DNA of 64,000 nt from Lysinibacillus sp. ZYM-1. GTDB taxonomy: Bacteria > Bacillota > Bacilli > Bacillales_A > Planococcaceae. Each line of letters starts with the position of its first letter. Within the stretch, counting starts at the first letter, position 1. The DNA is taken from assembly GCF_001308875.1 (NCBI RefSeq), contig NZ_KQ465109.1:62001-126000 (forward strand), given 5' to 3'. The notes beneath the pieces were generated by a model. The model made no database searches, was not told the origin of the DNA, and was given only the letters and a program-made list of their open reading frames with translations. Positions 1-64,000 of this stretch are shown one piece after another. The position numbers and the translations under genes were made by a program.

Positions 1-441
1 TCTTGTTCGAATGGTTGCTTCTGGACAATGGACAAGCTGTGCGATTTCGACTGTTGTCATCTCCTCAAAATAATACAAAATTAAGACCTCTCGATAGGCT
101 ACTGATAACGTAAATAACGCCTCTGTCAGCTCTTTTTTGACGGACTTCTCTAGCATCTCCTTTTCAGGCGTAATTGTCGATGTACGCCCAGTAATCTTTT
201 CAAATAATGTTAGTCGTTTACTTTTCCAACTCCGTAAATAATCATGGCTTCGATTGACTGTCATTTTTACTAAATATGTACGCAATGATGCTTCCTGGCG
301 AAACTGTCCCTGCTTTTGATAAAAGGCGATGAACACATCCTGCACAATATCTTCCGCTGTCGCCTTATTCTTCACGTATAGATAGGCGACCTTTAGTAAG
401 TAATCACCGTGCTCCTCGATCACTCGTTCAATATCCATCAT
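1..441 (-). CDS. ECF-type RNA polymerase sigma factor (3' end cut by window edge)
   Basis: An alternative sigma factor that would direct RNA polymerase to a small regulon, usually of envelope-stress genes. 147 codons are visible and no stop is reached. The visible protein has sigma region 2 (about residues 8-75, with the ATAEDIVQDVF core) and the start of region 4 (from about 105, YYFEEMTTVEIAQL, then an HTH beginning). The start is ATG-ATG behind AGGTGA. It is a paralogue of the sigma gene at 8788-9294: the EH(G/A)D(Y/H)LL, YVKN and EDIVQ(D/E)VFI stretches match. Its anti-sigma gene, if any, lies outside the window. The ECF class is clear; the subgroup and target promoters are unknown. Confidence 0.9.
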   Translation of the reverse strand, partial: MMDIERVIEEHGDYLLKVAYLYVKNKATAEDIVQDVFIAFYQKQGQFRQEASLRTYLVKMTVNRSHDYLRSWKSKRLTLFEKITGRTSTITPEKEMLEKSVKKELTEALFTLSVAYREVLILYYFEEMTTVEIAQLVHCPEATIRTR

Positions 442-502
442 TGCTCTCACCTACTTTCTACACTACTGACGGACGTCGCTGTCAAAGCGATTCATTTTTT
501 CT

Positions 503-551
503 ATAAAAAATAAAAAAATCCGCAATTGCCACTTCCAAGCCATTGCGGATT
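503..551 (-). terminator. Rho-independent terminator of the ABC exporter operon
   Basis: Ten-base arms AATCCGCAAT (517-526) and ATTGCGGATT (542-551) form a perfect stem, followed on the minus strand by a T-rich run. It lies just after the stop of the ATPase gene. Confidence 0.85.
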
Positions 552-566
552 CTTTGAAACCAACTA

Positions 567-1325
567 TTAAATACCAATTTCTCGCATTGTAGTTGCAACT
601 TTTGCCATTCTATCATCTAAATCTATGCCTGTGTATCTTGGTAAAGGCAATTCACTAATAATAGATCCATCACCCATAAAGAAAATACGCTCTGTTCGCG
701 CAGCAATTTTCGGATCATGTGTCACAAGCATAACCGTAGTCCCTTCCCTGTTGATGGAGGCTAGGATATCCATAATTTCCTGTGCAGACGTTGAATTTAA
801 TGCGCCTGTCGGCTCATCACCAAAAATCATTGGTGGGCTACTAATTAATGCACGACAAATGCCTGCACGCTGAAGCTGTCCACCAGAAACTTGGGTAATG
901 TCTCGTTTTGCTAAGTCAGCAATGCCCATCTTTTTCATGATGCTCTGGGCTCTTTCTGTTAAAGCAACTATATTTGTTCGCTTGTCACGCACTGCGGGTA
1001 ACAATATATTATCAAGGATATTTAAGCTTTTGAGAAAGGTCGGCTGCTGAAACACAAAGCCCATCCTCGTCCGACGGAGTTCGGCAAGCTCTTTGTCATT
1101 AAGTGCAGTTAAATCGACCCCTTCAAAAAAAACACGACCGTGATCAATGCTGTCCATACCACTTAGAGCATAGAGCAAGGTTGATTTGCCACAACCAGAT
1201 GGACCCATTATTGCAACGAACTCTCCTTCATATAAATCGATGGTTACAGCCTTTAAAACCTGATGCCGTTCTGTACCGACCTGAAATGACTTGGCTATTT
1301 GTTCACCACTCACAAGTTTTTTCAT
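567..1325 (-). CDS. ABC transporter ATP-binding protein (MacB/LolD class)
   Basis: ATPase subunit that would power the FtsX-type permease encoded just upstream. Visible motifs: Walker A GPSGCGKS (residues 41-48), Q-loop QQ (93-94), signature VSGGQ (146-150), Walker B MIFGDE (166-171) and switch His203. The 252-aa length is normal for this class. The start is ATG behind AAAGGAG. It is the last gene of a tetR-permease-ATPase operon, 3 bp after the permease stop. MacB/LolD-class pairs usually move peptides or lipids, or act as mechanotransmission machines, rather than importing nutrients. The substrate cannot be read from the sequence; antimicrobial peptide or drug efflux is plausible because a TetR repressor leads the operon. 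Confidence 0.93.
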   Translation of the reverse strand: MKKLVSGEQIAKSFQVGTERHQVLKAVTIDLYEGEFVAIMGPSGCGKSTLLYALSGMDSIDHGRVFFEGVDLTALNDKELAELRRTRMGFVFQQPTFLKSLNILDNILLPAVRDKRTNIVALTERAQSIMKKMGIADLAKRDITQVSGGQLQRAGICRALISSPPMIFGDEPTGALNSTSAQEIMDILASINREGTTVMLVTHDPKIAARTERIFFMGDGSIISELPLPRYTGIDLDDRMAKVATTMREIGI

Positions 1326-1328
1326 GTT

Positions 1329-3647
1329 CTACTCCTTTATATGATCCATTATTTTTATATGTCCTGCCTGGAACGTACCAATAAGCGTTGCTAGAAGCAC
1401 GACGCTTAAGAGAGCTAATGGGCAAAAAACATAGGCAGTTAGCGGATTAATCATAAAATCAAATGAAGCCGCACCGAATGATGCAATGACCGTGGACGTC
1501 AGGAACTCTCCTAATGTGTTGGCTAGAAATGTCCCTGCAATAATGGCCAAAATTAAAACAACAACTGAACGAACCGCATATTGTATCGAAATATCTACGT
1601 TTGTAAAGCCAATCGCTTTCATGATGGCGATTGGAGACCGATCCTTCGCGATAAGCATTTTCATAAATAACAGTGTCACCAGCACACACATGACGAGTGC
1701 TACCACAAGCGCTGCACTTGATACTTTCTTAATGGCGTTGATGGTCGTTCCGAACGTTTGATGGATATAATCATTAATGCCTGAAACCTTGGCAAAATGG
1801 AGTGTATCCGCATATTCTGAGACCTTTTTTTCGACTTGCGATTGCTTCGACAACGTACCATAGATAACATTCCACATGCTTTCCGTGGAATCATCGGAGA
1901 AAGCTGCCTTCGCCGTTTTTCCACCATTTGTTATATCCGAATAAATACCACTCACTGTCATGGTTTTCGTTTCACCTTGAACAATCAAAGGAATGCTATC
2001 ACCTACTTTTTTCTGAAGCTCCTCCGCATTAAGTACCGAAAGCGCGATTTCATCCTGAGCTACCGGTGCCTTACCTCGGGCGTATTCAACAGGGAAAATC
2101 GTATGGTCGCCAAGCTCTATTTTTAGGCTATCTTCTACACCCTCACTCGAGATTGTTGTAAACTTTTTCGTCGTAAGAATCGTATAATCTGTAATGGCTT
2201 CGTCATGCTCTAACATGTTAGCCACAGCTGTTACATGCTGAACATTTTGGTCACCTTGTGGAATATCAATGCGAATGTCGCTATTGCCAATCCCCATATA
2301 AGTCGTAAAGTTTTTGGAGGAAATCGTGTTGTATAAATTTTGTGGAACAATGATCATAAATGTGGCTAATATTAATACGGTAAGCATTGTAGCATACAAA
2401 CTTTTGCGTGAAAGCACATCCTTCACGCCCAGAAAAAGATTGATTGGAAACCTTTTATTGGAGCTGATGTTTAGCCATTTTGCATGTCTTGCATTACCAC
2501 GCATCGTGCCAAAACGGATGGCCTGAACAGCTGATAGCTTGTGAAACTGTTTCAAAACGAATTGCACATAAACCAATATGGAGCTAAATACTAGTAAAAG
2601 GCCAATGGTAGTGAACAGCCATACAAGTGACCTATTTGCCGTATCTCCCATATACAGCCGGATATTTTCCAAAAGAGCATCCCTTAGAATAAAGGAAAAT
2701 GTAAAACCTAGCACACAGCCAAAGGCAGCCATAACGCCATATTTTGCAAGATACATTTTCTGTATATCAGCAACACGTAAACCCATTGCTTTCATCACAC
2801 CGATTTCACGATAATCCTCTTCCATTTTAGTGAGCAAGGTGAAACGGATACACATAAATGCAATGGCCACCACAAGTAGGCTAATCAATAAAATAACAGT
2901 GATCATCAGTCCATCAGATAAAGCATTCAGCATTTTAAATAGCGGCAACGTAATCGTAGGGCCGTTCGCTTCTAAACCTGCACGATTATAGGCCTCTTCG
3001 AAGCTTCTTACATCAGCCAAATTTTTCAAACGAAACTCTATTAAATATTCAATAGTGCCAGCTGCCTGGATCGCCGCATAATCCTCTTCACTGACAAGAA
3101 ATCGTTTGGAGGAGGCTAGCATAGAATTCATTTGAGAATCCCGTAAAAACCCCGCAATTGTAAAAGGCTTATTATGAACCACCACTGTGTCACCCAGCTT
3201 GGCTGTGCCATCCTTCATATAGCCTACAGGTACATAAATGTCACCATTTTTCACTTCAATCACTTGGCCATCAAGGTTAAGTAAATAATCAAATTTCTCA
3301 CTTTGCGTACTAAATCCATTGTCCTGTACACTTTGGGCAAGTGTGTTGCCTGCAATGGTTATCTTGGCACCATCTACATTGAGAAATTCATTTATCTGAA
3401 ATTCATCTACTTGTTCATTTTGCTCAGCAAAGTCAATAAGCCTTGCTTGGTCGATAGCACCTGAGTGCATCTGAAGAAAATGAGATGTTTCAGCTTGCTT
3501 CATTAACGTGTCAATGGCACTCGATAAATGGACGATCAGAACGGCTGAAAGTGTAACAAGCATAGCCGCAGCTGCTACAAATAGCGTTATCATACATGTA
3601 ATCAGCTTACTTTTCGCTATATCATTCCGTACAATTTTGAGATACAT
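1329..3647 (-). CDS. ABC transporter permease, FtsX family (two FtsX domains)
   Basis: Membrane subunit partnering the ATPase at 567-1325. The 772-aa protein has an N-terminal transmembrane segment (about 15-40), a large extracellular domain, three membrane segments of a first FtsX domain (about 245-385), another membrane segment near 425, a second extracellular domain, and a second FtsX domain with three segments (about 650-770). The repeated (I/V)xxMKA(M/I)G motif before each domain's helices is typical of FtsX permeases. The start ATG follows AAAGGGG. The gene lies 38 bp after the TetR gene. It resembles the large double-FtsX permeases of Firmicutes linked to export or envelope remodelling; the substrate is unknown. 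Confidence 0.92.
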   Translation of the reverse strand: MYLKIVRNDIAKSKLITCMITLFVAAAAMLVTLSAVLIVHLSSAIDTLMKQAETSHFLQMHSGAIDQARLIDFAEQNEQVDEFQINEFLNVDGAKITIAGNTLAQSVQDNGFSTQSEKFDYLLNLDGQVIEVKNGDIYVPVGYMKDGTAKLGDTVVVHNKPFTIAGFLRDSQMNSMLASSKRFLVSEEDYAAIQAAGTIEYLIEFRLKNLADVRSFEEAYNRAGLEANGPTITLPLFKMLNALSDGLMITVILLISLLVVAIAFMCIRFTLLTKMEEDYREIGVMKAMGLRVADIQKMYLAKYGVMAAFGCVLGFTFSFILRDALLENIRLYMGDTANRSLVWLFTTIGLLLVFSSILVYVQFVLKQFHKLSAVQAIRFGTMRGNARHAKWLNISSNKRFPINLFLGVKDVLSRKSLYATMLTVLILATFMIIVPQNLYNTISSKNFTTYMGIGNSDIRIDIPQGDQNVQHVTAVANMLEHDEAITDYTILTTKKFTTISSEGVEDSLKIELGDHTIFPVEYARGKAPVAQDEIALSVLNAEELQKKVGDSIPLIVQGETKTMTVSGIYSDITNGGKTAKAAFSDDSTESMWNVIYGTLSKQSQVEKKVSEYADTLHFAKVSGINDYIHQTFGTTINAIKKVSSAALVVALVMCVLVTLLFMKMLIAKDRSPIAIMKAIGFTNVDISIQYAVRSVVVLILAIIAGTFLANTLGEFLTSTVIASFGAASFDFMINPLTAYVFCPLALLSVVLLATLIGTFQAGHIKIMDHIKE

Positions 3648-3685
3648 AGGTCACCCCTTTGTCAGTTTTCAGACCCTAAGTACTA

Positions 3686-4333
3686 TTATTTCGTATGGCC
3701 TTCCCCTTCATTGCCAAACATTTGCATCATGTACAACAAACTACCGCTTTCCACACCAAGCATTCGTTCCACATTGAAGATAAATGCTGGGATGCGAGCA
3801 GCACGCTCTTCATTTGACAACATCACTAGATCATCATCGAAGACTGTATTTGTATAAGCGACTATCATCTCCATGCACTCATATGGGTACGGGGTATGAT
3901 AAACACCTTGTTCAATGCCCTCACGGATGATGCCCGTAAGTAATGGCGGTACTTGATTAATGACTACCTGCTGTATTTTTCGATGCATTAATGCATTTTG
4001 CGGCTTATGAATGTGCTCCATAATTTCCTGCCCATTTGCTTGCTGCATATTTAGTGCCATCACAACCCTCAATATGCGCTCATTCACAGCAATACTATTG
4101 TCTGCTGCTACCGCCCTTGCCCTTGTTAACATTGCTTCTGTATAGCGCTCTATGAGAGCATCCATAATATCTTCCTTGGATTTAAAGTGATAATAAAGTG
4201 TACCGCGTGCAATCCCTACTTTTTCAAGAATATTATTTGTACTAGTGCCATCAAACCCCTTTTGCGTAAACAATTCATCTGCCGCGTCTAAAATTTCATT
4301 TCTACGTTCTTCTGCTTTTTTCATTTCCCTCAT
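3686..4333 (-). CDS. TetR/AcrR family transcriptional repressor
   Basis: DNA-binding regulator, 215 aa. The N-terminal HTH (about residues 10-55) has the family pattern: RRNEILDAADELF, then KVGIARGTLYYHFKSKEDI. The C-terminal part is a helical ligand-binding domain with no assignable ligand. It is the first gene of the operon that continues into the FtsX permease and ATPase, so it most likely represses its own exporter operon. A near-perfect 15-bp palindrome lies 21 bp before the start codon. The start ATG has GGAG 8 nt upstream. Family assignment is firm; the inducer is unknown. Confidence 0.92.
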   Translation of the reverse strand: MREMKKAEERRNEILDAADELFTQKGFDGTSTNNILEKVGIARGTLYYHFKSKEDIMDALIERYTEAMLTRARAVAADNSIAVNERILRVVMALNMQQANGQEIMEHIHKPQNALMHRKIQQVVINQVPPLLTGIIREGIEQGVYHTPYPYECMEMIVAYTNTVFDDDLVMLSNEERAARIPAFIFNVERMLGVESGSLLYMMQMFGNEGEGHTK

Positions 4334-4353
4334 AACAACAACTCCTCACAATT

Positions 4354-4414
4354 GACCGACTGTCTGTCGAATAAACTTATCCTTATCGTAGCACAGGTTT
4401 ATTCTCCATGGCAA
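4354..4414 (-). promoter_or_regulatory. Promoter and candidate TetR operator
   Basis: On the minus strand, a -35 TTGCCA (4409-4414) and -10 TACGAT (4385-4390) are 18 bp apart. Just downstream, GACCGAC-T-GTCTGTC (4354-4368) is a 15-bp palindrome with one mismatch. A repressor bound there would block the start of the tetR-ABC operon. The palindrome is seen; the regulator assignment is inferred from position. Confidence 0.6.
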
Positions 4415-4422
4415 TATTTTCT

Positions 4423-4454
4423 ATAAAAAAAAGAATCTGCACGATGCAGACTCT
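4423..4454 (-). terminator. Rho-independent terminator of the XRE/DUF2975 pair
   Basis: Arms AGAATCTGCA (4432-4441) and TGCAGACTCT (4445-4454) with a 3-nt loop are followed on the minus strand by a run of T. The stem overlaps the stop codon of the XRE gene. Confidence 0.85.
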
Positions 4455-4675
4455 TATTGTTGTGTATCTTCATTCCTTTTATATTCTAAAATATCGCCAG
4501 GCTGACATTCTAACGCCTCACAAATCGCCTCTAATGTTGAAAAGCGAATCGCTTTCGCCTTGCCATTTTTCAATATAGAAAGATTCGCCATCGTAATGCC
4601 GACCTTTTCTGAAAGTTCTGTTACACTCATTTTCCGTTTCGCCAACATGACATCAATATTGATAATCATTGCCAT
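4454..4675 (-). CDS. Small XRE-family HTH regulator (YozG type)
   Basis: About 73 aa, essentially one Cro/CI helix-turn-helix: KMSVTELSEKVGITMANLSIL is the HTH core, followed by FSTLEAICEALECQPGDILEY. The start is set at the ATG (4675) that sits 5 nt after AGGTGA; a GTG three codons earlier would overlap the SD. It follows the DUF2975 membrane protein gene by 10 bp. This pairing of a DUF2975 membrane protein with a tiny XRE regulator is common in Firmicutes, and the regulator is thought to be linked to the membrane partner. The target is unknown. Confidence 0.88.
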   Translation of the reverse strand: MAMIINIDVMLAKRKMSVTELSEKVGITMANLSILKNGKAKAIRFSTLEAICEALECQPGDILEYKRNEDTQQ

Positions 4676-4685
4676 AGTACTCACC

Positions 4686-5156
4686 TCAAACCGTTAAGTC
4701 ATTTTCAGATTTGATATCGATGGCATTTTTTAGAAGCTTTTGAAGAACAGCAGCAAAAACTGCAACGACAAAAGAAGCACCAATAATAACCATTCCGATA
4801 AGTATAAGACCAGGGGCATCGTCTACTTCCGCAGCATAGTATATCAGTGGCATGCCAACCACATAAACACTACTAATGATAATTGCACAATATTTGATTT
4901 TAATTAAAGCTTTTACTGACAGCTCTGAAAATGCGATGTTTTGATCAATATAGCTTAACAGTTTGATCGTCGTGTATAGAGCAACAAAATAAGCGAATGC
5001 CGTTGAATAGACGCCAAGTAAAGCAACAATCGTTAAAACCGGAGAATGCTGCACTGTATCTAAAGCAACACGTGGCACCACCCATATACATAAGGCAAAA
5101 ACCGGCAATCCCATTAGAAAAACAGCGATCTTTAAAAAGAGCGTTTCTCGTTTCAT
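4686..5156 (-). CDS. DUF2975 family membrane protein
   Basis: A 156-aa integral membrane protein with four predicted segments (about residues 8-30, 42-72, 90-112 and 120-145) and a short cytoplasmic tail. The size, four-helix layout and following XRE gene fit the DUF2975 family. The start is taken as the ATG (5156) that has GAGGTG 6 nt upstream; a GTG three codons earlier lies inside that SD. It forms a two-gene operon with the XRE regulator. No enzymatic motif is visible. The family has no established function; membrane sensing coupled to the HTH partner is a guess. Confidence 0.8.
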   Translation of the reverse strand: MKRETLFLKIAVFLMGLPVFALCIWVVPRVALDTVQHSPVLTIVALLGVYSTAFAYFVALYTTIKLLSYIDQNIAFSELSVKALIKIKYCAIIISSVYVVGMPLIYYAAEVDDAPGLILIGMVIIGASFVVAVFAAVLQKLLKNAIDIKSENDLTV

Positions 5157-5264
5157 CTCACGCACCTCTTTTATTTATTATCCTATTCAATTTACCACAA
5201 CATTTATCGTTTTTCAATAAATTTTTATCTTAATTCAAGAAAATAATCATCATCCATTATTTGA

Positions 5265-5314
5265 TTTACTTTCATATTAGTTTTGTTATAATCAATCCAT
5301 ATATAGGAAGGAGG
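5265..5314 (+). promoter_or_regulatory. Sigma-A type promoter and SD of the GNAT gene
   Basis: TTTACT (5265-5270) and a perfect TATAAT (5287-5292) are 16 bp apart. The SD AGGAAGGAGG follows at about 5305-5314 and justifies the TTG start at 5322. Confidence 0.6.
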
Positions 5315-5321
5315 AATTTAG

Positions 5322-5876
5322 TTGATTTACCAACCGTCAGAAAAAACAATAGAAACAGAGCGTCTCATGCTCCGACTTTTCACAGAAGAAGATGCACCTG
5401 AAGTGAGTTTATTATGTAACAATTATGCCCTTTACAAAAGTACGTTAAATTTACCCTATCCTTATACGTTAGCGTGTGCATTGTCTTGGATTTCCAATCA
5501 TCAACAAAATTTTGAGCAGGAGAAACTTTATGAATTTGCTGTAACAGACAAACAAAGTGGTCATTTATATGGGGCCATCGGACTGTCAAATCGTCAACAA
5601 CATCAAAATGGAGAAATTGCTTATTGGATTGGTGAGCCCTATTGGGGGAATGGCTATGGAACAGAAGCTGCCCGAGCAATTATTGAGTTTGCCTTTAAAG
5701 AGAAACAGTATCACCGTGTTTATGCACAGTATTTTCTTTCCAATCCCGCCTCTGGCAAAATCATGGAGAAATGTGGTATGAGCTATGAGGGAACCTTAAA
5801 AGATCATGTTTTTAAAGCCGGTACTTTTGAAGATATCATTTATTATGGCATTATCAACCCTAACACTAGTTTGTAA
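5322..5876 (+). CDS. GNAT family N-acetyltransferase (RimJ/RimL-like)
   Basis: Transfers an acetyl group from acetyl-CoA to an amine, either a protein N-terminus or a small molecule. The 184-aa protein begins ETERLMLRLFTEEDA, the usual opening of RimJ/RimL-type GNATs. It carries the acetyl-CoA loop WGNGYGTEAA (about residues 108-117), preceded by AYWIGEPY, and ends with the CGMxxEGTLKDHVF stretch of the family. TTG start at 5322 with a strong SD. Single-gene unit with its own promoter and terminator, divergent from the DUF2975 pair. The acceptor substrate is not predictable. Confidence 0.92.
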   Translation: MIYQPSEKTIETERLMLRLFTEEDAPEVSLLCNNYALYKSTLNLPYPYTLACALSWISNHQQNFEQEKLYEFAVTDKQSGHLYGAIGLSNRQQHQNGEIAYWIGEPYWGNGYGTEAARAIIEFAFKEKQYHRVYAQYFLSNPASGKIMEKCGMSYEGTLKDHVFKAGTFEDIIYYGIINPNTSL

Positions 5877-5885
5877 ACCTACGTA

Positions 5886-5918
5886 AAAGAGGCACCTACT
5901 ATGAAGTCATGCCTCTTT
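5886..5918. terminator. Bidirectional terminator between GNAT and GGDEF genes
   Basis: Arms AAAGAGGCA (5886-5894) and TGCCTCTTT (5910-5918) with T-rich flanks on both strands, between convergent genes. Confidence 0.8.
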
Positions 5919-5922
5919 CTCT

Positions 5923-7371
5923 TTAAATACCATTTCCCACATCACAATAATGATTATAGTGAGTAATTTGGTTACGTCCATTACGTTTCGACTTATAGAG
6001 TGCTTCATCCGCATGTTGGATCAGCTCTTCCACTTTCTTAATCTTGCCATAATTATTGGTACTGACACCAATACTAAATTCCAAATGGACTGTTTCTTTA
6101 TGAACCGTGAGCGATAGAGAAGTTAAAGTTTGATAAAGATTGTCGGCCAATGTATTCGCCGATTCACCCTCCTTTATTTGACTGAGTATAATAAACTCGT
6201 CTCCACCAAAACGTGCGACGATGGACTCAAAGGGCTTAAAATAATCTTGTAATGTTTTGGCCGTATTCGTTAAAGCATCGTCTCCAAATAGATGACCATT
6301 CATATCATTGATTTCTTTAAAATGGTCTAAATCCACCATCATTAAAGCTAATTGTTGATTGCCTTCAGTTGCTTTTTCGACCATCCTCTTTGCATTTTCA
6401 TCAAAATAACGCCGATTGTAAATATTCGTTAGTGGATCGAAATAAGCATTTTTTTCAAATTGCTTCTTATGATCGTTGTACTCCATTTCAAATAATACAT
6501 GAGAGTAATTTTCACGTTGAATTTCTAACAAAATATTAATATATTCTTTTTGGACAGCACATAAAACGATTTTATTGCCTTGATCCTCAATCAGCTTCAC
6601 TAAAGAATTATAGATGATTTGAAGCAAAGACAGGTCATTGTTTTGCAAAGCATAATGTTTAGTCTTTTGATATAAATCAATGGCCTCGCTTATACGCCCT
6701 TGTCTTTCACAGAGTAAGGCATATGCATTGAAGACCTCTAGTTGCACTTTTGAATAAGGCGGTATATGGATCGTGGCTAAAAGTTCTTGTAATAGTACAT
6801 TGGCTTCATCAAATTCCTCCAGCCATATCAACGCTACAGCTAGGTTCGTTTTCGGATACATGATTCCTGTATAAGGCTCTAAATGCTTCTCTTCAAACGC
6901 ATTCGAGTAGTAAAGACTTTTTAAGGCGAATTCCTTGGCTGTGCGATAATTGCCCATTGAAATTTCCAAATCGCTCAGATTATTATAAATTTTCCCCATG
7001 CTCTCCACATGTTGAACTGTTTCAGCAATTTTTAATCCCTTTAACATTAACTCTTCGGATTTCTTTAGGTGACCAAATGTCCCCCAATAAATGGCGGCTA
7101 AATTATAATATTGAATTAAATCAATATCATCACCATGCACAAAGGTTAGCTCTCGATATTGTTCGAGCACACTAATCGATAGCTGTAAATCCCCTGTCTG
7201 AAAATAACTGGCACAGCTATAACGTAATAGAAGGATTGCCTTATCATACATTTCAAGCTTAATGGCACTTTCGACTGCGGCACTACTTATTTCTATATAT
7301 TCTAAAAAACGATCCGCATTATATAATTCATTGAGCGTAATCCATAATTCTTCAAATTCTTGTACGTTCAT
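5923..7371 (-). CDS. Diguanylate cyclase: TPR repeats plus GGDEF domain
   Basis: Makes the second messenger cyclic di-GMP from two GTP. The N-terminal ~300 residues are helical TPR-like repeats (for example EKSE...LKGLKIAE, YNNLSDLEISMGNYRTAKEFALKSL, AYALLCERQGRISEAIDLYQK), likely a protein-binding sensor. The C-terminal GGDEF domain (about 312-475) has DPLTNIYNRRYF, metal-binding VDLDHFKEIND and the intact active site RFGGDEF (GGDEF at 389-393). The inhibitory RxxD site upstream is absent (Pro and Ser instead), so product inhibition is not expected. No membrane segment: cytoplasmic. Start set at ATG 7371, which has AGGGGGAG just upstream, rather than a GTG seven codons earlier. Confidence 0.93.
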   Translation of the reverse strand: MNVQEFEELWITLNELYNADRFLEYIEISSAAVESAIKLEMYDKAILLLRYSCASYFQTGDLQLSISVLEQYRELTFVHGDDIDLIQYYNLAAIYWGTFGHLKKSEELMLKGLKIAETVQHVESMGKIYNNLSDLEISMGNYRTAKEFALKSLYYSNAFEEKHLEPYTGIMYPKTNLAVALIWLEEFDEANVLLQELLATIHIPPYSKVQLEVFNAYALLCERQGRISEAIDLYQKTKHYALQNNDLSLLQIIYNSLVKLIEDQGNKIVLCAVQKEYINILLEIQRENYSHVLFEMEYNDHKKQFEKNAYFDPLTNIYNRRYFDENAKRMVEKATEGNQQLALMMVDLDHFKEINDMNGHLFGDDALTNTAKTLQDYFKPFESIVARFGGDEFIILSQIKEGESANTLADNLYQTLTSLSLTVHKETVHLEFSIGVSTNNYGKIKKVEELIQHADEALYKSKRNGRNQITHYNHYCDVGNGI

Positions 7372-7574
7372 ACCGCTCCCCCTTATCTTCACCCTTACAT
7401 CTTTAATACTACCTTCGCCCTTAAAATATTACAATTCTTTGGACTCATTTATTTTTACGTAATTAAGTAATTAATACTAGTTAGGAAAATAATTGTGTAT
7501 TTTATCCTATATTAGATTTTTTATGTTCTAATGGGAAATTTAACATGGTATCTTCACTATAATTTTCTCGTAAA

Positions 7575-7605
7575 CAAAAAACAAGCCTCTTTAACAGAGA
7601 CTTGT
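7575..7605 (-). terminator. Rho-independent terminator of the sigma/anti-sigma operon
   Basis: Arms ACAAGCCTCT (7581-7590) and AGAGACTTGT (7596-7605), one mismatch, with T-run on the minus strand, directly after the stop of the anti-sigma gene. Confidence 0.82.
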
Positions 7606-8795
7606 TAAGAATCTTCTATACCTAATAGTGCTTTTAATTCCTTGGCTCTTTTGGAACTTAGTTGGATTTCTCCACTTCCTACCTTTTGAAGATAAAGAGA
7701 TCCACCATATCCCTTCCACATTTCAATACGTACCCCCTCCACCTGAAAGGAATATTCGGGAGGTCTTTTCATATAGTCAGCAGACTGCCATGGCATATCC
7801 TGCAAGAATCGGGCTACTTCTTGTTCATTTTGGAGATCGAGTTCCTTTGTGACGATCGGTTCTAACATTTCCACTTTGTTTAATAAGCCATATCTTTGTA
7901 CACTTCCATTTTCCTCCATGCTACCCGTTCCCATCGAATAAAGCTTGATATAATTACCCTGTTCTACAGGAAAATCAGCTAACACAGGATACCAATCAGC
8001 TTGCTTATATTTTTCTTCAAGCTGTTCCTCCGTCATGTTATCGAGATCTTTCGGAATAACCCCTTCAATAAATAAAAAGACATTTGACTCTACCTTTGCA
8101 ACTGTACCTACTAATGAGGTGCCAGATGAACTAGTGCGGAGCTCAATGTTATTGTCATTTTGAAATGCTGTCGCCTGCTCAGCAAAATTTGCTTGGAAGT
8201 ACAATATGGCCTCTATATCTGCTACTCCATTATAAGCATAAAAAGTTGGATATTTTTCCTTATACATGTCGTAGAGCTTTGTTCGAGCTGTATACATTGG
8301 CAGGATTGGTTTGAGATAAAGATCAACATATTTACTCGGTTCCAGTCCTTGAAAAAGAGCCTCGTATTCAGGTGATTGCTTTAGCATTTCGAGTTGCTCA
8401 ACGTGTTTCTTTCTCTCCGCCTCAAGTTCATCCTTCGAATAGGCAATCCCTAATGACTTTGCAAAATAGTAGGCGGCAACGAGCTGCTCATAGGATCGAT
8501 AGGCCTCTTTTTTATAATATTCCTGCTCTTGCCCTGGCCACATCATATGGCTGATTCGTTCGAAGTGCTCAAGCTGTTTTTCATGAAACAATGAGGTCGT
8601 TTGTGTTGTATCCTTCCCTAAAAGTTGCATCATAACAAACCCTGCCATACAAAGTGTAAGCACGACTGTCAACAGTTTGAATCGAATAGGTTTTCTGTTG
8701 GGATACCTTGGTTGTAGGACACGTTGTTTGACACGTTCTTTGCTCGCCGTCATATCACCCGCTACTTTTACTAATTCTTTGTGTACATCACTCAT
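7605..8795 (-). CDS. Probable membrane anti-sigma factor
   Basis: A 396-aa protein with a ~39-residue cytoplasmic N-terminus, one membrane segment (about 40-59, LLTVVLTLCMAGFVMMQLL) and a large extracytoplasmic part of about 335 residues. No catalytic motif is seen. The reading frame overlaps the 3' end of the ECF sigma gene by 8 bp, so the two are translationally coupled. That coupling and the topology are the classical arrangement of an anti-sigma factor that holds its sigma at the membrane. The external domain is unusually large and has no family I recognise. SD GGAGGTG lies 7 nt before the ATG. The role rests on context, not on a recognised domain. Confidence 0.75.
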   Translation of the reverse strand: MSDVHKELVKVAGDMTASKERVKQRVLQPRYPNRKPIRFKLLTVVLTLCMAGFVMMQLLGKDTTQTTSLFHEKQLEHFERISHMMWPGQEQEYYKKEAYRSYEQLVAAYYFAKSLGIAYSKDELEAERKKHVEQLEMLKQSPEYEALFQGLEPSKYVDLYLKPILPMYTARTKLYDMYKEKYPTFYAYNGVADIEAILYFQANFAEQATAFQNDNNIELRTSSSGTSLVGTVAKVESNVFLFIEGVIPKDLDNMTEEQLEEKYKQADWYPVLADFPVEQGNYIKLYSMGTGSMEENGSVQRYGLLNKVEMLEPIVTKELDLQNEQEVARFLQDMPWQSADYMKRPPEYSFQVEGVRIEMWKGYGGSLYLQKVGSGEIQLSSKRAKELKALLGIEDS

Positions 8796-9294
8796 GCCTT
8801 AGCACCTCCCATTCCTCTTGCTTTAGATGGGGCTTTAATGCCTCTCTTGCCCGTCTTAGCCTTGTTTTCACTGTATTTTCTGCAATCCCCAGTAATTGGG
8901 CAATTTCATGTATTTTCATTTCTTCAAAGTAATACAGAATGATAGGCTCTCGATACATAAGAGCTAGCTTTAAAATAGCCGCTCCAACATAGGATCGTTC
9001 CTCCGCAGCTACAAGCTCATCACGCTGCTTATTCCATTTCATCGGAAATACTTTTTCTTGTAATAGTAATTTTTTATAATGCCAGCTTTTTAAATAATCC
9101 TTGCTTTGATTAATTGTTAATGTGGATAAAAAAGCGCGTAGCTGCCCTCGTTCCTCATAGTCACACTGAGAAAACTTAATAAATACCTCCTGCACAATAT
9201 CCTCCGCAGTTTGCAGGTTTTTTACATAAAAATAGGCGAGACGTAATAAATGATCTGCATGTTCATCGATAATTTTTTCAAGTATGCCATCCAC
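8788..9294 (-). CDS. ECF-type RNA polymerase sigma factor
   Basis: 168-aa alternative sigma factor. Region 2 spans about residues 10-75 (AEDIVQEVFIKFSQ), region 4 about 105-160 (LILYYFEEMKIHEIAQLLGIAENTVKTRLRRAREAL), with a complete C-terminal HTH. It starts with GTG at 9294; the SD-like AAGGGGAGG abuts the start, which is tight spacing, but alignment to the paralogue at 1-441 supports this start. It is cotranscribed with the overlapping membrane protein gene, its probable anti-sigma factor. An ECF-type promoter 20-45 bp upstream suggests autoregulation. The stimulus is unknown. Confidence 0.93.
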   Translation of the reverse strand: MDGILEKIIDEHADHLLRLAYFYVKNLQTAEDIVQEVFIKFSQCDYEERGQLRAFLSTLTINQSKDYLKSWHYKKLLLQEKVFPMKWNKQRDELVAAEERSYVGAAILKLALMYREPIILYYFEEMKIHEIAQLLGIAENTVKTRLRRAREALKPHLKQEEWEVLRHE

Positions 9295-9313
9295 CTCCCC
9301 TTCTTACACTATA

Positions 9314-9340
9314 AACGACTACCAATATATAACCGTTTCA
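9314..9340 (-). promoter_or_regulatory. Candidate ECF-type autoregulatory promoter
   Basis: On the minus strand TGAAAC (9335-9340) is followed after 17 bp by CGTT (9314-9317), the TGAAAC/CGT pattern of Bacillus ECF promoters. It lies 20 bp before the sigma start codon. Motif seen; autoregulation is inferred. Confidence 0.55.
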
Positions 9341-9368
9341 ATTTTTTTAACTATTTTCTTCTAGCGTA

Positions 9369-9411
9369 TTGACCTTGGAGCATACTCCAATGTTAGGATG
9401 ATTTTAGGAGG
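9369..9411 (+). promoter_or_regulatory. MerR-type promoter with 19-bp spacer and dyad operator
   Basis: TTGACC (9369-9374) and TAGGAT (9394-9399) are 19 bp apart, the over-long spacer typical of MerR-activated promoters. The spacer contains the perfect inverted repeat TTGGAG-CATA-CTCCAA (9375-9390). The SD AGGAGG (9406-9411) begins only 7 bp after the -10, so the mRNA leader must be very short. Confidence 0.85.
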
Positions 9412-9418
9412 TGCTCAT

Positions 9419-9844
9419 ATGAAAATTAAACAATTCGCCGAGAAGTTTCACCTAACAACCGATACAGTTCGTTACTACGAAAAAGAGGGACTATTATATC
9501 CCCAAAAGTTAGACAATGGCTACCGTGTGTATGATGGCACATGTGAACATACTATGAAATTCATTCTCGTTCTACGCCAGCTAGGCTTTACCTTACAAGA
9601 AATTAAATACTTACTAACACTCGAACAGAAACCAATATCCTCAGAATGTAATGAAGAAACGGTACAGCTATTTTCCGCAAAGATTACCCATATTGAACAA
9701 CTAATGCACTTTTATCAGCATGCACTTCAGTCCTTACGACTGACAAAAACGTTAATGGCAGACGGACAATTCGAAAACAATCAGGAAAAAATTTCCTTAC
9801 TCATTGAAAATATGTATGAAAATTTACAGGAAGGTCGTGGTTAA
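9419..9844 (+). CDS. MerR family transcriptional regulator
   Basis: 141-aa regulator. The N-terminal winged HTH is intact: IKQFAEKFHLTTDTVRYYEKEGLLYP then NGYRVYD, followed by LRQLGFTLQEIKYLL. A helical dimerisation region runs to the end. Only two cysteines are present (about residues 41 and 78), not the metal-binding Cys loop of CueR or MerR, so a redox or small-molecule signal is more likely than copper. Start set at ATG 9419 with AGGAGG 7 nt upstream, preferred over an ATG seven codons earlier. It lies directly behind its own MerR-type promoter and is followed 1 bp later by a DUF4260 gene, the likely target. Confidence 0.92.
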   Translation: MKIKQFAEKFHLTTDTVRYYEKEGLLYPQKLDNGYRVYDGTCEHTMKFILVLRQLGFTLQEIKYLLTLEQKPISSECNEETVQLFSAKITHIEQLMHFYQHALQSLRLTKTLMADGQFENNQEKISLLIENMYENLQEGRG

Positions 9845-9845
9845 A

Positions 9846-10199
9846 ATGAAACTACGTAAAATTATCTCTCTAGAATATGTCATCGCCTTTATCATTACAG
9901 TCTTTTTCTATAGGCACTTGGATTTTTCCTGGCTACCGTTTGTTTTACTTTTACTGTTACCTGATATCACGATGGTCGGCTATCTGATTAATTCGAAAAC
10001 AGGGGCACTTTTCTATAATATTGGACATAGCTTTGTGTTACCCGCCATACTTCTTGTGATTGGCTTTATGCTATCCACACCACCACTTCTAATGGTTGCC
10101 TTAATTTGGCTAGCGCATATTTTCTTAGATCGGGCACTCGGTTATGGTTTAAAATATGAAGAAGCCTTTTCAAAAACGCATTTACAGCAAATTGCGTAG
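9846..10199 (+). CDS. DUF4260 family membrane protein
   Basis: 117-aa integral membrane protein with four hydrophobic segments (about residues 8-25, 30-48, 58-76 and 80-100). The C-terminal LDRALGYGLKY...FSKTHLQ motif and the YNIGHSFVLP stretch are, from memory, hallmarks of DUF4260. The ATG lies 1 bp after the MerR stop, with GGAAGG about 11 nt upstream, so the two are cotranscribed and coupled. Function of the family is unknown; the MerR pairing suggests it is induced by a chemical or redox stress. Confidence 0.78.
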   Translation: MKLRKIISLEYVIAFIITVFFYRHLDFSWLPFVLLLLLPDITMVGYLINSKTGALFYNIGHSFVLPAILLVIGFMLSTPPLLMVALIWLAHIFLDRALGYGLKYEEAFSKTHLQQIA

Positions 10200-10225
10200 G
10201 TATTATTTTTTAAGCATAAACACAA

Positions 10226-10253
10226 AAAGGAGTTTGGTCATCCAAGCTCCTTT
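10226..10253. terminator. Bidirectional terminator between DUF4260 and RCC1 genes
   Basis: Stem AAAGGAG with an extended TTTGG, loop TCAT, then CCAA(G)CTCCTTT. The T-run is better on the minus strand, but the hairpin lies between convergent genes and can serve both. Confidence 0.7.
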
Positions 10254-10310
10254 AGTGATGTTTTATCATCTTTTTAATAATCTCGCTCTTTAATGGGCCG
10301 TGTTGAAAAA

Positions 10311-11207
10311 CTAATTGTCGGACACTTGGATGTCCTGCCAACCGCTTACATCGCATTGGCCATACTCATTATCACCCACAGCAACCACCGTTCCGTCAGA
10401 TTGAAGACCGAGCGTATGCGCACAACCTGCTGCTATCGCTACAATATCACGCCAGCCACTGACATTACATTGACCATGCTTATTCAAGCCTACAGCCGTC
10501 ACCGTTCCATCCGATTGAAGTCCAATGGTATGTTGACTACCCGCCGCTATCGCCACAATGCCTTGCCAGCCAGTTACATCGCATTGGTCATGTTTATTCG
10601 AACCCACAGCTGTCACGGTTTCGTCAGATTGAAGACCGATTGTATGAAGAAAACCTGCAGCGACCGCCACCATATTGCACCAGTCATTGACATTGCATTG
10701 ACGATACCGATTATTCCCCACAGCCATCACCGTTCCGTCCATTTGAAGACCAATTGAATGCCAGTCACCTACCGCAACCGCCACCATATCACGCCAGTCG
10801 TTTACATTACACTCACCCTCATTGTTTTTGCCCACTGCGACTACCTTGCCATCCGATTGAAGTCCAATGGTATGACACCAACCCGCTGCAACAGCTACAA
10901 TATTGCACCAGTCATCTACATTACATTGACAATGCTTATTCCAACCGACAGCTGCTACAGTACCATTAGATTGAAGACCGAGCGTATGCGTATTACCCGT
11001 GTTCATCGCCATATGAACATTACCTGCAGCAACCGCCACGATATCGCGCCAGCCGCTTACATTACATTGGCCATATTTATTATCACCTGTAGCCACCACA
11101 GTTCCATCATCTTTGAGCCCAACGCTATGACGACGACCTGCCGCTATGGTATCTCTAGGCAACCCTTTTATCTCTAATAAACTTTTATTTGGTGAATTCC
11201 AATCCAT
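10311..11207 (-). CDS. RCC1-repeat (beta-propeller) protein
   Basis: 298-aa protein made almost wholly of RCC1-like repeats. After a short N-terminus, a unit with consensus TVVAVGxNxxGQCxVxxW, then xxIVAIAAGxxHTxGLQSDG recurs every 38 residues: six full units, a partial first (AAGRRHSVGL) and a partial last one. The first full unit is longer by a 9-residue insert. Such repeats form a propeller used as a protein-interaction surface. No signal peptide, so cytoplasmic. Start set at ATG 11207 behind GGGGG, not the TTG four codons earlier. The partner and role are unknown. The DNA itself is a 114-bp tandem repeat, which makes copy-number change likely. Confidence 0.85.
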   Translation of the reverse strand: MDWNSPNKSLLEIKGLPRDTIAAGRRHSVGLKDDGTVVATGDNKYGQCNVSGWRDIVAVAAGNVHMAMNTGNTHTLGLQSNGTVAAVGWNKHCQCNVDDWCNIVAVAAGWCHTIGLQSDGKVVAVGKNNEGECNVNDWRDMVAVAVGDWHSIGLQMDGTVMAVGNNRYRQCNVNDWCNMVAVAAGFLHTIGLQSDETVTAVGSNKHDQCDVTGWQGIVAIAAGSQHTIGLQSDGTVTAVGLNKHGQCNVSGWRDIVAIAAGCAHTLGLQSDGTVVAVGDNEYGQCDVSGWQDIQVSDN

Positions 11208-11332
11208 TTTTACCCCCAAATATTTATGTCATCATGAACATAAACGTAATCACATTATAAAGAGTTGGTACGACCAATGCGAGCGCTAACCGTTTTTAAT
11301 ATGATGTACTATATAAACTATTTCCCTACCAT

Positions 11333-11365
11333 AAAAAAAGCAGGATCCTTCACCTGTGATCCTGC
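11333..11365 (-). terminator. Rho-independent terminator of the two-component/lipoprotein operon
   Basis: Arms GCAGGATC (11340-11347) and GATCCTGC (11358-11365) plus a run of seven T on the minus strand. Confidence 0.87.
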
Positions 11366-11376
11366 CTCCAAATTAT

Positions 11377-11598
11377 TTATATGAATCGTTTTAATAGTGA
11401 TTCATATATCCCTACCATCAATACTCCAATCAATATTGGAATTAGTGAAGTAAAACTGAAATAAAAGCCTACAGCATCATAGCGGCCTGTAAAATGAAAT
11501 TGTAGCCAAGACACTTCATAGGTTTCGCCTACCCCATATAAAAAAATAGTGGTAAATAAAAACAATGCAAGACATTTCAGCCCTTGTGCTCTTTTCAT
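11377..11598 (-). CDS. Small membrane protein of unknown function
   Basis: 73 aa with two membrane segments (about residues 8-24 and 45-66) and basic ends. It is the last gene of the operon response regulator-histidine kinase-lipoprotein-this gene, 9 bp after the lipoprotein stop, with SD GAGGTG about 5 nt before the ATG. I do not recognise the family. Position suggests it works with the lipoprotein or the kinase at the membrane. Confidence 0.72.
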   Translation of the reverse strand: MKRAQGLKCLALFLFTTIFLYGVGETYEVSWLQFHFTGRYDAVGFYFSFTSLIPILIGVLMVGIYESLLKRFI

Positions 11599-11607
11599 AA
11601 CATCACC

Positions 11608-12678
11608 TCATTGAACAAGTTTCATTTGTTGCGCATAGCTTAATAGATCTTCAATCGTTAGCTCTGGATTTTCCCCAACGATATTGTATTGATAGCCATT
11701 TTCTTGCCAAGTAATTGAACGGAAATTTTTATCATTCATAACCGTTCCTTTTTGCCCTCGAATATCCATTTCTTTTTCATTTAAAATGGGGTCAATATCC
11801 GCTATATTAGCATCTGCTTTAAAAATCGTAACGAAAAAAGCCAGCTCCCCATCTAATTCATAATCAAACGAATATTCAAGTCGATCCTCTATCCCTTTAA
11901 CCATCGAAATTTTGTCTAACATAAGACCATTTTCTTGTGGCACCAATAAAAATTTTTCGAGTTGTTGCTTTGCTTCATCCAATGAAATTAGCTCTGAAGT
12001 ATCTTCACTGCTAATCTCTTGGATCGTTACATCCTTTGGTAGATCTAGCGTAAATTGTTGATCATCTATTTTTTCACCAACATTTATCTTTGTGTATTCG
12101 GTGATCATTTGATTACCTGCATTATCTGACTTCATTTTTAATGTCAGCCATGTTTTTTTGTCAATCCATGCTTCTATGTCCCCAAATAACGTTTCCGTTT
12201 TATTAGTTTTTGCCACAATTTTATACGTGTCTCTACCAGCGATTTTCTCCTCGCCTGCTATCTTAATATCATGTGTATCTTTAACCAAATTAAAAATAAG
12301 CTGTACTTTATCTCTTGGGGATTGGAGTCCATCTAGTTCACCTTGTAGATAAGCCATTTTATAGGCTGTATTTTCAGTAACGTCGTAGCTTAACACTTGT
12401 GAATCAGTCATGATGGAAATGACATGTTCACCATTGTCACCTGTCAACTCTATACGTCTATTGCTATCCTTGGTCCATTCTTTTACTTGAGCTTTGCCAC
12501 CTAGCTCTCCCATATCTACCGTATATTCGCCATAATATGTTAGCGGCTCCTTTGATTCTTGAAGAGCTTGTTCCATAATTTCTTGTGGTGTATACGAGGT
12601 CTCCGTATTACAGCCTACTAAACTAAATGTCATAACAGCCATTAAGCCTGCTGCTCGGCATGATTTTTTCCAATTCAT
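11608..12678 (-). CDS. LolA-like lipoprotein
   Basis: 356-aa lipoprotein. Signal peptide with lipobox LVGC (Cys23). The mature part begins with a LolA/RseB-like fold pattern: SKEPLTYYGEYTVDMGELGGKAQ, later WIDKKTWLTLKMKS and FTLDLPKDV. A second half (about 225-350) ends with DLLSYAQQMKL. It sits on the outer face of the membrane. The start ATG overlaps the kinase stop (ATGA), so it is translationally coupled to the two-component system. RseB-like lipoproteins can act as sensors of envelope state, so it may feed the kinase. That role is inferred from context. Confidence 0.82.
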   Translation of the reverse strand: MNWKKSCRAAGLMAVMTFSLVGCNTETSYTPQEIMEQALQESKEPLTYYGEYTVDMGELGGKAQVKEWTKDSNRRIELTGDNGEHVISIMTDSQVLSYDVTENTAYKMAYLQGELDGLQSPRDKVQLIFNLVKDTHDIKIAGEEKIAGRDTYKIVAKTNKTETLFGDIEAWIDKKTWLTLKMKSDNAGNQMITEYTKINVGEKIDDQQFTLDLPKDVTIQEISSEDTSELISLDEAKQQLEKFLLVPQENGLMLDKISMVKGIEDRLEYSFDYELDGELAFFVTIFKADANIADIDPILNEKEMDIRGQKGTVMNDKNFRSITWQENGYQYNIVGENPELTIEDLLSYAQQMKLVQ

Positions 12679-14126
12679 AGTTCGTTTACTCCTTTATAAG
12701 GTGGTAGCCAGCAGATAACCGCTGTTCCAATGTCCTCTTTAGAAAGCAGCTGTACCGTGCCACCGTGTTTTTCAATAATTTGTTTCGTAATATTCAAACC
12801 TAGTCCTGTTCCGCGGTCTCCAGCCTTTGATCTTGCATGATCTGCTTGATACATGGGCTCGAATAATTTTTCAATATCCTTTTCTGGTATGCCCTGTCCG
12901 CAATTTTGCACAATCATGTACATACCTTCTTGCTTGTTTAAAGTTGGTTTAAGGAAATCAAAACTCCATTTCGGATCACTCCCGGCTTTGACTGCCGCTA
13001 AGCCAATAGTTGTACCTATCTCACCAAAACGCCATGCGTTGCTCAATAAATTATCAATCACGCGTTGTAGTTGTTTAGGATGCACAGCATATAGCCCATC
13101 CACATCACAGAATATTTCTAATGTAAACCCTCGTTCCTCACATAACGGTTCATAGTCAGATAAGGCCATGTCAAAAAATTCTTCACCATCAACAGCTACC
13201 AGCTCTAATTCATAGTTCGTTGATTGAAGTAATGTAAACATCAATAAATCTTCTAACATATGTTTCATCCGATCAGCTTTCGTTACGATGACCTGCTGAT
13301 ATTCTTCCTGTTGCTTTTCTGATAAGACATTGTTTCGTAAAGATTCTGCATAGGCATGAATAGCTGTAAGAGGCGTTTTTAAATCATGGGAGATACTTGC
13401 AATCATCATCTCTTTTTGCTGTTGTTCCACTTTTAAAGAAGTCCGAGTCTTTTCAATTTCATCTTGCATCGCCACAAATGTTTGGGCGAGTAAGCCAATC
13501 TCATCTTTTCTTGCGCTTAGATTTGATTCTATATGCTCACCTTTTGCAAAATTCCGCATTTGATGCATCAGTTCTCGTAATGGTCGATTTAGTTTCCGAT
13601 TAAGCAACACTATGACGGCTAAATAAATGACTAGAAACAGTAGAATGGAGCCTGTAATGACAAGCCATGAACGCTTCTCTACACCTTTTACCCAATCTGT
13701 TCTTATTAATTGAATTTCATAGATGCCCAACAAATTCCCTTTTTGATAAACAGGCTCCTTGTAGGTAAAGGCGTTGTATGTTTGTTGTAAGTCATATAGA
13801 CCTTTCAGCATGCGCTCTTTCCCCACATATCCCGATAGTAAAGGGTTGGAGGAATATAAGACGAAGCCTGATTTCGTATAAAGTGTAATCGCCAGCTGCT
13901 CATTTGTCAGTTCTTCTATCTCTTCTAGATTCGCATTTTTTTGATAAAGTGCTGCATCGTCTACAATTTCTTTTACCTGATTCAGCTCTGTCCACTTGTC
14001 AAAGTATTCTGCAACATTTTTATCTTGATAATAAGCATTAATCCACACATAAAGGCTATAGGCTCCAGCTATGGGCAACACCATGACAATAAAAAAAGTA
14101 ATCAGTAACCAAGATTTAATTTTCAT
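12675..14126 (-). CDS. Sensor histidine kinase (HAMP, HisKA, HATPase)
   Basis: 483-aa membrane kinase. Membrane segments at about 7-28 and 152-175 enclose a ~125-residue extracellular sensor domain. A HAMP domain follows (about 176-228), then the H-box SISHDLKTPLTA with phospho-acceptor His247, N-box NLLSNAWRFGE, and G boxes GQGIPEKDIEKLFEP and GDRGTGLGLNI. It phosphorylates the OmpR regulator encoded just upstream; the genes overlap by 4 bp (ATGA). The downstream overlap with a LolA-like lipoprotein gene is the notable feature of the locus. Signal unknown. Confidence 0.95.
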   Translation of the reverse strand: MKIKSWLLITFFIVMVLPIAGAYSLYVWINAYYQDKNVAEYFDKWTELNQVKEIVDDAALYQKNANLEEIEELTNEQLAITLYTKSGFVLYSSNPLLSGYVGKERMLKGLYDLQQTYNAFTYKEPVYQKGNLLGIYEIQLIRTDWVKGVEKRSWLVITGSILLFLVIYLAVIVLLNRKLNRPLRELMHQMRNFAKGEHIESNLSARKDEIGLLAQTFVAMQDEIEKTRTSLKVEQQQKEMMIASISHDLKTPLTAIHAYAESLRNNVLSEKQQEEYQQVIVTKADRMKHMLEDLLMFTLLQSTNYELELVAVDGEEFFDMALSDYEPLCEERGFTLEIFCDVDGLYAVHPKQLQRVIDNLLSNAWRFGEIGTTIGLAAVKAGSDPKWSFDFLKPTLNKQEGMYMIVQNCGQGIPEKDIEKLFEPMYQADHARSKAGDRGTGLGLNITKQIIEKHGGTVQLLSKEDIGTAVICWLPPYKGVNEL

Positions 14127-14821
14127 AATGGTTCACCAATAAAGCGGTAACCCTTACCCCACACAGTTTGAATAAAATATGGACTTTTCACTGAATCCTT
14201 GAGCTTCTCTCGTAGTGCCTTAATATGTACTGTGACAGTATGTGTATCCTCTAAAGTCGCTTGCTGCCAAATATGCTGATATAGTTCCTCTTTCGTAAAG
14301 GTTTGGCTCGGATTTTTTGCTAGTAGCTTGACCAGAGCAAATTCTTTTTGAGTTAACGCTACTTCTTGTTGATTAACGCTTACTATTTCTCGTTGCCATT
14401 CAATTGTTAATCCGTTGGCATAGGCAGTTTGCTCTTCTACAACGTCTTGCTTGTTATAGCGTCTCCAGCGTCTAAGATGGGAGTCCACACGTGCCTTTAA
14501 CTCCTCTAAACTAAACGGCTTTGCAATATAATCGTCCGCCCCCTGCAAGCCCTTCACCTTATCCGCTTCTTCCTTACGGGCACTCATCATGAGGATGGGT
14601 ACTTCACTTTCCCAACGTATATTTTGACAAACAGTAAGACCATCCATTTCTGGTAGCATCCAATCGACTAACACTAAATCGAATGGTTGCGCTTGAAAAT
14701 CAGCTAGTCCTTCAAGGCCCGTTGTTGCCCATGTCACAAGATAGCCCTCATGCTCCAGTGTATCCTTGACAATGCGCCCAATCGCTGCATCATCCTCAAT
14801 CAGTAGTATCTTTTCCTTCAT
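14123..14821 (-). CDS. OmpR/PhoB family response regulator
   Basis: 232-aa DNA-binding regulator. The receiver domain (1-115) has acidic pocket ED/D at 9-11, phospho-acceptor Asp53 (LVDWMLPEMDG) and the KPF motif near 105. The C-terminal winged helix (about 135-230) has LTQKEFALVKLLAKNPSQTF and VTVHIKALREKL. First gene of the operon with the kinase, lipoprotein and small membrane protein. ATG with SD AGGAGGAG. The 21-bp repeat array begins about 110 bp upstream of this start. Confidence 0.95.
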   Translation of the reverse strand: MKEKILLIEDDAAIGRIVKDTLEHEGYLVTWATTGLEGLADFQAQPFDLVLVDWMLPEMDGLTVCQNIRWESEVPILMMSARKEEADKVKGLQGADDYIAKPFSLEELKARVDSHLRRWRRYNKQDVVEEQTAYANGLTIEWQREIVSVNQQEVALTQKEFALVKLLAKNPSQTFTKEELYQHIWQQATLEDTHTVTVHIKALREKLKDSVKSPYFIQTVWGKGYRFIGEPL

Positions 14822-14933
14822 CAGTTCTCCTCCTGTTTAAACCTTACTACGGAAAAAGCGATTTCCTCCGAACTTTACACTTTCTTTATAATTACCTTAG
14901 AGCGAATCCGTATTTTGCACAACTGATTGGGGT

Positions 14934-15567
14934 TGTCCATCACTTTCCTCGTTTTATCCGTCACTTTTGCCACGCTATCCGTCACTTCGCTCAATCTTTC
15001 CGTTTCCTCGATCCTATCCTTCACTCTGCTTGGACTATCCGTCACTTTTGCCACGTTATCCGTCACTTTCCTCGCTTTATCCGTCACTTTTGCCACGTTA
15101 TCCGTCACTTTCCTCGCTTTATCCGTCACTTCGCTCAATCTTTCCGTTTCCTCGATCCTATCCTTCACTCTGCTCGGACTATCCGTCACTTTTGCCACGT
15201 TATCCGTCACTTTCCTCGCTTTATCCGTCACTTCGCTCAATCTATCCGTTTCCTCGATCCTATCCTTCACTCTGCTTGGGCTATCCGTCACTTTTGCCGC
15301 GCTATCCGTCACTTTCCTCGGTTTATCCGTCACTTCGCTCAATCTATCCGTTTCCTCGGTTCTATTCTTCACTCCGCTTGGGCTATCCGTCACTTTTGCT
15401 GCGCTATCCGTCACTTTTGCCACGCTATCCGTCACTTTCCTCGCTTTATCCGTCTCTTCGCCAGTCCTATCCGTCACTTTTGCCGCGCTATCCGTCACTT
15501 CGCTCAATCTTTCCGTTTCCTCGATCCTATCCTTCACTCTGCTCGGATTATTCGCCACTTTAGCCCA
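14934..15567. repeat. Tandem 21-bp repeat array 1 (31 units, 102-bp higher-order period)
   Basis: Read on the plus strand, 31 head-to-tail units start with the core TATCCGTCACTT or a close variant, followed by about nine variable bases. Five units (numbers 4, 11, 16, 21 and 29) are 18 bp, the rest 21 bp. Variants recur in the order C-D-E-A-B (endings CGCTCAATC; the 18-bp type TTTCCTCGATCC; CTCTGCTTGG; TTGCCACG; TCCTCGCTT), giving a 102-bp super-repeat. The plus strand is pyrimidine-rich. The array begins 3-8 bp from the T-run of the pit operon terminator and ends about 110 bp before the response regulator gene. Three frames are open because 18 and 21 are multiples of 3, but no frame has a credible start. 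Confidence 0.95.
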
Positions 15568-15570
15568 AAC

Positions 15571-15599
15571 AAAAAAAGAATGCACAGTTTTGTGCATTC
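15571..15599 (-). terminator. Rho-independent terminator of the pit operon
   Basis: Perfect 9-bp stem GAATGCACA (15578-15586) / TGTGCATTC (15591-15599), 4-nt loop, then seven T on the minus strand. The only ATG that could open the long minus-strand frame of the adjoining repeat array lies inside this stem. Confidence 0.92.
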
Positions 15600-15608
15600 C
15601 TCATCGAA

Positions 15609-16625
15609 CTAGAAAAATAAACTTAAAATATAGTAAATCAATGCTGCCATTACTGCAGAGATTGGCATAGTGATGACCCAAGTTGTTATGATTTTACGGG
15701 CCATTCCCCATTTAACGCCTTTGACACGGTGTGCTGTTCCTACACCCATGATAGATGAAGAAATAACATGTGTCGTGGATACAGGTAAGTGAATTAATGT
15801 CGCTCCAAAGATGATGGAAGCCGAAGCTAAATCAGCTGCTACCCCATTCACTGGGCGAATTTTCATAATCTTACCACCCACTGTTTTGATGATTTTATAA
15901 CCACCTACAGAGGTACCAAGACCCATCGCAGTTGCTGCTGCAAAACGTACCCAGAAAGGAATATCGTCACCTGTGTGTAAACCACCTGCGATTAACGCAA
16001 GGGTAATAATCCCCATCGCTTTTTGGGCATCGTTTGTTCCGTGAGTAAATGATTGTAAGGCAGCTGTCCCGATTTGCATGGTACGGAAACCTTTATTTGT
16101 ACGATATAAATTCATATCTTTAAAGATGACCTTCAATATTGTCATCATTAGGAAACCAGCTGCAAACGCTAGCAGTGGTGAGAAAATCAGTGCTTGTAAA
16201 ATTTTAATAAACCCAGCATAGTTCAATACATCGAATCCCGCTGCTGCAATAGCTGCACCTGCCACAGAACCGATTAATGTATGGGAAGAACTTGATGGAA
16301 TCCCAAAATACCATGTAAGTAAATTCCATGTAATGGCGGAAAATAAGGCTGCTAAAATAACGACCGAACCTGTGATATCGCCATCAAAAGCATTTAAGCT
16401 AAACGGGTCCACAATATCTTTTGTTAAGGCTTTTGCTACCCCAACAAATGTAATGGCGCCGACGAAGTTCATAACCGCAGCCATGTAAACCGCTGTACGT
16501 GGTTTTAATGCACGGGTTGATACAGAAGTTGCAATAGCATTCGCCGTATCATGGAAGCCGTTTATAAAGTCGAACACTAGTGCGAATATAACGACTAATA
16601 TGGTGATTAGTAATATCGTATCCAT
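15609..16625 (-). CDS. pit: PiT family inorganic phosphate transporter
   Basis: Low-affinity phosphate (metal-phosphate) symporter of the cytoplasmic membrane. The 338-aa protein has the two PiT signature repeats: GFHDTANAIATSVSTRAL near the N-terminus and THGTNDAQKAMGIITLAL in the middle, and a C-terminal LPVSTTHVISSSIMGVG stretch. About ten membrane segments. Start chosen at ATG 16625, 8 nt after ATGGAG, rather than a GTG three codons earlier. The upstream DUF47 gene is the usual partner of pit and lies within 16 bp. Assignment to PiT is firm; the ion preference is not readable. Confidence 0.94.
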   Translation of the reverse strand: MDTILLITILVVIFALVFDFINGFHDTANAIATSVSTRALKPRTAVYMAAVMNFVGAITFVGVAKALTKDIVDPFSLNAFDGDITGSVVILAALFSAITWNLLTWYFGIPSSSSHTLIGSVAGAAIAAAGFDVLNYAGFIKILQALIFSPLLAFAAGFLMMTILKVIFKDMNLYRTNKGFRTMQIGTAALQSFTHGTNDAQKAMGIITLALIAGGLHTGDDIPFWVRFAAATAMGLGTSVGGYKIIKTVGGKIMKIRPVNGVAADLASASIIFGATLIHLPVSTTHVISSSIMGVGTAHRVKGVKWGMARKIITTWVITMPISAVMAALIYYILSLFF

Positions 16626-16640
16626 TTCGTACACTCCATC

Positions 16641-17261
16641 TTATGCATTACGCATAATTATTGTTTCAATTGTGTTTGCCACTGTTTGGCAGCTATCAGC
16701 AATATCCTCAAATTGCTCATAAATATCCTTGAAAACAATGAGACGCATAGGATCTTTTTCTTGAATAAATAATTGCTTCATACAGGAACGGAAAATTTCA
16801 TCACATTCACGTTCATTATCCTTAATTTGAATAGCATGTTTACGCATTTCTACAAGCTTTTTACTATTTAATAGTTCCATGGCTTGTACCATTTCATCTG
16901 TACTCTTCGCAATATATGTTAGGAATTGACGCATTGGCTCCGTTACTTCTGTTAAATTGTACATATTGAAGTGCGCAATGCAGCCTTCCATTCCATCAAT
17001 CACATCATCCAGTTTATTGGCTAAAGCTAAAATATCTTCACGCTCGATCGGTGTCATAAATGATTTATTTAGCATAACGATAAGCTCATGAATTAATTTA
17101 TCGCCACTTGTTTCATATTGTTTCATTGTATCTGCGATTTCTTTTAACGCATCTATATCTTGAATATGGGCATTATGAGCATAATAAATCCCTTCATTCA
17201 CATTTTTAGCGATTTTTAATAATGACTGAAAAAATGGATCTTGCTTATTTGAGTTGAACAT
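16641..17261 (-). CDS. DUF47 family protein (PiT accessory/regulator, YkaA-like)
   Basis: 206-aa helical cytoplasmic protein of the DUF47/PhoU-like family. It has the characteristic THxL-like acidic helices: ALANKLDDVIDGMEGCIAHF and FKDIYEQFEDIADSCQTVANTIETI near the C-terminus, both metal-binding patterns of PhoU-like folds. It is the first gene of the pit operon. In other bacteria the partner controls PiT activity. ATG with SD AGGAGG. A 541-bp intergenic tract lies upstream. Confidence 0.92.
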   Translation of the reverse strand: MFNSNKQDPFFQSLLKIAKNVNEGIYYAHNAHIQDIDALKEIADTMKQYETSGDKLIHELIVMLNKSFMTPIEREDILALANKLDDVIDGMEGCIAHFNMYNLTEVTEPMRQFLTYIAKSTDEMVQAMELLNSKKLVEMRKHAIQIKDNERECDEIFRSCMKQLFIQEKDPMRLIVFKDIYEQFEDIADSCQTVANTIETIIMRNA

Positions 17262-17721
17262 CCTGTTCCTCCTGTAAAATAAAAATTATCAATTTCTGAA
17301 CCATCATAACAAAACATTTACACAATTCTACAAAATTTTAAACACTCAGATGTTGATTTTACAAAAATGTAATATAAAATTCGCCACATTTATTTATAAG
17401 CCGTTTTCCAAGTTGAAAACGTTGGAAATCAAATAATAAAAATCACTATTTTTTCTTTAAATATGACCATTTTTTCTGTTATTTTTATAAAAATACTTGA
17501 AATAATCTTTTTTCTCCTTATTTGTTTTCCACATGAAATGTTAAGGAATTGTAAACGATATTTACATAAAAAAAGAAAGTTTCTTTTGTTATTTTTTCCC
17601 TTATAAACCTGTGGAACCTTTCCTATTTGTTATGCTCGTCCTTGTTGCTGCTTATACATAAAATTGGAGGGCAATAACATTGGTTCATTATTTTATAATA
17701 AATCCTTCAATTTTCTGTCAA
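17262..17721. other. Gene-free AT-rich tract between pit operon and nhaC
   Basis: About 460 bp with no convincing gene. It contains overlapping dyads at 17402-17421 (CGTTTTC-6 nt-GAAAACG, and CCAA/TTGG within it), a possible regulatory site. A TTG-initiated 22-codon frame begins near 17680 behind GGAGG, but it runs through the nhaC promoter and I do not call it. Confidence 0.6.
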
Positions 17722-17797
17722 TTGACAAATATTATTAGCGTGCTATAATACTTTTTGACTTCACCGCATTGAAGCGCAAAAGTATTTATTAGGAGGT
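17722..17797 (+). promoter_or_regulatory. Sigma-A promoter and SD of nhaC
   Basis: Perfect consensus hexamers TTGACA (17722-17727) and TATAAT (17744-17749), 16 bp apart, with SD AGGAGG at 17791-17796, 6 nt before the ATG. Confidence 0.85.
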
Positions 17798-17802
17798 TTC
17801 AT

Positions 17803-19185
17803 ATGTTTCGAATAGAAGCTAAGAGTAATCCTCGATTTATTGAGGCAGGCTTCGTTATACTTTTTATTATTGCCACAATGGCTTTTAGTATTGGTTATTT
17901 AAAAGCAACACCCCATATCCCGATTTTTCTAGTTATTTCACTTTTACTAGCCTATGGATTACTAAAAAAAGTTCCCTTTCGCGATCTAGAGGGTGGGATG
18001 ATTGCTGGTGCTAGCGCTGGATTGGGTGCTGTTTTCATCTTTTTCTTTATTGGGATCTTAATTTCAAGCTGGATGATGGGTGGGACAATCCCTACGCTCA
18101 TCTATTATGGTTTTTTAACAGTTTCACCAAACTTCTTCTTTGCCATTGTCTTTTTAATTTGTAGCATCGTTGGTATTTCTATCGGTAGTTCGTTAACAAC
18201 AGTGGCAACTGTCGGTGTGGCATTTATGGGCATCGCGGGTGCCATGGACATCTCGTTAACAATAACAGCTGGTGCAATTGTTTCTGGTGCCTTTTTCGGT
18301 GATAAAATGTCACCCTTATCTGATACAACGAATCTTGCCTCAGGAACAGTTGGTGTAGACTTATTTGAACATATTAAAAATATGGGATGGACAACAATCC
18401 CAGCTTTCCTGATCTCAATTGTACTGTATGCCATTTTATCGCCAACAGGTGAAGCAGCATCTTTTGATACAGTAGAGCAATTTAAAGAAGGTTTACTGGC
18501 TACAGGACTTATTCATTGGTATACATTATTGCCCATAGTTGTCCTCGTTATTATGACTTTTTATAAAGTACCTGCCGTCATTACATTAGCCGTTGTGTCG
18601 ATTCTCGGTGTGGGTCTTTCCTACATGATGGACCCTCTACCAGCTGCAGATGTCTTCAAAATTTTGTTTGATGGCTATGTCTCTCAAACTGGTAATGAGG
18701 CCGTAGATGCCTTGCTGTCACGTGGTGGCATGAATAGCATGCTATTTACGATTGCTCTTGTCTTACTTGCCTTAACAATGGGCGGCCTCTTGTTCACACT
18801 TGGTATCATTCAAAGTATTTTAGCCAAGGTTGAAAGCTTATTTAAAAGTGCTGGCTCCGTTATTACAGGTGCAGCAATTACTGGTATTGGGGTCAACACA
18901 TTAATCGGTGAGCAGTACTTATCCATCCTGTTAACAGGTGAAGCATTTAAAGCACAATTTGCGAAAGTCGGTCTAGCGCCGAAAAACCTTTCTCGCGTAA
19001 TGGAGGATGCTGGAACGGTTGTCAATCCACTTGTACCTTGGAGTGTTTGTGGTATTTTCATCACAAGTGTCCTTGGTATTCCCACACTGGATTATCTGCC
19101 ATTCACCTTCTTCTGTTTACTTGGCCCAATTCTAACTGTTATTTTTGGTTGGAGTGGCAAAACATTAACAAAGCTTGATCAATAA
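17803..19185 (+). CDS. nhaC: Na+/H+ antiporter NhaC family
   Basis: 460-aa membrane antiporter, with about 11-12 hydrophobic segments. Family landmarks: SGAFFGDKMSPLSDTTNLA (about residues 161-179), the conserved TxxP/DNT-like ion site region of NhaC, and EDAGTVVNPLVPWSVCGIF near the C-terminus. It would exchange sodium (or a carboxylate in malate-lactate type members such as MleN) for protons. The NhaC/MleN families are close, so the substrate is less certain than the fold. Single-gene unit with a strong promoter. Confidence 0.9.
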   Translation: MFRIEAKSNPRFIEAGFVILFIIATMAFSIGYLKATPHIPIFLVISLLLAYGLLKKVPFRDLEGGMIAGASAGLGAVFIFFFIGILISSWMMGGTIPTLIYYGFLTVSPNFFFAIVFLICSIVGISIGSSLTTVATVGVAFMGIAGAMDISLTITAGAIVSGAFFGDKMSPLSDTTNLASGTVGVDLFEHIKNMGWTTIPAFLISIVLYAILSPTGEAASFDTVEQFKEGLLATGLIHWYTLLPIVVLVIMTFYKVPAVITLAVVSILGVGLSYMMDPLPAADVFKILFDGYVSQTGNEAVDALLSRGGMNSMLFTIALVLLALTMGGLLFTLGIIQSILAKVESLFKSAGSVITGAAITGIGVNTLIGEQYLSILLTGEAFKAQFAKVGLAPKNLSRVMEDAGTVVNPLVPWSVCGIFITSVLGIPTLDYLPFTFFCLLGPILTVIFGWSGKTLTKLDQ

Positions 19186-19186
19186 C

Positions 19187-19220
19187 AAAAGGTAGCTGAT
19201 CAAAAATCAGCTACCTTTTT
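19187..19220. terminator. Bidirectional terminator between nhaC and the multicopper oxidase gene
   Basis: A perfect stem of 13 or more bp (19188-19200 with 19206-19218) with a short A-rich loop and T-runs on both sides, between convergent genes. Confidence 0.9.
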
Positions 19221-19244
19221 CACTTTTTATCTATCAAAAAGATT

Positions 19245-20729
19245 CTATTCAACCTTCACTTGTCCCATCATACCATTATCTTCATGCTCTAATAAATGAC
19301 AATGGAACATATAGAGACCCTTATCATTAAATTTCACAGCCAACTTAACGGTTTCATCTGGTTCAATGGACACTGTATCTTTCCAGCCTTGTTCATTGAG
19401 CGGTGGTGCTTGTTCATTAATGGATACAATTTTAAATTGTGTGCCATGTAAATGAAAAGGATGCGTCATGCCACCCATCATATCTGGCTTATTATATATT
19501 TCCCAAATTTCCGTAACACCCTGTTGTTGAACAAAATCAATTCTATTACGATCAAATTGCTTGCCATTGATCGTTACCATTGTCCCCATACCAAACAGCT
19601 CTATTCGTTTGGAGACAGGTAATTGTTGTTCTTCACTGGTCGTCGAGAAAGTATTCAATTGATCCTGCATCTTCTTTGGAGTGGTTTGTTCATTTTTAAT
19701 CGTAAATGGTAATAGAACAACATCCTCTTCATTCATTAATGCTAAATCGGCGGAAGTACTTAGCTTTGAAAAATCAATGATAATTTCAGCACGTTCGCCT
19801 GGTGTTAAGGTCAGTTTTTTTAGAGGGACAGGGCTATTTAGAAATCCTCCATCTGTCGCGATTTGTTGAAATTCCTCATTCGTACTAAGCTTGAATGTAA
19901 AATTGCGCGCATTGGAGCCGTTTACTAATCGAAGACGAACGGGCTCTTGGCGGACACTGAGCTTTGGATGAAGCGTACCGTTGATAAGTAATGTATCGCC
20001 AATTGTCCCATCATTATTTTTAAACAGCTGGTAATTTAATTGTTTTTGATCGTCAAACTGGCGGTCCTGAAAAATTAGTGGAAAATCATTCACGCCATAT
20101 TGATTAGGTAAACCTAAACGCTGGGAATTTTCATCCTCTACGTAAATCAGTCCAGCCAAACCTTTATATACTTGTTCAGCTGTTTGTCCTTCAGGGTGAG
20201 GGTGAAACCACAAAGTAGCAGCTTGCTGGCGGATGTTAAAAGTCAGTGTCTTCGATTGACCAGACTTTATTTGTTCATGCGGACCTCCATCTCCCTCTCC
20301 TGGTATCTCTAAACCATGCCAATGAAAGGTCGTATCTTTACTCATTTCGTTCGTTGTGGAAAATTGCACGGTTTGTCCCGATTGAACGCGAATTACTGGC
20401 CCTAAAAAGGACCCATTATAGCCATAGGTCTCTGTTTGGACACCCTGATAAAACTCTGTTGTCCCTTCCTGTGCTGTAATCGAATAGCGAGCTGGATTTT
20501 CTCCATCTGGTTCTAGTAATGGAGGAATAGCCAACTCATTTTCTCCTGTTGATGGAGCAAGCTGTAAGGGATTCGTATGACTCATATGACCATTTGTCAT
20601 ATTATCCATTCCTTCATGAACCATGTTCATCGATTTGTTCGAAACTTCATTTGCTGTCTTACTGTTACTACATCCGCCAATTAGTAGAATCAGTAGTGTT
20701 AATAATGCAAACCACATTTTTGATTTCAT
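19245..20729 (-). CDS. Multicopper oxidase, lipoprotein (laccase-like)
   Basis: 494-aa exported copper enzyme. Signal peptide with lipobox LIGGC (Cys20) anchors it outside. All four copper motifs are intact: TFHWHG, LWFHPHPEGQT, HPFHLHGTQF and the type-1/3 motif MFHCHLLEHEDNGMM with an axial Met. The N-terminal linker is Met/His-rich (NMVHEGMDNMTNGHMSH), typical of copper-tolerance oxidases. It would oxidise Cu(I), Fe(II) or phenols using O2. Downstream of two CcdA-like genes on the same strand, which may help deliver or reduce its thiols or copper. Physiological substrate not determined. Confidence 0.95.
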   Translation of the reverse strand: MKSKMWFALLTLLILLIGGCSNSKTANEVSNKSMNMVHEGMDNMTNGHMSHTNPLQLAPSTGENELAIPPLLEPDGENPARYSITAQEGTTEFYQGVQTETYGYNGSFLGPVIRVQSGQTVQFSTTNEMSKDTTFHWHGLEIPGEGDGGPHEQIKSGQSKTLTFNIRQQAATLWFHPHPEGQTAEQVYKGLAGLIYVEDENSQRLGLPNQYGVNDFPLIFQDRQFDDQKQLNYQLFKNNDGTIGDTLLINGTLHPKLSVRQEPVRLRLVNGSNARNFTFKLSTNEEFQQIATDGGFLNSPVPLKKLTLTPGERAEIIIDFSKLSTSADLALMNEEDVVLLPFTIKNEQTTPKKMQDQLNTFSTTSEEQQLPVSKRIELFGMGTMVTINGKQFDRNRIDFVQQQGVTEIWEIYNKPDMMGGMTHPFHLHGTQFKIVSINEQAPPLNEQGWKDTVSIEPDETVKLAVKFNDKGLYMFHCHLLEHEDNGMMGQVKVE

Positions 20730-20797
20730 CTGTTTTCCTCCTTCTTGTTACGCCAACAGTAATGTAACAAAGAAGTATGGAGAAATGATGAAGAGTT

Positions 20798-21508
20798 TTA
20801 AAATCCTGAAAAACCATCGAACAACGGGCTTAGCCAAATAATGATTACTGTTAAACCGTCAAAAAATAAAATAATCCCTAACACAATCATGAAATAGCCA
20901 CCAACTTTTGTAATCGTTTGACTATATTTTCGTATCCATGTGATTTTCGTGACAAATTGTGATAGGAGGAAAAACGGTATTGCAAACCCTAATACATAGG
21001 CAATCATATAAAACATGCCCGCCTCTGGATATTGGGAAGCCATCATAAAAACCGCTCCAGTAATCGGACCAGTACAAGGGGTCCAACCAGCTGCAAAGGC
21101 AAGTCCAATGAGAAAGGAGCCCAAATAGCCTGTTGGACGATTTTTAAAGGAAAGACGTTTTTCTTGCATTAAAAACTTTGGAGATAAGACACCTATAATG
21201 ATAAAACCGAAAAGAACAATTAAAATAGCACCAACCTGCCGCAATAAATCTTGGTACTGGAAAAAGAACCAGCCCACAGCAGATGAACCGTATCCGAGGA
21301 AAATAAAAATCACGGAAAACCCGATTAAAAAGAACAATGTATGCAACATACCAATAGTTCTTAATTTTTTATTGTCTCCCTGAAGCTCATCTAGTGACAT
21401 CCCTGTAATATAAGAAATAAAAGCTGGATAAAGCGGTAAGGTGCAGGGCGAAATAAAGTTTAAAAATCCTGCGCCAAAGGCTAAAAAAAGATTAATATCT
21501 GGATTCAT
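20798..21508 (-). CDS. ccdA: CcdA-type thiol-disulfide/cytochrome c biogenesis membrane protein
   Basis: 236-aa protein with six membrane helices. The two active cysteines are in the expected places: NFISPCTLPLYPAF near residue 21 and GWTPCTGPITG near 145. CcdA relays electrons from cytoplasmic thioredoxin across the membrane to extracytoplasmic thiols. It lies between a CcdA-like paralogue (26 bp upstream) and the multicopper oxidase (68 bp downstream). The context suggests a role in maturing or protecting the oxidase, but a general cytochrome c role is possible. Confidence 0.9.
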   Translation of the reverse strand: MNPDINLFLAFGAGFLNFISPCTLPLYPAFISYITGMSLDELQGDNKKLRTIGMLHTLFFLIGFSVIFIFLGYGSSAVGWFFFQYQDLLRQVGAILIVLFGFIIIGVLSPKFLMQEKRLSFKNRPTGYLGSFLIGLAFAAGWTPCTGPITGAVFMMASQYPEAGMFYMIAYVLGFAIPFFLLSQFVTKITWIRKYSQTITKVGGYFMIVLGIILFFDGLTVIIIWLSPLFDGFSGF

Positions 21509-21534
21509 TTTGTTCGCTCCTTACATTTTACACG

Positions 21535-22281
21535 TTAAGTTATTCCCCAATATGTAATGGTGTCCACCATACCTAATAACAGTAACAATATGCCTGCCAC
21601 TAGTTGAATAACTCTCCCCATCTTCATGCTTGTTCGTAAAATGAGACGCTTAGCATCGAAAAGATAAATTAAGAGAAGCATGATGAGTAGTGGTATAGAA
21701 GTTGCAACTCCAAAAATACTAGGTAAGATAAACCCATAGGATGCGCCTGTTACGATGGGCATTAGCCACACAAAAAACAGCACAAACATGGTCGGACAAA
21801 AGGCAATAGAGAAACTAGCCCCCATTAAAAAGGAGCCTAAATTGCCCCCTTTCACAACAGGAGGAATAAGCGACGACAGACGATTTAAAAATTTCAACTT
21901 CAATAAACCTAATAAAACGAGTCCTGTCATCATCATAATTGGTCCAATGGCCTGACGGAAAATGGGAAAATATAATGTCATTTTAGTTTCAAACGATTGA
22001 CCAAATAACCATGCTAAAAGACCAAGTCCGCTAAAAACAACTACTTTACCAAGAATAAAAAACATAATCTCCTGCCAATTACTTTTCATTTGAAATGTCT
22101 GATTTCCATAAAATGTAATAGCGCTCATATTACCGGTTATTTGACATGGAGCAAGAGCCCCTATGAGACCTAACAGAAGCGCCATAGCCCATGCGGAATG
22201 CTCATAGGCATTTAAAAATTGATTGATCGGCTCACTCATAAACTGACTAATAGCTGACAAAAAACTATACAATTCAAACAC
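21535..22281 (-). CDS. CcdA/SafE-like membrane protein
   Basis: 248-aa membrane protein with six segments and the same two-halves layout as CcdA: a Cys in GALAPCQITGN (about residue 46) and one in AFCPTMFVLFF (about 165). It matches the 'sulfite exporter TauE/SafE' or DsbD-transmembrane group in which many members are linked to copper or cytochrome oxidase assembly. First gene of the cluster with ccdA and the multicopper oxidase. Just upstream, on the plus strand, AAACTAGCCA-AAACTAG (22311-22327) is a 10-bp-spaced direct repeat that could be an operator. Precise function unknown. Confidence 0.82.
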   Translation of the reverse strand: MFELYSFLSAISQFMSEPINQFLNAYEHSAWAMALLLGLIGALAPCQITGNMSAITFYGNQTFQMKSNWQEIMFFILGKVVVFSGLGLLAWLFGQSFETKMTLYFPIFRQAIGPIMMMTGLVLLGLLKLKFLNRLSSLIPPVVKGGNLGSFLMGASFSIAFCPTMFVLFFVWLMPIVTGASYGFILPSIFGVATSIPLLIMLLLIYLFDAKRLILRTSMKMGRVIQLVAGILLLLLGMVDTITYWGIT

Positions 22282-22536
22282 CTTCTATCTGTTAATCATT
22301 TCAGCTTTAAAAACTAGCCAAAACTAGTATAAAGGTTAAATATGAATAAATGATGCAGAAATCGACTCTCCTTTTTTTAGAAGACTATGATGTGATCAAA
22401 GTATGTCATTTTGTTGGTAGAAGCTATAATACGGATCCACACGGGCAGAGCGGTACTAGATATGGTTTCATTCCATTTTGGGTACTGCCATCCACCTTTC
22501 GATTTTCAATTAGTATGGCTAAAAATTTACAAGTCT
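22282..22536. other. Intergenic region upstream of spo0M
   Basis: Divergent spacer. An open frame in phase with spo0M runs through it from 22350, but it has no SD, resembles nothing I know and lies upstream of the sigma-W promoter, so I treat it as non-coding. It holds the direct repeat noted for the SafE-like gene. Confidence 0.6.
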
Positions 22537-22562
22537 TGAAACCTTTTTTCAAACTGTGCGTA
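22537..22562 (+). promoter_or_regulatory. Sigma-W promoter of spo0M
   Basis: TGAAAC (22537-22542), 16-bp spacer, CGTA (22559-22562): an exact match to the Bacillus sigma-W consensus, 36 bp before the start codon. In B. subtilis spo0M is a sigma-W target, so this fits established knowledge. Confidence 0.9.
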
Positions 22563-22598
22563 TGTATAGCTAACAATTTCAGTAGGAGGAATGTAAGA

Positions 22599-23366
22599 AT
22601 GTCTTTTTTTCATAAAGCACTAGCAAGTTTTGGGATTGGTTCAGCAACAGTTGATACAAGGTTGGCAAAGGATACTTATCGAGCTGGAGAAGTCATGCGA
22701 GGGGAAATCATCGTGCGTGGCGGTCAAGTTGAACAACAAGTGGATTCCATCTATCTGTCAATTAATACGACATATATAAGAGAGTCAAATGATCATAAAC
22801 ATACAGAGGTAGCCACTCTACAAAAAGTCAAAGTGACAGAGCCTTTTACACTAGCTGCTAGTGAAGAGAAGGTCATTCCCATTTCGTTGACACTGCCATT
22901 TGAAACACCGATTAGTGCGGGCAAAACGCAAGTCTGGATTCAAACCGGACTCGATATTAAAAACGCTGTTGACCCAAGTGACAAAGATTATATTCGTGTT
23001 GAGCCAACAAGCCTCGCAGCGCAAATACTTGATGCTATAGGTCGATTAGGTTTTCGTTTACGAGAAGCAGAATGTGAACAAGCCCCGTCACGCTTCCGAG
23101 GGTATTATCCGTTTGTACAGGAGTTTGAATTTGTGCCAACAGGATCCTTTAGAGGGCATCTAGATGAACTTGAAATTGTCTTCCTCTCGCAGTCCAATCA
23201 TTCTGCAGAAATTCTAATGCAGATTGATCGCAAAGTTAAAGGCATTGGGAGCTTCTTCGCAGAGGCTCTTGAGATGGATGAAAGTTATGTACGAACAACG
23301 ATTACGATGCACGATCTACCAACACTGCAAGCGAAACTCCAGGAAGTTATTTCGAAGCATATATAG
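22599..23366 (+). CDS. spo0M: Sporulation-control protein Spo0M
   Basis: 255-aa arrestin-like cytoplasmic protein. It opens FFHKALASFGIGSATVDTRL, the Spo0M N-terminus, has the TYRAGEVMRGEIIVRGG arrestin-fold stretch, and ends with the typical EVISKHI region. Length matches B. subtilis Spo0M (about 258 aa). Start set at ATG 22599 because SD AGGAGG lies about 9 nt upstream and the sigma-W promoter ends only 36 bp before it; a frame extending to 22350 would include the promoter. Role: sporulation onset and cell-envelope stress. Followed by a 13-bp-stem terminator. Confidence 0.93.
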   Translation: MSFFHKALASFGIGSATVDTRLAKDTYRAGEVMRGEIIVRGGQVEQQVDSIYLSINTTYIRESNDHKHTEVATLQKVKVTEPFTLAASEEKVIPISLTLPFETPISAGKTQVWIQTGLDIKNAVDPSDKDYIRVEPTSLAAQILDAIGRLGFRLREAECEQAPSRFRGYYPFVQEFEFVPTGSFRGHLDELEIVFLSQSNHSAEILMQIDRKVKGIGSFFAEALEMDESYVRTTITMHDLPTLQAKLQEVISKHI

Positions 23367-23374
23367 TCCAAATG

Positions 23375-23405
23375 AAAGTAGTTGAAGAGTACTTCAACTA
23401 CTTTT
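23375..23405 (+). terminator. Rho-independent terminator of spo0M
   Basis: Perfect 13-bp stem (23375-23387 with 23392-23404), loop AGTA, then T-rich tail. Confidence 0.9.
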
Positions 23406-23456
23406 ACTTTTCTCAACGTTCCAAATTTTATGTTTTACAAGGAGGCAATGTGTTTC

Positions 23457-24131
23457 ATGGTAATAAAAGCGGTATTATTTGATTTGGATGGAACTTTGTT
23501 AAATAGAGATGAATCTGTAAAATTATTTATTGAGAGGCAATATGAACGACTAAATAAGCTATTGAATTCTATTCCAAAAGAAAAGTATATCTCTCGTTTT
23601 ATCCAATTAGATAAGCGAGGATATGTTTGGAAAGATAAAGTCTATCAGCAATTAGTGTATGAATTTAATATAGAAACCATCACTTGGGAAGCGCTTCTGC
23701 AAGATTACATGAATGAATTCAAACATCATTGTGTCCCATTTCCAAATCTAATTAATCTATTAGAAAAATTGAAAACTGACCATTTTGTTTTAGGAATGAT
23801 TACGAATGGCTTTGGACAATTCCAAATGGACAATATCAAGGCTTTAGAAATTGAAAAATATTTTGATGTAATTTTAGTATCTGAATGGGAGGGTATGAAA
23901 AAACCAAATCCTCAACTATTTATGAGCGCTTTAGAAAAGCTTCATGTTCTACCTCATGAAAGTATTTTTTTGGGGGATCATCCTGAAAATGATGTAAAAG
24001 GTGCTCAAGATGTGGGAATGAAAGGCATTTGGAAAAGGGATTTTCAATGGGACTGTGTTGAAGCAGATGCCATCATTGATGATTTGTTAGAATTACCTGC
24101 CATCATCGATCAGTTAACCATAAAACAATAA
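23457..24131 (+). CDS. HAD superfamily phosphatase (YjjG/Gph-like)
   Basis: 224-aa cytoplasmic hydrolase. Motif I FDLDGTLL (Asp9, Asp11), a helical cap (about 20-95), motif II ITNG near 114, motif III lysine in KKPNPQLF, and motif IV GDHPENDVKGA with the metal-binding acidic pair. This fits a small-molecule phosphatase such as phosphoglycolate or nucleotide phosphatase; substrate not assignable. Start set at ATG 23457, 11 nt from AAGGAGG; an ATG three codons earlier is only 2 nt from that SD. Stands alone between a terminator and the convergent ptsI gene. Confidence 0.9.
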   Translation: MVIKAVLFDLDGTLLNRDESVKLFIERQYERLNKLLNSIPKEKYISRFIQLDKRGYVWKDKVYQQLVYEFNIETITWEALLQDYMNEFKHHCVPFPNLINLLEKLKTDHFVLGMITNGFGQFQMDNIKALEIEKYFDVILVSEWEGMKKPNPQLFMSALEKLHVLPHESIFLGDHPENDVKGAQDVGMKGIWKRDFQWDCVEADAIIDDLLELPAIIDQLTIKQ

Positions 24132-24132
24132 A

Positions 24133-24162
24133 ACCACCTACCCTATGTTGTTGGTAGATGGT
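24133..24162 (-). terminator. Terminator of the nag/pts operon
   Basis: Arms ACCACCTACC (24133-24142) and GGTAGATGGT (24153-24162), one mismatch, followed on the minus strand by TTTTATTGTTTT. Confidence 0.7.
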
Positions 24163-24175
24163 TGTTGGGATAAAC

Positions 24176-25888
24176 TTATTTCACTGCTTGCTTTACTTTC
24201 TCTATCACTTCTTCGGCTGTTGCTAATTGTAATGCCTCTGCCGCTAGAGCTTGCATGTCCTTAACAGACAAATGTTTCAATAACGAACGTGTTTTCAAAA
24301 TAGATGTGGCACTCATTGAAAATTCATCCAAGCCTAAGCCTAGCAATAATGGAACTGCTAGTTCATCGCCTGCCATCTCTCCACACATCCCTACCCATTT
24401 CTGTTCTTGATGTGCGGCATGAATGACCATTTGAATTAAGCGTAAAATAGCTGGGTTATATGGTTGATATAAATAGGAAACTTTTTCGTTCATACGATCT
24501 GCAGCCATTGTATATTGAATTAAATCATTAGTACCAATGGAGAAAAAGTCTACTTCTTTGGCAAAAATACCAGCCATCACTGCCGTAGCTGGAATTTCAA
24601 CCATCATGCCGATTTCAATGTCAGCACTTACAGCCACACCTGTTGCTACTAGCTTTTCTTGTTCTTCTATCAAAATCGCTTTAGCATCACGGAACTCTTG
24701 AATTGTCGCAATCATCGGGAACATAATTTTTAGGTTCCCATATACAGATGCACGCAGTAATGCGCGTAATTGCGTACGGAATAATTCAGGTTGATCTAGG
24801 CATAGACGAATGGCACGATGACCGAGAAATGGATTCATTTCTTCCTGTAGCGGTAAATATGGCAAGTGTTTGTCTCCACCGATATCCAGCGTTCGAATCA
24901 CCACTGGCTTCCCCTTCATACCTTCGATAACCGTTTTATAAGCGGTAAATTGCTCATCCTCAGATGGCAGATTTTCTCGGCCCATATATAAAAATTCTGT
25001 TCGATATAAGCCAATTCCCTCAGCCCCATGACGCAACACGCCATCCAAATCACTTGGAGAGCCAATATTGGCGGCTAGTTCCACATGTACACCGTCTTTG
25101 GACATTGTTTGTTCGTTTACTAAGGTTGACCATTCCACTTGTTGTGTATGAAAGTTTTGCGCTTTTTCATGATAGGCGGCAATCACATCCGCCGTTGGAT
25201 TGACAAGTACTTGACCTGATAAACCATCTACGATTAATAGATCTCCATCTTGAATAGAGGTCGTTGCCGCTCCTGTTCCAACTACTGCGGGGATCTCTAA
25301 CGAACGTGCCATAATCGCAGAATGCGACGTACGGCCACCAATATCTGTGATAAAACCAAGGACAAAGTTACGATCCAATTGAGCTGTCTCTGAAGGTGTC
25401 AAATCATTGGCTACAATTATCACCTGGTCACTGATATTACTTGGATTAGGAATATGTACACCGAGTAAATGTGCTAAAATGCGGTTTGTCACATCTTTAA
25501 TATCTGATGCACGTGCACTCATGTATTCATCATCCATACTTTCAAATAATGTCACAAACATCGATGAAACTTCATGTAAGGCAAACTCGGCATTGACCGC
25601 TTCGTCAGCAATTTTTTGATTGATAGGTCCAATTAACTCTGGATCATTCACCACTAATAAATGTGCTTCAAAAATAGCCGCTTCCTCGGCACTAAATTTT
25701 TCCAATGTTTGCTGTTGGATGGCCACCAGCTCTTGCCCAGCTTTGGTAAGGGCAGCTGTTAAACGTTGCTGCTCCGCCTCGATATCTTGAACCTGTGTTT
25801 GACTAAATGTTAAATCTGGTTGTACAAAACGATACGCTTTTGCAATGGCAATGCCGTCTGAAGCGGCAATACCAGTGAGATGTGTCAT
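24176..25888 (-). CDS. ptsI: Phosphoenolpyruvate-protein phosphotransferase (PTS Enzyme I)
   Basis: First phosphotransfer step of the PTS: takes phosphate from PEP onto His189 ([21 protein letters not shown]) and passes it to HPr. 570 aa, full length. N-terminal HPr-binding domain (1-145), then the swivelling His domain, then the PEP-binding barrel with [34 protein letters not shown] and a C-terminal MCGEMAGD catalytic region. Its ATG overlaps the ptsH stop. Last gene of the GlcNAc operon, not in a separate ptsGHI locus, which suggests GlcNAc is a principal PTS sugar here. Confidence 0.97.
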
Positions 25889-26151
25889 TGTGCAAGCCCC
25901 ATTTCTGTCAGTAATGTTGCTAATGCCTCAAATGCTTGCTCTTCATCTTCCCCCTCTACATACAGCGTAAATTGAGAACCTTGCTTTAAGGCTAATCCCA
26001 TTACCCCAAGAATAGATTTTAAATTTGCCGCTTTTTCTTCTGTACGCACTTCAATAGCTGAAGTAAATGGTGTTGCTTTTGCCACAAGCTGGCTCGCTGG
26101 ACGTGCATGAATTCCTAAAGGATCGATTACTGTAAATTGTTGTGTTTTCAT
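25885..26151 (-). CDS. ptsH: Phosphocarrier protein HPr
   Basis: 88-aa phosphocarrier between Enzyme I and the GlcNAc permease. Catalytic His15 ([10 protein letters not shown]) and regulatory Ser46 ([11 protein letters not shown]) are both present, so it can also be phosphorylated by HPr kinase and act as CcpA corepressor. This matters because a cre site lies in front of the operon. Located 2 bp after nagB and overlapping ptsI by 4 bp. SD AGAGGAG precedes the ATG. Confidence 0.97.
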
Positions 26152-26153
26152 TG

Positions 26154-26852
26154 TTAATTCTCCTCTACTTGTAAGTCTGTTAAAATCATGACATTTGGAT
26201 GTTTGGACAAAACACTTGCTGGAATATTCTCTGTATAATCAGAGGCCAACACACGTTCTAAGACCTCGCGTTTAGTTTCTCCCACTGCCATTAACAAAAT
26301 GCACTTGGCACGCATAATGGATTGAATCCCCATTGTGAACGCCTGCGTAGGCACTTCATCAATCGATGAAAAGAAGCGAGCATTGGCTTGACGAGTCGAT
26401 TCTTCCAATGTCACAAGATGTGTCAAGGAATCAAAAGCCGTACCTGGTTCATTGAAACCGATATGGCCATTTTGTCCGATACCAAGCAATTGAAAGTCTA
26501 AGGAATGTTGTTGTAATAGAGCTTCATAGCGAGCTGCTTCCTCTAAAGGATCTGCTGCTAAACCATTTGGTAAATAGGATGCCAGAAATGGTTTTTCGTG
26601 AAATAAATGCTTGTGCATATAATAGGCATAGCTTTGCTCATGGTTGGCCTGGAGTCCTACATATTCATCCAAATTAAAGCTGATGCAATTCGAAAAATCG
26701 ATATCAGTTTTACAGATTTTAGCATACAACGGTTCCATTGTTCCACCAGTAGCTAGCCCGAACGTTGTGGCCCCATTATGTTTAGCTTCCACCATTATGG
26801 CTACTGCTCGTGCATATAATTCTTCTTTTGAATCAAATCTTTCTATTTTCAC
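26154..26852 (-). CDS. nagB: Glucosamine-6-phosphate deaminase NagB
   Basis: Converts glucosamine-6-phosphate to fructose-6-phosphate and ammonia, the last step of GlcNAc use. About 232 aa. Substrate loops GLATGGTMEPLYA and active-site FNLDEYVG are present, as is GIGQNGHIGFNEPG. Start set at GTG 26852, with AAAGGAGG 8-9 nt upstream; the reading frame is open further upstream, but that part overlaps the SIS gene and has no homology I recognise. It is slightly shorter than B. subtilis NagB (242 aa) but keeps the core. Operon position between the SIS gene and ptsH. Confidence 0.95.
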   Translation of the reverse strand: MKIERFDSKEELYARAVAIMVEAKHNGATTFGLATGGTMEPLYAKICKTDIDFSNCISFNLDEYVGLQANHEQSYAYYMHKHLFHEKPFLASYLPNGLAADPLEEAARYEALLQQHSLDFQLLGIGQNGHIGFNEPGTAFDSLTHLVTLEESTRQANARFFSSIDEVPTQAFTMGIQSIMRAKCILLMAVGETKREVLERVLASDYTENIPASVLSKHPNVMILTDLQVEEN

Positions 26853-26877
26853 TACATATCCTCCTTTTCCTTGAGCC

Positions 26878-27588
26878 TTAGAAATGAATTCGCTGACCAT
26901 ATTGATCAATGAGTTCATCATTATTGGTGTTCCCCAAGTTACTGCTACCAAACACTGGTAAGCTTGCGCCTTGTTCATGTAGAAGCTCAATAATTTGGGC
27001 GAATAAAGCATTTAATAACGTCGCACCTAACACCGTAGATACAGGTCCATATTGCAACTGATCAACTGTTAAAATACCATCGCCTAATGGAACATGCGTA
27101 TTTAAAATATCATCTACAATATCCTCCAAACGTTTGCCTGACGGATGGCGTGATGGTTGATGTTGATAGGCCAATGATTGTAGTGATATCGTTAGCGCCC
27201 CTGCTTCTTTAGCGTAGATCGCCATATCAATAGGAACTGGATTGTTGGCAGATGTTGAAATGATAATACAAACATCTCTGTCATCAAAATGTAGTTGATC
27301 CTTATAAGAGGCTAAAAATGCTTGTTTTTTTTCATTTTGTGAGGATTGCCGTGCTCCCTGATGCAGCATTAAGGGTTCAATGTGTATGGGTTTGACAGGA
27401 ACTAAGCCACCAGCTCTGTAGTAACATTCCTGCGCTAATAACATGGAATGCCCTGAACCAAATAACTGGATAATGCCTCCCTGTACTAGACGTTTCACTA
27501 TTTGTTGAGCTACAAGAATAATTTGCTCATTTTCCTGTTCCGCCACCATTGTTAAATAGCGATTGACTTGTTGAAAATAGGTATTCAT
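26878..27588 (-). CDS. SIS-domain protein (UPF0309 family, sugar-phosphate isomerase fold)
   Basis: 236-aa SIS-domain protein. Sugar-phosphate binding signatures: LFGSGHSMLLAQECYYRAGGL near residue 43 and IIISTSANNPVPIDMAIYAKE near 108. The pattern fits the UPF0309 group, often found with amino-sugar genes. It might isomerise or bind an amino sugar phosphate, or act like a MurQ-type enzyme, though it is shorter than MurQ and has no etherase-specific motif I can name. Located between nagA and nagB in the operon, SD AAAGGTG. Biochemical role unproven. Confidence 0.85.
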   Translation of the reverse strand: MNTYFQQVNRYLTMVAEQENEQIILVAQQIVKRLVQGGIIQLFGSGHSMLLAQECYYRAGGLVPVKPIHIEPLMLHQGARQSSQNEKKQAFLASYKDQLHFDDRDVCIIISTSANNPVPIDMAIYAKEAGALTISLQSLAYQHQPSRHPSGKRLEDIVDDILNTHVPLGDGILTVDQLQYGPVSTVLGATLLNALFAQIIELLHEQGASLPVFGSSNLGNTNNDELIDQYGQRIHF

Positions 27589-27621
27589 GATCTATCACCT
27601 TTTCATTTCAAACGTTTCATG

Positions 27622-28773
27622 CTAAATGTCTGCATGCATCATGATTTGGCCTGCTTTAATCGTTTGATGAAGCATCAAGTGTTCATCCACAATCACGGCA
27701 TCCGCATCATATCCTTCTTTAAGCTGTCCTTTGTTCGTTAATTTCAATTGCTGGGCAGCATTGAAGCTGGACATTTTCACAAGCTCCTCCAATGTACAAT
27801 TAGTAATCTTAAGGATATTTCGCACAGCTTGATCCATTTTTAAAATACTACCTGCCAGTGCACCATTCGATAAATGTGCGCCTGATTCCGTCACATGCAC
27901 CATTTGACCACCTAAATCATATTCACCAAATGGCATACCCTTTGCTCGCATTGCATCCGTTATTAAGATAATTCCGTCTGCTCCCTTCAAGCGATAAGCC
28001 ATTTCCACAGCGCCTTCATGCATATGGATAAAATCAACAATCAGTTCTGCCTTTATGGCATCTAGTAACAAAACACCACCAACCACTCCAGGATCACGAT
28101 GATGGAATGGACGCATTTGATTGTATAAATGAGTCCCCTGTGAAGCACCTAATTGAACTGCTTCTTGCATTTGCTCAAAGGTAGCGTCGGAATGACCAAT
28201 CGAAACAATGACTCCGCTTTCAGAAAGGCTTTGCACAGCTGTCATTCCAGTGAGTTCCTCGGGTGCTAGTGTAATTTGCTTAATTTTTTGACCACTTAAT
28301 GCTTGCCATTTTGTTATGACCTGAACATCTGGTGGGACAATATAATCAAGAGGTTGAGCTCCTGCCCGCTGCTTCGAGACAAAAGGTCCTTCGATATGAA
28401 GACCAAGCACTTCCGCTTCATCAGACTGTGGCTGGAATTGTGCTACATTGGCAATAGCCCGTTCGATATTGTCAAAGCTTTGTGTCATCGTGGTTGCTAA
28501 AAAGCTTGTCGTACCTTCTTTTAAAAGCGATTTGGCCATGATATGCAGCCCTTCATCAGATGCATCCATTGTATCCATTTGGGCAGATCCGTGAATATGC
28601 ATATCAATAAATCCTGGCAATAAAAACTTGCCTGAACCATCTAACTGATCAACGCCATGAGCCTCAATACGCTGGGCAATCTGAGCAATTTTGCCATCCA
28701 TCATCCACACATCCATCTGTTCATCCCGACCATTTGCATTGACCACTGTGATGTTCTGAATTAATAAACTCAA
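27622..28773 (-). CDS. nagA: N-acetylglucosamine-6-phosphate deacetylase NagA
   Basis: Removes acetate from GlcNAc-6-phosphate to give glucosamine-6-phosphate. Amidohydrolase fold with metal-binding DMHIHGS, EGPFVSKQRAGAQP, SIGHSDA and catalytic Asp in LITDAMRAKG. About 383 aa. The start is uncertain: a TTG at 28773 is 9 nt from GAGGAG, an ATG at 28782 aligns best with B. subtilis NagA but touches its SD, and an ATG at 28839 has an excellent SD (GCGGAGG) and would add 22 residues to the protein. The last lies in the loop of an inverted repeat. Function is secure; the N-terminus is not. Confidence 0.95.
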   Translation of the reverse strand: MSLLIQNITVVNANGRDEQMDVWMMDGKIAQIAQRIEAHGVDQLDGSGKFLLPGFIDMHIHGSAQMDTMDASDEGLHIMAKSLLKEGTTSFLATTMTQSFDNIERAIANVAQFQPQSDEAEVLGLHIEGPFVSKQRAGAQPLDYIVPPDVQVITKWQALSGQKIKQITLAPEELTGMTAVQSLSESGVIVSIGHSDATFEQMQEAVQLGASQGTHLYNQMRPFHHRDPGVVGGVLLLDAIKAELIVDFIHMHEGAVEMAYRLKGADGIILITDAMRAKGMPFGEYDLGGQMVHVTESGAHLSNGALAGSILKMDQAVRNILKITNCTLEELVKMSSFNAAQQLKLTNKGQLKEGYDADAVIVDEHLMLHQTIKAGQIMMHADI

Positions 28774-28799
28774 GAAAAACATCTCCTCTTCTTGAATAA

Positions 28800-28861
28800 G
28801 GGCTGTTGAAAAGTATCCATTTGCAATGACATTGCCCATGTGTTCCTCCGCAAACAGCCCT
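28800..28861 (-). promoter_or_regulatory. Inverted repeat enclosing an alternative nagA start
   Basis: AGGGCTGTT (28800-28808) and AACAGCCCT (28853-28861) can pair around a 44-nt loop. The loop holds GGAGG and an ATG in phase with nagA. It lies between nagE and nagA and has no T-run, so it is not a normal terminator. It might tune nagA translation; this is inference. Confidence 0.5.
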
Positions 28862-28869
28862 ATTTATTG

Positions 28870-30819
28870 TTACTTTTTCATTGAAATAATATTGGTAGAG
28901 CCTGCACGTTGAAAACCTGTTTTTCCTAGCGTAATCTCTTGCCCCATTAGGCTAGTGAAAACTACAGGAGTAATAATGGAAGGCACTTGGTCCTTTATTT
29001 TTGTGATGTCTGCTTTTAACAATGCATCACCACGTTTTATTTTTTGTCCATCTGTTACAAGCATGTCAAAGCCTTCACCATTCAGTGTTACGGTATCTAA
29101 TCCGACATGAATTAATAGCTCTAATCCTGTATCAGATTTTAAGCCGATTGCATGCTTTGTTGGGAAAATCATGACCACTTGCCCGTCAAACGGTGCATAA
29201 ACAGTTCCATCTGTCGGGTGAATCCCAAAACCAGGACCCATCAGGCCAGCAGAAAATGCTTCATCTGGTACTTCTGATAACGGTAATAAATCACCTGTCA
29301 TCGGCATTTCAAAATCATGGAAAGTCGTTATTGTTTCGTTTTTTACTGCTTCTGTCCCCACAGGTTGTTCCTTTGGCAACTGAGCATTGGCTGGTGCTGG
29401 ATTACCCTTTTTCAGACGTTCTTTCATTGCCTCAGCTAAAAACTCAACAGATGTGCCGATAATCACTTGTACATTGGTTTTACTAATACGCATAACCCCT
29501 CGTGCACCTGTTTGCTTCAACGTTTTTTCATCTACAACATTGGCATCCTGCACTGACATACGTAAACGAGTCGTACAGTAATCCACTTGCTGAATATTAT
29601 CTTTTCCGCCTAATGCTTCAATTGTATAGTAGGCACGTAAATCGACATCATTTGAGATGGCTGAATTTGTTTGCCCATCCTCTTCATCATCATCTTCACG
29701 TCCAGGTGTTTTTAAGTCCAGTTTTTTAATTAAGAAATAGAAGACCACAAAATAAATGGCCCCAAAGCCTAATCCTAAAGGTAGTAACAGTAATGGTTTA
29801 TCGGCCAAACCTAAGTTTAGCAAGTAGTCAATTAATCCTGCCGAGAATCCAAAACCGTCACGGAATCCAACAACATAGGCAACTGCAAGCGCAATACCTG
29901 TTAACACCGCATGGATACCATATAAAACTGGTGATAAGAACATAAATGAAAATTCAATAGGTTCTGTAACACCTGTTAAAAAGGCTGTTAAAGCGATAGA
30001 AACGAACATCCCACCAACGATTGGACGTTTATCCTTTCTCGCTGTAAAGTACATCGCAAGACAAGCTGCTGGTAAACCAAACATCATAATTGGGAAGAAA
30101 CCAGCTTGGAAATGTCCAGCTGATGTGTCTCCGGCTAAGAAACGATTGATATCCCCTTTAACAATTTCACCCGCCGCATTCGTGAATTCACCAAAATCAA
30201 ACCAAATCACTGTATTAATAACATGGTGTAGACCCACTGGAATTAATAGACGGTTGAAGAAACCATACATCCCAACGCCTAGTGATCCTGCTCCAATCAT
30301 CCAATTGCCGACAGCATCAATACCACCTTGAATTGGTCCCCACACGATGGCTAAAATACTAGCTAAAATCGCCATAGTGATGGATGTAATAATCGGTACA
30401 AAGCGCCGTCCGCCAAAGAATGATAACCATTCTGGAAATTTCACATTATAATATTTGTTATACAATAAGCCTGCCGTAATACCGGCAATAATACCACCAA
30501 ATACACCCATATTTAAGTCTTCATTAACCGTCCCTAAAACGGCAACTAATACAAGATGAGCAATCGCACCTGCAAGCGCTGCGCCCCCACTGCTATCATG
30601 TGCCAACCCCATCGCAATCCCGATCGCAAAAATAATTGGTAAATTGCCAAGTATAGCATTCCCAGAAGCGGCCATAATACTAGCAATGTACTGGATGGCT
30701 TCGTTCGGAACTGCTCCAAGCATATCCCCTGAACCTAAACGCAATAGTAATGCTGCTGCCGGTAATGTAGCGATTGGAAACATGAGCGACTTACCGATTT
30801 TTTGTAAGAAAGCAAACAT
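28870..30819 (-). CDS. nagE: PTS N-acetylglucosamine-specific EIICBA permease
   Basis: Transports and phosphorylates N-acetylglucosamine. 649 aa with fused domains: EIIC (about 1-370, ten or so membrane segments, beginning FLQKIGKSLMFPIATLPAA), EIIB (about 395-470, phospho-Cys in QVDYCTTRLR), and EIIA (about 505-640, phospho-His in LLIHVGLDTV). The domain order C-B-A and the N-terminal sequence fit the GlcNAc permease NagE/NagP with an attached EIIA, rather than PtsG. First gene of the operon followed by nagA, so substrate assignment is well supported. ATG behind AAGGGGG. Confidence 0.95.
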   Translation of the reverse strand: MFAFLQKIGKSLMFPIATLPAAALLLRLGSGDMLGAVPNEAIQYIASIMAASGNAILGNLPIIFAIGIAMGLAHDSSGGAALAGAIAHLVLVAVLGTVNEDLNMGVFGGIIAGITAGLLYNKYYNVKFPEWLSFFGGRRFVPIITSITMAILASILAIVWGPIQGGIDAVGNWMIGAGSLGVGMYGFFNRLLIPVGLHHVINTVIWFDFGEFTNAAGEIVKGDINRFLAGDTSAGHFQAGFFPIMMFGLPAACLAMYFTARKDKRPIVGGMFVSIALTAFLTGVTEPIEFSFMFLSPVLYGIHAVLTGIALAVAYVVGFRDGFGFSAGLIDYLLNLGLADKPLLLLPLGLGFGAIYFVVFYFLIKKLDLKTPGREDDDEEDGQTNSAISNDVDLRAYYTIEALGGKDNIQQVDYCTTRLRMSVQDANVVDEKTLKQTGARGVMRISKTNVQVIIGTSVEFLAEAMKERLKKGNPAPANAQLPKEQPVGTEAVKNETITTFHDFEMPMTGDLLPLSEVPDEAFSAGLMGPGFGIHPTDGTVYAPFDGQVVMIFPTKHAIGLKSDTGLELLIHVGLDTVTLNGEGFDMLVTDGQKIKRGDALLKADITKIKDQVPSIITPVVFTSLMGQEITLGKTGFQRAGSTNIISMKK

Positions 30820-30834
30820 TCATTATCCCCCTTT

Positions 30835-30897
30835 GGTATAGTTGTCTAGACCACTTTAGTAAAAAAAAAGCGTTTTCACTAAGTTGCTATTATTATA
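30835..30897 (-). promoter_or_regulatory. nag operon control region: NagR operator, cre site and promoter
   Basis: A minus-strand site AGTGGTCTAGACAACT (30840-30855) matches the B. subtilis NagR (YvoA) consensus, as I recall it, in 15 of 16 positions. A cre-like TGAAAACGCTTTT (30866-30878) fits CcpA. Two promoters are possible: TATAAT at 30892-30897 with a weak TTTATT 17 bp upstream, or TTTACT/TATACC (30858-30863/30835-30840), which encloses the NagR site. The first leaves the SD inside the leader and is preferred. No nagR gene is in the window. Confidence 0.75.
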
Positions 30898-30947
30898 GGC
30901 GCAATTCGAAAAAAAATAAATACTTTTTTAATATTTCCTTTTGTCAT

Positions 30948-30986
30948 AAAAAAAACCGTACCCCAATAAAGTATTAGGGCACAGTT
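30948..30986 (-). terminator. Terminator of the YtrA-type ABC operon
   Basis: Stem AACTGTGCCC with GGGGTACGGTT (G-U pairs) and eight T on the minus strand, after the ABC-2 permease stop. Confidence 0.75.
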
Positions 30987-30996
30987 CTTATTTAAT

Positions 30997-31938
30997 TTAT
31001 GCTGTAACGTCACGTTTCATAAAGGACGTATAACTAATAATAAGGAAAAGTATTGCGTAAATCGCTAGTACTGTTAAAGAAAATGGCATCGTCACATCAG
31101 CAATCATGGAGCTACCACCATGTTCATATTGTGTTAAATCTGAATGCGTTAGCCAAATGTATTTCACAATGTCGTATCTACTTAAGAACATGATGATCAT
31201 GCCACCTGTAAAGGATAGGAACATTGTTAAACCAATCGCTAACGAGCTTGAACGGAACACTGAACCAATTAAAAAGGCAAATAGTGTAGACATCACAAAA
31301 TCACCGCCAGATAGTAGATAATGATATGCTAAATCACTCCATACTGCCTTTTCAGCCACCTGTCCATTGACAACCTCTAATTCCACACCTGAGCCTACAC
31401 CAAATAATACTAAACCTACAATTGCACTAACGACTACGTTTACAGCAACTAAAAACAAACCAAATATGAAGGTTGTCAATAATTTAGACGTTAACACTTT
31501 CGCACGGGACATTGGACGAGTTAACAGCATTTTAATGGTACCTGTTGAAAATTCGCTTGAGACAATGCTGGCAGCTGTAATTACCGTAAATAAAGTGACC
31601 AATGTTAGCATACTGCTTGTAAAGGACATAAAGCTCGCAACGCTGCCATCCTTTTGACTCGGTGCATCATTGGCTAAACGATACTCTGAAATTGAAATTT
31701 GCTCTTTAAAATAGGCTTTATCTGCCTCGGATAAGTCTTCTTCCGCTAGCATTGCCTTATTATTTTGGATGGCTTGCTGCTCAACCTTCTGCCATGATCC
31801 TTCATCTGAGGATTTTTCCTCATAATATTTCATGATTCCACCAGGAACTAGGATGACAAGTATAAGCATAGCGACCATTGCCCACGTACCTTTTTTATGC
31901 CATAATTTCATCCATTCATTTTGAATTAGCTTCAGCAA
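30997..31938 (-). CDS. ABC-2 type transporter permease
   Basis: 313-aa membrane protein with an N-terminal segment (about 18-35), an extracellular loop of ~80 residues, and five further segments (from about 105). SSEFSTGTIKMLLTRPMSRAKVL is the ABC-2/NatB-type hallmark. Starts with TTG at 31938, 8 nt after GGAGG, overlapping the ATPase gene upstream by 23 bp. Last gene of a five-gene operon under a GntR/YtrA regulator. Such permeases in Bacillus are induced by cell-wall antibiotics; the cargo is unknown. Confidence 0.88.
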   Translation of the reverse strand: MLKLIQNEWMKLWHKKGTWAMVAMLILVILVPGGIMKYYEEKSSDEGSWQKVEQQAIQNNKAMLAEEDLSEADKAYFKEQISISEYRLANDAPSQKDGSVASFMSFTSSMLTLVTLFTVITAASIVSSEFSTGTIKMLLTRPMSRAKVLTSKLLTTFIFGLFLVAVNVVVSAIVGLVLFGVGSGVELEVVNGQVAEKAVWSDLAYHYLLSGGDFVMSTLFAFLIGSVFRSSSLAIGLTMFLSFTGGMIIMFLSRYDIVKYIWLTHSDLTQYEHGGSSMIADVTMPFSLTVLAIYAILFLIISYTSFMKRDVTA

Positions 31939-32836
31939 TTTGTCCGCCTCCTGTCATTTCTAAGAATTGATCCTCTAATGTTTTCTGATGTGGTTGTACC
32001 GCAAATAGTTGCATTCCTGCTTGCACAAGCCCTGCTGTCAATGCAGGAACATCCTCTTTCTTCAATTCAATCACATAGCCCTGATTCTCCGCTTCAAACT
32101 TGTAATCAAGCTGAGTCAGATGTGCAGACACCTGTTCTTTTGGCTGTGCTTCCACATAGTAAAACGACGAACTATCATTATGAATTTCACGAATATCGAT
32201 TAGCTTCCCATTTTGGATTACCGCCACTCTGTCACACATTAATTCAATTTCAGATAATAGGTGACTGGACACAAAGACAGAAACGTTATCTTCTGCAGCT
32301 ATTTTGCGAAGGTACATTCGGAACTCTCGAATACCAGCTGGATCTAAACCATTCGTTGGTTCATCTAAAATTAGAAATTTCGGTCGATGCAATAGTGCCT
32401 GTGCAAGTCCTAGTCGTTGACGCATCCCAAGGGAATACGTTGCCACCTTTTCATGGATACGATTTTCAAGTCCTACCTGTTTAACGACCTCTTGGATTCG
32501 TTCTTTCGTAACATTTTTATGCATGCGTGCAAAATGCAGTAAATTTTTATAACCAGACATAAATTTATACATCTCTGGATTTTCGACAATCACACCGACC
32601 TTGCTAATCGCTTCCTCATAATGCTCCTGTAGGGATAGCCCATCAATGATCACCTTGCCCTCTGTTGGATGCATGAGGCCTGTCATCATACGAATCGTGG
32701 TTGTTTTCCCTGCTCCATTAGGCCCTAAAAATCCTGTAATTTGCCCTGGATATAAATCAATATTTAACTGTTGAATTAATTGCTTTCCTCGAATCGTCTT
32801 CGATAAATTTTGCAATTGTACAATTGGTTCTGTCAT
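31916..32836 (-). CDS. ABC transporter ATP-binding protein (BcrA/NatA class)
   Basis: 306-aa ATPase. Walker A GPNGAGKTT, signature YSLGMRQRLGLAQALL, Walker B FLILDEPTNGLDPAG, followed by a ~90-residue C-terminal extension typical of drug/bacitracin-type exporters. It pairs with the ABC-2 permease that overlaps its 3' end. ATG 32836 is chosen because AAAGG lies 9 nt upstream; a GTG three codons earlier abuts it. One of two ATPases in the operon; the other is at 32842-33537. Confidence 0.92.
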   Translation of the reverse strand: MTEPIVQLQNLSKTIRGKQLIQQLNIDLYPGQITGFLGPNGAGKTTTIRMMTGLMHPTEGKVIIDGLSLQEHYEEAISKVGVIVENPEMYKFMSGYKNLLHFARMHKNVTKERIQEVVKQVGLENRIHEKVATYSLGMRQRLGLAQALLHRPKFLILDEPTNGLDPAGIREFRMYLRKIAAEDNVSVFVSSHLLSEIELMCDRVAVIQNGKLIDIREIHNDSSSFYYVEAQPKEQVSAHLTQLDYKFEAENQGYVIELKKEDVPALTAGLVQAGMQLFAVQPHQKTLEDQFLEMTGGGQIAEANSK

Positions 32837-32841
32837 ATTTT

Positions 32842-33537
32842 TCACCCTTTCTTATAAAATCCTTTCATCCACTCGACCGCATCCTTGTTGGTCACATCGC
32901 GTAATGTCTCGACTTCTTCATAAGCCGTGATGGAGCCCGCTTGTAATAAAATAATTTGATCTAAAATAGGTTCAACCTCATATAATTCATGTGTTGACAG
33001 CAAAATCGTTTGATTTTCTATGTCTGTAAATTGAATTAAACCTTTAATGAGCTGCTCTCGCACAATCGGATCTAGCCCTGCAAACGGCTCATCCATCAAA
33101 TAATAGGGCACTTCTCGGCCAAGTGTAGCAGCCATTTTCATTCGACCTCGATTCCCTTTTGATAATTGGCGTAGCTTCGTATTCTTATCAACCTGTAAAA
33201 ATTCTGCCACTATACATGCTTTATCATAGGAAAAGTCTTCAAATTGAGAGGCGTAATGATGGAATAGCTGTTCCCCCGTATAATACTCAAAAAACAAATC
33301 TGTATCTGGTAAATAAGCAATTCGGTCCGCACTTCTACGAGTAACAGGCTCGCCATTCAGTACTACATCACCACTAGAAGGTCGTAATAAGCCAGCTAAA
33401 ACTTTGAGAAGTGTAGATTTACCACTACCATTTTCCCCAACTAGCCCAATTATCTGTCCAATAGGAAAGGAAAAGGATATATCCTGTAAAATGGGCTTAT
33501 TCTTATATTGAAAAGACACATTTGATAGCTGTAACAT
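32842..33537 (-). CDS. ABC transporter ATP-binding protein (YtrB-like)
   Basis: 231-aa ATPase. Walker A GENGSGKST, signature LSKGNRGRMKMAATLG, Walker B YYLMDEPFAGLDPI, switch STHEL. The KGNRGR signature variant and short length fit YtrB-type subunits. ATG 33537 has GAGGTG 6 nt upstream. It follows the GntR gene by 10 bp and precedes the second ATPase. Its membrane partner is probably the 259-aa protein encoded first in the operon. Confidence 0.9.
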   Translation of the reverse strand: MLQLSNVSFQYKNKPILQDISFSFPIGQIIGLVGENGSGKSTLLKVLAGLLRPSSGDVVLNGEPVTRRSADRIAYLPDTDLFFEYYTGEQLFHHYASQFEDFSYDKACIVAEFLQVDKNTKLRQLSKGNRGRMKMAATLGREVPYYLMDEPFAGLDPIVREQLIKGLIQFTDIENQTILLSTHELYEVEPILDQIILLQAGSITAYEEVETLRDVTNKDAVEWMKGFYKKG

Positions 33538-33547
33538 TTCCTTCACC

Positions 33548-33904
33548 TCACGCTTTATTTTTCAAAACAACCAGCATTTCTTCCTTCGAAAATCCCAATG
33601 CTTCTATGGATGTTAAAAAACTTTCAGCTAACTTATTTTTCATGTCATCTCGTAATACCTCAATGCGTTCCTCATTGGTCGTAATAAATGTACCTTGTCC
33701 TCGTTTGGTTTCCGTAATATACATTGCCTCTAACTCCTTATAGACTCGTTGCACCGTATTGACATTGACACCCGTTTCGACTGCATATTCCCGAACAGAA
33801 GGCAGTCGATCACCAAGCAATATCTGCCCCTTCAAAATGTCCCCGCATATCCGATCGACAAGCTGACTATAAATCGGTTTATCACGTGAAAAATCCATCG
33901 TCAT
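33548..33904 (-). CDS. GntR family transcriptional regulator (YtrA subfamily)
   Basis: 118-aa repressor with a winged HTH (about 5-72: DKPIYSQLVDRICGDIL, LPSVREYAVETGVNVNTVQRVYKELE, then RGQGTFI) and only a short helical tail, as in the YtrA subfamily. It overlaps the upstream membrane protein gene by 4 bp. An inverted repeat matching the YtrA pattern (AGTGTA/TACACT) overlaps the operon -10. In B. subtilis YtrA is relieved by cell-wall antibiotics, so this operon is likely envelope-stress induced. Confidence 0.93.
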   Translation of the reverse strand: MTMDFSRDKPIYSQLVDRICGDILKGQILLGDRLPSVREYAVETGVNVNTVQRVYKELEAMYITETKRGQGTFITTNEERIEVLRDDMKNKLAESFLTSIEALGFSKEEMLVVLKNKA

Positions 33905-34680
33905 CGTAATACCACCTTTTCAAGCCACTTGGATGCCGCTAAAAAGAGCAGTACGATAAGTAAAGTAGAAGCTACTTCTTCAACAACATAAATAGAGCCT
34001 AGCCTCCATTCCATCGTTGTTGTCGCCCTTACTTTGGGTAAATACAGTTCTAATTTGCTCAATGAAATGGCGCCACGTTGGAAAACCATTTCATAAAACT
34101 GACTCTCCGTTATACGAACCCAAGCCGCTGTTGTAAGGCCAAAAGCAACCATTGTCAATACAATGGAAAAACGACCAATTACATGCTTCAATTGCAAGTA
34201 AAAAGCTAAGAATAACAACAGTAAAACAAACAACATAAATTGGAAAATAGTTAACGCAATAACAATTAATACCAAAACGAAAACGATTTGTCCAACATTT
34301 GCAATAAACTCTTCTTTTACATTAAAGATGGCAATACTCACAAAGAGCGTATTAAAAAGCGCATAACCTATAAGCGAACAGACCATTTTTGCTCCAATTA
34401 GCTTTGTGATGGAACTAGTGGAATGAAGCCAACTTTCCTTCGCTTTAATATCCAAACGCATACTCGCTAAAAATTGCAAGACGGAATAAAATCCACCTAT
34501 AAATAGGACGAGAAGCGTAAAGACAAATGCTAGCTGATTTTCTTGAGCAAAGAGATCAACAAATTGATGCAATACATAGGGAACAATCCAGGAAAGCATA
34601 ATGCCCGCAAATATCCCCATCAAAAACCATGATCGGTAAAGTACCCATTCTTTTTTTAAAAGTCCTACAAAACTTTTCAT
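33901..34680 (-). CDS. Polytopic membrane protein, probable ABC permease subunit
   Basis: 259 aa, six hydrophobic segments (about 15-38, 50-72, 95-115, 130-160, 170-190, 235-252). No motif beyond topology. It is the first gene of the operon GntR-ATPase-ATPase-permease and, by analogy to YtrC/YtrD, should be the membrane partner of the YtrB-like ATPase. ATG 34680 has GAGGTG 6 nt upstream; a GTG three codons earlier lies within that SD. Confidence 0.82.
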   Translation of the reverse strand: MKSFVGLLKKEWVLYRSWFLMGIFAGIMLSWIVPYVLHQFVDLFAQENQLAFVFTLLVLFIGGFYSVLQFLASMRLDIKAKESWLHSTSSITKLIGAKMVCSLIGYALFNTLFVSIAIFNVKEEFIANVGQIVFVLVLIVIALTIFQFMLFVLLLLFLAFYLQLKHVIGRFSIVLTMVAFGLTTAAWVRITESQFYEMVFQRGAISLSKLELYLPKVRATTTMEWRLGSIYVVEEVASTLLIVLLFLAASKWLEKVVLR

Positions 34681-34695
34681 GCTCAACACCTCGTG

Positions 34696-34742
34696 TCATA
34701 GTGTACTAGTCAGATATTACACTATGACTTCCTTATTTTCAA
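34696..34742 (-). promoter_or_regulatory. Promoter with YtrA-type operator
   Basis: Minus-strand -35 TTGAAA (34737-34742) and -10 TAATAT (34714-34719), 17 bp apart. Perfect 10-bp arms TCATAGTGTA (34696-34705) and TACACTATGA (34718-34727), 12 bp apart, overlap the -10. The AGTGTA/TACACT half sites match the known YtrA operator pattern. Confidence 0.8.
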
Positions 34743-34756
34743 GTACCAAATACAAG

Positions 34757-34790
34757 AAAAAAGAGGAGCCAGTTTAATTCGGACTCTTCC
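34757..34790. terminator. Bidirectional terminator-like hairpin without an adjoining intact gene
   Basis: AAGAGGAGCC (34761-34770) pairs with GGACTCTT (34781-34788), with T-runs on both strands. It resembles in sequence the terminator at 35162-35190. Confidence 0.6.
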
Positions 34791-34880
34791 CTTTTTTGTT
34801 TAAGGGTAGACATTGCCAATTAAGGAATCCATATAGTAAAAACCGAGTAACGCTAAGACAACATGGAAAGTGGTAGCAGA

Positions 34881-35101
34881 ATGGATAAAAGGGTTCTATT
34901 TGACTTTGAAATTGAAAATGGAGGTAAGCATTCAAAGGCAGGAATTTTGGCTTGCTATCGAAGGAGATGGCATATTTGACGAAGAGGTTGCTAATGGTTG
35001 GTAAAGTAAGAATACAGAACAAAATTATTAGTGAAAACTTAAACGATAATCAGCAAAGGAGAAATGATCAACCAAAACTTGTTCATTTTCGTTTGGAATG
35101 A
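34881..35101 (+). pseudogene. Frameshifted remnant of a small conserved protein ('cyclase'-annotated family)
   Basis: Three frames each carry part of one small Firmicute protein as I remember it: frame 1 from ATG 34881 gives MDKRVLFDFEIENGG; a second frame gives EFWLAIEGDGIFDEEVA (from 34942); a third gives LLMVGKVRIQNKIISE (from 34988) and stops at 35101. In the intact family these segments are continuous, ~66 aa in all, with about seven more residues before LLMVGKV. So at least two frameshifts and a small deletion are implied. The family name is from memory and its function is unproven. The match in three frames in the right order makes decay likely. Confidence 0.6.
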
Positions 35102-35161
35102 CAATCAATCTATTTGCCTTGCCATTATTTCGTATATTAGTTGCTCAATCATTTCTAATAC

Positions 35162-35190
35162 AAAAAGAAGAGCCCTGTTTAGGACTCTTC
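35162..35190 (-). terminator. Rho-independent terminator of the hydantoinase operon
   Basis: GAAGAGCCCT (35167-35176) pairs with AGGACTCTTC (35181-35190), one mismatch, with TTTTT on the minus strand. Confidence 0.82.
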
Positions 35191-35199
35191 CATTAATAG

Positions 35200-36750
35200 T
35201 TAGACCATTTTCCCTACTACTTTTACTTTTAATCTTGTGGCATTTTCCGGATGATAAGCTAATGGAGTTTCTTCCACTTCAACCAATTCAATCGTATCCT
35301 TAAGGGCACCAGCTAATACAGCTTGTTTCACTGCTTTATTTTGTGCATCCTTCAGAGATTCCTCACGAGGTTCTTTGGAATAAATATAAATTTGCTCGTA
35401 TTGACCACTAATTTGCGCAATGGATGCACCGATGGCATTTGCGACACCGCCATATTCCGATTTTACAATAGTGGAAACACCTTGAATTTTCTCAGGCACA
35501 ATGATACTACCCCCGCCCACTAAGACCAACGATACATCCTCTGAAGATGTTTTCATTTTATCAATGGCTTGCTCCAGTAACAAAGAAATTTCTTTTTGAA
35601 CCGCTATGGCAAACGCTTCATCAATATGGGCCACTAAATTTCGATCGCCAACATCTGTAAGGCCTAAACGGACAGCAATATCCGTTGTCGTCAAAGTCGA
35701 TCCGCCAAATACTATTGCCTCTTCACTAATTTTATAGCCTACACTATCCGGTCCAACGGTAATTTTGTCGTCCTTCACTCGAACAATGCTGCCGCCACCT
35801 AGACCGACTGAGATAATATCAGGCATTCTAAAGTTGGTACGAATGTCCCCTACTTCCACTGCGACGGAAGATTCTCGAGGGAAGCCATCCTGTAATACAC
35901 CAATATCAGAAGTCGTACCACCTACATCCAATACCATTGTATTTTGAATTTGGGATAAATACGAGGCACCACGAATACTATTTGTTGGCCCACAAGCAAT
36001 GGTCAATATCGGGAATTGCTTTGCATAGTCGACAGACATTAATGTACCGTCATTCTGACATAGGTAAACTTCTACGTTAAAAATACCTTCCGCTTGTAGT
36101 GCTTGTATAAAGCCTTGTGTTGTCGTCTCGATGACCTTACATAAAGCAGCATTTAGAATCGTTGCATTTTCACGTTCAATTAACCCCACAGATCCAATTA
36201 ACGATGAGCAAGAAATCGGGAAATCTTCCCCATAGATAGCTTGAATCCAGTCACGAACCTGCAATTCTTGATCGTTTTTAATAGATGAAAAGACACCTAC
36301 AATGGCAATGGATTCTACATGGTCACGCCATTCTTCTAATAGCTTCGTAATTTCTTCCTGATCAAGAGCACTCAATAATTGGCCATCGTATTCATAGCCA
36401 CCGTGTGCAATCGCATAATTCCCTGATAAGTTATCAATCATATCTGATGGCCATGCTGTATAAGGTAGCACCGAGGCGGTAGCTGGATAACCCAGACGAA
36501 TTACACCAACCTTTGCTAATTTTTTTCGTTCAACAATGGCATTGGTACATTGTGTTGTCCCTAACATGGCATGCGTAATTTTTGTTTTATCAATGTTTGC
36601 ACCTTGTAATAATTGCTGCAATGATTTTTCAATACCTGATTTTATATCTAAGCTTGTGGGTGATTTCACACTATCAATAAGCTGACTATTATGATCTAAA
36701 AGAATGGCATCTGTGTTTGTTCCACCTACATCAATTCCAATTTTATACAT
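35200..36750 (-). CDS. Hydantoinase/oxoprolinase family protein (HyuA-like)
   Basis: 516-aa cytoplasmic ATP-dependent amidase-like protein. The actin/ASKHA ATP-binding pattern is clear: YKIGIDVGGTNTDAILLD at the N-terminus and MVLDVGGTTSDIGVL in the middle, then GLGGGSIVRV and FGGSTLTTTDIAVRLGL. Members hydrolyse cyclic amides (hydantoins, oxoproline) or act with DUF917 proteins. Its start overlaps the DUF917 gene end by 8 bp, SD AAGGAGG. With the upstream permease it forms a transport-and-degradation unit. Exact substrate unknown. Confidence 0.92.
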   Translation of the reverse strand: MYKIGIDVGGTNTDAILLDHNSQLIDSVKSPTSLDIKSGIEKSLQQLLQGANIDKTKITHAMLGTTQCTNAIVERKKLAKVGVIRLGYPATASVLPYTAWPSDMIDNLSGNYAIAHGGYEYDGQLLSALDQEEITKLLEEWRDHVESIAIVGVFSSIKNDQELQVRDWIQAIYGEDFPISCSSLIGSVGLIERENATILNAALCKVIETTTQGFIQALQAEGIFNVEVYLCQNDGTLMSVDYAKQFPILTIACGPTNSIRGASYLSQIQNTMVLDVGGTTSDIGVLQDGFPRESSVAVEVGDIRTNFRMPDIISVGLGGGSIVRVKDDKITVGPDSVGYKISEEAIVFGGSTLTTTDIAVRLGLTDVGDRNLVAHIDEAFAIAVQKEISLLLEQAIDKMKTSSEDVSLVLVGGGSIIVPEKIQGVSTIVKSEYGGVANAIGASIAQISGQYEQIYIYSKEPREESLKDAQNKAVKQAVLAGALKDTIELVEVEETPLAYHPENATRLKVKVVGKMV

Positions 36751-37846
36751 GTTCAGCTACCTCCTTTTTCACCAATTCTTCGATTGTCACGTAATCATAA
36801 TCATAGCCAAAGTATTTTGGTCCTGCTGTTTCAATACCTTTTGCTGTGCGCCATTTTTCATGTGCTGGTAAGCCAATTACGCGCACACGTTTGCCATATT
36901 TTAAACTTTCTGTCGTCACAGGCAGTAATGTTTCATAATCGACCAAACAAATAAGGTCTGGCGTCATCGCTACAACTTTCTCATTTTTCTCTGCCAGTAA
37001 GTTTTCATTTTGGAAATGAACCTTCATCTGCTCCTCTTTATAGCCATCAATACCTTCTAAATTCATTTTCCCCAGGTTAAAGCCACCCTTCGTTTCACGA
37101 ATCACATCGACAATTTTCCCTTGGAATAGCTCGTATCCAGCAACAAGTTTCAGAAGACTTTCTAGTTTATCGTTCACTTCTTGATCTTTTGAGGCAATAA
37201 TTTCACCGATTTTTTCAGAAAGCGTCACAATATGATGCACACCACTTTTCTTAATTTGGGCACCCGTTGTTGGGTATAAGCTCACTAAAGAGCTAGCCCC
37301 CATCTCGACAGTTGCTGATCGAGCAATACGCTCTGTCCATTTATTATCAATTGTTTCAAAAATACCAATATTGCCTTTTTCATCTGTAATGGCCATAGGT
37401 GTTGCTGAAATACCATCTAGGTTAAAGGTCACCATTTGTAATTCTGGGAATGCGCGCCCCATGCCATCGCAATCAATCAACGGTAACCCTAGCTGTGCAG
37501 CCACCACAATAGGAATCATCGAATTGACCCCACCCGCTTCCATTGGGTATGTTCCGGCAATTTTATCCTTACCCAAATACTGTGCAAGCTTTTGGAAAAC
37601 TTTCACGAACTCATCGCCACGCGGGAACTTTTCCACTAAAACAGATGGCGCTCCCATCATAGCTGCAGGTATGAAAAAGTCTTCATCTTCAATTTCATCC
37701 ACTGAATACAACTTAACAGGACCATTTTTTTCGATCGCAGAAAGAGCCATTAATTTCCCAATATACGGATCTCCGCCACCACCTGTTCCTAAAAATGCTG
37801 CACCAATGGCAATATGTTCAATAGCTGCTTGGTCTAAATATCTCAT
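36743..37846 (-). CDS. DUF917 family protein
   Basis: 367-aa cytoplasmic protein. Opening AIGAAFLGTGGGGDPYIGK and DCDGMGRAFPELQMVTF are typical of DUF917, a family that is nearly always next to hydantoinase-like proteins and cytosine/hydantoin permeases. Overlaps both neighbours by 4-8 bp (translationally coupled). SD TGGAGGAA. It may be the partner subunit for the HyuA-like protein; catalytic residues are not established. Confidence 0.9.
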   Translation of the reverse strand: MRYLDQAAIEHIAIGAAFLGTGGGGDPYIGKLMALSAIEKNGPVKLYSVDEIEDEDFFIPAAMMGAPSVLVEKFPRGDEFVKVFQKLAQYLGKDKIAGTYPMEAGGVNSMIPIVVAAQLGLPLIDCDGMGRAFPELQMVTFNLDGISATPMAITDEKGNIGIFETIDNKWTERIARSATVEMGASSLVSLYPTTGAQIKKSGVHHIVTLSEKIGEIIASKDQEVNDKLESLLKLVAGYELFQGKIVDVIRETKGGFNLGKMNLEGIDGYKEEQMKVHFQNENLLAEKNEKVVAMTPDLICLVDYETLLPVTTESLKYGKRVRVIGLPAHEKWRTAKGIETAGPKYFGYDYDYVTIEELVKKEVAEHV

Positions 37847-39111
37847 CTATGTTCCTCCAGTATGACAGTTTTTTGTACGGATATTCGATATCCAAAATAG
37901 TAAATAACAAATGAAATGATAATGCCGATCATCGGTTGATTAGGTAATGTCGGCAACTCAGGGAATAATGAGAATACAACGGGCAGACAGGCAATCACCG
38001 CCCCTACAAGCCAAGAATACACACCTAATCGATTAACACCTTCCACCTCTATCCAGCTATCTTTATGGCCTTTATGGATGACCCAATAGGAAGCAATCAT
38101 GACACCTGCAACAGGGGGAATCATCGCTGAGAGGATCGACATAATCGGAGTGAAGTAATTCAAAATCCCTATTACTGCTAAAATCGTGCCAATTGTCCCA
38201 GCGACAAAAATCGCCACTCTCTCTTTGTTTTTAGAAACATCAAATACATTAATTAAGGCAATACCTCCTGAAATCGCATTGACCAAATTGGTTTTCCAGG
38301 TCGCTAAAATTAAGCCAACCCCACCAATAAACGGTGTAGCAATATGCAGAAAAACAGCGGTAATGTCACTTGTTTGATAAGTTATTGTTAAAATGGCCCC
38401 TACGCCAATCATCAGCACGCCAGCAGGAATAATGCCTAACGTAGCAGCCTTGAAAACATCTGAACGTTTTTTGGAAAATTGTGAATAATCACCCGCTATG
38501 ACTGCCCCTAAGGCGAATGAACCAATTGTTACAGCTAAACCATCCATAAAGCTCATATTGCCTTGTGGTTGGTAAGCACGAATGAATTCAAGCTGATCCC
38601 CTGTTAATGCTTGGACCAAACCATACACACAAATGATCACTAATAGTGGGACAGCAATATAGCTTAATGTACGTAATACTTTCATGCCGTAAATAGCAGA
38701 GACAACCATGACCATACCACTTATGAACGAAGCTAGAGGAACTGGTATATTCAAGTGATAAATTGCTAGCAAATTCGCTAAGGCAACCCCACAAACATTA
38801 GCCTGAATACCAAACCACCCTAAGCATGCAATGGCTAATATAATGGATAAAATGGTACGAGAGCCTTTTTTACCGAACACTTGCCCAGCAATATGGACAG
38901 TCGGTTTTCCTAAATCACTGCTTTGCATTCCTTGCAATATCATAATTAACACGACAATCGCGTAGCCTACAAACGCTACAGCCAGTGCCTTTGATAAACT
39001 CATACTTGTAATTAGTGCATTACCTACCAATAAACTAGGAATACAAATCATGGCACCAGCCCAAATAATTCCTAAGCTATACCAAGATTGAACTTTGTTG
39101 TCATTTCTCAA
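37843..39111 (-). CDS. NCS1-family permease (cytosine/purine/hydantoin, CodB-like)
   Basis: 422-aa membrane transporter with 12 predicted segments. SLGIIWAGAMICIPSLLVG and GYAIVVLIMILQGM resemble the CodB branch of NCS1, as do the AGDYSQFSKK loop and GGVGLILATWKTNLVNAISG. Imports a nucleobase, hydantoin or related ring into the cell for the downstream enzymes. TTG start with SD AAGGAGG, 7 nt away. First gene of the operon; PucR is encoded upstream and likely controls it. Confidence 0.9.
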   Translation of the reverse strand: MRNDNKVQSWYSLGIIWAGAMICIPSLLVGNALITSMSLSKALAVAFVGYAIVVLIMILQGMQSSDLGKPTVHIAGQVFGKKGSRTILSIILAIACLGWFGIQANVCGVALANLLAIYHLNIPVPLASFISGMVMVVSAIYGMKVLRTLSYIAVPLLVIICVYGLVQALTGDQLEFIRAYQPQGNMSFMDGLAVTIGSFALGAVIAGDYSQFSKKRSDVFKAATLGIIPAGVLMIGVGAILTITYQTSDITAVFLHIATPFIGGVGLILATWKTNLVNAISGGIALINVFDVSKNKERVAIFVAGTIGTILAVIGILNYFTPIMSILSAMIPPVAGVMIASYWVIHKGHKDSWIEVEGVNRLGVYSWLVGAVIACLPVVFSLFPELPTLPNQPMIGIIISFVIYYFGYRISVQKTVILEEHR

Positions 39112-39193
39112 GCGACTCCCTCCTTATACTTGGGTGATGGATTATTGTTTTTAATTATAAAGAAAGCATGGAAGAGAGTCTTTTGCGTAAATG

Positions 39194-39240
39194 AAAAAAA
39201 TAATCTGAAATTTTGTTCAAAATGACAAAATTTCAGATTA
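39194..39240 (-). terminator. Rho-independent terminator of the PucR gene
   Basis: Perfect 16-bp stem (39201-39216 with 39225-39240), 8-nt loop and a run of T on the minus strand. One of the strongest hairpins in the window. Confidence 0.9.
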
Positions 39241-39242
39241 TT

Positions 39243-40895
39243 CTAATCATTAATTAATCGATAGAGCATGCAGGCCATATACACATCGTAAAATTCGGCG
39301 TAAATGGTCACATCTGTACCAATCAGCTCACTAATTTTTTTGATTCGATATTTTACCGTATTTTTATGAATATAAAGTAGTTCCGCACAACGCTCCACAC
39401 TCGCATTGGCATCTAATAAAAATGTAATCAGTGTCTGTAACGTATCGTGATCATGTAAAATCGGTTCAATCACCGACAAATATTCCTCAATCATTTCTTC
39501 GCCCTGCTTACTCACATCGATAGCTCGTTTCATGGAACGAACCTCCGCTGCTGTAAACAATTTTCGCATTGGGTATATAGTGTTGGCTTTATCCCCTACC
39601 TGATTGACCAATTGATACATTTGACGAACAGCCTTGGTGTTTTTCATTTTTGGTGCATAGACGATTTCTGCGATTTGTGCATCATAATTGGTCGTTTCAC
39701 TATATTCAATAGTAATCTCAAACTCATGGTGCTTATAAAGGCAATTTCCGAGTAGCACAATCATACAATGGTCAATACATTGAATGACCCTGGTTTGATA
39801 GTATTTGGATAGCTGCTCTTCTAACTCATCTCGAATCTTTTTTTCCTCGGCTAAATCGTGCATGTATACTAACCACATCATTTGAATAGCGGAGACATCA
39901 ATATGAAGGAGATTGGCTAATCTTCTCATTTTTTCACTTTCATCATTAATTATTGCTTTGACTAAGGCATATTCACTAACCTCATCATGTTTGTCTCCCC
40001 ATAAATTAATCGCCACTTGGACAACCTCACTCACTTTTTCAATCGTCTTCGCGGGCAAATTCGTATTTTCCTTTATAAGAAATAAAAAGAGGGGCTCCCC
40101 ATTTTTTTGGTGAACTCTTTTATATTCGATTACACATGATATGTCACTTCGTTGTAACTCGAACTTACCCGTTTCTCGATAGTTTTGTGTTTGCGAGCAT
40201 TCATGAATGACATTGGCCACATCTAATGAAGAATTTCTAGGCCACATGACTTGGTTGACAATATCTAAATGACTATTCGTTAGTAGAATATTAGCTTTCA
40301 AACGATCTGATAACATTTTCAATGTAATTTCAACACTTCTAAGATGCTCAGGCAACAAAGATACCTTCTCTAACGTTTCCTTGACAAAATGATCATTGAC
40401 ACCCTGGTTACTAACAATCGCTTCCATAACCTCAAAAATAACCTCATTATAGCGCAGTGAATAATCATTTCTAGGCATACAGATGATTATAAACCCCTGC
40501 GCCTCGGCTAATGCCAGCACTTCCTCGGGAATATCTGGCAACACAATACCAACATAATATAATATAAGGCCAAGTTCTCCTAAATCATGTAAATGCTGAA
40601 TCGTTTCGCATTGCTGTTTCACACTATCACGAATGGAGTAAAAGGAGCTAATTACAAGCTCTTCCGCATACCATTCCTCTTGCACACGATTAATAATTTT
40701 AGAATAAAAATCAACATTCGATACTTCTAAAACTGATAAAGAAGAGACCGTACGATGTAGATTATCTCGACCTGTTAAAACCTCTGCCCCTCGAAAGGAT
40801 GGCAATTGCAATAAATCATTGACAGCTACCCCATGTTCAACCACCACTACTTTTTCTAAATTTTCTAGACAATGTCTTGTGAAGAAGAATACCAT
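39243..40895 (-). CDS. PucR family transcriptional regulator
   Basis: 550-aa activator-type regulator. N-terminal purine catabolism domain (VNDLLQLPSFRGAEVLTGRDNLHRTVSSLSVLEVSN, about 25-60), a central GGDEF-like degenerate region, and a C-terminal HTH_30 domain (VERCAELLYIHKNTVKYRIKKISELIG). Family members sense purine- or hydantoin-pathway metabolites. It lies directly upstream of the permease/DUF917/hydantoinase operon on the same strand, separated by a strong terminator, so it is a separate unit likely controlling that operon. Start uncertain: ATG 40895 has a weak AGGGA; GTG codons near residue 17 are alternatives. Confidence 0.92.
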   Translation of the reverse strand: MVFFFTRHCLENLEKVVVVEHGVAVNDLLQLPSFRGAEVLTGRDNLHRTVSSLSVLEVSNVDFYSKIINRVQEEWYAEELVISSFYSIRDSVKQQCETIQHLHDLGELGLILYYVGIVLPDIPEEVLALAEAQGFIIICMPRNDYSLRYNEVIFEVMEAIVSNQGVNDHFVKETLEKVSLLPEHLRSVEITLKMLSDRLKANILLTNSHLDIVNQVMWPRNSSLDVANVIHECSQTQNYRETGKFELQRSDISCVIEYKRVHQKNGEPLFLFLIKENTNLPAKTIEKVSEVVQVAINLWGDKHDEVSEYALVKAIINDESEKMRRLANLLHIDVSAIQMMWLVYMHDLAEEKKIRDELEEQLSKYYQTRVIQCIDHCMIVLLGNCLYKHHEFEITIEYSETTNYDAQIAEIVYAPKMKNTKAVRQMYQLVNQVGDKANTIYPMRKLFTAAEVRSMKRAIDVSKQGEEMIEEYLSVIEPILHDHDTLQTLITFLLDANASVERCAELLYIHKNTVKYRIKKISELIGTDVTIYAEFYDVYMACMLYRLIND

Positions 40896-40998
40896 AATCC
40901 CTACTGTCTTTCAAAATATGGTTGTAATCATATTTCATCTGCTAGCATGTACGTGATAAAATAATAGCTAAGTTCATGAGGTAAGAGAGGGAAAAAGG

Positions 40999-41853
40999 AT
41001 GTCTAACCTGACAAATAGAGATACATCAATTGGCACAAAAATCCGAGAAAGCTTGCAGGCAGATTGCCAAAACTGTTTTGGGTTATGTTGTACAGCATTA
41101 AATATTGTGGCTTCCAGTGACTTTGCTATGAATAAGCCAGCAGGCAAGCCATGTTCCAATTTAAAAGATGACTATAGCTGTCAAATTCATAGCAAGCTAA
41201 GAGTGAACGGTTTTAAAGGCTGTACAGTTTTTGATTGCCTAGGTGCCGGTCAGCAGGTTTCCCAAGTTACATTTAAAGGACAAGATTGGCGCCAATCTCG
41301 CATTCATGCTGACAAGATGTTTCAAGTGTTTCCAATTATGGAGCAGCTTTATGAAATGATCGCCTATGTGGCAGAGGCTTTATCCTATCAAGTGGACAAC
41401 ACGCTCTATGAGCAGCTCCTTGTTCAATTAGAACAGCTACAGCAGGCAACGGAACTTGAAGCAGATGCCTTATTAACACTGGACATTGTTGCTATTCGTA
41501 TGCCAGTTAATGCACTTCTTTTAAAAACTAGCGAACAAATTCGTACGCATCGTGTAAAGGAGAAAGCTTCTTCAAAATTAAATCAGCGTGGTGCTGATTG
41601 GATGGGTAAAAAATTACAGGGCAAAGATTTACGAGCGACTGATTTAAGAGGTAGCTATTTGATTGCTGCCAATTTACAAGGGGCCAATTTACGCGAGGTA
41701 GATTTCATTGGGGCCGATTTGCGTGATGCTAATTTACGTGGTGCTGATCTTTCAACAAGTCTATTTTTAACGCAAATGCAAATCAATGCCGCACAAGGTG
41801 ACCGTTCTACGAAATTACCTTCCTATATTAAACGTCCAGCTCACTGGAAGTAA
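40999..41853 (+). CDS. Pentapeptide-repeat protein with Cys-rich N-terminal domain
   Basis: 284 aa. The N-terminal part has a cluster of cysteines: CQNCFGLCC (about residues 20-28), then GKPCSNL, YSCQIHSKL and GCTVFDCLG by about residue 80, a possible metal or Fe-S site of the CxxCxxxCC type. Residues about 195-258 hold pentapeptide repeats of A(D/N)LxG form (LRGSYLIAANLQGANLREVDF, then LRDANLRGADL) that build a right-handed beta-helix. Cytoplasmic. Single gene divergent from PucR, SD AGAGGGA. No specific function known; some repeat proteins of this type protect DNA gyrase, but that is not shown here. Confidence 0.85.
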   Translation: MSNLTNRDTSIGTKIRESLQADCQNCFGLCCTALNIVASSDFAMNKPAGKPCSNLKDDYSCQIHSKLRVNGFKGCTVFDCLGAGQQVSQVTFKGQDWRQSRIHADKMFQVFPIMEQLYEMIAYVAEALSYQVDNTLYEQLLVQLEQLQQATELEADALLTLDIVAIRMPVNALLLKTSEQIRTHRVKEKASSKLNQRGADWMGKKLQGKDLRATDLRGSYLIAANLQGANLREVDFIGADLRDANLRGADLSTSLFLTQMQINAAQGDRSTKLPSYIKRPAHWK

Positions 41854-41854
41854 A

Positions 41855-41884
41855 AAAAGGATGTCTTCATGGAGACATCCTTTT
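41855..41884. terminator. Bidirectional terminator between pentapeptide and FTR1 genes
   Basis: Arms AAAAGGATGTCT (41855-41866) and AGACATCCTTTT (41873-41884) with T-runs on both strands, between convergent genes. Confidence 0.87.
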
Positions 41885-41920
41885 GCTTGCGCGACTGCCA
41901 CAAGTGTTTGTTAAAGTTGC

Positions 41921-43636
41921 TTAGGCTTGTTTCTTTTTATAAAAGATGGTTGCTACGACCAAAGCTAGTAAAATCGCTTGACCTATCATTGTTTCTACGG
42001 TTGGATAGAAACCAATCATGCTTATGACAGGTAAACCATCAATAATCGATGTGGAAATCTTATTAGTCAGTTGCAATGTATGCAGACTGACACCGATAAT
42101 CTTAAAGGCTAATACATAAATTAGCACGGTTGCTACGGCAAAGAATTTATGAATCGGAATTTTGCCACTTGCCTTAAATAACACAATGGCCAGCAAGGCA
42201 AGGATAATCAGTGCTACGACAATTCCAAGGATAAATTGCGAAGTCTCCATTTTTGGTGCAATACCCGCGTAAAAGACAAGCGTTTCTGCCCCTTCTCGGA
42301 AAACGGATAAGAAGCTAATCGCCGCCATGGCGAAAATAGAGCCACTAGAAATAGCATTACCCATTTGCTTAGAAATGTAGCGATTCCAACTAACCACGTT
42401 TGACTTACTATGTAGCCAAATACCCACACCGATCATCATCGCTGCCGCAATTAAGCCCACATAACCTTCCATCAATTCACGATTTGTATCAATTGTTGCC
42501 GAATTTAGAATCGTTGACATAAGAACCGCTGCAACAGCTGATAACAGAACGCCCACAAGCGCTCCAATATAAATCCATTTGCGCATTTTCTGCTGCCCTG
42601 ATTTATTAAGGAATGACACTAGCGCCAAAATAATAAGTAAAGCCTCAAGTCCTTCACGTAGTAATATTAACGCTGCGTCCCAAATCGTATAATCCGAATC
42701 TCCTTGAATCAACTCGATTTCAGTACGGAATGTATTTAACTTTTTGGTGATCGCTTCTTGATCCACGGAAGATTTTAATAAATCACTCGCGATAATCGGC
42801 ATATCACTTTCAATTTTCGTATAAAGGCTACCATTACGTGTTGAAATTTCAATTTCAACACGTGGCCAAATCGTAATAAATTCACGCACCTTATCAGAGG
42901 CTGCCTTATAATCACCCGCATCAACAAAGTCCATCGCCTCGTCAATATAAGCAATTAATGTAGCTAATGAATAATCACCTTCAACCACTTTGGCTGTTTC
43001 TTTACCCTCTACAAAATCTGCAATCGTTTTTTGTAAATCTGCAAATTGAGTTTTCATGAGAGCGATATCTGGCTCTTCAGCAGAAATTGAGATACGCAGA
43101 AATGCCATTTGTGTTTCGATTTGCCCATACATCGCAATACTCTGCTCACGTACTGGACGCTCACTTTTGTTCCATTTGATATTAAAATCCTTGTAGGCTT
43201 CATCAATAGCCTGAACGTTTCCACCGGCTAAAGCTTTTTCAAAATCTGCCATAATTGGCTTCATCTTTTGCCCAAACTCTGCTCGTTGTGCAGCCTCATC
43301 TACTGGATTTTCCAGTTTTTCTAAGGCTCGTAGTGCATTTGACAATGCGGACAGCGCCTCTAAACGTTCATCCTTTGATGCGGCCTCAGTTGCATGGGCA
43401 AGGCTATCATCAACCTTTGCTTTCGCTTCTTTTTGTTCAGAAGAAACCTTAGCCCAGTCTGTGGCAAACTGTTCAAGTGCCTGTTTGGCCTCCGCCTCTT
43501 TATCCTGCTTCGTATTCATCAATGCATCACTAATCGCAATATATAAATGACTATAAGATTGCGCAGCCTGCACAGGTAAAGCTAAAGTCAACAATAAAGC
43601 TATAACGATACTACAGCGCGTTAAAAAGTGCTTCAC
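41921..43636 (-). CDS. efeU: FTR1 family ferrous/ferric iron permease (EfeU-like)
   Basis: 571-aa iron permease. A signal peptide (1-24) is followed by a ~290-residue extracytoplasmic helical domain, then the FTR1 membrane domain with iron-binding REGLE (about 327-331) and a second FREGAE motif. The N-terminal extension is typical of Gram-positive FTR1 proteins (YwbL-type) and resembles the EfeO helical fold. GTG start overlapping the efeB end by 26 bp. Third gene of the efeM-efeB-efeU iron uptake operon behind a Fur box. Confidence 0.93.
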   Translation of the reverse strand: MKHFLTRCSIVIALLLTLALPVQAAQSYSHLYIAISDALMNTKQDKEAEAKQALEQFATDWAKVSSEQKEAKAKVDDSLAHATEAASKDERLEALSALSNALRALEKLENPVDEAAQRAEFGQKMKPIMADFEKALAGGNVQAIDEAYKDFNIKWNKSERPVREQSIAMYGQIETQMAFLRISISAEEPDIALMKTQFADLQKTIADFVEGKETAKVVEGDYSLATLIAYIDEAMDFVDAGDYKAASDKVREFITIWPRVEIEISTRNGSLYTKIESDMPIIASDLLKSSVDQEAITKKLNTFRTEIELIQGDSDYTIWDAALILLREGLEALLIILALVSFLNKSGQQKMRKWIYIGALVGVLLSAVAAVLMSTILNSATIDTNRELMEGYVGLIAAAMMIGVGIWLHSKSNVVSWNRYISKQMGNAISSGSIFAMAAISFLSVFREGAETLVFYAGIAPKMETSQFILGIVVALIILALLAIVLFKASGKIPIHKFFAVATVLIYVLAFKIIGVSLHTLQLTNKISTSIIDGLPVISMIGFYPTVETMIGQAILLALVVATIFYKKKQA

Positions 43637-44870
43637 CTAAATAACTCCCCTTTTGTACACCAGGGAAGCAAGCAAACACGGCACTGCCTCGATGGGTAAT
43701 ATACTCATTCATTTTATCCATACGCCCTAAGCTATTTTGAATAGTTGTAAATTGGGCTGGGTCTTTTTGAAATGAAACAAAGATAAGCCCTGCATCATGG
43801 GTGCCTGTATTCGACATCACACCAGATGCATATGAATAGGACCGACGTAAAATACGTGCTCCTGATTTACGGGCCAAATGAACATGTGATGTATCCGGCA
43901 TAATATAGTTCCCTTTATCATCCTTTGCCTCTACATCAAAATCATCAAATTCCTTTGTTTTGCCCAACGGTGCCCCACTATCACGGTAACGACCAAATGT
44001 TGCTTCTTGATCTTTCAAAGATGTACGGTCCCATGTCTCAAGATGCATTTGAACTTTACGCGCGACTAAATAAGAGCCGCCTTTTAGCCAGCCTTTATCT
44101 ACCCAAACTACCTTATTTAAATCCTTCTCATCTGTAATGGATGGATTTACTGTACCGTCCTTGAATGCAAAGAGATTTCGAGGGGTGCCGCCGCTTGCTG
44201 GGAATGAATTAAAACCAGCTTGTGACCATTTAATCTCTACTTTCCCCGAAGCTGCACGCACTAAATTTCGGACTGCATGGAATGCCACCTGTGGATCATC
44301 TGCACAGGCTTGAATACACAGATCGCCACCTGTATATTCTTTCTGTAACTGATCTTTTGGGAAATGTGGTAAATCCTTTAGCTCCTCTGGTTTTAAATGC
44401 TGCATACCTAGTTTATCGAACAAGGAGGGCCCTACACCAATAGTAATTGATAAATTGGCGGCATCTAAGCCATCTGCTTCACCTGTATCACCAGTCGGCA
44501 CTCTCGTATTCGACGAAACATCGGCCATTAATTCGCCATTCATTAAACGCACAACAAGAGGTGTCCATTGCTGGAACAACTCTTGCAATTCCTTCTTCGA
44601 TGTTACTAACACATCCAAAGAAGCAAAATAAATATTCGTTTGTACAGGTGTCACAATACCAGACTGATGTTTGCCATAGAAATTGACCTTATTGCTTGCA
44701 GTGATACTGTCCGCAACAGGTTCAAAGACATCATAGCCCATCGCTTTCATAACACCACCTAAGCCAGAAGCACCAATGGCAACACCTGCCACTCCAATGC
44801 CTGTCAACTTCAACATATCACGTCTTGAGATTTTTTTATTGATCCATTTTTCTTCGTTTGACGCTGTCAT
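43611..44870 (-). CDS. efeB: EfeB: Dyp-type peroxidase, Tat-exported
   Basis: 419-aa heme peroxidase. Twin-arginine signal KKISRRDMLKLTGIGVAGVA exports it folded. The family motif FKDGTVNP (GxxDG) and the proximal heme-ligand region HVHLARKSGARILRRSY are present. In Efe systems it oxidises Fe(II) to Fe(III), or extracts iron from heme, outside the cell before uptake through FTR1. It lies between efeM (6 bp) and efeU (overlapping). ATG with GGAG about 9 nt upstream. Confidence 0.95.
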   Translation of the reverse strand: MTASNEEKWINKKISRRDMLKLTGIGVAGVAIGASGLGGVMKAMGYDVFEPVADSITASNKVNFYGKHQSGIVTPVQTNIYFASLDVLVTSKKELQELFQQWTPLVVRLMNGELMADVSSNTRVPTGDTGEADGLDAANLSITIGVGPSLFDKLGMQHLKPEELKDLPHFPKDQLQKEYTGGDLCIQACADDPQVAFHAVRNLVRAASGKVEIKWSQAGFNSFPASGGTPRNLFAFKDGTVNPSITDEKDLNKVVWVDKGWLKGGSYLVARKVQMHLETWDRTSLKDQEATFGRYRDSGAPLGKTKEFDDFDVEAKDDKGNYIMPDTSHVHLARKSGARILRRSYSYASGVMSNTGTHDAGLIFVSFQKDPAQFTTIQNSLGRMDKMNEYITHRGSAVFACFPGVQKGSYLGEALFNAL

Positions 44871-44876
44871 TTATGT

Positions 44877-45746
44877 TCACTCCAAAATGATACCCATTTG
44901 ACTTAATGGTTCTCCAAGCTGATTTACCGCTGCTGCAAGTGCTTTTGTGTTGTCCTCTGTCAATTCTTCATAGGAAATATAGCCACCATCTGCAGTTGCA
45001 TGCTGTGCTAATAAATCGTCCACCGCTTTGAATTTTTCATCAAGTGTTGTTACAAGCTTTGAATCTTTTGCTTCTAATTTCGAGCGTAAAATTTCAAAGA
45101 TTTTTTCTGCACCTTCAATGTTCGCTTTAAAATCATAAAGGTCTGTATGTGAGTAAATTTCTTCTTCACCAGTAATTTTAGATGTCGACACTTCATTTAA
45201 TAAATCAACCGCACCAGTAATCATTAAATCAGGCGTCACTTCAACTGTTTGTACAAGAGCATGTAATTCCTTCGCATCTGCAAGAAGTTGATCTGCCACA
45301 GCCTCATAGCCCTTTGTTGTATTCTCTTCCCATAGTGCATGTTCAAGCTTATGGTAGCCTGACCATTCTTCTTCACCTTTTCCTTCTTCCTGAATATCAG
45401 CTAAACGACCATCAATGCGTGGATCAAGATCTCCAAAGCTTTCCGCAATTGGCTCAGAACGTTCAAAATACATACGCGCTGGCGCATACGCTGCTTTAGC
45501 TCCTTCAATATCGCCCGCCTTGACTAGATTCACGAATTTTTCTGTTTCTAGTAAAAATTGATCCATTTGCTCTAAAGCAAATTGTTGATAAGCTGATAGT
45601 TCAGTAGATAAATCAACCTCTTGTGCTGCTTTGTCTGTTTGCTCTGTTTCAGGCTTGTCTTCTTTTTTTGTATCTTCTGTATTGCCACAGCCAGCCATTA
45701 AAATGCCTCCTGCAACTAATACCGATAATAATGATTTGTTTTTCAT
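44877..45746 (-). CDS. efeM: EfeM/EfeO-type iron-binding lipoprotein (M75 imelysin-like)
   Basis: 289-aa lipoprotein: signal peptide with lipobox LMAGC (Cys20). The mature part is the M75/imelysin fold with the metal-binding HxxE in YHKLEHALWE (His132, Glu135). It lacks the N-terminal cupredoxin domain of E. coli EfeO, so it belongs to the shorter EfeM type. Captures iron outside the membrane for the Efe permease. First gene of the operon behind a perfect Fur box. Confidence 0.93.
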   Translation of the reverse strand: MKNKSLLSVLVAGGILMAGCGNTEDTKKEDKPETEQTDKAAQEVDLSTELSAYQQFALEQMDQFLLETEKFVNLVKAGDIEGAKAAYAPARMYFERSEPIAESFGDLDPRIDGRLADIQEEGKGEEEWSGYHKLEHALWEENTTKGYEAVADQLLADAKELHALVQTVEVTPDLMITGAVDLLNEVSTSKITGEEEIYSHTDLYDFKANIEGAEKIFEILRSKLEAKDSKLVTTLDEKFKAVDDLLAQHATADGGYISYEELTEDNTKALAAAVNQLGEPLSQMGIILE

Positions 45747-45783
45747 ACTTCGTACCTACTCCCGAATTTGTTTTATATTGTGA

Positions 45784-45798
45784 TGATAATGATTATCA
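45784..45798 (-). promoter_or_regulatory. Fur box of the efe operon
   Basis: TGATAAT-G-ATTATCA is a perfect 7-1-7 inverted repeat as bound by Bacillus Fur, 37 bp upstream of the first start codon. Iron repression is therefore expected. Confidence 0.92.
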
Positions 45799-45831
45799 TC
45801 CTCCATTGCAAGATAAATTTTTTTAAAAAGA

Positions 45832-45887
45832 AAAAAACGTCATTTTTAAGTTGTTTTTTACGAACAACTAGAAAAAAGACGTTTTTT
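45832..45887 (-). terminator. Terminator of the MFS gene
   Basis: Long hairpin: outer arms AAAAAACGTC (45832-45841) and GACGTTTTTT (45878-45887), inner arms AGTTGTT (45849-45855) and AACAACT (45863-45869). Confidence 0.75.
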
Positions 45888-45908
45888 CCACAATATAATG
45901 ATTCTAAT

Positions 45909-47108
45909 CTACGAAATTTTTGCTTGTTTTAATTTCTCATGTTTACCATGTAAGAAATAATAAAGCACAATTGATAATAGAATGACAAAGACCATCGCAA
46001 AGAATATAGCTCTGTAACCCAAAGTTGGTACAAATAATCCTAAGAAATAAGGCCCGACGCCCAATCCTAAATCATAAAAAATAAAGTAAGTAGATGTCGC
46101 AAGTCCTAAACGTTCATTTGGTGTTACTTTAATAGCAATAGCCTGTGCAACTGAATTGAAGTTACCATAGCCAATACCAATACAAGCAGCAGCAATTAAA
46201 AAGGCAATCGTTGTTGAAGCTGAACTAAAGGCATACATGCCGATAGCAAAAATCACTAAACAAGGATAAATAATAATATTTGCGCCTCTTGTATCTAGTA
46301 ATTTCCCCGTAAATGGACGTGTAGCTAAAATGACAATGGCATAGATAATGAAGAAATAACTACCTGCTGAAACTAAATGAAGCTCCTTCGCATAAAACGT
46401 CATAAAGGACATGACACCTGAATAGGCAAAACCAATTACGAGTGCAACAAAGGCGATCGGCACTGCACGCAATTCAATAAAGTTTGTCACCTTAAAGCCT
46501 GCCTTCACAGCAACATCTTTTGCTTTCTTCGGTGCATCTGGCACTGTCACGATAAAATACATGAAAAAGCAAATAATGGCTAAAACGGAATCTACCGCGA
46601 AAATCATGCGATAATCTTCAAACAACTGTGTTAATAAAATACCGACAAATGGTCCAATAGCTGTAGCCAAAATCGCACTTAAGCTATAATAACCAATCCC
46701 TTCCCCACGTCGCTCAGGTGGCAAAATCTGCGCAATAATAGTCCCTGTTGCTGTACTTGCCACCCCAAGGGCAATCCCCTGTACTAAACGATTCAGCATA
46801 AGTAAAGGTAAATTCCCTGCAATAAAATAGGACATCGTTGACAGCATAAATAAAAGCAATCCGCAAAATAATGTTTTCTTACTACCCCAATCCCCAATAA
46901 TACGGCCCGTTCCAAGACGCCCTAATAATGTCCCGATAATAAAAATACTCGATACAAGACCCGCTGTACTTGTAGACGCATTAAAATGTTCCACTGCATA
47001 AGCAGCAATCGTAACCATTAATAAATAAAAGATTAACGTAATGGTAAAATTAATCAGTGAGACAATTAAGAAATCCTTTGTCCATAGTTTCTTTCTTGTT
47101 GCTTCCAC
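45909..47108 (-). CDS. Major facilitator superfamily transporter
   Basis: 399-aa protein with 12 predicted membrane segments and the MFS motif GRLGTGRIIGDWGSKK in the first cytoplasmic loop. A family-specific substrate cannot be given; DHA1-type drug or metabolite efflux is plausible. GTG start with AGGAG 10 nt upstream. It follows the MarR gene by 13 bp and is most likely cotranscribed with and repressed by it. Confidence 0.9.
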   Translation of the reverse strand: MEATRKKLWTKDFLIVSLINFTITLIFYLLMVTIAAYAVEHFNASTSTAGLVSSIFIIGTLLGRLGTGRIIGDWGSKKTLFCGLLLFMLSTMSYFIAGNLPLLMLNRLVQGIALGVASTATGTIIAQILPPERRGEGIGYYSLSAILATAIGPFVGILLTQLFEDYRMIFAVDSVLAIICFFMYFIVTVPDAPKKAKDVAVKAGFKVTNFIELRAVPIAFVALVIGFAYSGVMSFMTFYAKELHLVSAGSYFFIIYAIVILATRPFTGKLLDTRGANIIIYPCLVIFAIGMYAFSSASTTIAFLIAAACIGIGYGNFNSVAQAIAIKVTPNERLGLATSTYFIFYDLGLGVGPYFLGLFVPTLGYRAIFFAMVFVILLSIVLYYFLHGKHEKLKQAKIS

Positions 47109-47121
47109 GTTACTCGCTCTC

Positions 47122-47541
47122 CTATTGATTGATATTCATATAAATTCTCGCAAAAACCTGTGTCGCTATTTCAATGTCTTGCTGAGCTACACCTGCCAGT
47201 GCATGCTCAAAAAACGGCTTCAAATGCGACTTAATTTCCTGCACAAGCTCTTCCCCATACGCCGATAAATGGACAAGCTTTTCCCGCTTATCCTTGCCCG
47301 CCATCGTTTCCACATACCCTAGCTCCAAGAGTTTATGTACAAGCTTCGTCACACTCGGCTTCTCAATAGACATGAAATTAGCGATATCTACAAAAGAATG
47401 CGGACCTTTATCCTTTAAAAAACGAAGAACTGCCCACTGTGAGCTATATAACTGATACGGTTCAAGTTGCACATTCAGCTTATTAATAAATGGCCTATAC
47501 ATTAAACGATACTGATTAAAAAATTCTTGCTCAATTGTCAC
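47122..47541 (-). CDS. MarR family transcriptional regulator
   Basis: 139-aa winged-helix repressor. LYSSQWAVLRFLKDKGPHSFVDIANFMSIEKPSVTKLVHKLLELGYVET contains the MarR recognition helix, followed by the DKREKLVHLSAYG wing. GTG start with AAAGGAAG. Encoded in front of an MFS transporter, the usual marR-efflux arrangement. A 19-bp palindrome overlaps the promoter -10 and is the likely operator. Ligand unknown. Confidence 0.93.
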   Translation of the reverse strand: MTIEQEFFNQYRLMYRPFINKLNVQLEPYQLYSSQWAVLRFLKDKGPHSFVDIANFMSIEKPSVTKLVHKLLELGYVETMAGKDKREKLVHLSAYGEELVQEIKSHLKPFFEHALAGVAQQDIEIATQVFARIYMNINQ

Positions 47542-47561
47542 AAGATCACTTCCTTTTATAT

Positions 47562-47605
47562 TAGTTAGCCTAGCTAACTATAAACCTAAAATCTCTATTT
47601 GTCTA
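47562..47605 (-). promoter_or_regulatory. marR promoter with palindromic operator
   Basis: -35 TAGACA (47600-47605) and -10 TATAGT (47577-47582), 17 bp apart. TAGTTAGC-CTA-GCTAACTA (47562-47580) is a perfect palindrome covering the start site and part of the -10. Confidence 0.8.
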
Positions 47606-47649
47606 GTCGGAAATGAGCACAGTGCCCCATGTGCGGGAATTTGCACGTT

Positions 47650-47973
47650 CTATCCGTCACTTTATGCGTTATTTGCACTATATTCGCTCCACTATCTATA
47701 ACATCCATGTGTATCCACCACTTTCTGTTTTCTATCCATCACTTCTCGCGTTCTATCCGTCACTTTTCCTGCTCTATCCGTCACTCCAGCTTTTCTAACC
47801 GTCACTCCATGCATATCCACCACTTTCGGTTTTCTATCCATCACTTCTCGCGTTTTATCCGTCACTTTTCCTGCTTTATCCGTCACTTCGGCTTTTTTAT
47901 CCGTCACACCGCACTGTATCCACCACATTCGGTTTTCTATCCGTCACTCCATGCGTATCCACCACGCCACCCA
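47650..47973. repeat. Tandem 21-bp repeat array 2 (about 15 units, 102-103-bp higher-order period)
   Basis: Same family as the array at 14934-15567. Units start TATCCGTCACTT or variants (TATCCACCACTT, TATCCATCACTT) and are mainly 21 bp. The unit TATCCACCAC(T/A)TTC begins at 47712, 47814 and 47917, so the super-period is 102-103 bp (four 21-bp units plus one of 18-19). The first ~60 bp (47650-47711) are degenerate. One 19-bp unit (47898-47916) breaks the reading frame. The array ends 1-2 bp from the T-run of the NERD gene terminator and about 45 bp before the marR promoter -35. Confidence 0.93.
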
Positions 47974-47974
47974 C

Positions 47975-48011
47975 AAAAAAGCTACAATTCAGACCGTCTG
48001 AATTGTAGCTT
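47975..48011 (-). terminator. Rho-independent terminator of the NERD gene
   Basis: Near-perfect palindrome with 16-nt arms (47979-47994 and 47996-48011), then six T on the minus strand. Array 2 abuts the T-run. Confidence 0.92.
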
Positions 48012-48016
48012 CCCTT

Positions 48017-48958
48017 TTATTCCATCATCCAATACTCCCTATGCTTTTTTGAACCTTCTGCTTTCAATGGGAGCTGCTGGAGCAGCTTGTAGGCGACGTT
48101 CGGCGAATCGATGGCAAAGAATTCGCGAAAGCTTTTATTTGTCAGCTTTGGGCCTACTAGTAATCGATAGTCTTCGAGGTCTCTTTTCAAAGCATCCCGG
48201 TCCACTAATCCACAGCGTGGGCAATGCCATTTTTTATAGGAATAGCTCATTGGCTGGCCATTTGCGCATTTTGGGCATATCACACCTTTGACCATGTCCT
48301 CGAATGGCACTTTCACTGCCCTTTTCACTTTTTTATGCATGGACATGAGGACCCTGGCAAATCGAAAGAGTTTTTCTGTCTCTACAGGTTGATGTAAGTC
48401 TAACCATTTTTGTAGGTGCACTCGTAATCCTGTTACATGAAATATTGGCTGTCCTTGAAAACCTTCTGATAAAATCCCATTTTTTGTTGCTAGCACGACT
48501 GCATGCAGAACTGGTAAATGAAAGTGTTCTCGTTGTAACAGCCTTTTCATCCATACCACATGTCGTTCAAGTTGAAGAAATGGATCAGTCATTCCCTCCA
48601 GGTTGCCTTCACCAGTTGTACGTGTAAATTGTGCAAATAAAGCATCGTAAGAGAGAATCCCTGTTATATTTTTTATCTCTAAAATGAGTAAAAATTGACG
48701 ACACAGAAAAATAGTATCCATTTGATGGGTGGAGCCGAAGTCATTCATTGTTTGAAAATCATGGAGAAAATAATAGGGGGAAGGTAAGTCTAGCTCAAGC
48801 CATTCTGCATCTACACGCTGCTCACCGGCGAAGCCAGCTTTTAAGCGTCTTACATGCTCACAATAATTCGAGTACTCACTATGAGTTACTGGGAGTCTTC
48901 TGACAATTACTTCTAGTGTCTTCTGTGTTTCCGATGTTCGACGTGCTAATAAAATCAT
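48017..48958 (-). CDS. NERD-domain protein with C-terminal zinc ribbon
   Basis: 313 aa. NERD (nuclease-related) domain at about 35-150 with the expected GEQRVDAEW, QMDTIFL and LILEIKNITG core of an endonuclease-like fold. A four-Cys zinc ribbon follows (VICPKCANG, then HCPRCG; about residues 220-245). Cytoplasmic. NERD proteins are thought to act on DNA; the activity is unproven for most. ATG with SD AGGAGG; single-gene unit. The end of the gene borders repeat array 2, so a link to the repeat is possible but only by position. Confidence 0.87.
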   Translation of the reverse strand: MILLARRTSETQKTLEVIVRRLPVTHSEYSNYCEHVRRLKAGFAGEQRVDAEWLELDLPSPYYFLHDFQTMNDFGSTHQMDTIFLCRQFLLILEIKNITGILSYDALFAQFTRTTGEGNLEGMTDPFLQLERHVVWMKRLLQREHFHLPVLHAVVLATKNGILSEGFQGQPIFHVTGLRVHLQKWLDLHQPVETEKLFRFARVLMSMHKKVKRAVKVPFEDMVKGVICPKCANGQPMSYSYKKWHCPRCGLVDRDALKRDLEDYRLLVGPKLTNKSFREFFAIDSPNVAYKLLQQLPLKAEGSKKHREYWMME

Positions 48959-48984
48959 TTATTCACCTCCTGTCTTGATTATAT

Positions 48985-49012
48985 AAAAAAAGAACCTCAA
49001 CAAATGAGGTTC
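48985..49012 (-). terminator. Rho-independent terminator of the siderophore ABC operon
   Basis: GAACCTCA (48992-48999) pairs with TGAGGTTC (49005-49012), 5-nt loop, then T-run on the minus strand. Confidence 0.85.
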
Positions 49013-49115
49013 CTAAAAACTTGTCATATACATTTAGTAAAATAAATCTTTCATTCATTTCAGCAGTTCAAAAGCCTTTGCTTTTGAGCATCCATTTACT
49101 CGTGCTATCACTTTT

Positions 49116-50123
49116 CTATACATTCTTCCGTAATAAATACAAAAAGTAAGGTGCGCCGATAAAGGCAACAATGATACCCGCTGGCACAGTTGCGGTAGCA
49201 ATAGCAACACGACCAATTGTATCTGACAGCATCAATAAGCTTGCGCCGATAAATAAAGTCAGTGGTAAAAAGAATTGGTAACGTGGGCCGACAAGCTGCT
49301 TAGCAATATGAGGTGCCATTAAACCAATAAAGGCAATTCCACCTGTCACAGAAACAGCTGCTGCTGCTAGTGCCACAGCGACAATTAGTAAGCGTAACCG
49401 TTCACGCCCAATATTCATCCCAAGACCAACCGCTGTTTGCTCCGTCATAGCCAAGACATTTAAGACATTGGATTTATAGAAAATATACGGAATCGCCAGG
49501 ACTAGCCAAGGCACTAAAGCCCAGAAAAATGGCCAATCCGTGCCCCAAACACTACCTGCAAGCCATTGGGCAATAAATTGTACATCACTACGCTCTGCTG
49601 AGGAAATTAACACCATCATTACCCCTGATAAGGCAGAAGCTACCCCTACCCCAATTAAAATCAATTGGAAGGGTTGCACTCCTTTATTGCGTTGATAGGA
49701 GAAAAAGTAAATGCAAAGGGCAGTTAAAAGAGCACTACAAAATCCTACAACTGGCAATATATAAGCAAAGTGTGGAAGATCACCATTTACAAGTAAATAA
49801 AAGACTGTAATCCCGACACCTGCTCCTGCATTAATACCAATGATCCCTGGATCTGCTAAATCATTGCGTGTAACCCCTTGTAGGACAGCACCTGCTAAAG
49901 CTAATGCCATCCCTGCTGCTGCTAGTACCAACATTCTTGGTAAGCGGACTGAGAATAATACGAAGGACTCTTTAAAACTACCATCGCCTAGCAAGGTTGG
50001 GATAATGCGATCAAATGAAACAGAGGCTGGCCCTAAAGAAATGCCCAGAACAAAAATTAATAACGTGACTACAAGCCAAGTAAAAAGCCATTTCCGCTGT
50101 TTTTTGCGACCTTCTTTAAACAA
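49116..50123 (-). CDS. Iron-siderophore ABC transporter permease (FecCD family)
   Basis: 335-aa membrane protein with about ten helices. RLPRMLVLAAAGMALALAGAVLQGVTRNDLADPGIIGINAGAG is the FecCD signature, as is FIGLMAPHIAKQLVGPRY near residue 270. TTG start with GGGAGG 8 nt away, overlapping the previous permease by 8 bp. Second permease of a BtuCD-type importer made of two different permeases. Confidence 0.94.
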   Translation of the reverse strand: MFKEGRKKQRKWLFTWLVVTLLIFVLGISLGPASVSFDRIIPTLLGDGSFKESFVLFSVRLPRMLVLAAAGMALALAGAVLQGVTRNDLADPGIIGINAGAGVGITVFYLLVNGDLPHFAYILPVVGFCSALLTALCIYFFSYQRNKGVQPFQLILIGVGVASALSGVMMVLISSAERSDVQFIAQWLAGSVWGTDWPFFWALVPWLVLAIPYIFYKSNVLNVLAMTEQTAVGLGMNIGRERLRLLIVAVALAAAAVSVTGGIAFIGLMAPHIAKQLVGPRYQFFLPLTLFIGASLLMLSDTIGRVAIATATVPAGIIVAFIGAPYFLYLLRKNV

Positions 50124-51117
50124 ATTGGCGTCCTCCCTTCCGTACTAATAGTAGGAAGAATGGTAGACCAAGAATCGAAACAATCGCTACAACTGGCGTT
50201 TCAAATGGTGCATTAATCATACGTCCTGCAAAATCAGCCGTCACCATAAACCAACCACCAACAATAGCGCTCATCGGTAAGACAAAACGATAGTCTGTCC
50301 CTACAAATGCGCGAACAATATGCGGTACCATTAAGCCAACAAATGCTAGATTCCCAACAAGAGCTACGGCAGAGCCTGCTAAAATAACTACAGCAAACAT
50401 CATAATACCTTTAATCAATGTTGTATTTTGCCCAACACCGACCGCTACTTCTTCATTTAAACTTAAAATCGTTAATTGACGACTAAAAGCAAATGACAAT
50501 AGTAGACCGAGGATGATCACAGGAACGATCAGTAACGCCTGCCATGTTGTACCAATAAAACCGCCACTCGTCCACATCGATACATCCTTGGAAATTTGAA
50601 ATAAGATGCCTGTGCCTTCAGCAATCGCTTGTAATAAAGCGGTAACTGCTGCACCAGCTAAAACAAGTCTCAATGGAGAGAAGCCTTTCTTAGTAGAAGC
50701 ACCAATCCCATAAACGATCATCATACCAATTCCAGCTCCAATAAAGCAGGCTAAAATTAATGAATAATAGGAGAATTTCGGGATAAATGCCATCGTTAAA
50801 GCAAGGGCAGCATTTGCCCCTGCTGTTAAACCAAGTAGCCCTGGATCAGCTAATGGATTTCGTGTAACCCCCTGCATAATCGCTCCCGCAACCGCGAGTG
50901 CACTGCCAACAAAAATAGCAGCAATGATACGAGGAAATCGAATTTCACGTAAAATCGTGTAATGCTTGCCACCACTTTGTCCGACAATTGCTTGATAGAC
51001 ATCCTGAATGCTCGTATTCGCTGCACCTATGCACAGCGAGATACCAGCCGTGCCGATTAATACGAGCAATGCAAGCAATACCTGAAGCCAAAATGGAAAC
51101 TGTCGAAACTTTGTCAT
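50116..51117 (-). CDS. Iron-siderophore ABC transporter permease (FecCD family)
   Basis: 333-aa permease with ten or so helices. REIRFPRIIAAIFVGSALAVAGAIMQGVTRNPLADPGLLGLTAGA is the FecCD signature; FVGLMVPHIVRAFVGTDYR completes it. Pairs with the permease at 49116-50123 as a heterodimer. SD is weak (AAGG close to the ATG). Follows the binding-protein gene by 23 bp. Confidence 0.94.
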   Translation of the reverse strand: MTKFRQFPFWLQVLLALLVLIGTAGISLCIGAANTSIQDVYQAIVGQSGGKHYTILREIRFPRIIAAIFVGSALAVAGAIMQGVTRNPLADPGLLGLTAGANAALALTMAFIPKFSYYSLILACFIGAGIGMMIVYGIGASTKKGFSPLRLVLAGAAVTALLQAIAEGTGILFQISKDVSMWTSGGFIGTTWQALLIVPVIILGLLLSFAFSRQLTILSLNEEVAVGVGQNTTLIKGIMMFAVVILAGSAVALVGNLAFVGLMVPHIVRAFVGTDYRFVLPMSAIVGGWFMVTADFAGRMINAPFETPVVAIVSILGLPFFLLLVRKGGRQFV

Positions 51118-51140
51118 TTGCCTTCGCTACTCTCTACTAA

Positions 51141-52067
51141 TTATTGTAAAAATTTCTCTTCAAAGAACTTTAATTGATGTTCTAATGTAATCGGGTCATT
51201 GAAATAAAAGGCATTCGCATTCACTTCAAATAAATGACCATTTTTCACCGCCTCTAAATCTTTAAACCATGCTGCGTCTGTAAAAGTGTTATCTTGATCT
51301 TGGAACATACTGAAAATCACATAGTCCCCTGCATAGTCCCCTAAAACTTCTTGAGAAATAGCATAGTAGCCTGGCTCTAAAGCTGTTTCTTTTACTTTCT
51401 CAGGCATTTTCAAGCCCATTTCTTGATATAAAATCTCTGTTCCACGACCCCAGTTATCGCCATAAATATAAAATTGTTTATTAAAGTTTTCTGCCACTGT
51501 TACAGTTGCATCTTCACCAATTTTTTCTTTAATTTTTTTACCTGATTCTGCTGCACGTGCTTTAAAATCTTCTACCCATGCCGTTGCTTCTTTTTCTTTA
51601 TTTACAACTTTACCGATTTCAATAAATTGTTGTAAATAATCCACTTTCCCATACGTAAATAATACAGTTGGTGCAATTTCTGCTAATTTATCAGCATTTT
51701 CAATGCCATTTAAACCAATGATTAAGTCTGGTTCTAGCTCAAGAATTTTTTCAATATCCGTATTTTCAACAACTACTGCATCTTTAATAGCATCTTCAAA
51801 GTTTGGATTTTTTGCTGCCCATGCATCTACACCGACAACATTAACATCAAGCTGTAATAAATCTCCTACAAAAGAAGATAACACGACTACACGTTTAGGG
51901 TTTGCTGGTACTTCAATAGGACCTGCCTCAGATTGATAAGTAATTGTTTCTGCTGAAGTCGCTTCTTTCGATCCTTCATCAGCCTTTTCTGTTTTCTCTT
52001 CTTTATTGCCGCACGCCGCTAGGACTAGTACGAGCATCATAAACATTGGTAATAACCACTTTTTCAT
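51141..52067 (-). CDS. Iron-siderophore binding lipoprotein (FhuD/YfiY-like)
   Basis: 308-aa solute-binding protein of the Peripla_BP_2 (FecB) family. Lipobox LVLAACG. VEVPANPKRVVVLSSFVGDLLQLDVNVVGVDAW and DIEKILELEPDLIIGLNG are the family pattern. Delivers ferric siderophore to the two FecCD permeases. Start is ATG 52067 because AAGGAG lies 7 nt upstream; an ATG two codons earlier is 1 nt from it. Ligand class (hydroxamate, catechol or citrate) is not readable. Confidence 0.94.
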   Translation of the reverse strand: MKKWLLPMFMMLVLVLAACGNKEEKTEKADEGSKEATSAETITYQSEAGPIEVPANPKRVVVLSSFVGDLLQLDVNVVGVDAWAAKNPNFEDAIKDAVVVENTDIEKILELEPDLIIGLNGIENADKLAEIAPTVLFTYGKVDYLQQFIEIGKVVNKEKEATAWVEDFKARAAESGKKIKEKIGEDATVTVAENFNKQFYIYGDNWGRGTEILYQEMGLKMPEKVKETALEPGYYAISQEVLGDYAGDYVIFSMFQDQDNTFTDAAWFKDLEAVKNGHLFEVNANAFYFNDPITLEHQLKFFEEKFLQ

Positions 52068-52079
52068 TGTCATTCTCCT

Positions 52080-52868
52080 TTAAACGCTTTGTAATAAGTT
52101 ATATGTAATGCACATTGGTTTGTTTGTTCGTGGATCTTGGCCAATTACAGCATCAATATTAAACACTTTTTTTAATACTTCTGGAACCATGACTTCCTCA
52201 GCTGTTCCAAATTTTACAAGCTCTCCTTGTGACAGTGCCACAATATAATCAGAGAAACGTGCAGCTTGATTTAAATCATGGAGTACCATGACAATCGTAC
52301 GCCCTTGTTCTTCATTCAGCTTGTAAAGTAACTCTAAAACCTCTAATTGATGTGCCATGTCTAAATATGTTGTCGGCTCATCTAAAAAGATGATGTCGGT
52401 TTCTTGAGCTAACGACATTGCAATCCATACTCGTTGACGCTGTCCACCTGATAAAGCATCCACAGATTGCAAGCGGAAGTCTTCGGTTTTTGTCACTTGT
52501 AAAGCCCAGTCAATGACCTCTTTATCTTTCTGTGATAAATTGCCAAAGCCCTTTTGATAGGGAAATCGACCGTAGGATACAAGCTCTTCCACTGTTAAAC
52601 CATGTGCACTTTCTGGGCTTTGCGGTAAAATGGCAAGTTCTTTCGCCAATTCTTTCGTGTTCATCTTGGAAATATTTTGACCATCCAGAATGACCTGTCC
52701 ACTCTCATGCTTTAAAATACGTGTAATGGCCTTTAATAAGGTAGACTTGCCACAACCATTTGAACCAATGATGGTTGTGATTTTGCCATCTGGAATTTGC
52801 AGCGATAAGTCATGCACAATCGTTTTATTCTCATAACCAACACGAATCGATTCAACTTCTAAACGCAA
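52080..52868 (-). CDS. Iron-siderophore ABC transporter ATP-binding protein (FecE/YusV type)
   Basis: 262-aa ATPase. Walker A GSNGCGKST, signature ALSGGQRQRVWIAMSLAQ, Walker B IIFLDEPTTYLD. The YLDMAHQLEVLELL stretch is typical of siderophore ATPases. Start set at TTG 52868, 6 nt after GAGAGGG; an upstream GTG at 52916 would add residues that do not fit the family. First gene of the operon ATPase-binding protein-permease-permease, behind a Fur box shared with the divergent reductase. Confidence 0.93.
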   Translation of the reverse strand: MRLEVESIRVGYENKTIVHDLSLQIPDGKITTIIGSNGCGKSTLLKAITRILKHESGQVILDGQNISKMNTKELAKELAILPQSPESAHGLTVEELVSYGRFPYQKGFGNLSQKDKEVIDWALQVTKTEDFRLQSVDALSGGQRQRVWIAMSLAQETDIIFLDEPTTYLDMAHQLEVLELLYKLNEEQGRTIVMVLHDLNQAARFSDYIVALSQGELVKFGTAEEVMVPEVLKKVFNIDAVIGQDPRTNKPMCITYNLLQSV

Positions 52869-52925
52869 TTTGGACCCTCTCTTTCTTTTTACTTCTTTCC
52901 ATGCTATGATATGCACAGTTAAAAA

Positions 52926-52940
52926 TGATAATCATTATCA
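52926..52940. promoter_or_regulatory. Fur box between siderophore operon and ferredoxin-NADP reductase
   Basis: TGATAAT-C-ATTATCA, a perfect 7-1-7 repeat 57 bp before the ATPase start (minus) and 75 bp before the reductase start (plus). One Fur dimer site can control both divergent units. Confidence 0.92.
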
Positions 52941-53015
52941 CTAGAATTAGTCTAGTTTTATGATAAGATTTTGTCAATTACTTTTTTACTATTTATTAAG
53001 GATGTGGCAATAAAA

Positions 53016-54065
53016 ATGCAACATGTATATGATGTGACAATTATTGGCGGAGGCCCTGCTGGCTTGTATAGCGCCTTTTATAGTGGTTTACGTGGATTAA
53101 AAACAAAGTTAATTGAAAGTCAATCACAGCTTGGTGGAAAAGTATTACTTTATCCTGAAAAGCTGATTTGGGATATTGGTGGGCACCCCCCTGTGTTAGG
53201 CGAGCAATTTGTAAAACAATTGATCCAGCAAGCTAAAACATTTGACTCTACTATCCTAACAAACACAAAAGTAGATTTTATTGAACGACAAGAAGATCTA
53301 TTTATTGTACATACGGCAACTGGTGAAAAGCATTATTCGAAAACAGTCCTACTAGCGGTTGGTGGGGGTATTATTAATCCTCAAAAACTAACACTGGAAG
53401 GTGCTGAGAAATATGAAATGACCAATTTACACTATACCGTCCAATCCTATAAACGTTTTGTGAATAAGGATATCCTTATTTCTGGTGGTGGCAATGCGGC
53501 CATTGATTGGGCTGTCGAACTGAGCCCAATTGCTAAAAGTGTGACAGTGGTTTACCGAAAGGATACATTATCGGCGCATGAAGCAACAGTAAAGGAAGCC
53601 ATTGATGCTGGGGTCCTTATTGAATGTAATACGACTATTACGAAACTTTTAGCAAATGATGATAAAACGGCTATTCAATTAGTAAGATGTGAAAATTCAA
53701 AAACGAAGGAAAGCTACACTCGTCAAATTGATGAGGTTATCATTAGTCATGGCTATAATTGTGAAGCCTCCCTCACATTTGATGAAGCGATTTCGATTCC
53801 CAAAAAGGATGATTATTATTTTGAAGGCAAAGCCACAGGCGAAACAGCACAGCCTGGTATTTTCGCGGCAGGAGACATTTTAACATTTGAAGGAAAAATT
53901 AATTTGCTTCTTGGGACATTCCAAGATGCAGCCAACGCGGTCAACTCTATTAAAACTTATTTAGAGCCAACAGCTTATCGTCATGGCATGGTGTCCTCTC
54001 ATAATGAGCTATTTAAAGAGAAAAACCGCTCCATTATCGAAAAACAACTTGTCCCAGCCCAGTAA
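53016..54065 (+). CDS. Ferredoxin/flavodoxin-NADP+ reductase (YumC/YcgT type)
   Basis: 349-aa flavoprotein of the thioredoxin-reductase fold but without the CxxC redox pair, which marks it as ferredoxin-NADP reductase. FAD loop TIIGGGPAGLYSAFYSG, NADPH loop ISGGGNAAIDWAVELS and C-terminal FAAGDI. B. subtilis YcgT, a Fur-regulated homologue, is the closest role: supplying electrons, perhaps to release iron from siderophores taken up by the divergent importer. Start ATG 53016 behind AAGGATG. The C-terminus is slightly longer than in YumC. Confidence 0.93.
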   Translation: MQHVYDVTIIGGGPAGLYSAFYSGLRGLKTKLIESQSQLGGKVLLYPEKLIWDIGGHPPVLGEQFVKQLIQQAKTFDSTILTNTKVDFIERQEDLFIVHTATGEKHYSKTVLLAVGGGIINPQKLTLEGAEKYEMTNLHYTVQSYKRFVNKDILISGGGNAAIDWAVELSPIAKSVTVVYRKDTLSAHEATVKEAIDAGVLIECNTTITKLLANDDKTAIQLVRCENSKTKESYTRQIDEVIISHGYNCEASLTFDEAISIPKKDDYYFEGKATGETAQPGIFAAGDILTFEGKINLLLGTFQDAANAVNSIKTYLEPTAYRHGMVSSHNELFKEKNRSIIEKQLVPAQ

Positions 54066-54075
54066 TCCTCAACAG

Positions 54076-54115
54076 AAACCCTCTTAAAGATAACATTCTT
54101 AAGAGGGTTTCTTTC
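54076..54115 (+). terminator. Rho-independent terminator of the reductase gene
   Basis: AAACCCTCTTA (54076-54086) pairs with TAAGAGGGTTT (54100-54110), followed by T-rich sequence. Confidence 0.87.
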
Positions 54116-54117
54116 TT

Positions 54118-54357
54118 TTATCTGAATAAACTTAATAATGCTCCCATCTGTCTTAACATATTTACGCCATTCGTAATCGTCCCAGCATGCCCCATGATTG
54201 TATTTAAATCTGGCAATCTCCCTAATCTAAGAGCTTGAAATTGCTGATTGGGTGGATAGTTAGGTTGCATCGTTCTACCTCGAAATGGAGGACCAAAAGT
54301 TCCTATCTGGTTTGACGGATAGACTCCTCTTCTATAATTCGGCTGAAAATGTGGCAT
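54118..54357 (-). CDS. Small Gln/Pro/Arg-rich protein, possibly spore-related (YppG/YqfQ-like)
   Basis: 79 aa. The N-terminal half is rich in Pro, Asn, Gln, Arg and Tyr; the C-terminal half (DLNTIMGHAGTITNGVNMLRQMGALLSLF) is a hydrophobic helix pair. Small Bacillaceae proteins such as YppG and YqfQ share this layout and are spore-associated, but the match here is only by pattern. ATG with SD AGGAGGT. It is convergent with the reductase gene and its 3' end touches that gene's terminator. Alternative: unrelated secreted or membrane peptide. Confidence 0.72.
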   Translation of the reverse strand: MPHFQPNYRRGVYPSNQIGTFGPPFRGRTMQPNYPPNQQFQALRLGRLPDLNTIMGHAGTITNGVNMLRQMGALLSLFR

Positions 54358-54532
54358 TTATACACCTCCTATCTAAAAGCTCTTCACTAGTATATGTGCG
54401 TCATTTATCAAGGAATTAGACGTATGAAGAAGTGGTCAAAAATAATATATTTCTGTCCTATAAAATAATATGGAATGCTAGCTCGTAAAGGAACCATACT
54501 AGTTTTCTTTTCATACTATATGAAAAAAGAAG

Positions 54533-55240
54533 GTGGTTTTCATTCAAGGCTCTAATTATCTCCAGTTTTTAGCAAAATTTGGTGTTGGCGGCGCCCATCC
54601 TGGTGGCATTAATCTATCAAAAGAAATATGGAAAGCAGAGAGCATCCAGCCAACCTCTCATCTTTTAGATGTTGGTTGTGGTACAGGTCAAACAGCTGCC
54701 TTTTTAGCCTCTCACTATGCAGCAAATGTAACAGGCATCGATATCAATCCTATTATGATAGAAAAAGCACGTCATAGAATGCAAAAAGCACGGTTACCAG
54801 TCAACATCATCCAAGGTTCAATTGAGGAAACATCGTTACCTAATGAAGCCTTTGACTTTGTTCTTGCTGAATCGGTTCTTGCTTTTGTTGATAAACAACG
54901 TGCATTGCAAGAAATTTTCCGTTTATTGAAACAAGGTGGCCGCTTGGTTGCCATTGAATTTACCATTCCTACGTTGCTTTCCTCTCAACTAACAGACGAC
55001 ATCCAACAATTTTACGGATTTGATGCTCTCCTCACAAAAAAGGATTGGGTAGCCCTCTTGCAACAGACAGGATTTCAAGATATTCGCATCCAAAAAAATA
55101 AAACTATTTCAACCAAGCCTGAATTCGATGTTTCTAAACATATTGAATCCGAGCTGTACGATGTCATGGATCAGCATATTTCGATGAATGAAAAGTACGA
55201 AAACATTTTAGATTATCGCATCTATTCCTGTTCAAAATAA
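54533..55240 (+). CDS. SAM-dependent methyltransferase (class I)
   Basis: 235-aa enzyme. SAM-binding motif I HLLDVGCGTGQTAAFLA (about 43-59), GIDINPIMIEKARHRM (motif II region), ESVLAFVDKQRALQEIFRLLKQGGRLV (motif III). Typical of small-molecule O/N/C-methyltransferases of the Methyltransf_11 type; acceptor unknown. The start is unclear: GTG 54533 is used here, but its SD is overlapped; no in-frame ATG lies nearby. Own terminator downstream. Confidence 0.9.
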   Translation: MVFIQGSNYLQFLAKFGVGGAHPGGINLSKEIWKAESIQPTSHLLDVGCGTGQTAAFLASHYAANVTGIDINPIMIEKARHRMQKARLPVNIIQGSIEETSLPNEAFDFVLAESVLAFVDKQRALQEIFRLLKQGGRLVAIEFTIPTLLSSQLTDDIQQFYGFDALLTKKDWVALLQQTGFQDIRIQKNKTISTKPEFDVSKHIESELYDVMDQHISMNEKYENILDYRIYSCSK

Positions 55241-55246
55241 TCTTCT

Positions 55247-55275
55247 AACCAGCATCCAAGTGTTGCTGGTTTTTT
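55247..55275 (+). terminator. Rho-independent terminator of the methyltransferase gene
   Basis: AACCAGCA (55247-55254) pairs with TGCTGGTT (55264-55271), then a run of T. Confidence 0.85.
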
Positions 55276-55380
55276 GTTATGACACCTGTCATATAGTTTC
55301 TTTGACTGGTGTGAATAGGTTTCTCCTTCTTGTTTTTTTATTATGAATATAAGAAAAACAAAGAAAGAGTGATAGAACAT

Positions 55381-56508
55381 ATGCAAACACAACAAAGGCT
55401 CCCTTTTATCGATATGCTAAGAGGGTTCGCGGTCTTAGGAACTCTCGGAACGAATATTTGGATTTTTGCTTATCTTGGCGATTTATCGTATATCACTACG
55501 AATAACTATTCTGGCTGGTGGTCTTTCAATGATTTTTTACGAATGTTAGTACTATTTTTTGTAAACGGAAAGTTACTAGGCTTATTAACGATTATGTTCG
55601 GGGTAGGTCTACAGTTAAAATACCAGCAAGCACTTCGTAAAGGAAATGCTTGGCCTGGCGTGTATCTTTGGACCATTGTCTTTTTAGGGTTGGAAGGACT
55701 GCTTCATTACACACTTGTCATGGAATATGATATTTTAATGAGCTACGCCGTTACAGCTTTCATCGTGGCTTTTCTAATCAAATTAGGCGACAAAGTCATG
55801 ACATGGGCTTTCTATCTTTTAGGTAGCTTTCACGTCCTCCTGATTCTCTTTATTTTTGGCATTACCTTACTTGGGGCTAGCGTTTCCTTAAATGGTATGG
55901 AGACTGTCGCTGTCCTCTATGAAAATGGTACTTGGCTAGCGCAAGTACAACATCGCCTGACAAACTTTTTATTTTATCGCACGGAAGCTATTTTTATTAT
56001 CCCTATGAATGTTTTTTTATTTATACTTGGCGTCAAGTTCATGCGCAATGAGGTTTTTTCAGCAACGAACAAAGGACATCAGGCTCGACAAAAACTTTTT
56101 AAAATCGGTGTCTTCATTGGCATTCCTTTAAATCTTCTTATTTTTATCCCCGGGGGGCTTTTTGATTTACCTGTTCGCTATTTATGTGCGCCGATTCTAT
56201 CGATTGGCTATATTGGAATTTTAGGTAAACTGGTAGAATATAAGAGGCTAGAATGGCTTTGGCAACGATTTGCCAATGTCGGCAAAATGTCATTGAGCTG
56301 TTATGTCCTGCAAAACGTGCTTGCATCTATTATTTTTTACGGCTGGGGGCTTGGCTTAGGTGGGCAAGTTAATAGCATTGTTATTATATGTATTTGGCTA
56401 GCCCTATCTTGCCTACAGCTAGTTCTAGCGTCATTTTGGCAGCGGCAATTTCACATTGGTCCGATGGAATGGATTCGAAAAAAAACGATTCAAGCTATGA
56501 CACAGTAA
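55381..56508 (+). CDS. DUF418 family membrane protein
   Basis: 375-aa integral membrane protein with about eight to ten helices. IDMLRGFAVLGTLGTNIWIF at the N-terminus (DxLRGxAxxGxxxxN) and a C-terminal GKMSLSCYVLQN motif place it in DUF418, an acyltransferase-like family of unknown function common in Firmicutes. ATG 55381 follows AAAGAGTGA. No terminator separates it from the downstream kinase/regulator pair, so all three probably form one operon, and the two-component system may respond to, or control, this protein. Confidence 0.88.
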   Translation: MQTQQRLPFIDMLRGFAVLGTLGTNIWIFAYLGDLSYITTNNYSGWWSFNDFLRMLVLFFVNGKLLGLLTIMFGVGLQLKYQQALRKGNAWPGVYLWTIVFLGLEGLLHYTLVMEYDILMSYAVTAFIVAFLIKLGDKVMTWAFYLLGSFHVLLILFIFGITLLGASVSLNGMETVAVLYENGTWLAQVQHRLTNFLFYRTEAIFIIPMNVFLFILGVKFMRNEVFSATNKGHQARQKLFKIGVFIGIPLNLLIFIPGGLFDLPVRYLCAPILSIGYIGILGKLVEYKRLEWLWQRFANVGKMSLSCYVLQNVLASIIFYGWGLGLGGQVNSIVIICIWLALSCLQLVLASFWQRQFHIGPMEWIRKKTIQAMTQ

Positions 56509-56590
56509 TAAGCAACAAAGGATGGTGTAAGCAATAAAAATATACCCCAGAGAACAAGTTAAACATTATTTAATCATCGATGTTGTATCC

Positions 56591-57637
56591 TTGGTTGTCT
56601 TGGTAACGATGGTATTATGGTCTCATTCAGTACTCCCTTTCATGGCTAAAATAGCTATCTTAGGCTTGTATCTAGCTGCTTTCTATATGTCTTTATGGAA
56701 TCGAGATTGGAAGTTACTACTTGCCTCACTTGTAGGCTTCCTTCTTATTAACATCCTTGCCATTTACGAGGATATCTTCATGCTTATCTTCGGTTTTACC
56801 TTCGCCGATTTATTAGGAAGAGCCAAATCCAAATGGCATATTGCTAGTGGGATGCTTGGTATGGCTGTCATGTTTTTAATCGTTCTGAGGATGACCACGG
56901 ATTCCCTAGTACCCGCTGATTCACAGGTACTAGCATCCATGATGATCATTCAATTGGTATTCCCTGTCCTCATTTATTTTGTAGAAAAGTCGAAAAACCT
57001 ACAATCCAAATTGGCTGATGTCAATACACAGCTTGTTCAACAAGAGGAAAGACAGCGTATTGCTAGAGATCTTCATGACACGATTGGTCACACCCTGACG
57101 ATGATTAAAGTCAAAACAGAACTGACCACTAAACTGATCGACAGAGATCCTTCAAGTGTCAAACAAGAATTAAATGACATATTAGCCACAACACGTACAG
57201 CCTTAAAGCAAGTACGTGAGCTCGTATCCGATATGAATTTTGTGTCTCTACAAACGGAGCTGCTACACTGTCAGCAGCTTTTACAAAGTGCGCATATTAC
57301 TACCACTATTAACAATCACTGTCCTAAAATCGTTCTTTCGAGTGTAGAGGAAACCATGTTAGCTTTATGTGTACGTGAGGCTACCACTAATATGCTGAAG
57401 CATAGTCAGGCGCAGAGCTGCCAGATGAAGATCCAATGTCAAAAAGGACAATATACTGTTGCTATTCAAGATGATGGAATTGGTTTGCAACAAGAGGGAC
57501 TTGGCAATGGCATCAACTCGATGAAAGAAAGAATGCGTGTTCTTCATGGTTATGCCCTGATTGAAGGCAATACAACGACAGGTACGAGCGTGTTATTCAG
57601 CATACCAATTCAAGATGGAAAGGAGCCTCCGACATGA
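56591..57637 (+). CDS. Sensor histidine kinase (NarL-type, DesK/LiaS-like)
   Basis: About 348 aa as drawn. Five or six membrane segments (to about residue 130), then a coiled DHp with ERQRIARDLHDTIGHTLTMIK (phospho-His in LHDTIGH) and an HATPase_3 domain with EATTNMLKHSQA and DDGIGLQQEGLGNGI. It partners the NarL regulator that overlaps it by 4 bp. The first residues look truncated: in-frame codons back to 56534 (IKIYPREQVKHYLIID) read like the family N-terminus, but only ATA codons are there for a start. A rare start or a mutated ATG is possible. Confidence 0.9.
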   Translation: MVVLVTMVLWSHSVLPFMAKIAILGLYLAAFYMSLWNRDWKLLLASLVGFLLINILAIYEDIFMLIFGFTFADLLGRAKSKWHIASGMLGMAVMFLIVLRMTTDSLVPADSQVLASMMIIQLVFPVLIYFVEKSKNLQSKLADVNTQLVQQEERQRIARDLHDTIGHTLTMIKVKTELTTKLIDRDPSSVKQELNDILATTRTALKQVRELVSDMNFVSLQTELLHCQQLLQSAHITTTINNHCPKIVLSSVEETMLALCVREATTNMLKHSQAQSCQMKIQCQKGQYTVAIQDDGIGLQQEGLGNGINSMKERMRVLHGYALIEGNTTTGTSVLFSIPIQDGKEPPT

Positions 57638-58239
57638 TAAGAGTTTTACTAGCAGAGGACCAACAAATGTTACGTGGTGCCTTAACATCCCTTTTGTCAT
57701 TTGAACCAGATATTGAGGTAATAGCTGAAGTTTCGGATGGTCAAAAAGCGTGGGACTACATTCAACAGGAACTACCCGATGTTTGCCTAGTAGATATTGA
57801 AATGCCCCATCTTTCAGGGTTAGAACTTGCTGAAAAAATCAAAGTGGCTAATTTGCCCTGTAAAGTGATGATTGTCACAACGTTTGCACGCCCTGGCTAT
57901 TTACAAAAAGCAATGGATTGTGAGGTACACGGTTACTTACTGAAAGATGAACCGATTGATTATTTAATCGCTACTATTCGAAAAATCATGCAGGGTGAAA
58001 AGGTGGTCAGTAAAGATTTAGCCGCTACCTTGTTTATGAAGGAGCAAAACCCTTTAAATGAGCGAGAAATCGCTGTGCTACAACTGGTGAAGGTAGGCTT
58101 GACCACCAATGAAATTAGTAAGCAATTATTTTTAACAAAGGGAACCATTCGTAATTATTTATCCACCTCTATTCAAAAGCTACAAGTAGAATCCAGACAG
58201 CAAGCTGCTCAGGTAGCTAGTGAAAAAGGCTGGCTATAA
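57634..58239 (+). CDS. NarL/FixJ family response regulator
   Basis: 201-aa regulator. Receiver domain (1-118) with acidic residues at 8-9, phospho-Asp in VCLVDIEMPHLSG (about residue 54) and a LuxR-type HTH (about 140-195, LNEREIAVLQLVKVGLTTNEISKQLFLTKGTIRNYLSTSIQKL). Overlaps the kinase gene (ATGA), so coupled to it. Resembles DesR and LiaR. Targets unknown; the DUF418 gene upstream in the same operon is a candidate. Confidence 0.94.
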   Translation: MIRVLLAEDQQMLRGALTSLLSFEPDIEVIAEVSDGQKAWDYIQQELPDVCLVDIEMPHLSGLELAEKIKVANLPCKVMIVTTFARPGYLQKAMDCEVHGYLLKDEPIDYLIATIRKIMQGEKVVSKDLAATLFMKEQNPLNEREIAVLQLVKVGLTTNEISKQLFLTKGTIRNYLSTSIQKLQVESRQQAAQVASEKGWL

Positions 58240-58240
58240 C

Positions 58241-58273
58241 AAAAAATCTCGCCACAGCCGTGACGAGATTTTT
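58241..58273 (+). terminator. Rho-independent terminator of the DUF418/two-component operon
   Basis: AAAATCTCG (58243-58251) pairs with CGAGATTTT (58264-58272) followed by T-rich sequence. Confidence 0.87.
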
Positions 58274-58352
58274 ATCATGTTAGAATAAAATACATTACAT
58301 GAAATAGGTTTCAGGTTTCAAATGACAGATTCATTATTTTATTAATTTCTTA

Positions 58353-59438
58353 TTATTTTCCTTGTAGGACTACATTTGTCGCTGTAGCCCAGTTGTTTAA
58401 TGGGACAACTGTATAGCTTACATTTGCTTTTAACGTGCCACCGTTCGCAAGATCGAAAATACCTACAGCCCCTTTACGTGATGAGTAGCGGTATTGTGCT
58501 TGTAATGTGCTACCATCATTTCCTTTTAGCTCTACACTTCTGCCAGCAAGTAAATCTGATTGTGGATCGTTTGTTAATTGTAATTCAAATGATTTATCAT
58601 CAATTGCTTTAACAGATTGTAGTACAAACGGTGCGATTTCTTTCGCTACAAAGCTCTTTACATCAATCTCAGCCCATTGTGAGTACACACGATATGTCAC
58701 ACCTGGCTTTAACGTTTGACCTGCTGGTAATCTAAATTGAGAAGCTTGTCTGCCATCAGCTGCTTGTGTAAATGGTACATAATTAGCGACAAACTCTTCT
58801 CCTTCACTTGTTTTCACTGTTACATAGCGATCACGTAAAGAAGAAATAATATCAAAGCGTTTGCCACTAGCATCACGATTTTGACGGTCTAAGCTAAATG
58901 CAAGATTCCCACGTCCTGCACGGTAAGCTTCAATGATATTGGCATAATCCACAACGCCATCCTCCTGGAATGCTTCCAGTGTAAAAGTATCATTTGTTAC
59001 TTGCTCTACATTTCGTACAAATACTTTCTCATCTGTGCCTTCAAAAACTTTATTGCGTTGTTCTTTATAGCTCAATGTATAGATGAAGTCATCTTCTTGG
59101 AACGTTACAGGTACAATATATGTACTCTTAGAACCTGTCATTAATCGAGGAACATTGACAATCTCTAAATCTCCATTAAAAATAAAGTGTTTTTTAATAG
59201 CATCTAAATTGTTCAGATCTACATCGGCTGCTGCTAAAGGCTGGTTAAATATAATTTGTAGTGTCATTGTGTTTAATGGCTTAATGTTGGTAATTTTCGC
59301 TACCTGCTCATTTTCAGCTGCTGCTACTGCTTTATTATTTGCTGCATCTGCGTTTAACGGCTCACCAAATGTTACTAAACCTGCTGATAATACTGATAAA
59401 GCTAATGCTGCTGGGACAATACGTTTACTTAATTTCAT
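58353..59438 (-). CDS. Secreted protein with Ig-like/S-layer-type repeats
   Basis: 361-aa exported protein: clear signal peptide (about 1-33, cleavage after ADA). The mature protein has two or more similar beta-rich segments (NIKPLNTMTLQIIFNQPL; EQVTNDTFTLEAFQED; QSVKAIDDKSFELQLTND) of the kind found in Ig-like domains of S-layer proteins. No SLH anchor, transpeptidase site or catalytic motif is seen, so wall attachment is unclear. ATG with SD AAAGGAG. Single-gene unit. Could be a surface structural or adhesion-type protein; function unknown. Confidence 0.78.
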   Translation of the reverse strand: MKLSKRIVPAALALSVLSAGLVTFGEPLNADAANNKAVAAAENEQVAKITNIKPLNTMTLQIIFNQPLAAADVDLNNLDAIKKHFIFNGDLEIVNVPRLMTGSKSTYIVPVTFQEDDFIYTLSYKEQRNKVFEGTDEKVFVRNVEQVTNDTFTLEAFQEDGVVDYANIIEAYRAGRGNLAFSLDRQNRDASGKRFDIISSLRDRYVTVKTSEGEEFVANYVPFTQAADGRQASQFRLPAGQTLKPGVTYRVYSQWAEIDVKSFVAKEIAPFVLQSVKAIDDKSFELQLTNDPQSDLLAGRSVELKGNDGSTLQAQYRYSSRKGAVGIFDLANGGTLKANVSYTVVPLNNWATATNVVLQGK

Positions 59439-59560
59439 CTTTTTAACGCTCCTTTATGGTGTAATTTGGTTTACAATATTTATCATAAAGTCCATATCTA
59501 AACTGCCAATAAATAAACTATTAAAAAAGAATTAAAAAATCGGAAAAATAATTTAAGAAC

Positions 59561-59592
59561 AAAAAACTGTTTAGAATAGTCTCTACAGTTTT
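59561..59592 (-). terminator. Rho-independent terminator of the ankyrin gene
   Basis: AAAACTGT (59563-59570) pairs with ACAGTTTT (59585-59592), then T-run on the minus strand. Confidence 0.75.
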
Positions 59593-59594
59593 GA

Positions 59595-60305
59595 TTATTT
59601 TGCTCCTGCTGCGATAAGGATTTTTTCAATCTCTTTAAATCCTCGCTGTTTCGCATGCTGTAATGGTGTCACATTATTTTGATCTGGAATGTTGACATCC
59701 GCACCATGATCAATCAACATTTGAATGACCGTTTGCTGTGTTGGGTTGCCGTTATTTAAAATGATTGCTTCCATCAATGCCGTCCATCCCAGATGATTGA
59801 CATGATTAACATCAATGTTTGTGGTAGTTAATAATTCCTCAATAACCTCCATGTGGCCATGCTCAGATGCCGGAATTAATGCCGTTCCCCCATAGCGATT
59901 TACAATCGTAGGATCTGCCCCTGCTTGAATCGTTAACTTTAATAGATCCAGATAGCCTTCCGCACCTGCATATAGAAAGGGCGTGTTTTGCATATCATCC
60001 TGTATGTTCACATCAGCACCTGCATCTATTAGTAATTTCGCTGCTTCAACATCCTGATTGTACGTGGCAATCATCAAAGCTGTTCGATTGTTTGAGTCTT
60101 GCGCATTTGTATCCACTTTTTGGTTTAAAACCTCTTTAAGTGCGTCCAAATCTCTTTTTTCTACTGCTTGAAACAAGTGACTAGTCACATCTGTAGCCAT
60201 CTCCTCTTTTCCCCCTTTTTCAAGCTTTATAGCCTCCATATCATTTGAGGCACATCCCTGCAATAAAAAGGATAAAGCTATGATGACCGCTTGCATCTTC
60301 TTCAT
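59595..60305 (-). CDS. Ankyrin-repeat lipoprotein
   Basis: 236-aa exported lipoprotein: signal peptide with lipobox LLQGC (Cys18). The rest is about five ankyrin repeats of ~33 residues (for example NRTALMIATYNQDVEAAKLLIDAGADVNIQ, then MQNTPFLYAGAEGYLDLLKL). Ankyrin repeats bind proteins, so this is likely a surface-tethered interaction module. SD is weak (GAGGGCGG about 12 nt away). It lies next to, but is transcribed separately from, the OmpR/HisKA pair. Function unknown. Confidence 0.88.
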   Translation of the reverse strand: MKKMQAVIIALSFLLQGCASNDMEAIKLEKGGKEEMATDVTSHLFQAVEKRDLDALKEVLNQKVDTNAQDSNNRTALMIATYNQDVEAAKLLIDAGADVNIQDDMQNTPFLYAGAEGYLDLLKLTIQAGADPTIVNRYGGTALIPASEHGHMEVIEELLTTTNIDVNHVNHLGWTALMEAIILNNGNPTQQTVIQMLIDHGADVNIPDQNNVTPLQHAKQRGFKEIEKILIAAGAK

Positions 60306-60412
60306 CTGACATGCACCGCCCTCTCTGTTTTGATGGATATCGTTCTGTCCCTAGTTTACAAGTCATTGTTAAATTGCCAATTAACCATTTCTTAAAAAAG
60401 TCTAAAATTTCA

Positions 60413-60445
60413 TAAAAAAATACCACGTCAGGACGACGAGGTATT
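60413..60445 (-). terminator. Rho-independent terminator of the OmpR/HisKA pair
   Basis: AAATACCACGTC (60418-60429) pairs with GACGAGGTATTT (60434-60445), one mismatch, then a run of T on the minus strand. Confidence 0.85.
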
Positions 60446-60450
60446 TTATC

Positions 60451-61137
60451 TTAAACATTGAAGCGGTAGCCCGCACCCCAAACAGTTTCCAAAAACTTCG
60501 GTTGTGCTGGATCACGTTCAATTTTTTCACGAAGCTTTCGGATATGCACGGTCACTGTGGAAACATCCGCAGCTGATTCATAGCCCCAATTTCGCTCATA
60601 TAACTGTTCTTTACTTAATACTTGATTCGGATGTTTGACAAAAAACACAAGCAAATCAAATTCCTTTGTCGTAAAGGCAACTTCTTCACCATTCACAAAA
60701 ACCTTACGAGCTGATGTATCGATTGTAATACCATGGATAGACATCATATTGTTCGTTGGTTGATTTGTGGCTAAACGCTCATATCTTGATAAATGCGCCT
60801 TGACCCTTGCCACAAGTTCACTTGGACTAAAAGGCTTAGTAATATAATCATCTGCCCCTAAACCAAGGCCGCGAATTTTATCAATATCTTCTTTTTTAGC
60901 AGATACAAATAAGATCGGAATATTGTTCACTGCTCGAATTTGTTTACAAATTTCAAAGCCATTCATACCTGGCAGCATAATATCTAAAATAATTAAATCA
61001 TAATCACCATGAAGCGCCTGCTCCAGCCCCTCATCACCATTATGTTGAATATCTACCATAAAGTCATTGATTTCTAAATAATCTCTTTGGAGCTCTGCAA
61101 TGCTCACTTCATCTTCAATTAGTAGTATTTTTTTCAT
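60451..61137 (-). CDS. OmpR family response regulator
   Basis: 228-aa regulator. Receiver domain with EDE at 8-10, phospho-Asp in LIILDIMLPGMNG (about residue 53) and the KPF motif near 102; winged helix from about 130 (FTTKEFDLLVFFVKHPNQVL, then VTVHIRKLREKIE). Overlaps the upstream kinase gene by 23 bp, so translation is coupled. Resembles the YycF/WalR or PhoP subclass in architecture only. Targets unknown. Confidence 0.94.
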   Translation of the reverse strand: MKKILLIEDEVSIAELQRDYLEINDFMVDIQHNGDEGLEQALHGDYDLIILDIMLPGMNGFEICKQIRAVNNIPILFVSAKKEDIDKIRGLGLGADDYITKPFSPSELVARVKAHLSRYERLATNQPTNNMMSIHGITIDTSARKVFVNGEEVAFTTKEFDLLVFFVKHPNQVLSKEQLYERNWGYESAADVSTVTVHIRKLREKIERDPAQPKFLETVWGAGYRFNV

Positions 61138-62593
61138 GATCTTTCCCCTTTTCCTCAGCTTTTTTCAATGAAATGAATATGCTTGTTCCCTTTGTTAACT
61201 CGCTCTTCGCCCAAATATCGCCGCCCATTTCAAGAACGATTTGTTTCGCAATTGCTAATCCAAGGCCACTTCCACCTGTTTGCGAATTTCTTGAAGGTTC
61301 TGCACGGTAAAAACGATCAAATATATGTGGTAATGCGGTAGGCTCAATTCCCGTTCCGTTATCTGTCACTTGAATAATCGCATCCTCTACTCGCTCATGC
61401 AGGGAAATAATGATTTGTTTATATGGTTTATCCATATATTTTTCACTATTACTTAATAAATTGGCTAGTACACGTCTTAATTTATCACGGTCTGACATTG
61501 CAAAAAGCGGTGAACCTGCTGATATATACTGTAAATGAATATCTCTTGCAATGAAGTCAAAGCTAGCATCCTCTACATAATCATGCATATATTGTTGAAG
61601 ATTCACACTTTCCATTTGGAATGGCACCTTTTTCAAGTCTAATTTAGAAAATAAGAATAACTCATCAATCAACACATCCATATCCTTGGCTTTCGTATAG
61701 ATAGTTGTTAAATATTTGTCCATTTTCTCCTCGGTATTTGCCACACCATCTTTAATGCCCTCCACATAGCCAATAATTGAGGTCATCGGCGTTTTTAAAT
61801 CATGGGAGATATTTGACAATAGTTCTTTCCGATTTTCTTCATATTGAAGCTGAAGTTGTACAGATTCCTTGAGCTTAACTCTCATTTCCTCAAACGATCG
61901 ATTGAGCTGACCAATTTCATCATTAGAACGGGATGTAATTTCAAAATCTAAGTCACCCGATTTAATCCGTTCAGCACCTTCTTTTAAAGCTGTGATAGGA
62001 TTGATGATACTTCTAGACACTAAATAATTTAATAAGCCGATAATCATCATAAATAATACAAATAAGATACCTAAAAGAATGGGTAACAGTTCTCGCGTTA
62101 CCTCCGCATGGGAGCTAACCTCTCTTAAAACAAAAATACTGCCTTCCGTTTTATCTGGGAAATAAAAATCAAACTTAACATACGTATAAAACGCTTGATT
62201 AATCATGATCGTGTCACGCGAATTAATATTGGTCGCTTCAAAACCAGGTAAACTTTGGAGTAATAATTGTTTATGCTCTTTCTGCGTTGAATAAACAATT
62301 TGATGGTCTTTTCGCACAAAGATTTCAATGGAAGGAGCATTTATTTTTTCTAGCTGTTCTATATCTAATAGCTGCTGGGGATTATTTTTAGCCAATAATT
62401 TCAAATCTAAAAAAGCATTTTCCTCTACCGTCGTCAAAGGCTTCTGGACATAAGACTTTTTGTAAAAATGCTCAATCGCTTTGACATCACCTGTGATCGC
62501 AAAGGAAAAAAGAAAAACAGCTGCCAGTAAAAGCGTGATGGCAATAATAATAACACCTACATATGATAGCAAAAACCTTGTTTTAATCGACAT
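61115..62593 (-). CDS. Sensor histidine kinase (HAMP, HisKA, HATPase)
   Basis: 492-aa membrane kinase. Segments near 10-32 and 172-195 flank a ~140-residue extracellular sensor domain. HAMP (about 196-250), H-box LSNISHDLKTPMTSI, N-box NLLSNSEKYMD, G boxes VTDNGTGI and TGGSGLGLAIAKQI. First of two genes, kinase before regulator. SD GGGGGAA. The inverted repeat at 62662-62691 lies 69 bp upstream and may bear on its control. Signal unknown. Confidence 0.94.
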   Translation of the reverse strand: MSIKTRFLLSYVGVIIIAITLLLAAVFLFSFAITGDVKAIEHFYKKSYVQKPLTTVEENAFLDLKLLAKNNPQQLLDIEQLEKINAPSIEIFVRKDHQIVYSTQKEHKQLLLQSLPGFEATNINSRDTIMINQAFYTYVKFDFYFPDKTEGSIFVLREVSSHAEVTRELLPILLGILFVLFMMIIGLLNYLVSRSIINPITALKEGAERIKSGDLDFEITSRSNDEIGQLNRSFEEMRVKLKESVQLQLQYEENRKELLSNISHDLKTPMTSIIGYVEGIKDGVANTEEKMDKYLTTIYTKAKDMDVLIDELFLFSKLDLKKVPFQMESVNLQQYMHDYVEDASFDFIARDIHLQYISAGSPLFAMSDRDKLRRVLANLLSNSEKYMDKPYKQIIISLHERVEDAIIQVTDNGTGIEPTALPHIFDRFYRAEPSRNSQTGGSGLGLAIAKQIVLEMGGDIWAKSELTKGTSIFISLKKAEEKGKDHEKNTTN

Positions 62594-62903
62594 CTACATT
62601 CCCCCAATTAGCTGAAACTACTAGCAATGTACCATACAAATCTTAAAACTTTATAAAATCGTGCTGAAAAATCTATAAATAATTTTCAGCATCAGTATAG
62701 TATCCCGCTCACGCAAAGGAAATAATCACCTATTTGGCACATATGTCTTCCTGAACGATGTAGTTAAAGGAAAATATAAAAATCATGAAAGAAAAACTTC
62801 AAAAATCAACTTTCTACTATGACAACAGTTGTAACAAAAGATAATATTATTAAGACATCAGGTTAAGGAAATAAGAAATAATTTATCTTAAAAGGAGTAT
62901 ATT
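62594..62903. other. Intergenic region with a 9-bp inverted repeat
   Basis: 310 bp between divergent units. TGCTGAAAA (62662-62670) and TTTTCAGCA (62683-62691) form an inverted repeat with a 12-nt centre. Whether it is a terminator or an operator is unclear; no promoter is convincing. Confidence 0.55.
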
Positions 62904-63380
62904 ATGAGATTAAAATTTGAAATAGAAAATGATGTGTCAGTCCTCCTAGATAAAAGATATGGTTATGACTTTTATCTCGATAGCTTTCTAGAAGTATTAG
63001 TACATAATATAGATAGCGAGTTTTCACTCTTCTCAACTACTATGCATAGTACAATCATCATCACATTTACGGAGCTATTAATTGAGCTATATAAAACAGG
63101 TCATACACAAACATTTGATCCTTTTGGAAATGCAAATATTTATACGTTAGAACGAATTAGCAATGACCTAAAAATTACAAACTTAAGTGCATTTGGTGAT
63201 CAAGTAGAATATGTACATATACTTAATTTTACAGATTTCACTAATGCTTATTCAAAAGAGATGGAACGGTATTTAAAAGCTATGATGGCAGTCGAAGCTA
63301 ATATTGCAGAACATCCAGATTATGTATTACTGTTTGAAAGGCTAAATATGTTGAAGGATTTAAGGAGAGAAAAAGAGTAG
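62904..63380 (+). CDS. Hypothetical protein (158 aa)
   Basis: I do not recognise this protein. It is mostly helical, acidic, without signal peptide or membrane segment. Good SD (AAAAGGAG, 8-9 nt before the ATG) and a strong terminator directly after it support a real gene. A bacterial immunity-type protein is one possibility because of its size and lack of domain, but nothing proves this. It is AT-rich relative to the core genes to the left. Confidence 0.75.
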   Translation: MRLKFEIENDVSVLLDKRYGYDFYLDSFLEVLVHNIDSEFSLFSTTMHSTIIITFTELLIELYKTGHTQTFDPFGNANIYTLERISNDLKITNLSAFGDQVEYVHILNFTDFTNAYSKEMERYLKAMMAVEANIAEHPDYVLLFERLNMLKDLRREKE

Positions 63381-63400
63381 CAAATGCTACTCTTTTCTTT
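63368..63400 (+). terminator. Rho-independent terminator overlapping the stop of the 158-aa gene
   Basis: A 13- to 14-bp stem (63368-63381 with 63386-63398), loop AAAT, T-rich tail; the TAG stop lies inside the stem. Confidence 0.87.
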
Positions 63401-63536
63401 TTTACTTTTAGTTAACTAAAGCAGATTACTGTTGATGGTTATCAATTTCGATAAAATGCGATGTTAATAAAATTTCTTAACGAAAATGCAGTAACAACCA
63501 AGGGTAAGCCCTTGTCATTACTTCATTTTTCTAATG

Positions 63537-63731
63537 TTATGTAACATGTGAATAAATATTAAAGTTTGACAGAAATAGAATATATGTTGAAGTTTGAAAA
63601 AGCAGGAGATGGTTTTCGTATACCAATTCCCCCACTTTTACCTGTTTGCACCTTCTAAAGGCAACTCCAATACTTACACCTGAAATACCTAAAAATGCAA
63701 CTAATGCTAAAAATACCAAACGAAATTCCAT
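63537..63731 (-). CDS. Small hypothetical membrane peptide
   Basis: 64 aa with an N-terminal hydrophobic segment (about 5-27, LVFLALVAFLGISGVSIGVAF) followed by RRCKQ. SD TGGAG is present. The C-terminal third is unlike typical coding sequence, so a shorter product is possible. Unrecognised. Confidence 0.45.
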   Translation of the reverse strand: MEFRLVFLALVAFLGISGVSIGVAFRRCKQVKVGELVYENHLLLFQTSTYILFLSNFNIYSHVT

Positions 63732-63857
63732 AACAAAATCTCCATTTATTAACTTTCAAGGTTATAATAAGGTATATAAAAATACCAAATCCACCGCATT
63801 ATTAGTCTAATATAAAGTATATTTTTTACAACATACATATAAAAAGGAGATAAAAAT

Positions 63858-64000
63858 ATGAAAATCCAATCGAGTAATACATCAAATTATTTGAAAGTAG
63901 AGATAAATAAAAATATAAAAAATGAAAGTCTTTTAAACTTATTTAGACATGAAGATGAGAATAATGAAGAAGACAAAAAAAATAACAAATCTAGGCTTGA
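63858..64000 (+). CDS. Unidentified protein, 3' end cut by window edge
   Basis: ATG at 63858 with SD AAAAGGAG; 47 complete codons are visible, beginning MKIQSSNTSNYLKVEIN and turning strongly acidic and Lys/Asn-rich (HEDENNEEDKKNN). No domain can be named from the part seen. Confidence 0.6.
   Translation, partial: MKIQSSNTSNYLKVEINKNIKNESLLNLFRHEDENNEEDKKNNKSRL

Follow-up and report, generated by a model that had tools for sequence, protein, structure and literature searches.

A dispersed family of 21-bp tandem arrays at gene ends in Lysinibacillus, mostly oriented with replication

What is a tandem array of 31 short units doing directly behind the gene for a phosphate transporter? The question is raised by a locus in Lysinibacillus sp. 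ZYM-1, located in a stretch of 64,000 nucleotides (contig NZ_KQ465109.1, positions 62,001 to 126,000), which we call the window and whose own numbering is used throughout. The array (array 1), its neighbours and a second array of the same family (array 2) occupy the following positions.

14123..14821, minus strand: response regulator gene (Response_reg + Trans_reg_C), on the opposite flank of array 1
14934..15567, plus strand: array 1, 31 units; consensus TATCCGTCACTTTNNNNNTTC on the plus strand, purine strand AAAGTGACGGATAGAA on the minus strand
15057..15500, plus strand: 102-bp higher-order repeat within array 1, 4.3 copies (TRF)
15575..15602, minus strand: intrinsic terminator of pit; its T-run extends into array 1, and the hairpin is kept in the pit orthologues of the genus
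15609..16634, minus strand: pit phosphate transporter gene (PHO4, PF01384), with array 1 directly behind its 3' end
47122..47541, minus strand: MarR-type regulator gene, on the opposite flank of array 2
47651..47973, plus strand: array 2, same family, 14 recognisable units, 102-bp period
47980..48011, minus strand: hairpin with T-run after the NERD-domain gene, directed into array 2 (coordinates taken from the sequence)
48017..48958, minus strand: NERD-domain protein gene (PF08378), with array 2 at its 3' end

The units of array 1 follow one another head to tail; 25 measure 21 bp and five 18 bp, while the last, cut at position 15567, has 19 bp. A preliminary description, made from the letters alone, had counted 31 units recurring in the variant order C-D-E-A-B, both of which we found again in the window, and had judged its order to exceed what simple slippage of a single 21-mer would leave, a judgement that is supported here. 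TRF detects periods of 21, 42, 102, 123 and 144 bp in array 1, with 87% matches for the 102-bp period. The 102-bp super-unit thought to build the array does exist locally, but it is not the defining building block: what loci and species have in common is the 21-bp unit, and other local higher-order spacings amount to 82 and 103 bp (both in genomes G033 and G101), 102 bp (G120) and 124 bp (G103). The core sequence TATCCGTCACTT occurs exactly 18 times in array 1; with up to two mismatches, it has 41 matches in the window against 4.24 expected, a number reached in none of 100 shuffles, and 12 of the 41 lie in array 2 and four in neither array. Elsewhere in the window, the gene for an RCC1-repeat protein (PF13540; 10311-11219) gives rise to a 114-bp TRF tandem period at 10354-10952.

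The unit comprises about 16 conserved, non-palindromic bases and a free spacer of 5 bp, at a step of 21 bp or two helical turns. Weighted per locus, the units of the source genome read TATCCGTCACTTT-NNNNN-TTC, with an information content per position of 0.9-2.0 bits at positions 1-13, 0.0-0.6 bits at positions 14-18 and 0.8-1.1 bits at positions 19-21. Units were detected by at most two mismatches to any of five core variants, which favours conserved cores and leaves positions 13-21 unused; because positions 13 and 19-21, outside the detection, carry information as well, the constant part is to be put at some 16 bases with five free ones, in place of the 12-base core with nine variable bases that had been proposed. 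The array had also been set apart from CRISPR, and with reason: identical repeats separated by unique spacers of some 25-40 bp, the hallmark of such loci, are not found in it, its free spacer being just 5 bp.

Within arrays of nine units or fewer, neighbouring units are identical in 69-100% of pairs at positions 1-5, 8 and 9, and in 6-45% of pairs at spacer positions 14-18, a chance level of identity like that between arrays; at positions 19-21, agreement between adjacent units in the source genome is near chance (24%, 72% and 34%). The step is exactly 21 bp in 133 of 140 cases in these short arrays. In arrays of more than nine units, 794 of 1011 steps measure 21 bp and 171 measure 19 bp, so helical phase is not strict; a conserved core at a constant helical step is found in the short arrays and more weakly in the long ones. 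None of the 50 distinct 21-mers of the source genome is common to more than one locus, so the shared core is not due to recent copying; the corresponding counts are 0/28 in G093, 1/36 in G107 and 0/16 in G117. A core and a step that are kept while the spacers are randomised point to selection on each unit and on the spacing.

Array 1 is one member of a dispersed family of non-coding tandem arrays. The preliminary description had named many copies genome-wide as possible support and, indeed, the genome contains 47 exact core matches against three for the reversed pattern. Paired cores 21 bp apart, with up to three mismatches, give 86 matches in the source genome and none for the reversed control; manual counting of clusters among these 86 yields 22 places. 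Within the genus, TCCGTCAC-N13-TCCGTCAC with one mismatch matches 27 of 32 genomes (0 to 302 matches each), its reversed control giving one match in five of the 32. In a sample of the family, 25 of 101 genomes match, those outside the genus with 0-4 matches each, some of them coding-like. At the level of the class, 11 of 398 genomes match the strict pair when three mismatches are allowed; the looser triple TATC-N4-ACTT matches 49, of which 23 have at least three matches (counted by eye), against 3/398 genomes with at least three and 19/398 with at least one match for its reversed control (also by eye), and single matches among the 49 may therefore be chance. In named genomes, exact pairs occur in Lysinibacillus species and in Sporosarcina limicola (36 stretches); arrays are missing from one entire clade and from the majority of class genomes. 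An exact pattern search of viral contigs gave no match, blastn against plasmids and phages gave none either, and neither terminal inverted repeats nor target duplications were seen in the Lysinibacillus arrays that were read.

Five other lineages (G413, G437, G302, G244 and G085) keep TATC-N4-ACTT with a main step of 21 bp, the length of 88 of their 100 steps in the 18-22 range; lineage variants differ in the middle bases (e.g., TATCGGTCACTT, TATCAGTCACTT, TATCGACCACTT and TATCCTTCACTT). Six loci of G437 (L090, L101, L111, L192, L194 and L197) carry elements that are four to five units long and have fixed ends, the left one being TTTTTGTCGAATATC and the right one, in the majority, TATCGATTTTTCGACAA. 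These ends are partly inverted, and the inverted TTTTGTCGAA resembles a Spo0A box; CsrA sites (ANGGA) were considered as well. In G085, the copies at L098 and L193, separated by about 1.4 kb, have not only cores but also spacers in common, which indicates recent copying; several elements of that genome terminate in a GTCAYTTCRTGAC-like sequence.

The arrays sit at the 3' ends of genes, mainly of leading-strand genes, often immediately after an intrinsic terminator. We considered 106 arrays (from the source genome, five other genomes and named loci) flanked on each side by a called gene no more than 700 bp away; the adjoining gene ends towards the array in 97 of them, and in 221 of 351 background gaps, these being the other gaps of the same loci, which had been selected for holding arrays. 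Gene calls are ORFs combined with a codon model trained on Lysinibacillus loci and are uncurated. With the arrays read as TATCC, the flanking strands are (-,-) in 55 cases, (+,-) in 42, (-,+) in five and (+,+) in four, against 179, 42, 92 and 38, respectively, in the background. Tandem, convergent and divergent gaps thus number 59, 42 and 5 for arrays versus 217, 42 and 92 for the background (p = 5e-12; this and the other p values for position and polarity come out too small, as orthologous arrays counted in several species are not independent), so that arrays avoid divergent gaps, where promoters lie. A position always at gene ends, which the preliminary description had named as possible support, holds for most arrays, but five of the 106 lie between divergent genes and four behind a lagging-strand gene only. 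Behind lagging-strand tandem genes arrays are scarce, with four against 38 in the background (Fisher p = 0.04 for tandem orientation).

The purine strand (AAAGTGACGGATAGAA) lies on the leading strand. Across ten genomes, array orientation follows replication at 95 of 102 places (for G101 and G120, among the matches listed), with a binomial p of 2e-6 against 75% and of 0.001 against 82%, the (-,-) share of background tandem gaps. For this count, whose places were compiled by hand, the replication origin was set by dnaA at base 1 in G093 and G101 and placed from rho in the other eight genomes, the terminus being the midpoint; one match in G093 (1993262) was dropped as not array-like, but a comparable match in G109 (2159196) was retained and counted as a misfit. 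In convergent gaps, 27 of 29 arrays follow replication (p = 8e-7). Pure gene polarity, which predicts about half there, was rejected; gene polarity and replication may both matter, since lagging-strand tandem genes are also under-represented. Local GC skew, a measure that correlates with gene strand, puts all 15 arrays tested in the source genome on the C-rich strand; at one locus, opposite genes predominate. Polarity is less marked in other lineages, the right-hand gene ending towards the array in 15 of 21 callable loci. The only misfits in convergent gaps are two long arrays, L218 (G101, 443 kb) and L265 (G120, 433 kb), which look orthologous; they share the same neighbourhood, run against replication and have the opposite local GC skew.

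All 32 Lysinibacillus genomes have a pit orthologue. In the 30 pit loci that were read, the terminator hairpin is visible throughout, and 23 of them have at least one unit (at most two mismatches) within 1400 bp downstream, with numbers from 1 to 42. Units follow argS in all seven array-bearing genomes read (1-19 units within 520 bp) and in none of five array-less ones; at a third locus, they occur in four of six array-bearing and none of five array-less genomes. Four genomes with zero matches genome-wide (G063, G111, G116 and G122) form one clade (support 99/97), sister to the array-bearing G107/G113/G123 in a single-gene pit tree in which G121, also without matches, was not placed. Arrays are absent from this clade at pit, argS and the third locus alike, and the simultaneous disappearance of the whole set suggests the involvement of a trans-acting factor.

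The array-less genomes bear a different dispersed repeat, the near-palindrome AATTGTTTGMGTGCCWGGCACTCAAACAATT (core GTGYCWGRCAC), also found behind argS. The core has 20 sites in 215 kb of five array-less genomes and one in 979 kb of eight others; sites in the leading-strand reading are at 10136 and 10170 in L304, 9919 and 10007 in L310, and 4842 in L306. A literature search by the AATTGTTTGMGTGCCWGGCACTCAAACAATT sequence gave no paper on a bacterial repeat among the matches listed. At the pit locus of G106 (L161), an ORF whose first residues resemble those of an IS200/IS605 transposase starts directly behind the terminator, which is the place of the array in other species.

That array 1 is not an ordinary gene, promoter or terminator had been claimed at the outset, and our results agree. 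A minus-strand ORF of 240 aa spans it, the core reading K-V-x-D in one frame, and could be taken for a protein of KVTDxxx heptads, a reading that we consider extremely improbable: frame, stops and codon-position conservation rule it out. Of 1401 steps, 222 are not multiples of three and only 22 are multiples other than 21. A stop-free frame runs through two of 30 arrays of at least 300 bp on the purine strand and through 10 of 30 on the other. Conservation is highest at third codon positions (mean 1.70 versus 1.52 and 1.52 bits, computed by hand, with unit positions 1-12 having also served to find the units), the ATG of the ORF lies within the stem of the pit terminator and every Pfam match is below the cut-off. 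A structured RNA element finds no support either. Rfam gives no match in the array region at E<=1 and none in the window at gathering score, and no dyad was found in the unit in a search for palindromes and hairpins. The RNA of the window array folds less than all of 20 shuffles (z +5.85), a value that is not typical, since the median z over 65 arrays is 0.2 and -0.1, i.e., without a general fold signal. An antisense Rho-dependent terminator is in our opinion improbable. RNA made head-on from the pyrimidine strand would form a C-rich, G-poor rut site at which Rho stops antisense transcription into the gene end, and base composition in Lysinibacillus agrees with this: the TATCC strand of 65 Lysinibacillus arrays contains 33% C and 16% G and has a YC frequency of 0.235 versus 0.104 in control windows, its C spacing is regular in 56 of 65 cases, against 4 of 65 for the opposite strand and 57% of controls, the window array RNA is poorly folded, and rho is present in all 32 genomes. 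However, this poor folding is atypical of the 65 arrays, the C/G ratio of arrays falls to 0.94 in G413 and 1.0 in G085, array-less species have the gene too, and Rho requires neither a 16-base sequence nor a 21-bp step.

The explanation that we prefer, tentatively and by reasoning from sequence, is a phased array of sites for a putative DNA-binding factor, which may form a polar boundary behind terminators. Every unit would be the site of a sequence-specific protein binding double-stranded DNA, and the helical phase of the units would align the bound proteins on one face of the DNA. The bound array could then act as a polar boundary, blocking transcription across the gene end, above all when head-on or antisense; unequal recombination or slippage would lengthen and shorten arrays and create the higher-order repeats, and the loss of the factor, acting in trans, would account for the array-less clade. 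To the anatomy, place, polarity and lineage loss described above, such a boundary would add a protein, a block and a benefit. A protein that reads double-stranded DNA every two turns would be the simplest reader of the units, and the mostly uniform orientation with respect to replication suggests landing sites for such a putative factor. A polar boundary against fork-opposing transcription would agree with the place behind leading-strand terminators and with the fixed polarity. Possible but doubtful is the wider proposal of polar boundary elements of Bacilli, in which phased arrays would mark the ends of leading-strand units, oriented with replication chromosome-wide, and would depend on a lineage-specific trans factor that can be lost.

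Against the boundary stand the loose phase of long arrays, the near-chance agreement of adjacent units at positions 19-21 in the source genome, the one clade and the majority of class genomes that do without arrays, and the weaker polarity in other lineages. Two further observations run contrary to it and favour its main rival: the scarcity of arrays behind lagging-strand tandem genes does not follow from a general block of head-on transcription, and the different repeat at argS in the array-less clade looks as if the site merely tolerates repeats. The rival, which we regard as unlikely, is a selfish or host-neutral satellite without host function, which would be seeded where the lagging-strand template is single-stranded, behind terminator hairpins, and then spread and amplified by a core-recognising enzyme, so that seeding would yield both place and polarity. 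Group IIC introns and IS200/IS605 transposons insert into the lagging-strand template at hairpins, and the 3' ends of leading-strand genes and the sense orientation are what such insertion leads one to expect. Unit numbers ranging from 0 to more than 40 at one orthologous site are in line with a satellite, as are the distinct 21-mers shared between loci above expectation in G101 (13 of 229, 4.3 expected) and G120 (10 of 256, 3.3 expected), the spacers shared by two G085 loci and the fixed ends of G437 and G085 elements. On the other hand, units in short arrays were not recently copied and yet keep core and step, which argues for selection on each copy; viral contigs, phages and plasmids gave no match; in the arrays that were read, no target duplication or clean pair of filled and empty sites was seen; and the pit site of G074 looks like a collapsed array. 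An ordinary neutral minisatellite (VNTR) arising by slippage, with orientation following merely from strand-dependent slippage, would have the higher-order repeats and changing unit numbers typical of tandem repeats, but is improbable, as local slippage leaves unexplained why the same core occurs at 22 places in the genome and in other families without shared spacers.

Comparison with known systems places the arrays beside several of them. The REP/BIME sequences of enterobacteria are interspersed repeats with imperfect palindromes or hairpins. Pneumococcus has interspersed repeats as well, BOX and RUP (PMC3049150). The arrays are likewise dispersed, intergenic, multi-copy, located in many cases at gene ends and lineage-specific in sequence, but their unit is non-palindromic and without hairpin signal, the tandem is a direct one of 21 bp and the orientation is tied to replication. 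With minisatellites they share head-to-tail units, variable copy number and higher-order repeats, but not the single core at many loci and in several families, the unrelated spacers between loci and the replication polarity. They resemble iterons and other phased, protein-binding direct repeats in the length of the repeat, about two helical turns, and in its conserved core, but they lie at many chromosomal gene ends and not at an origin or partition site, and the protein that binds them is putative. Group IIC introns and IS200/IS605 elements likewise favour terminators or hairpins and the lagging-strand template, but the Lysinibacillus arrays have no intron, transposase or defined ends. Among the open-access matches listed, we found no description of such repeats, of their sequences or of this setting; they may have been described elsewhere.

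If the arrays are indeed binding sites, a dedicated element behind gene ends would sense or serve the direction of replication, which would bear on how cells avoid collisions between transcription and replication. If they are selfish, they would represent a satellite DNA of bacteria that has higher-order repeats and a self-maintaining core. Under either reading, annotation pipelines may call proteins in the arrays, as the 240-aa ORF in the window illustrates. For a search for the factor, sister species with and without arrays lend themselves to a clean comparison.
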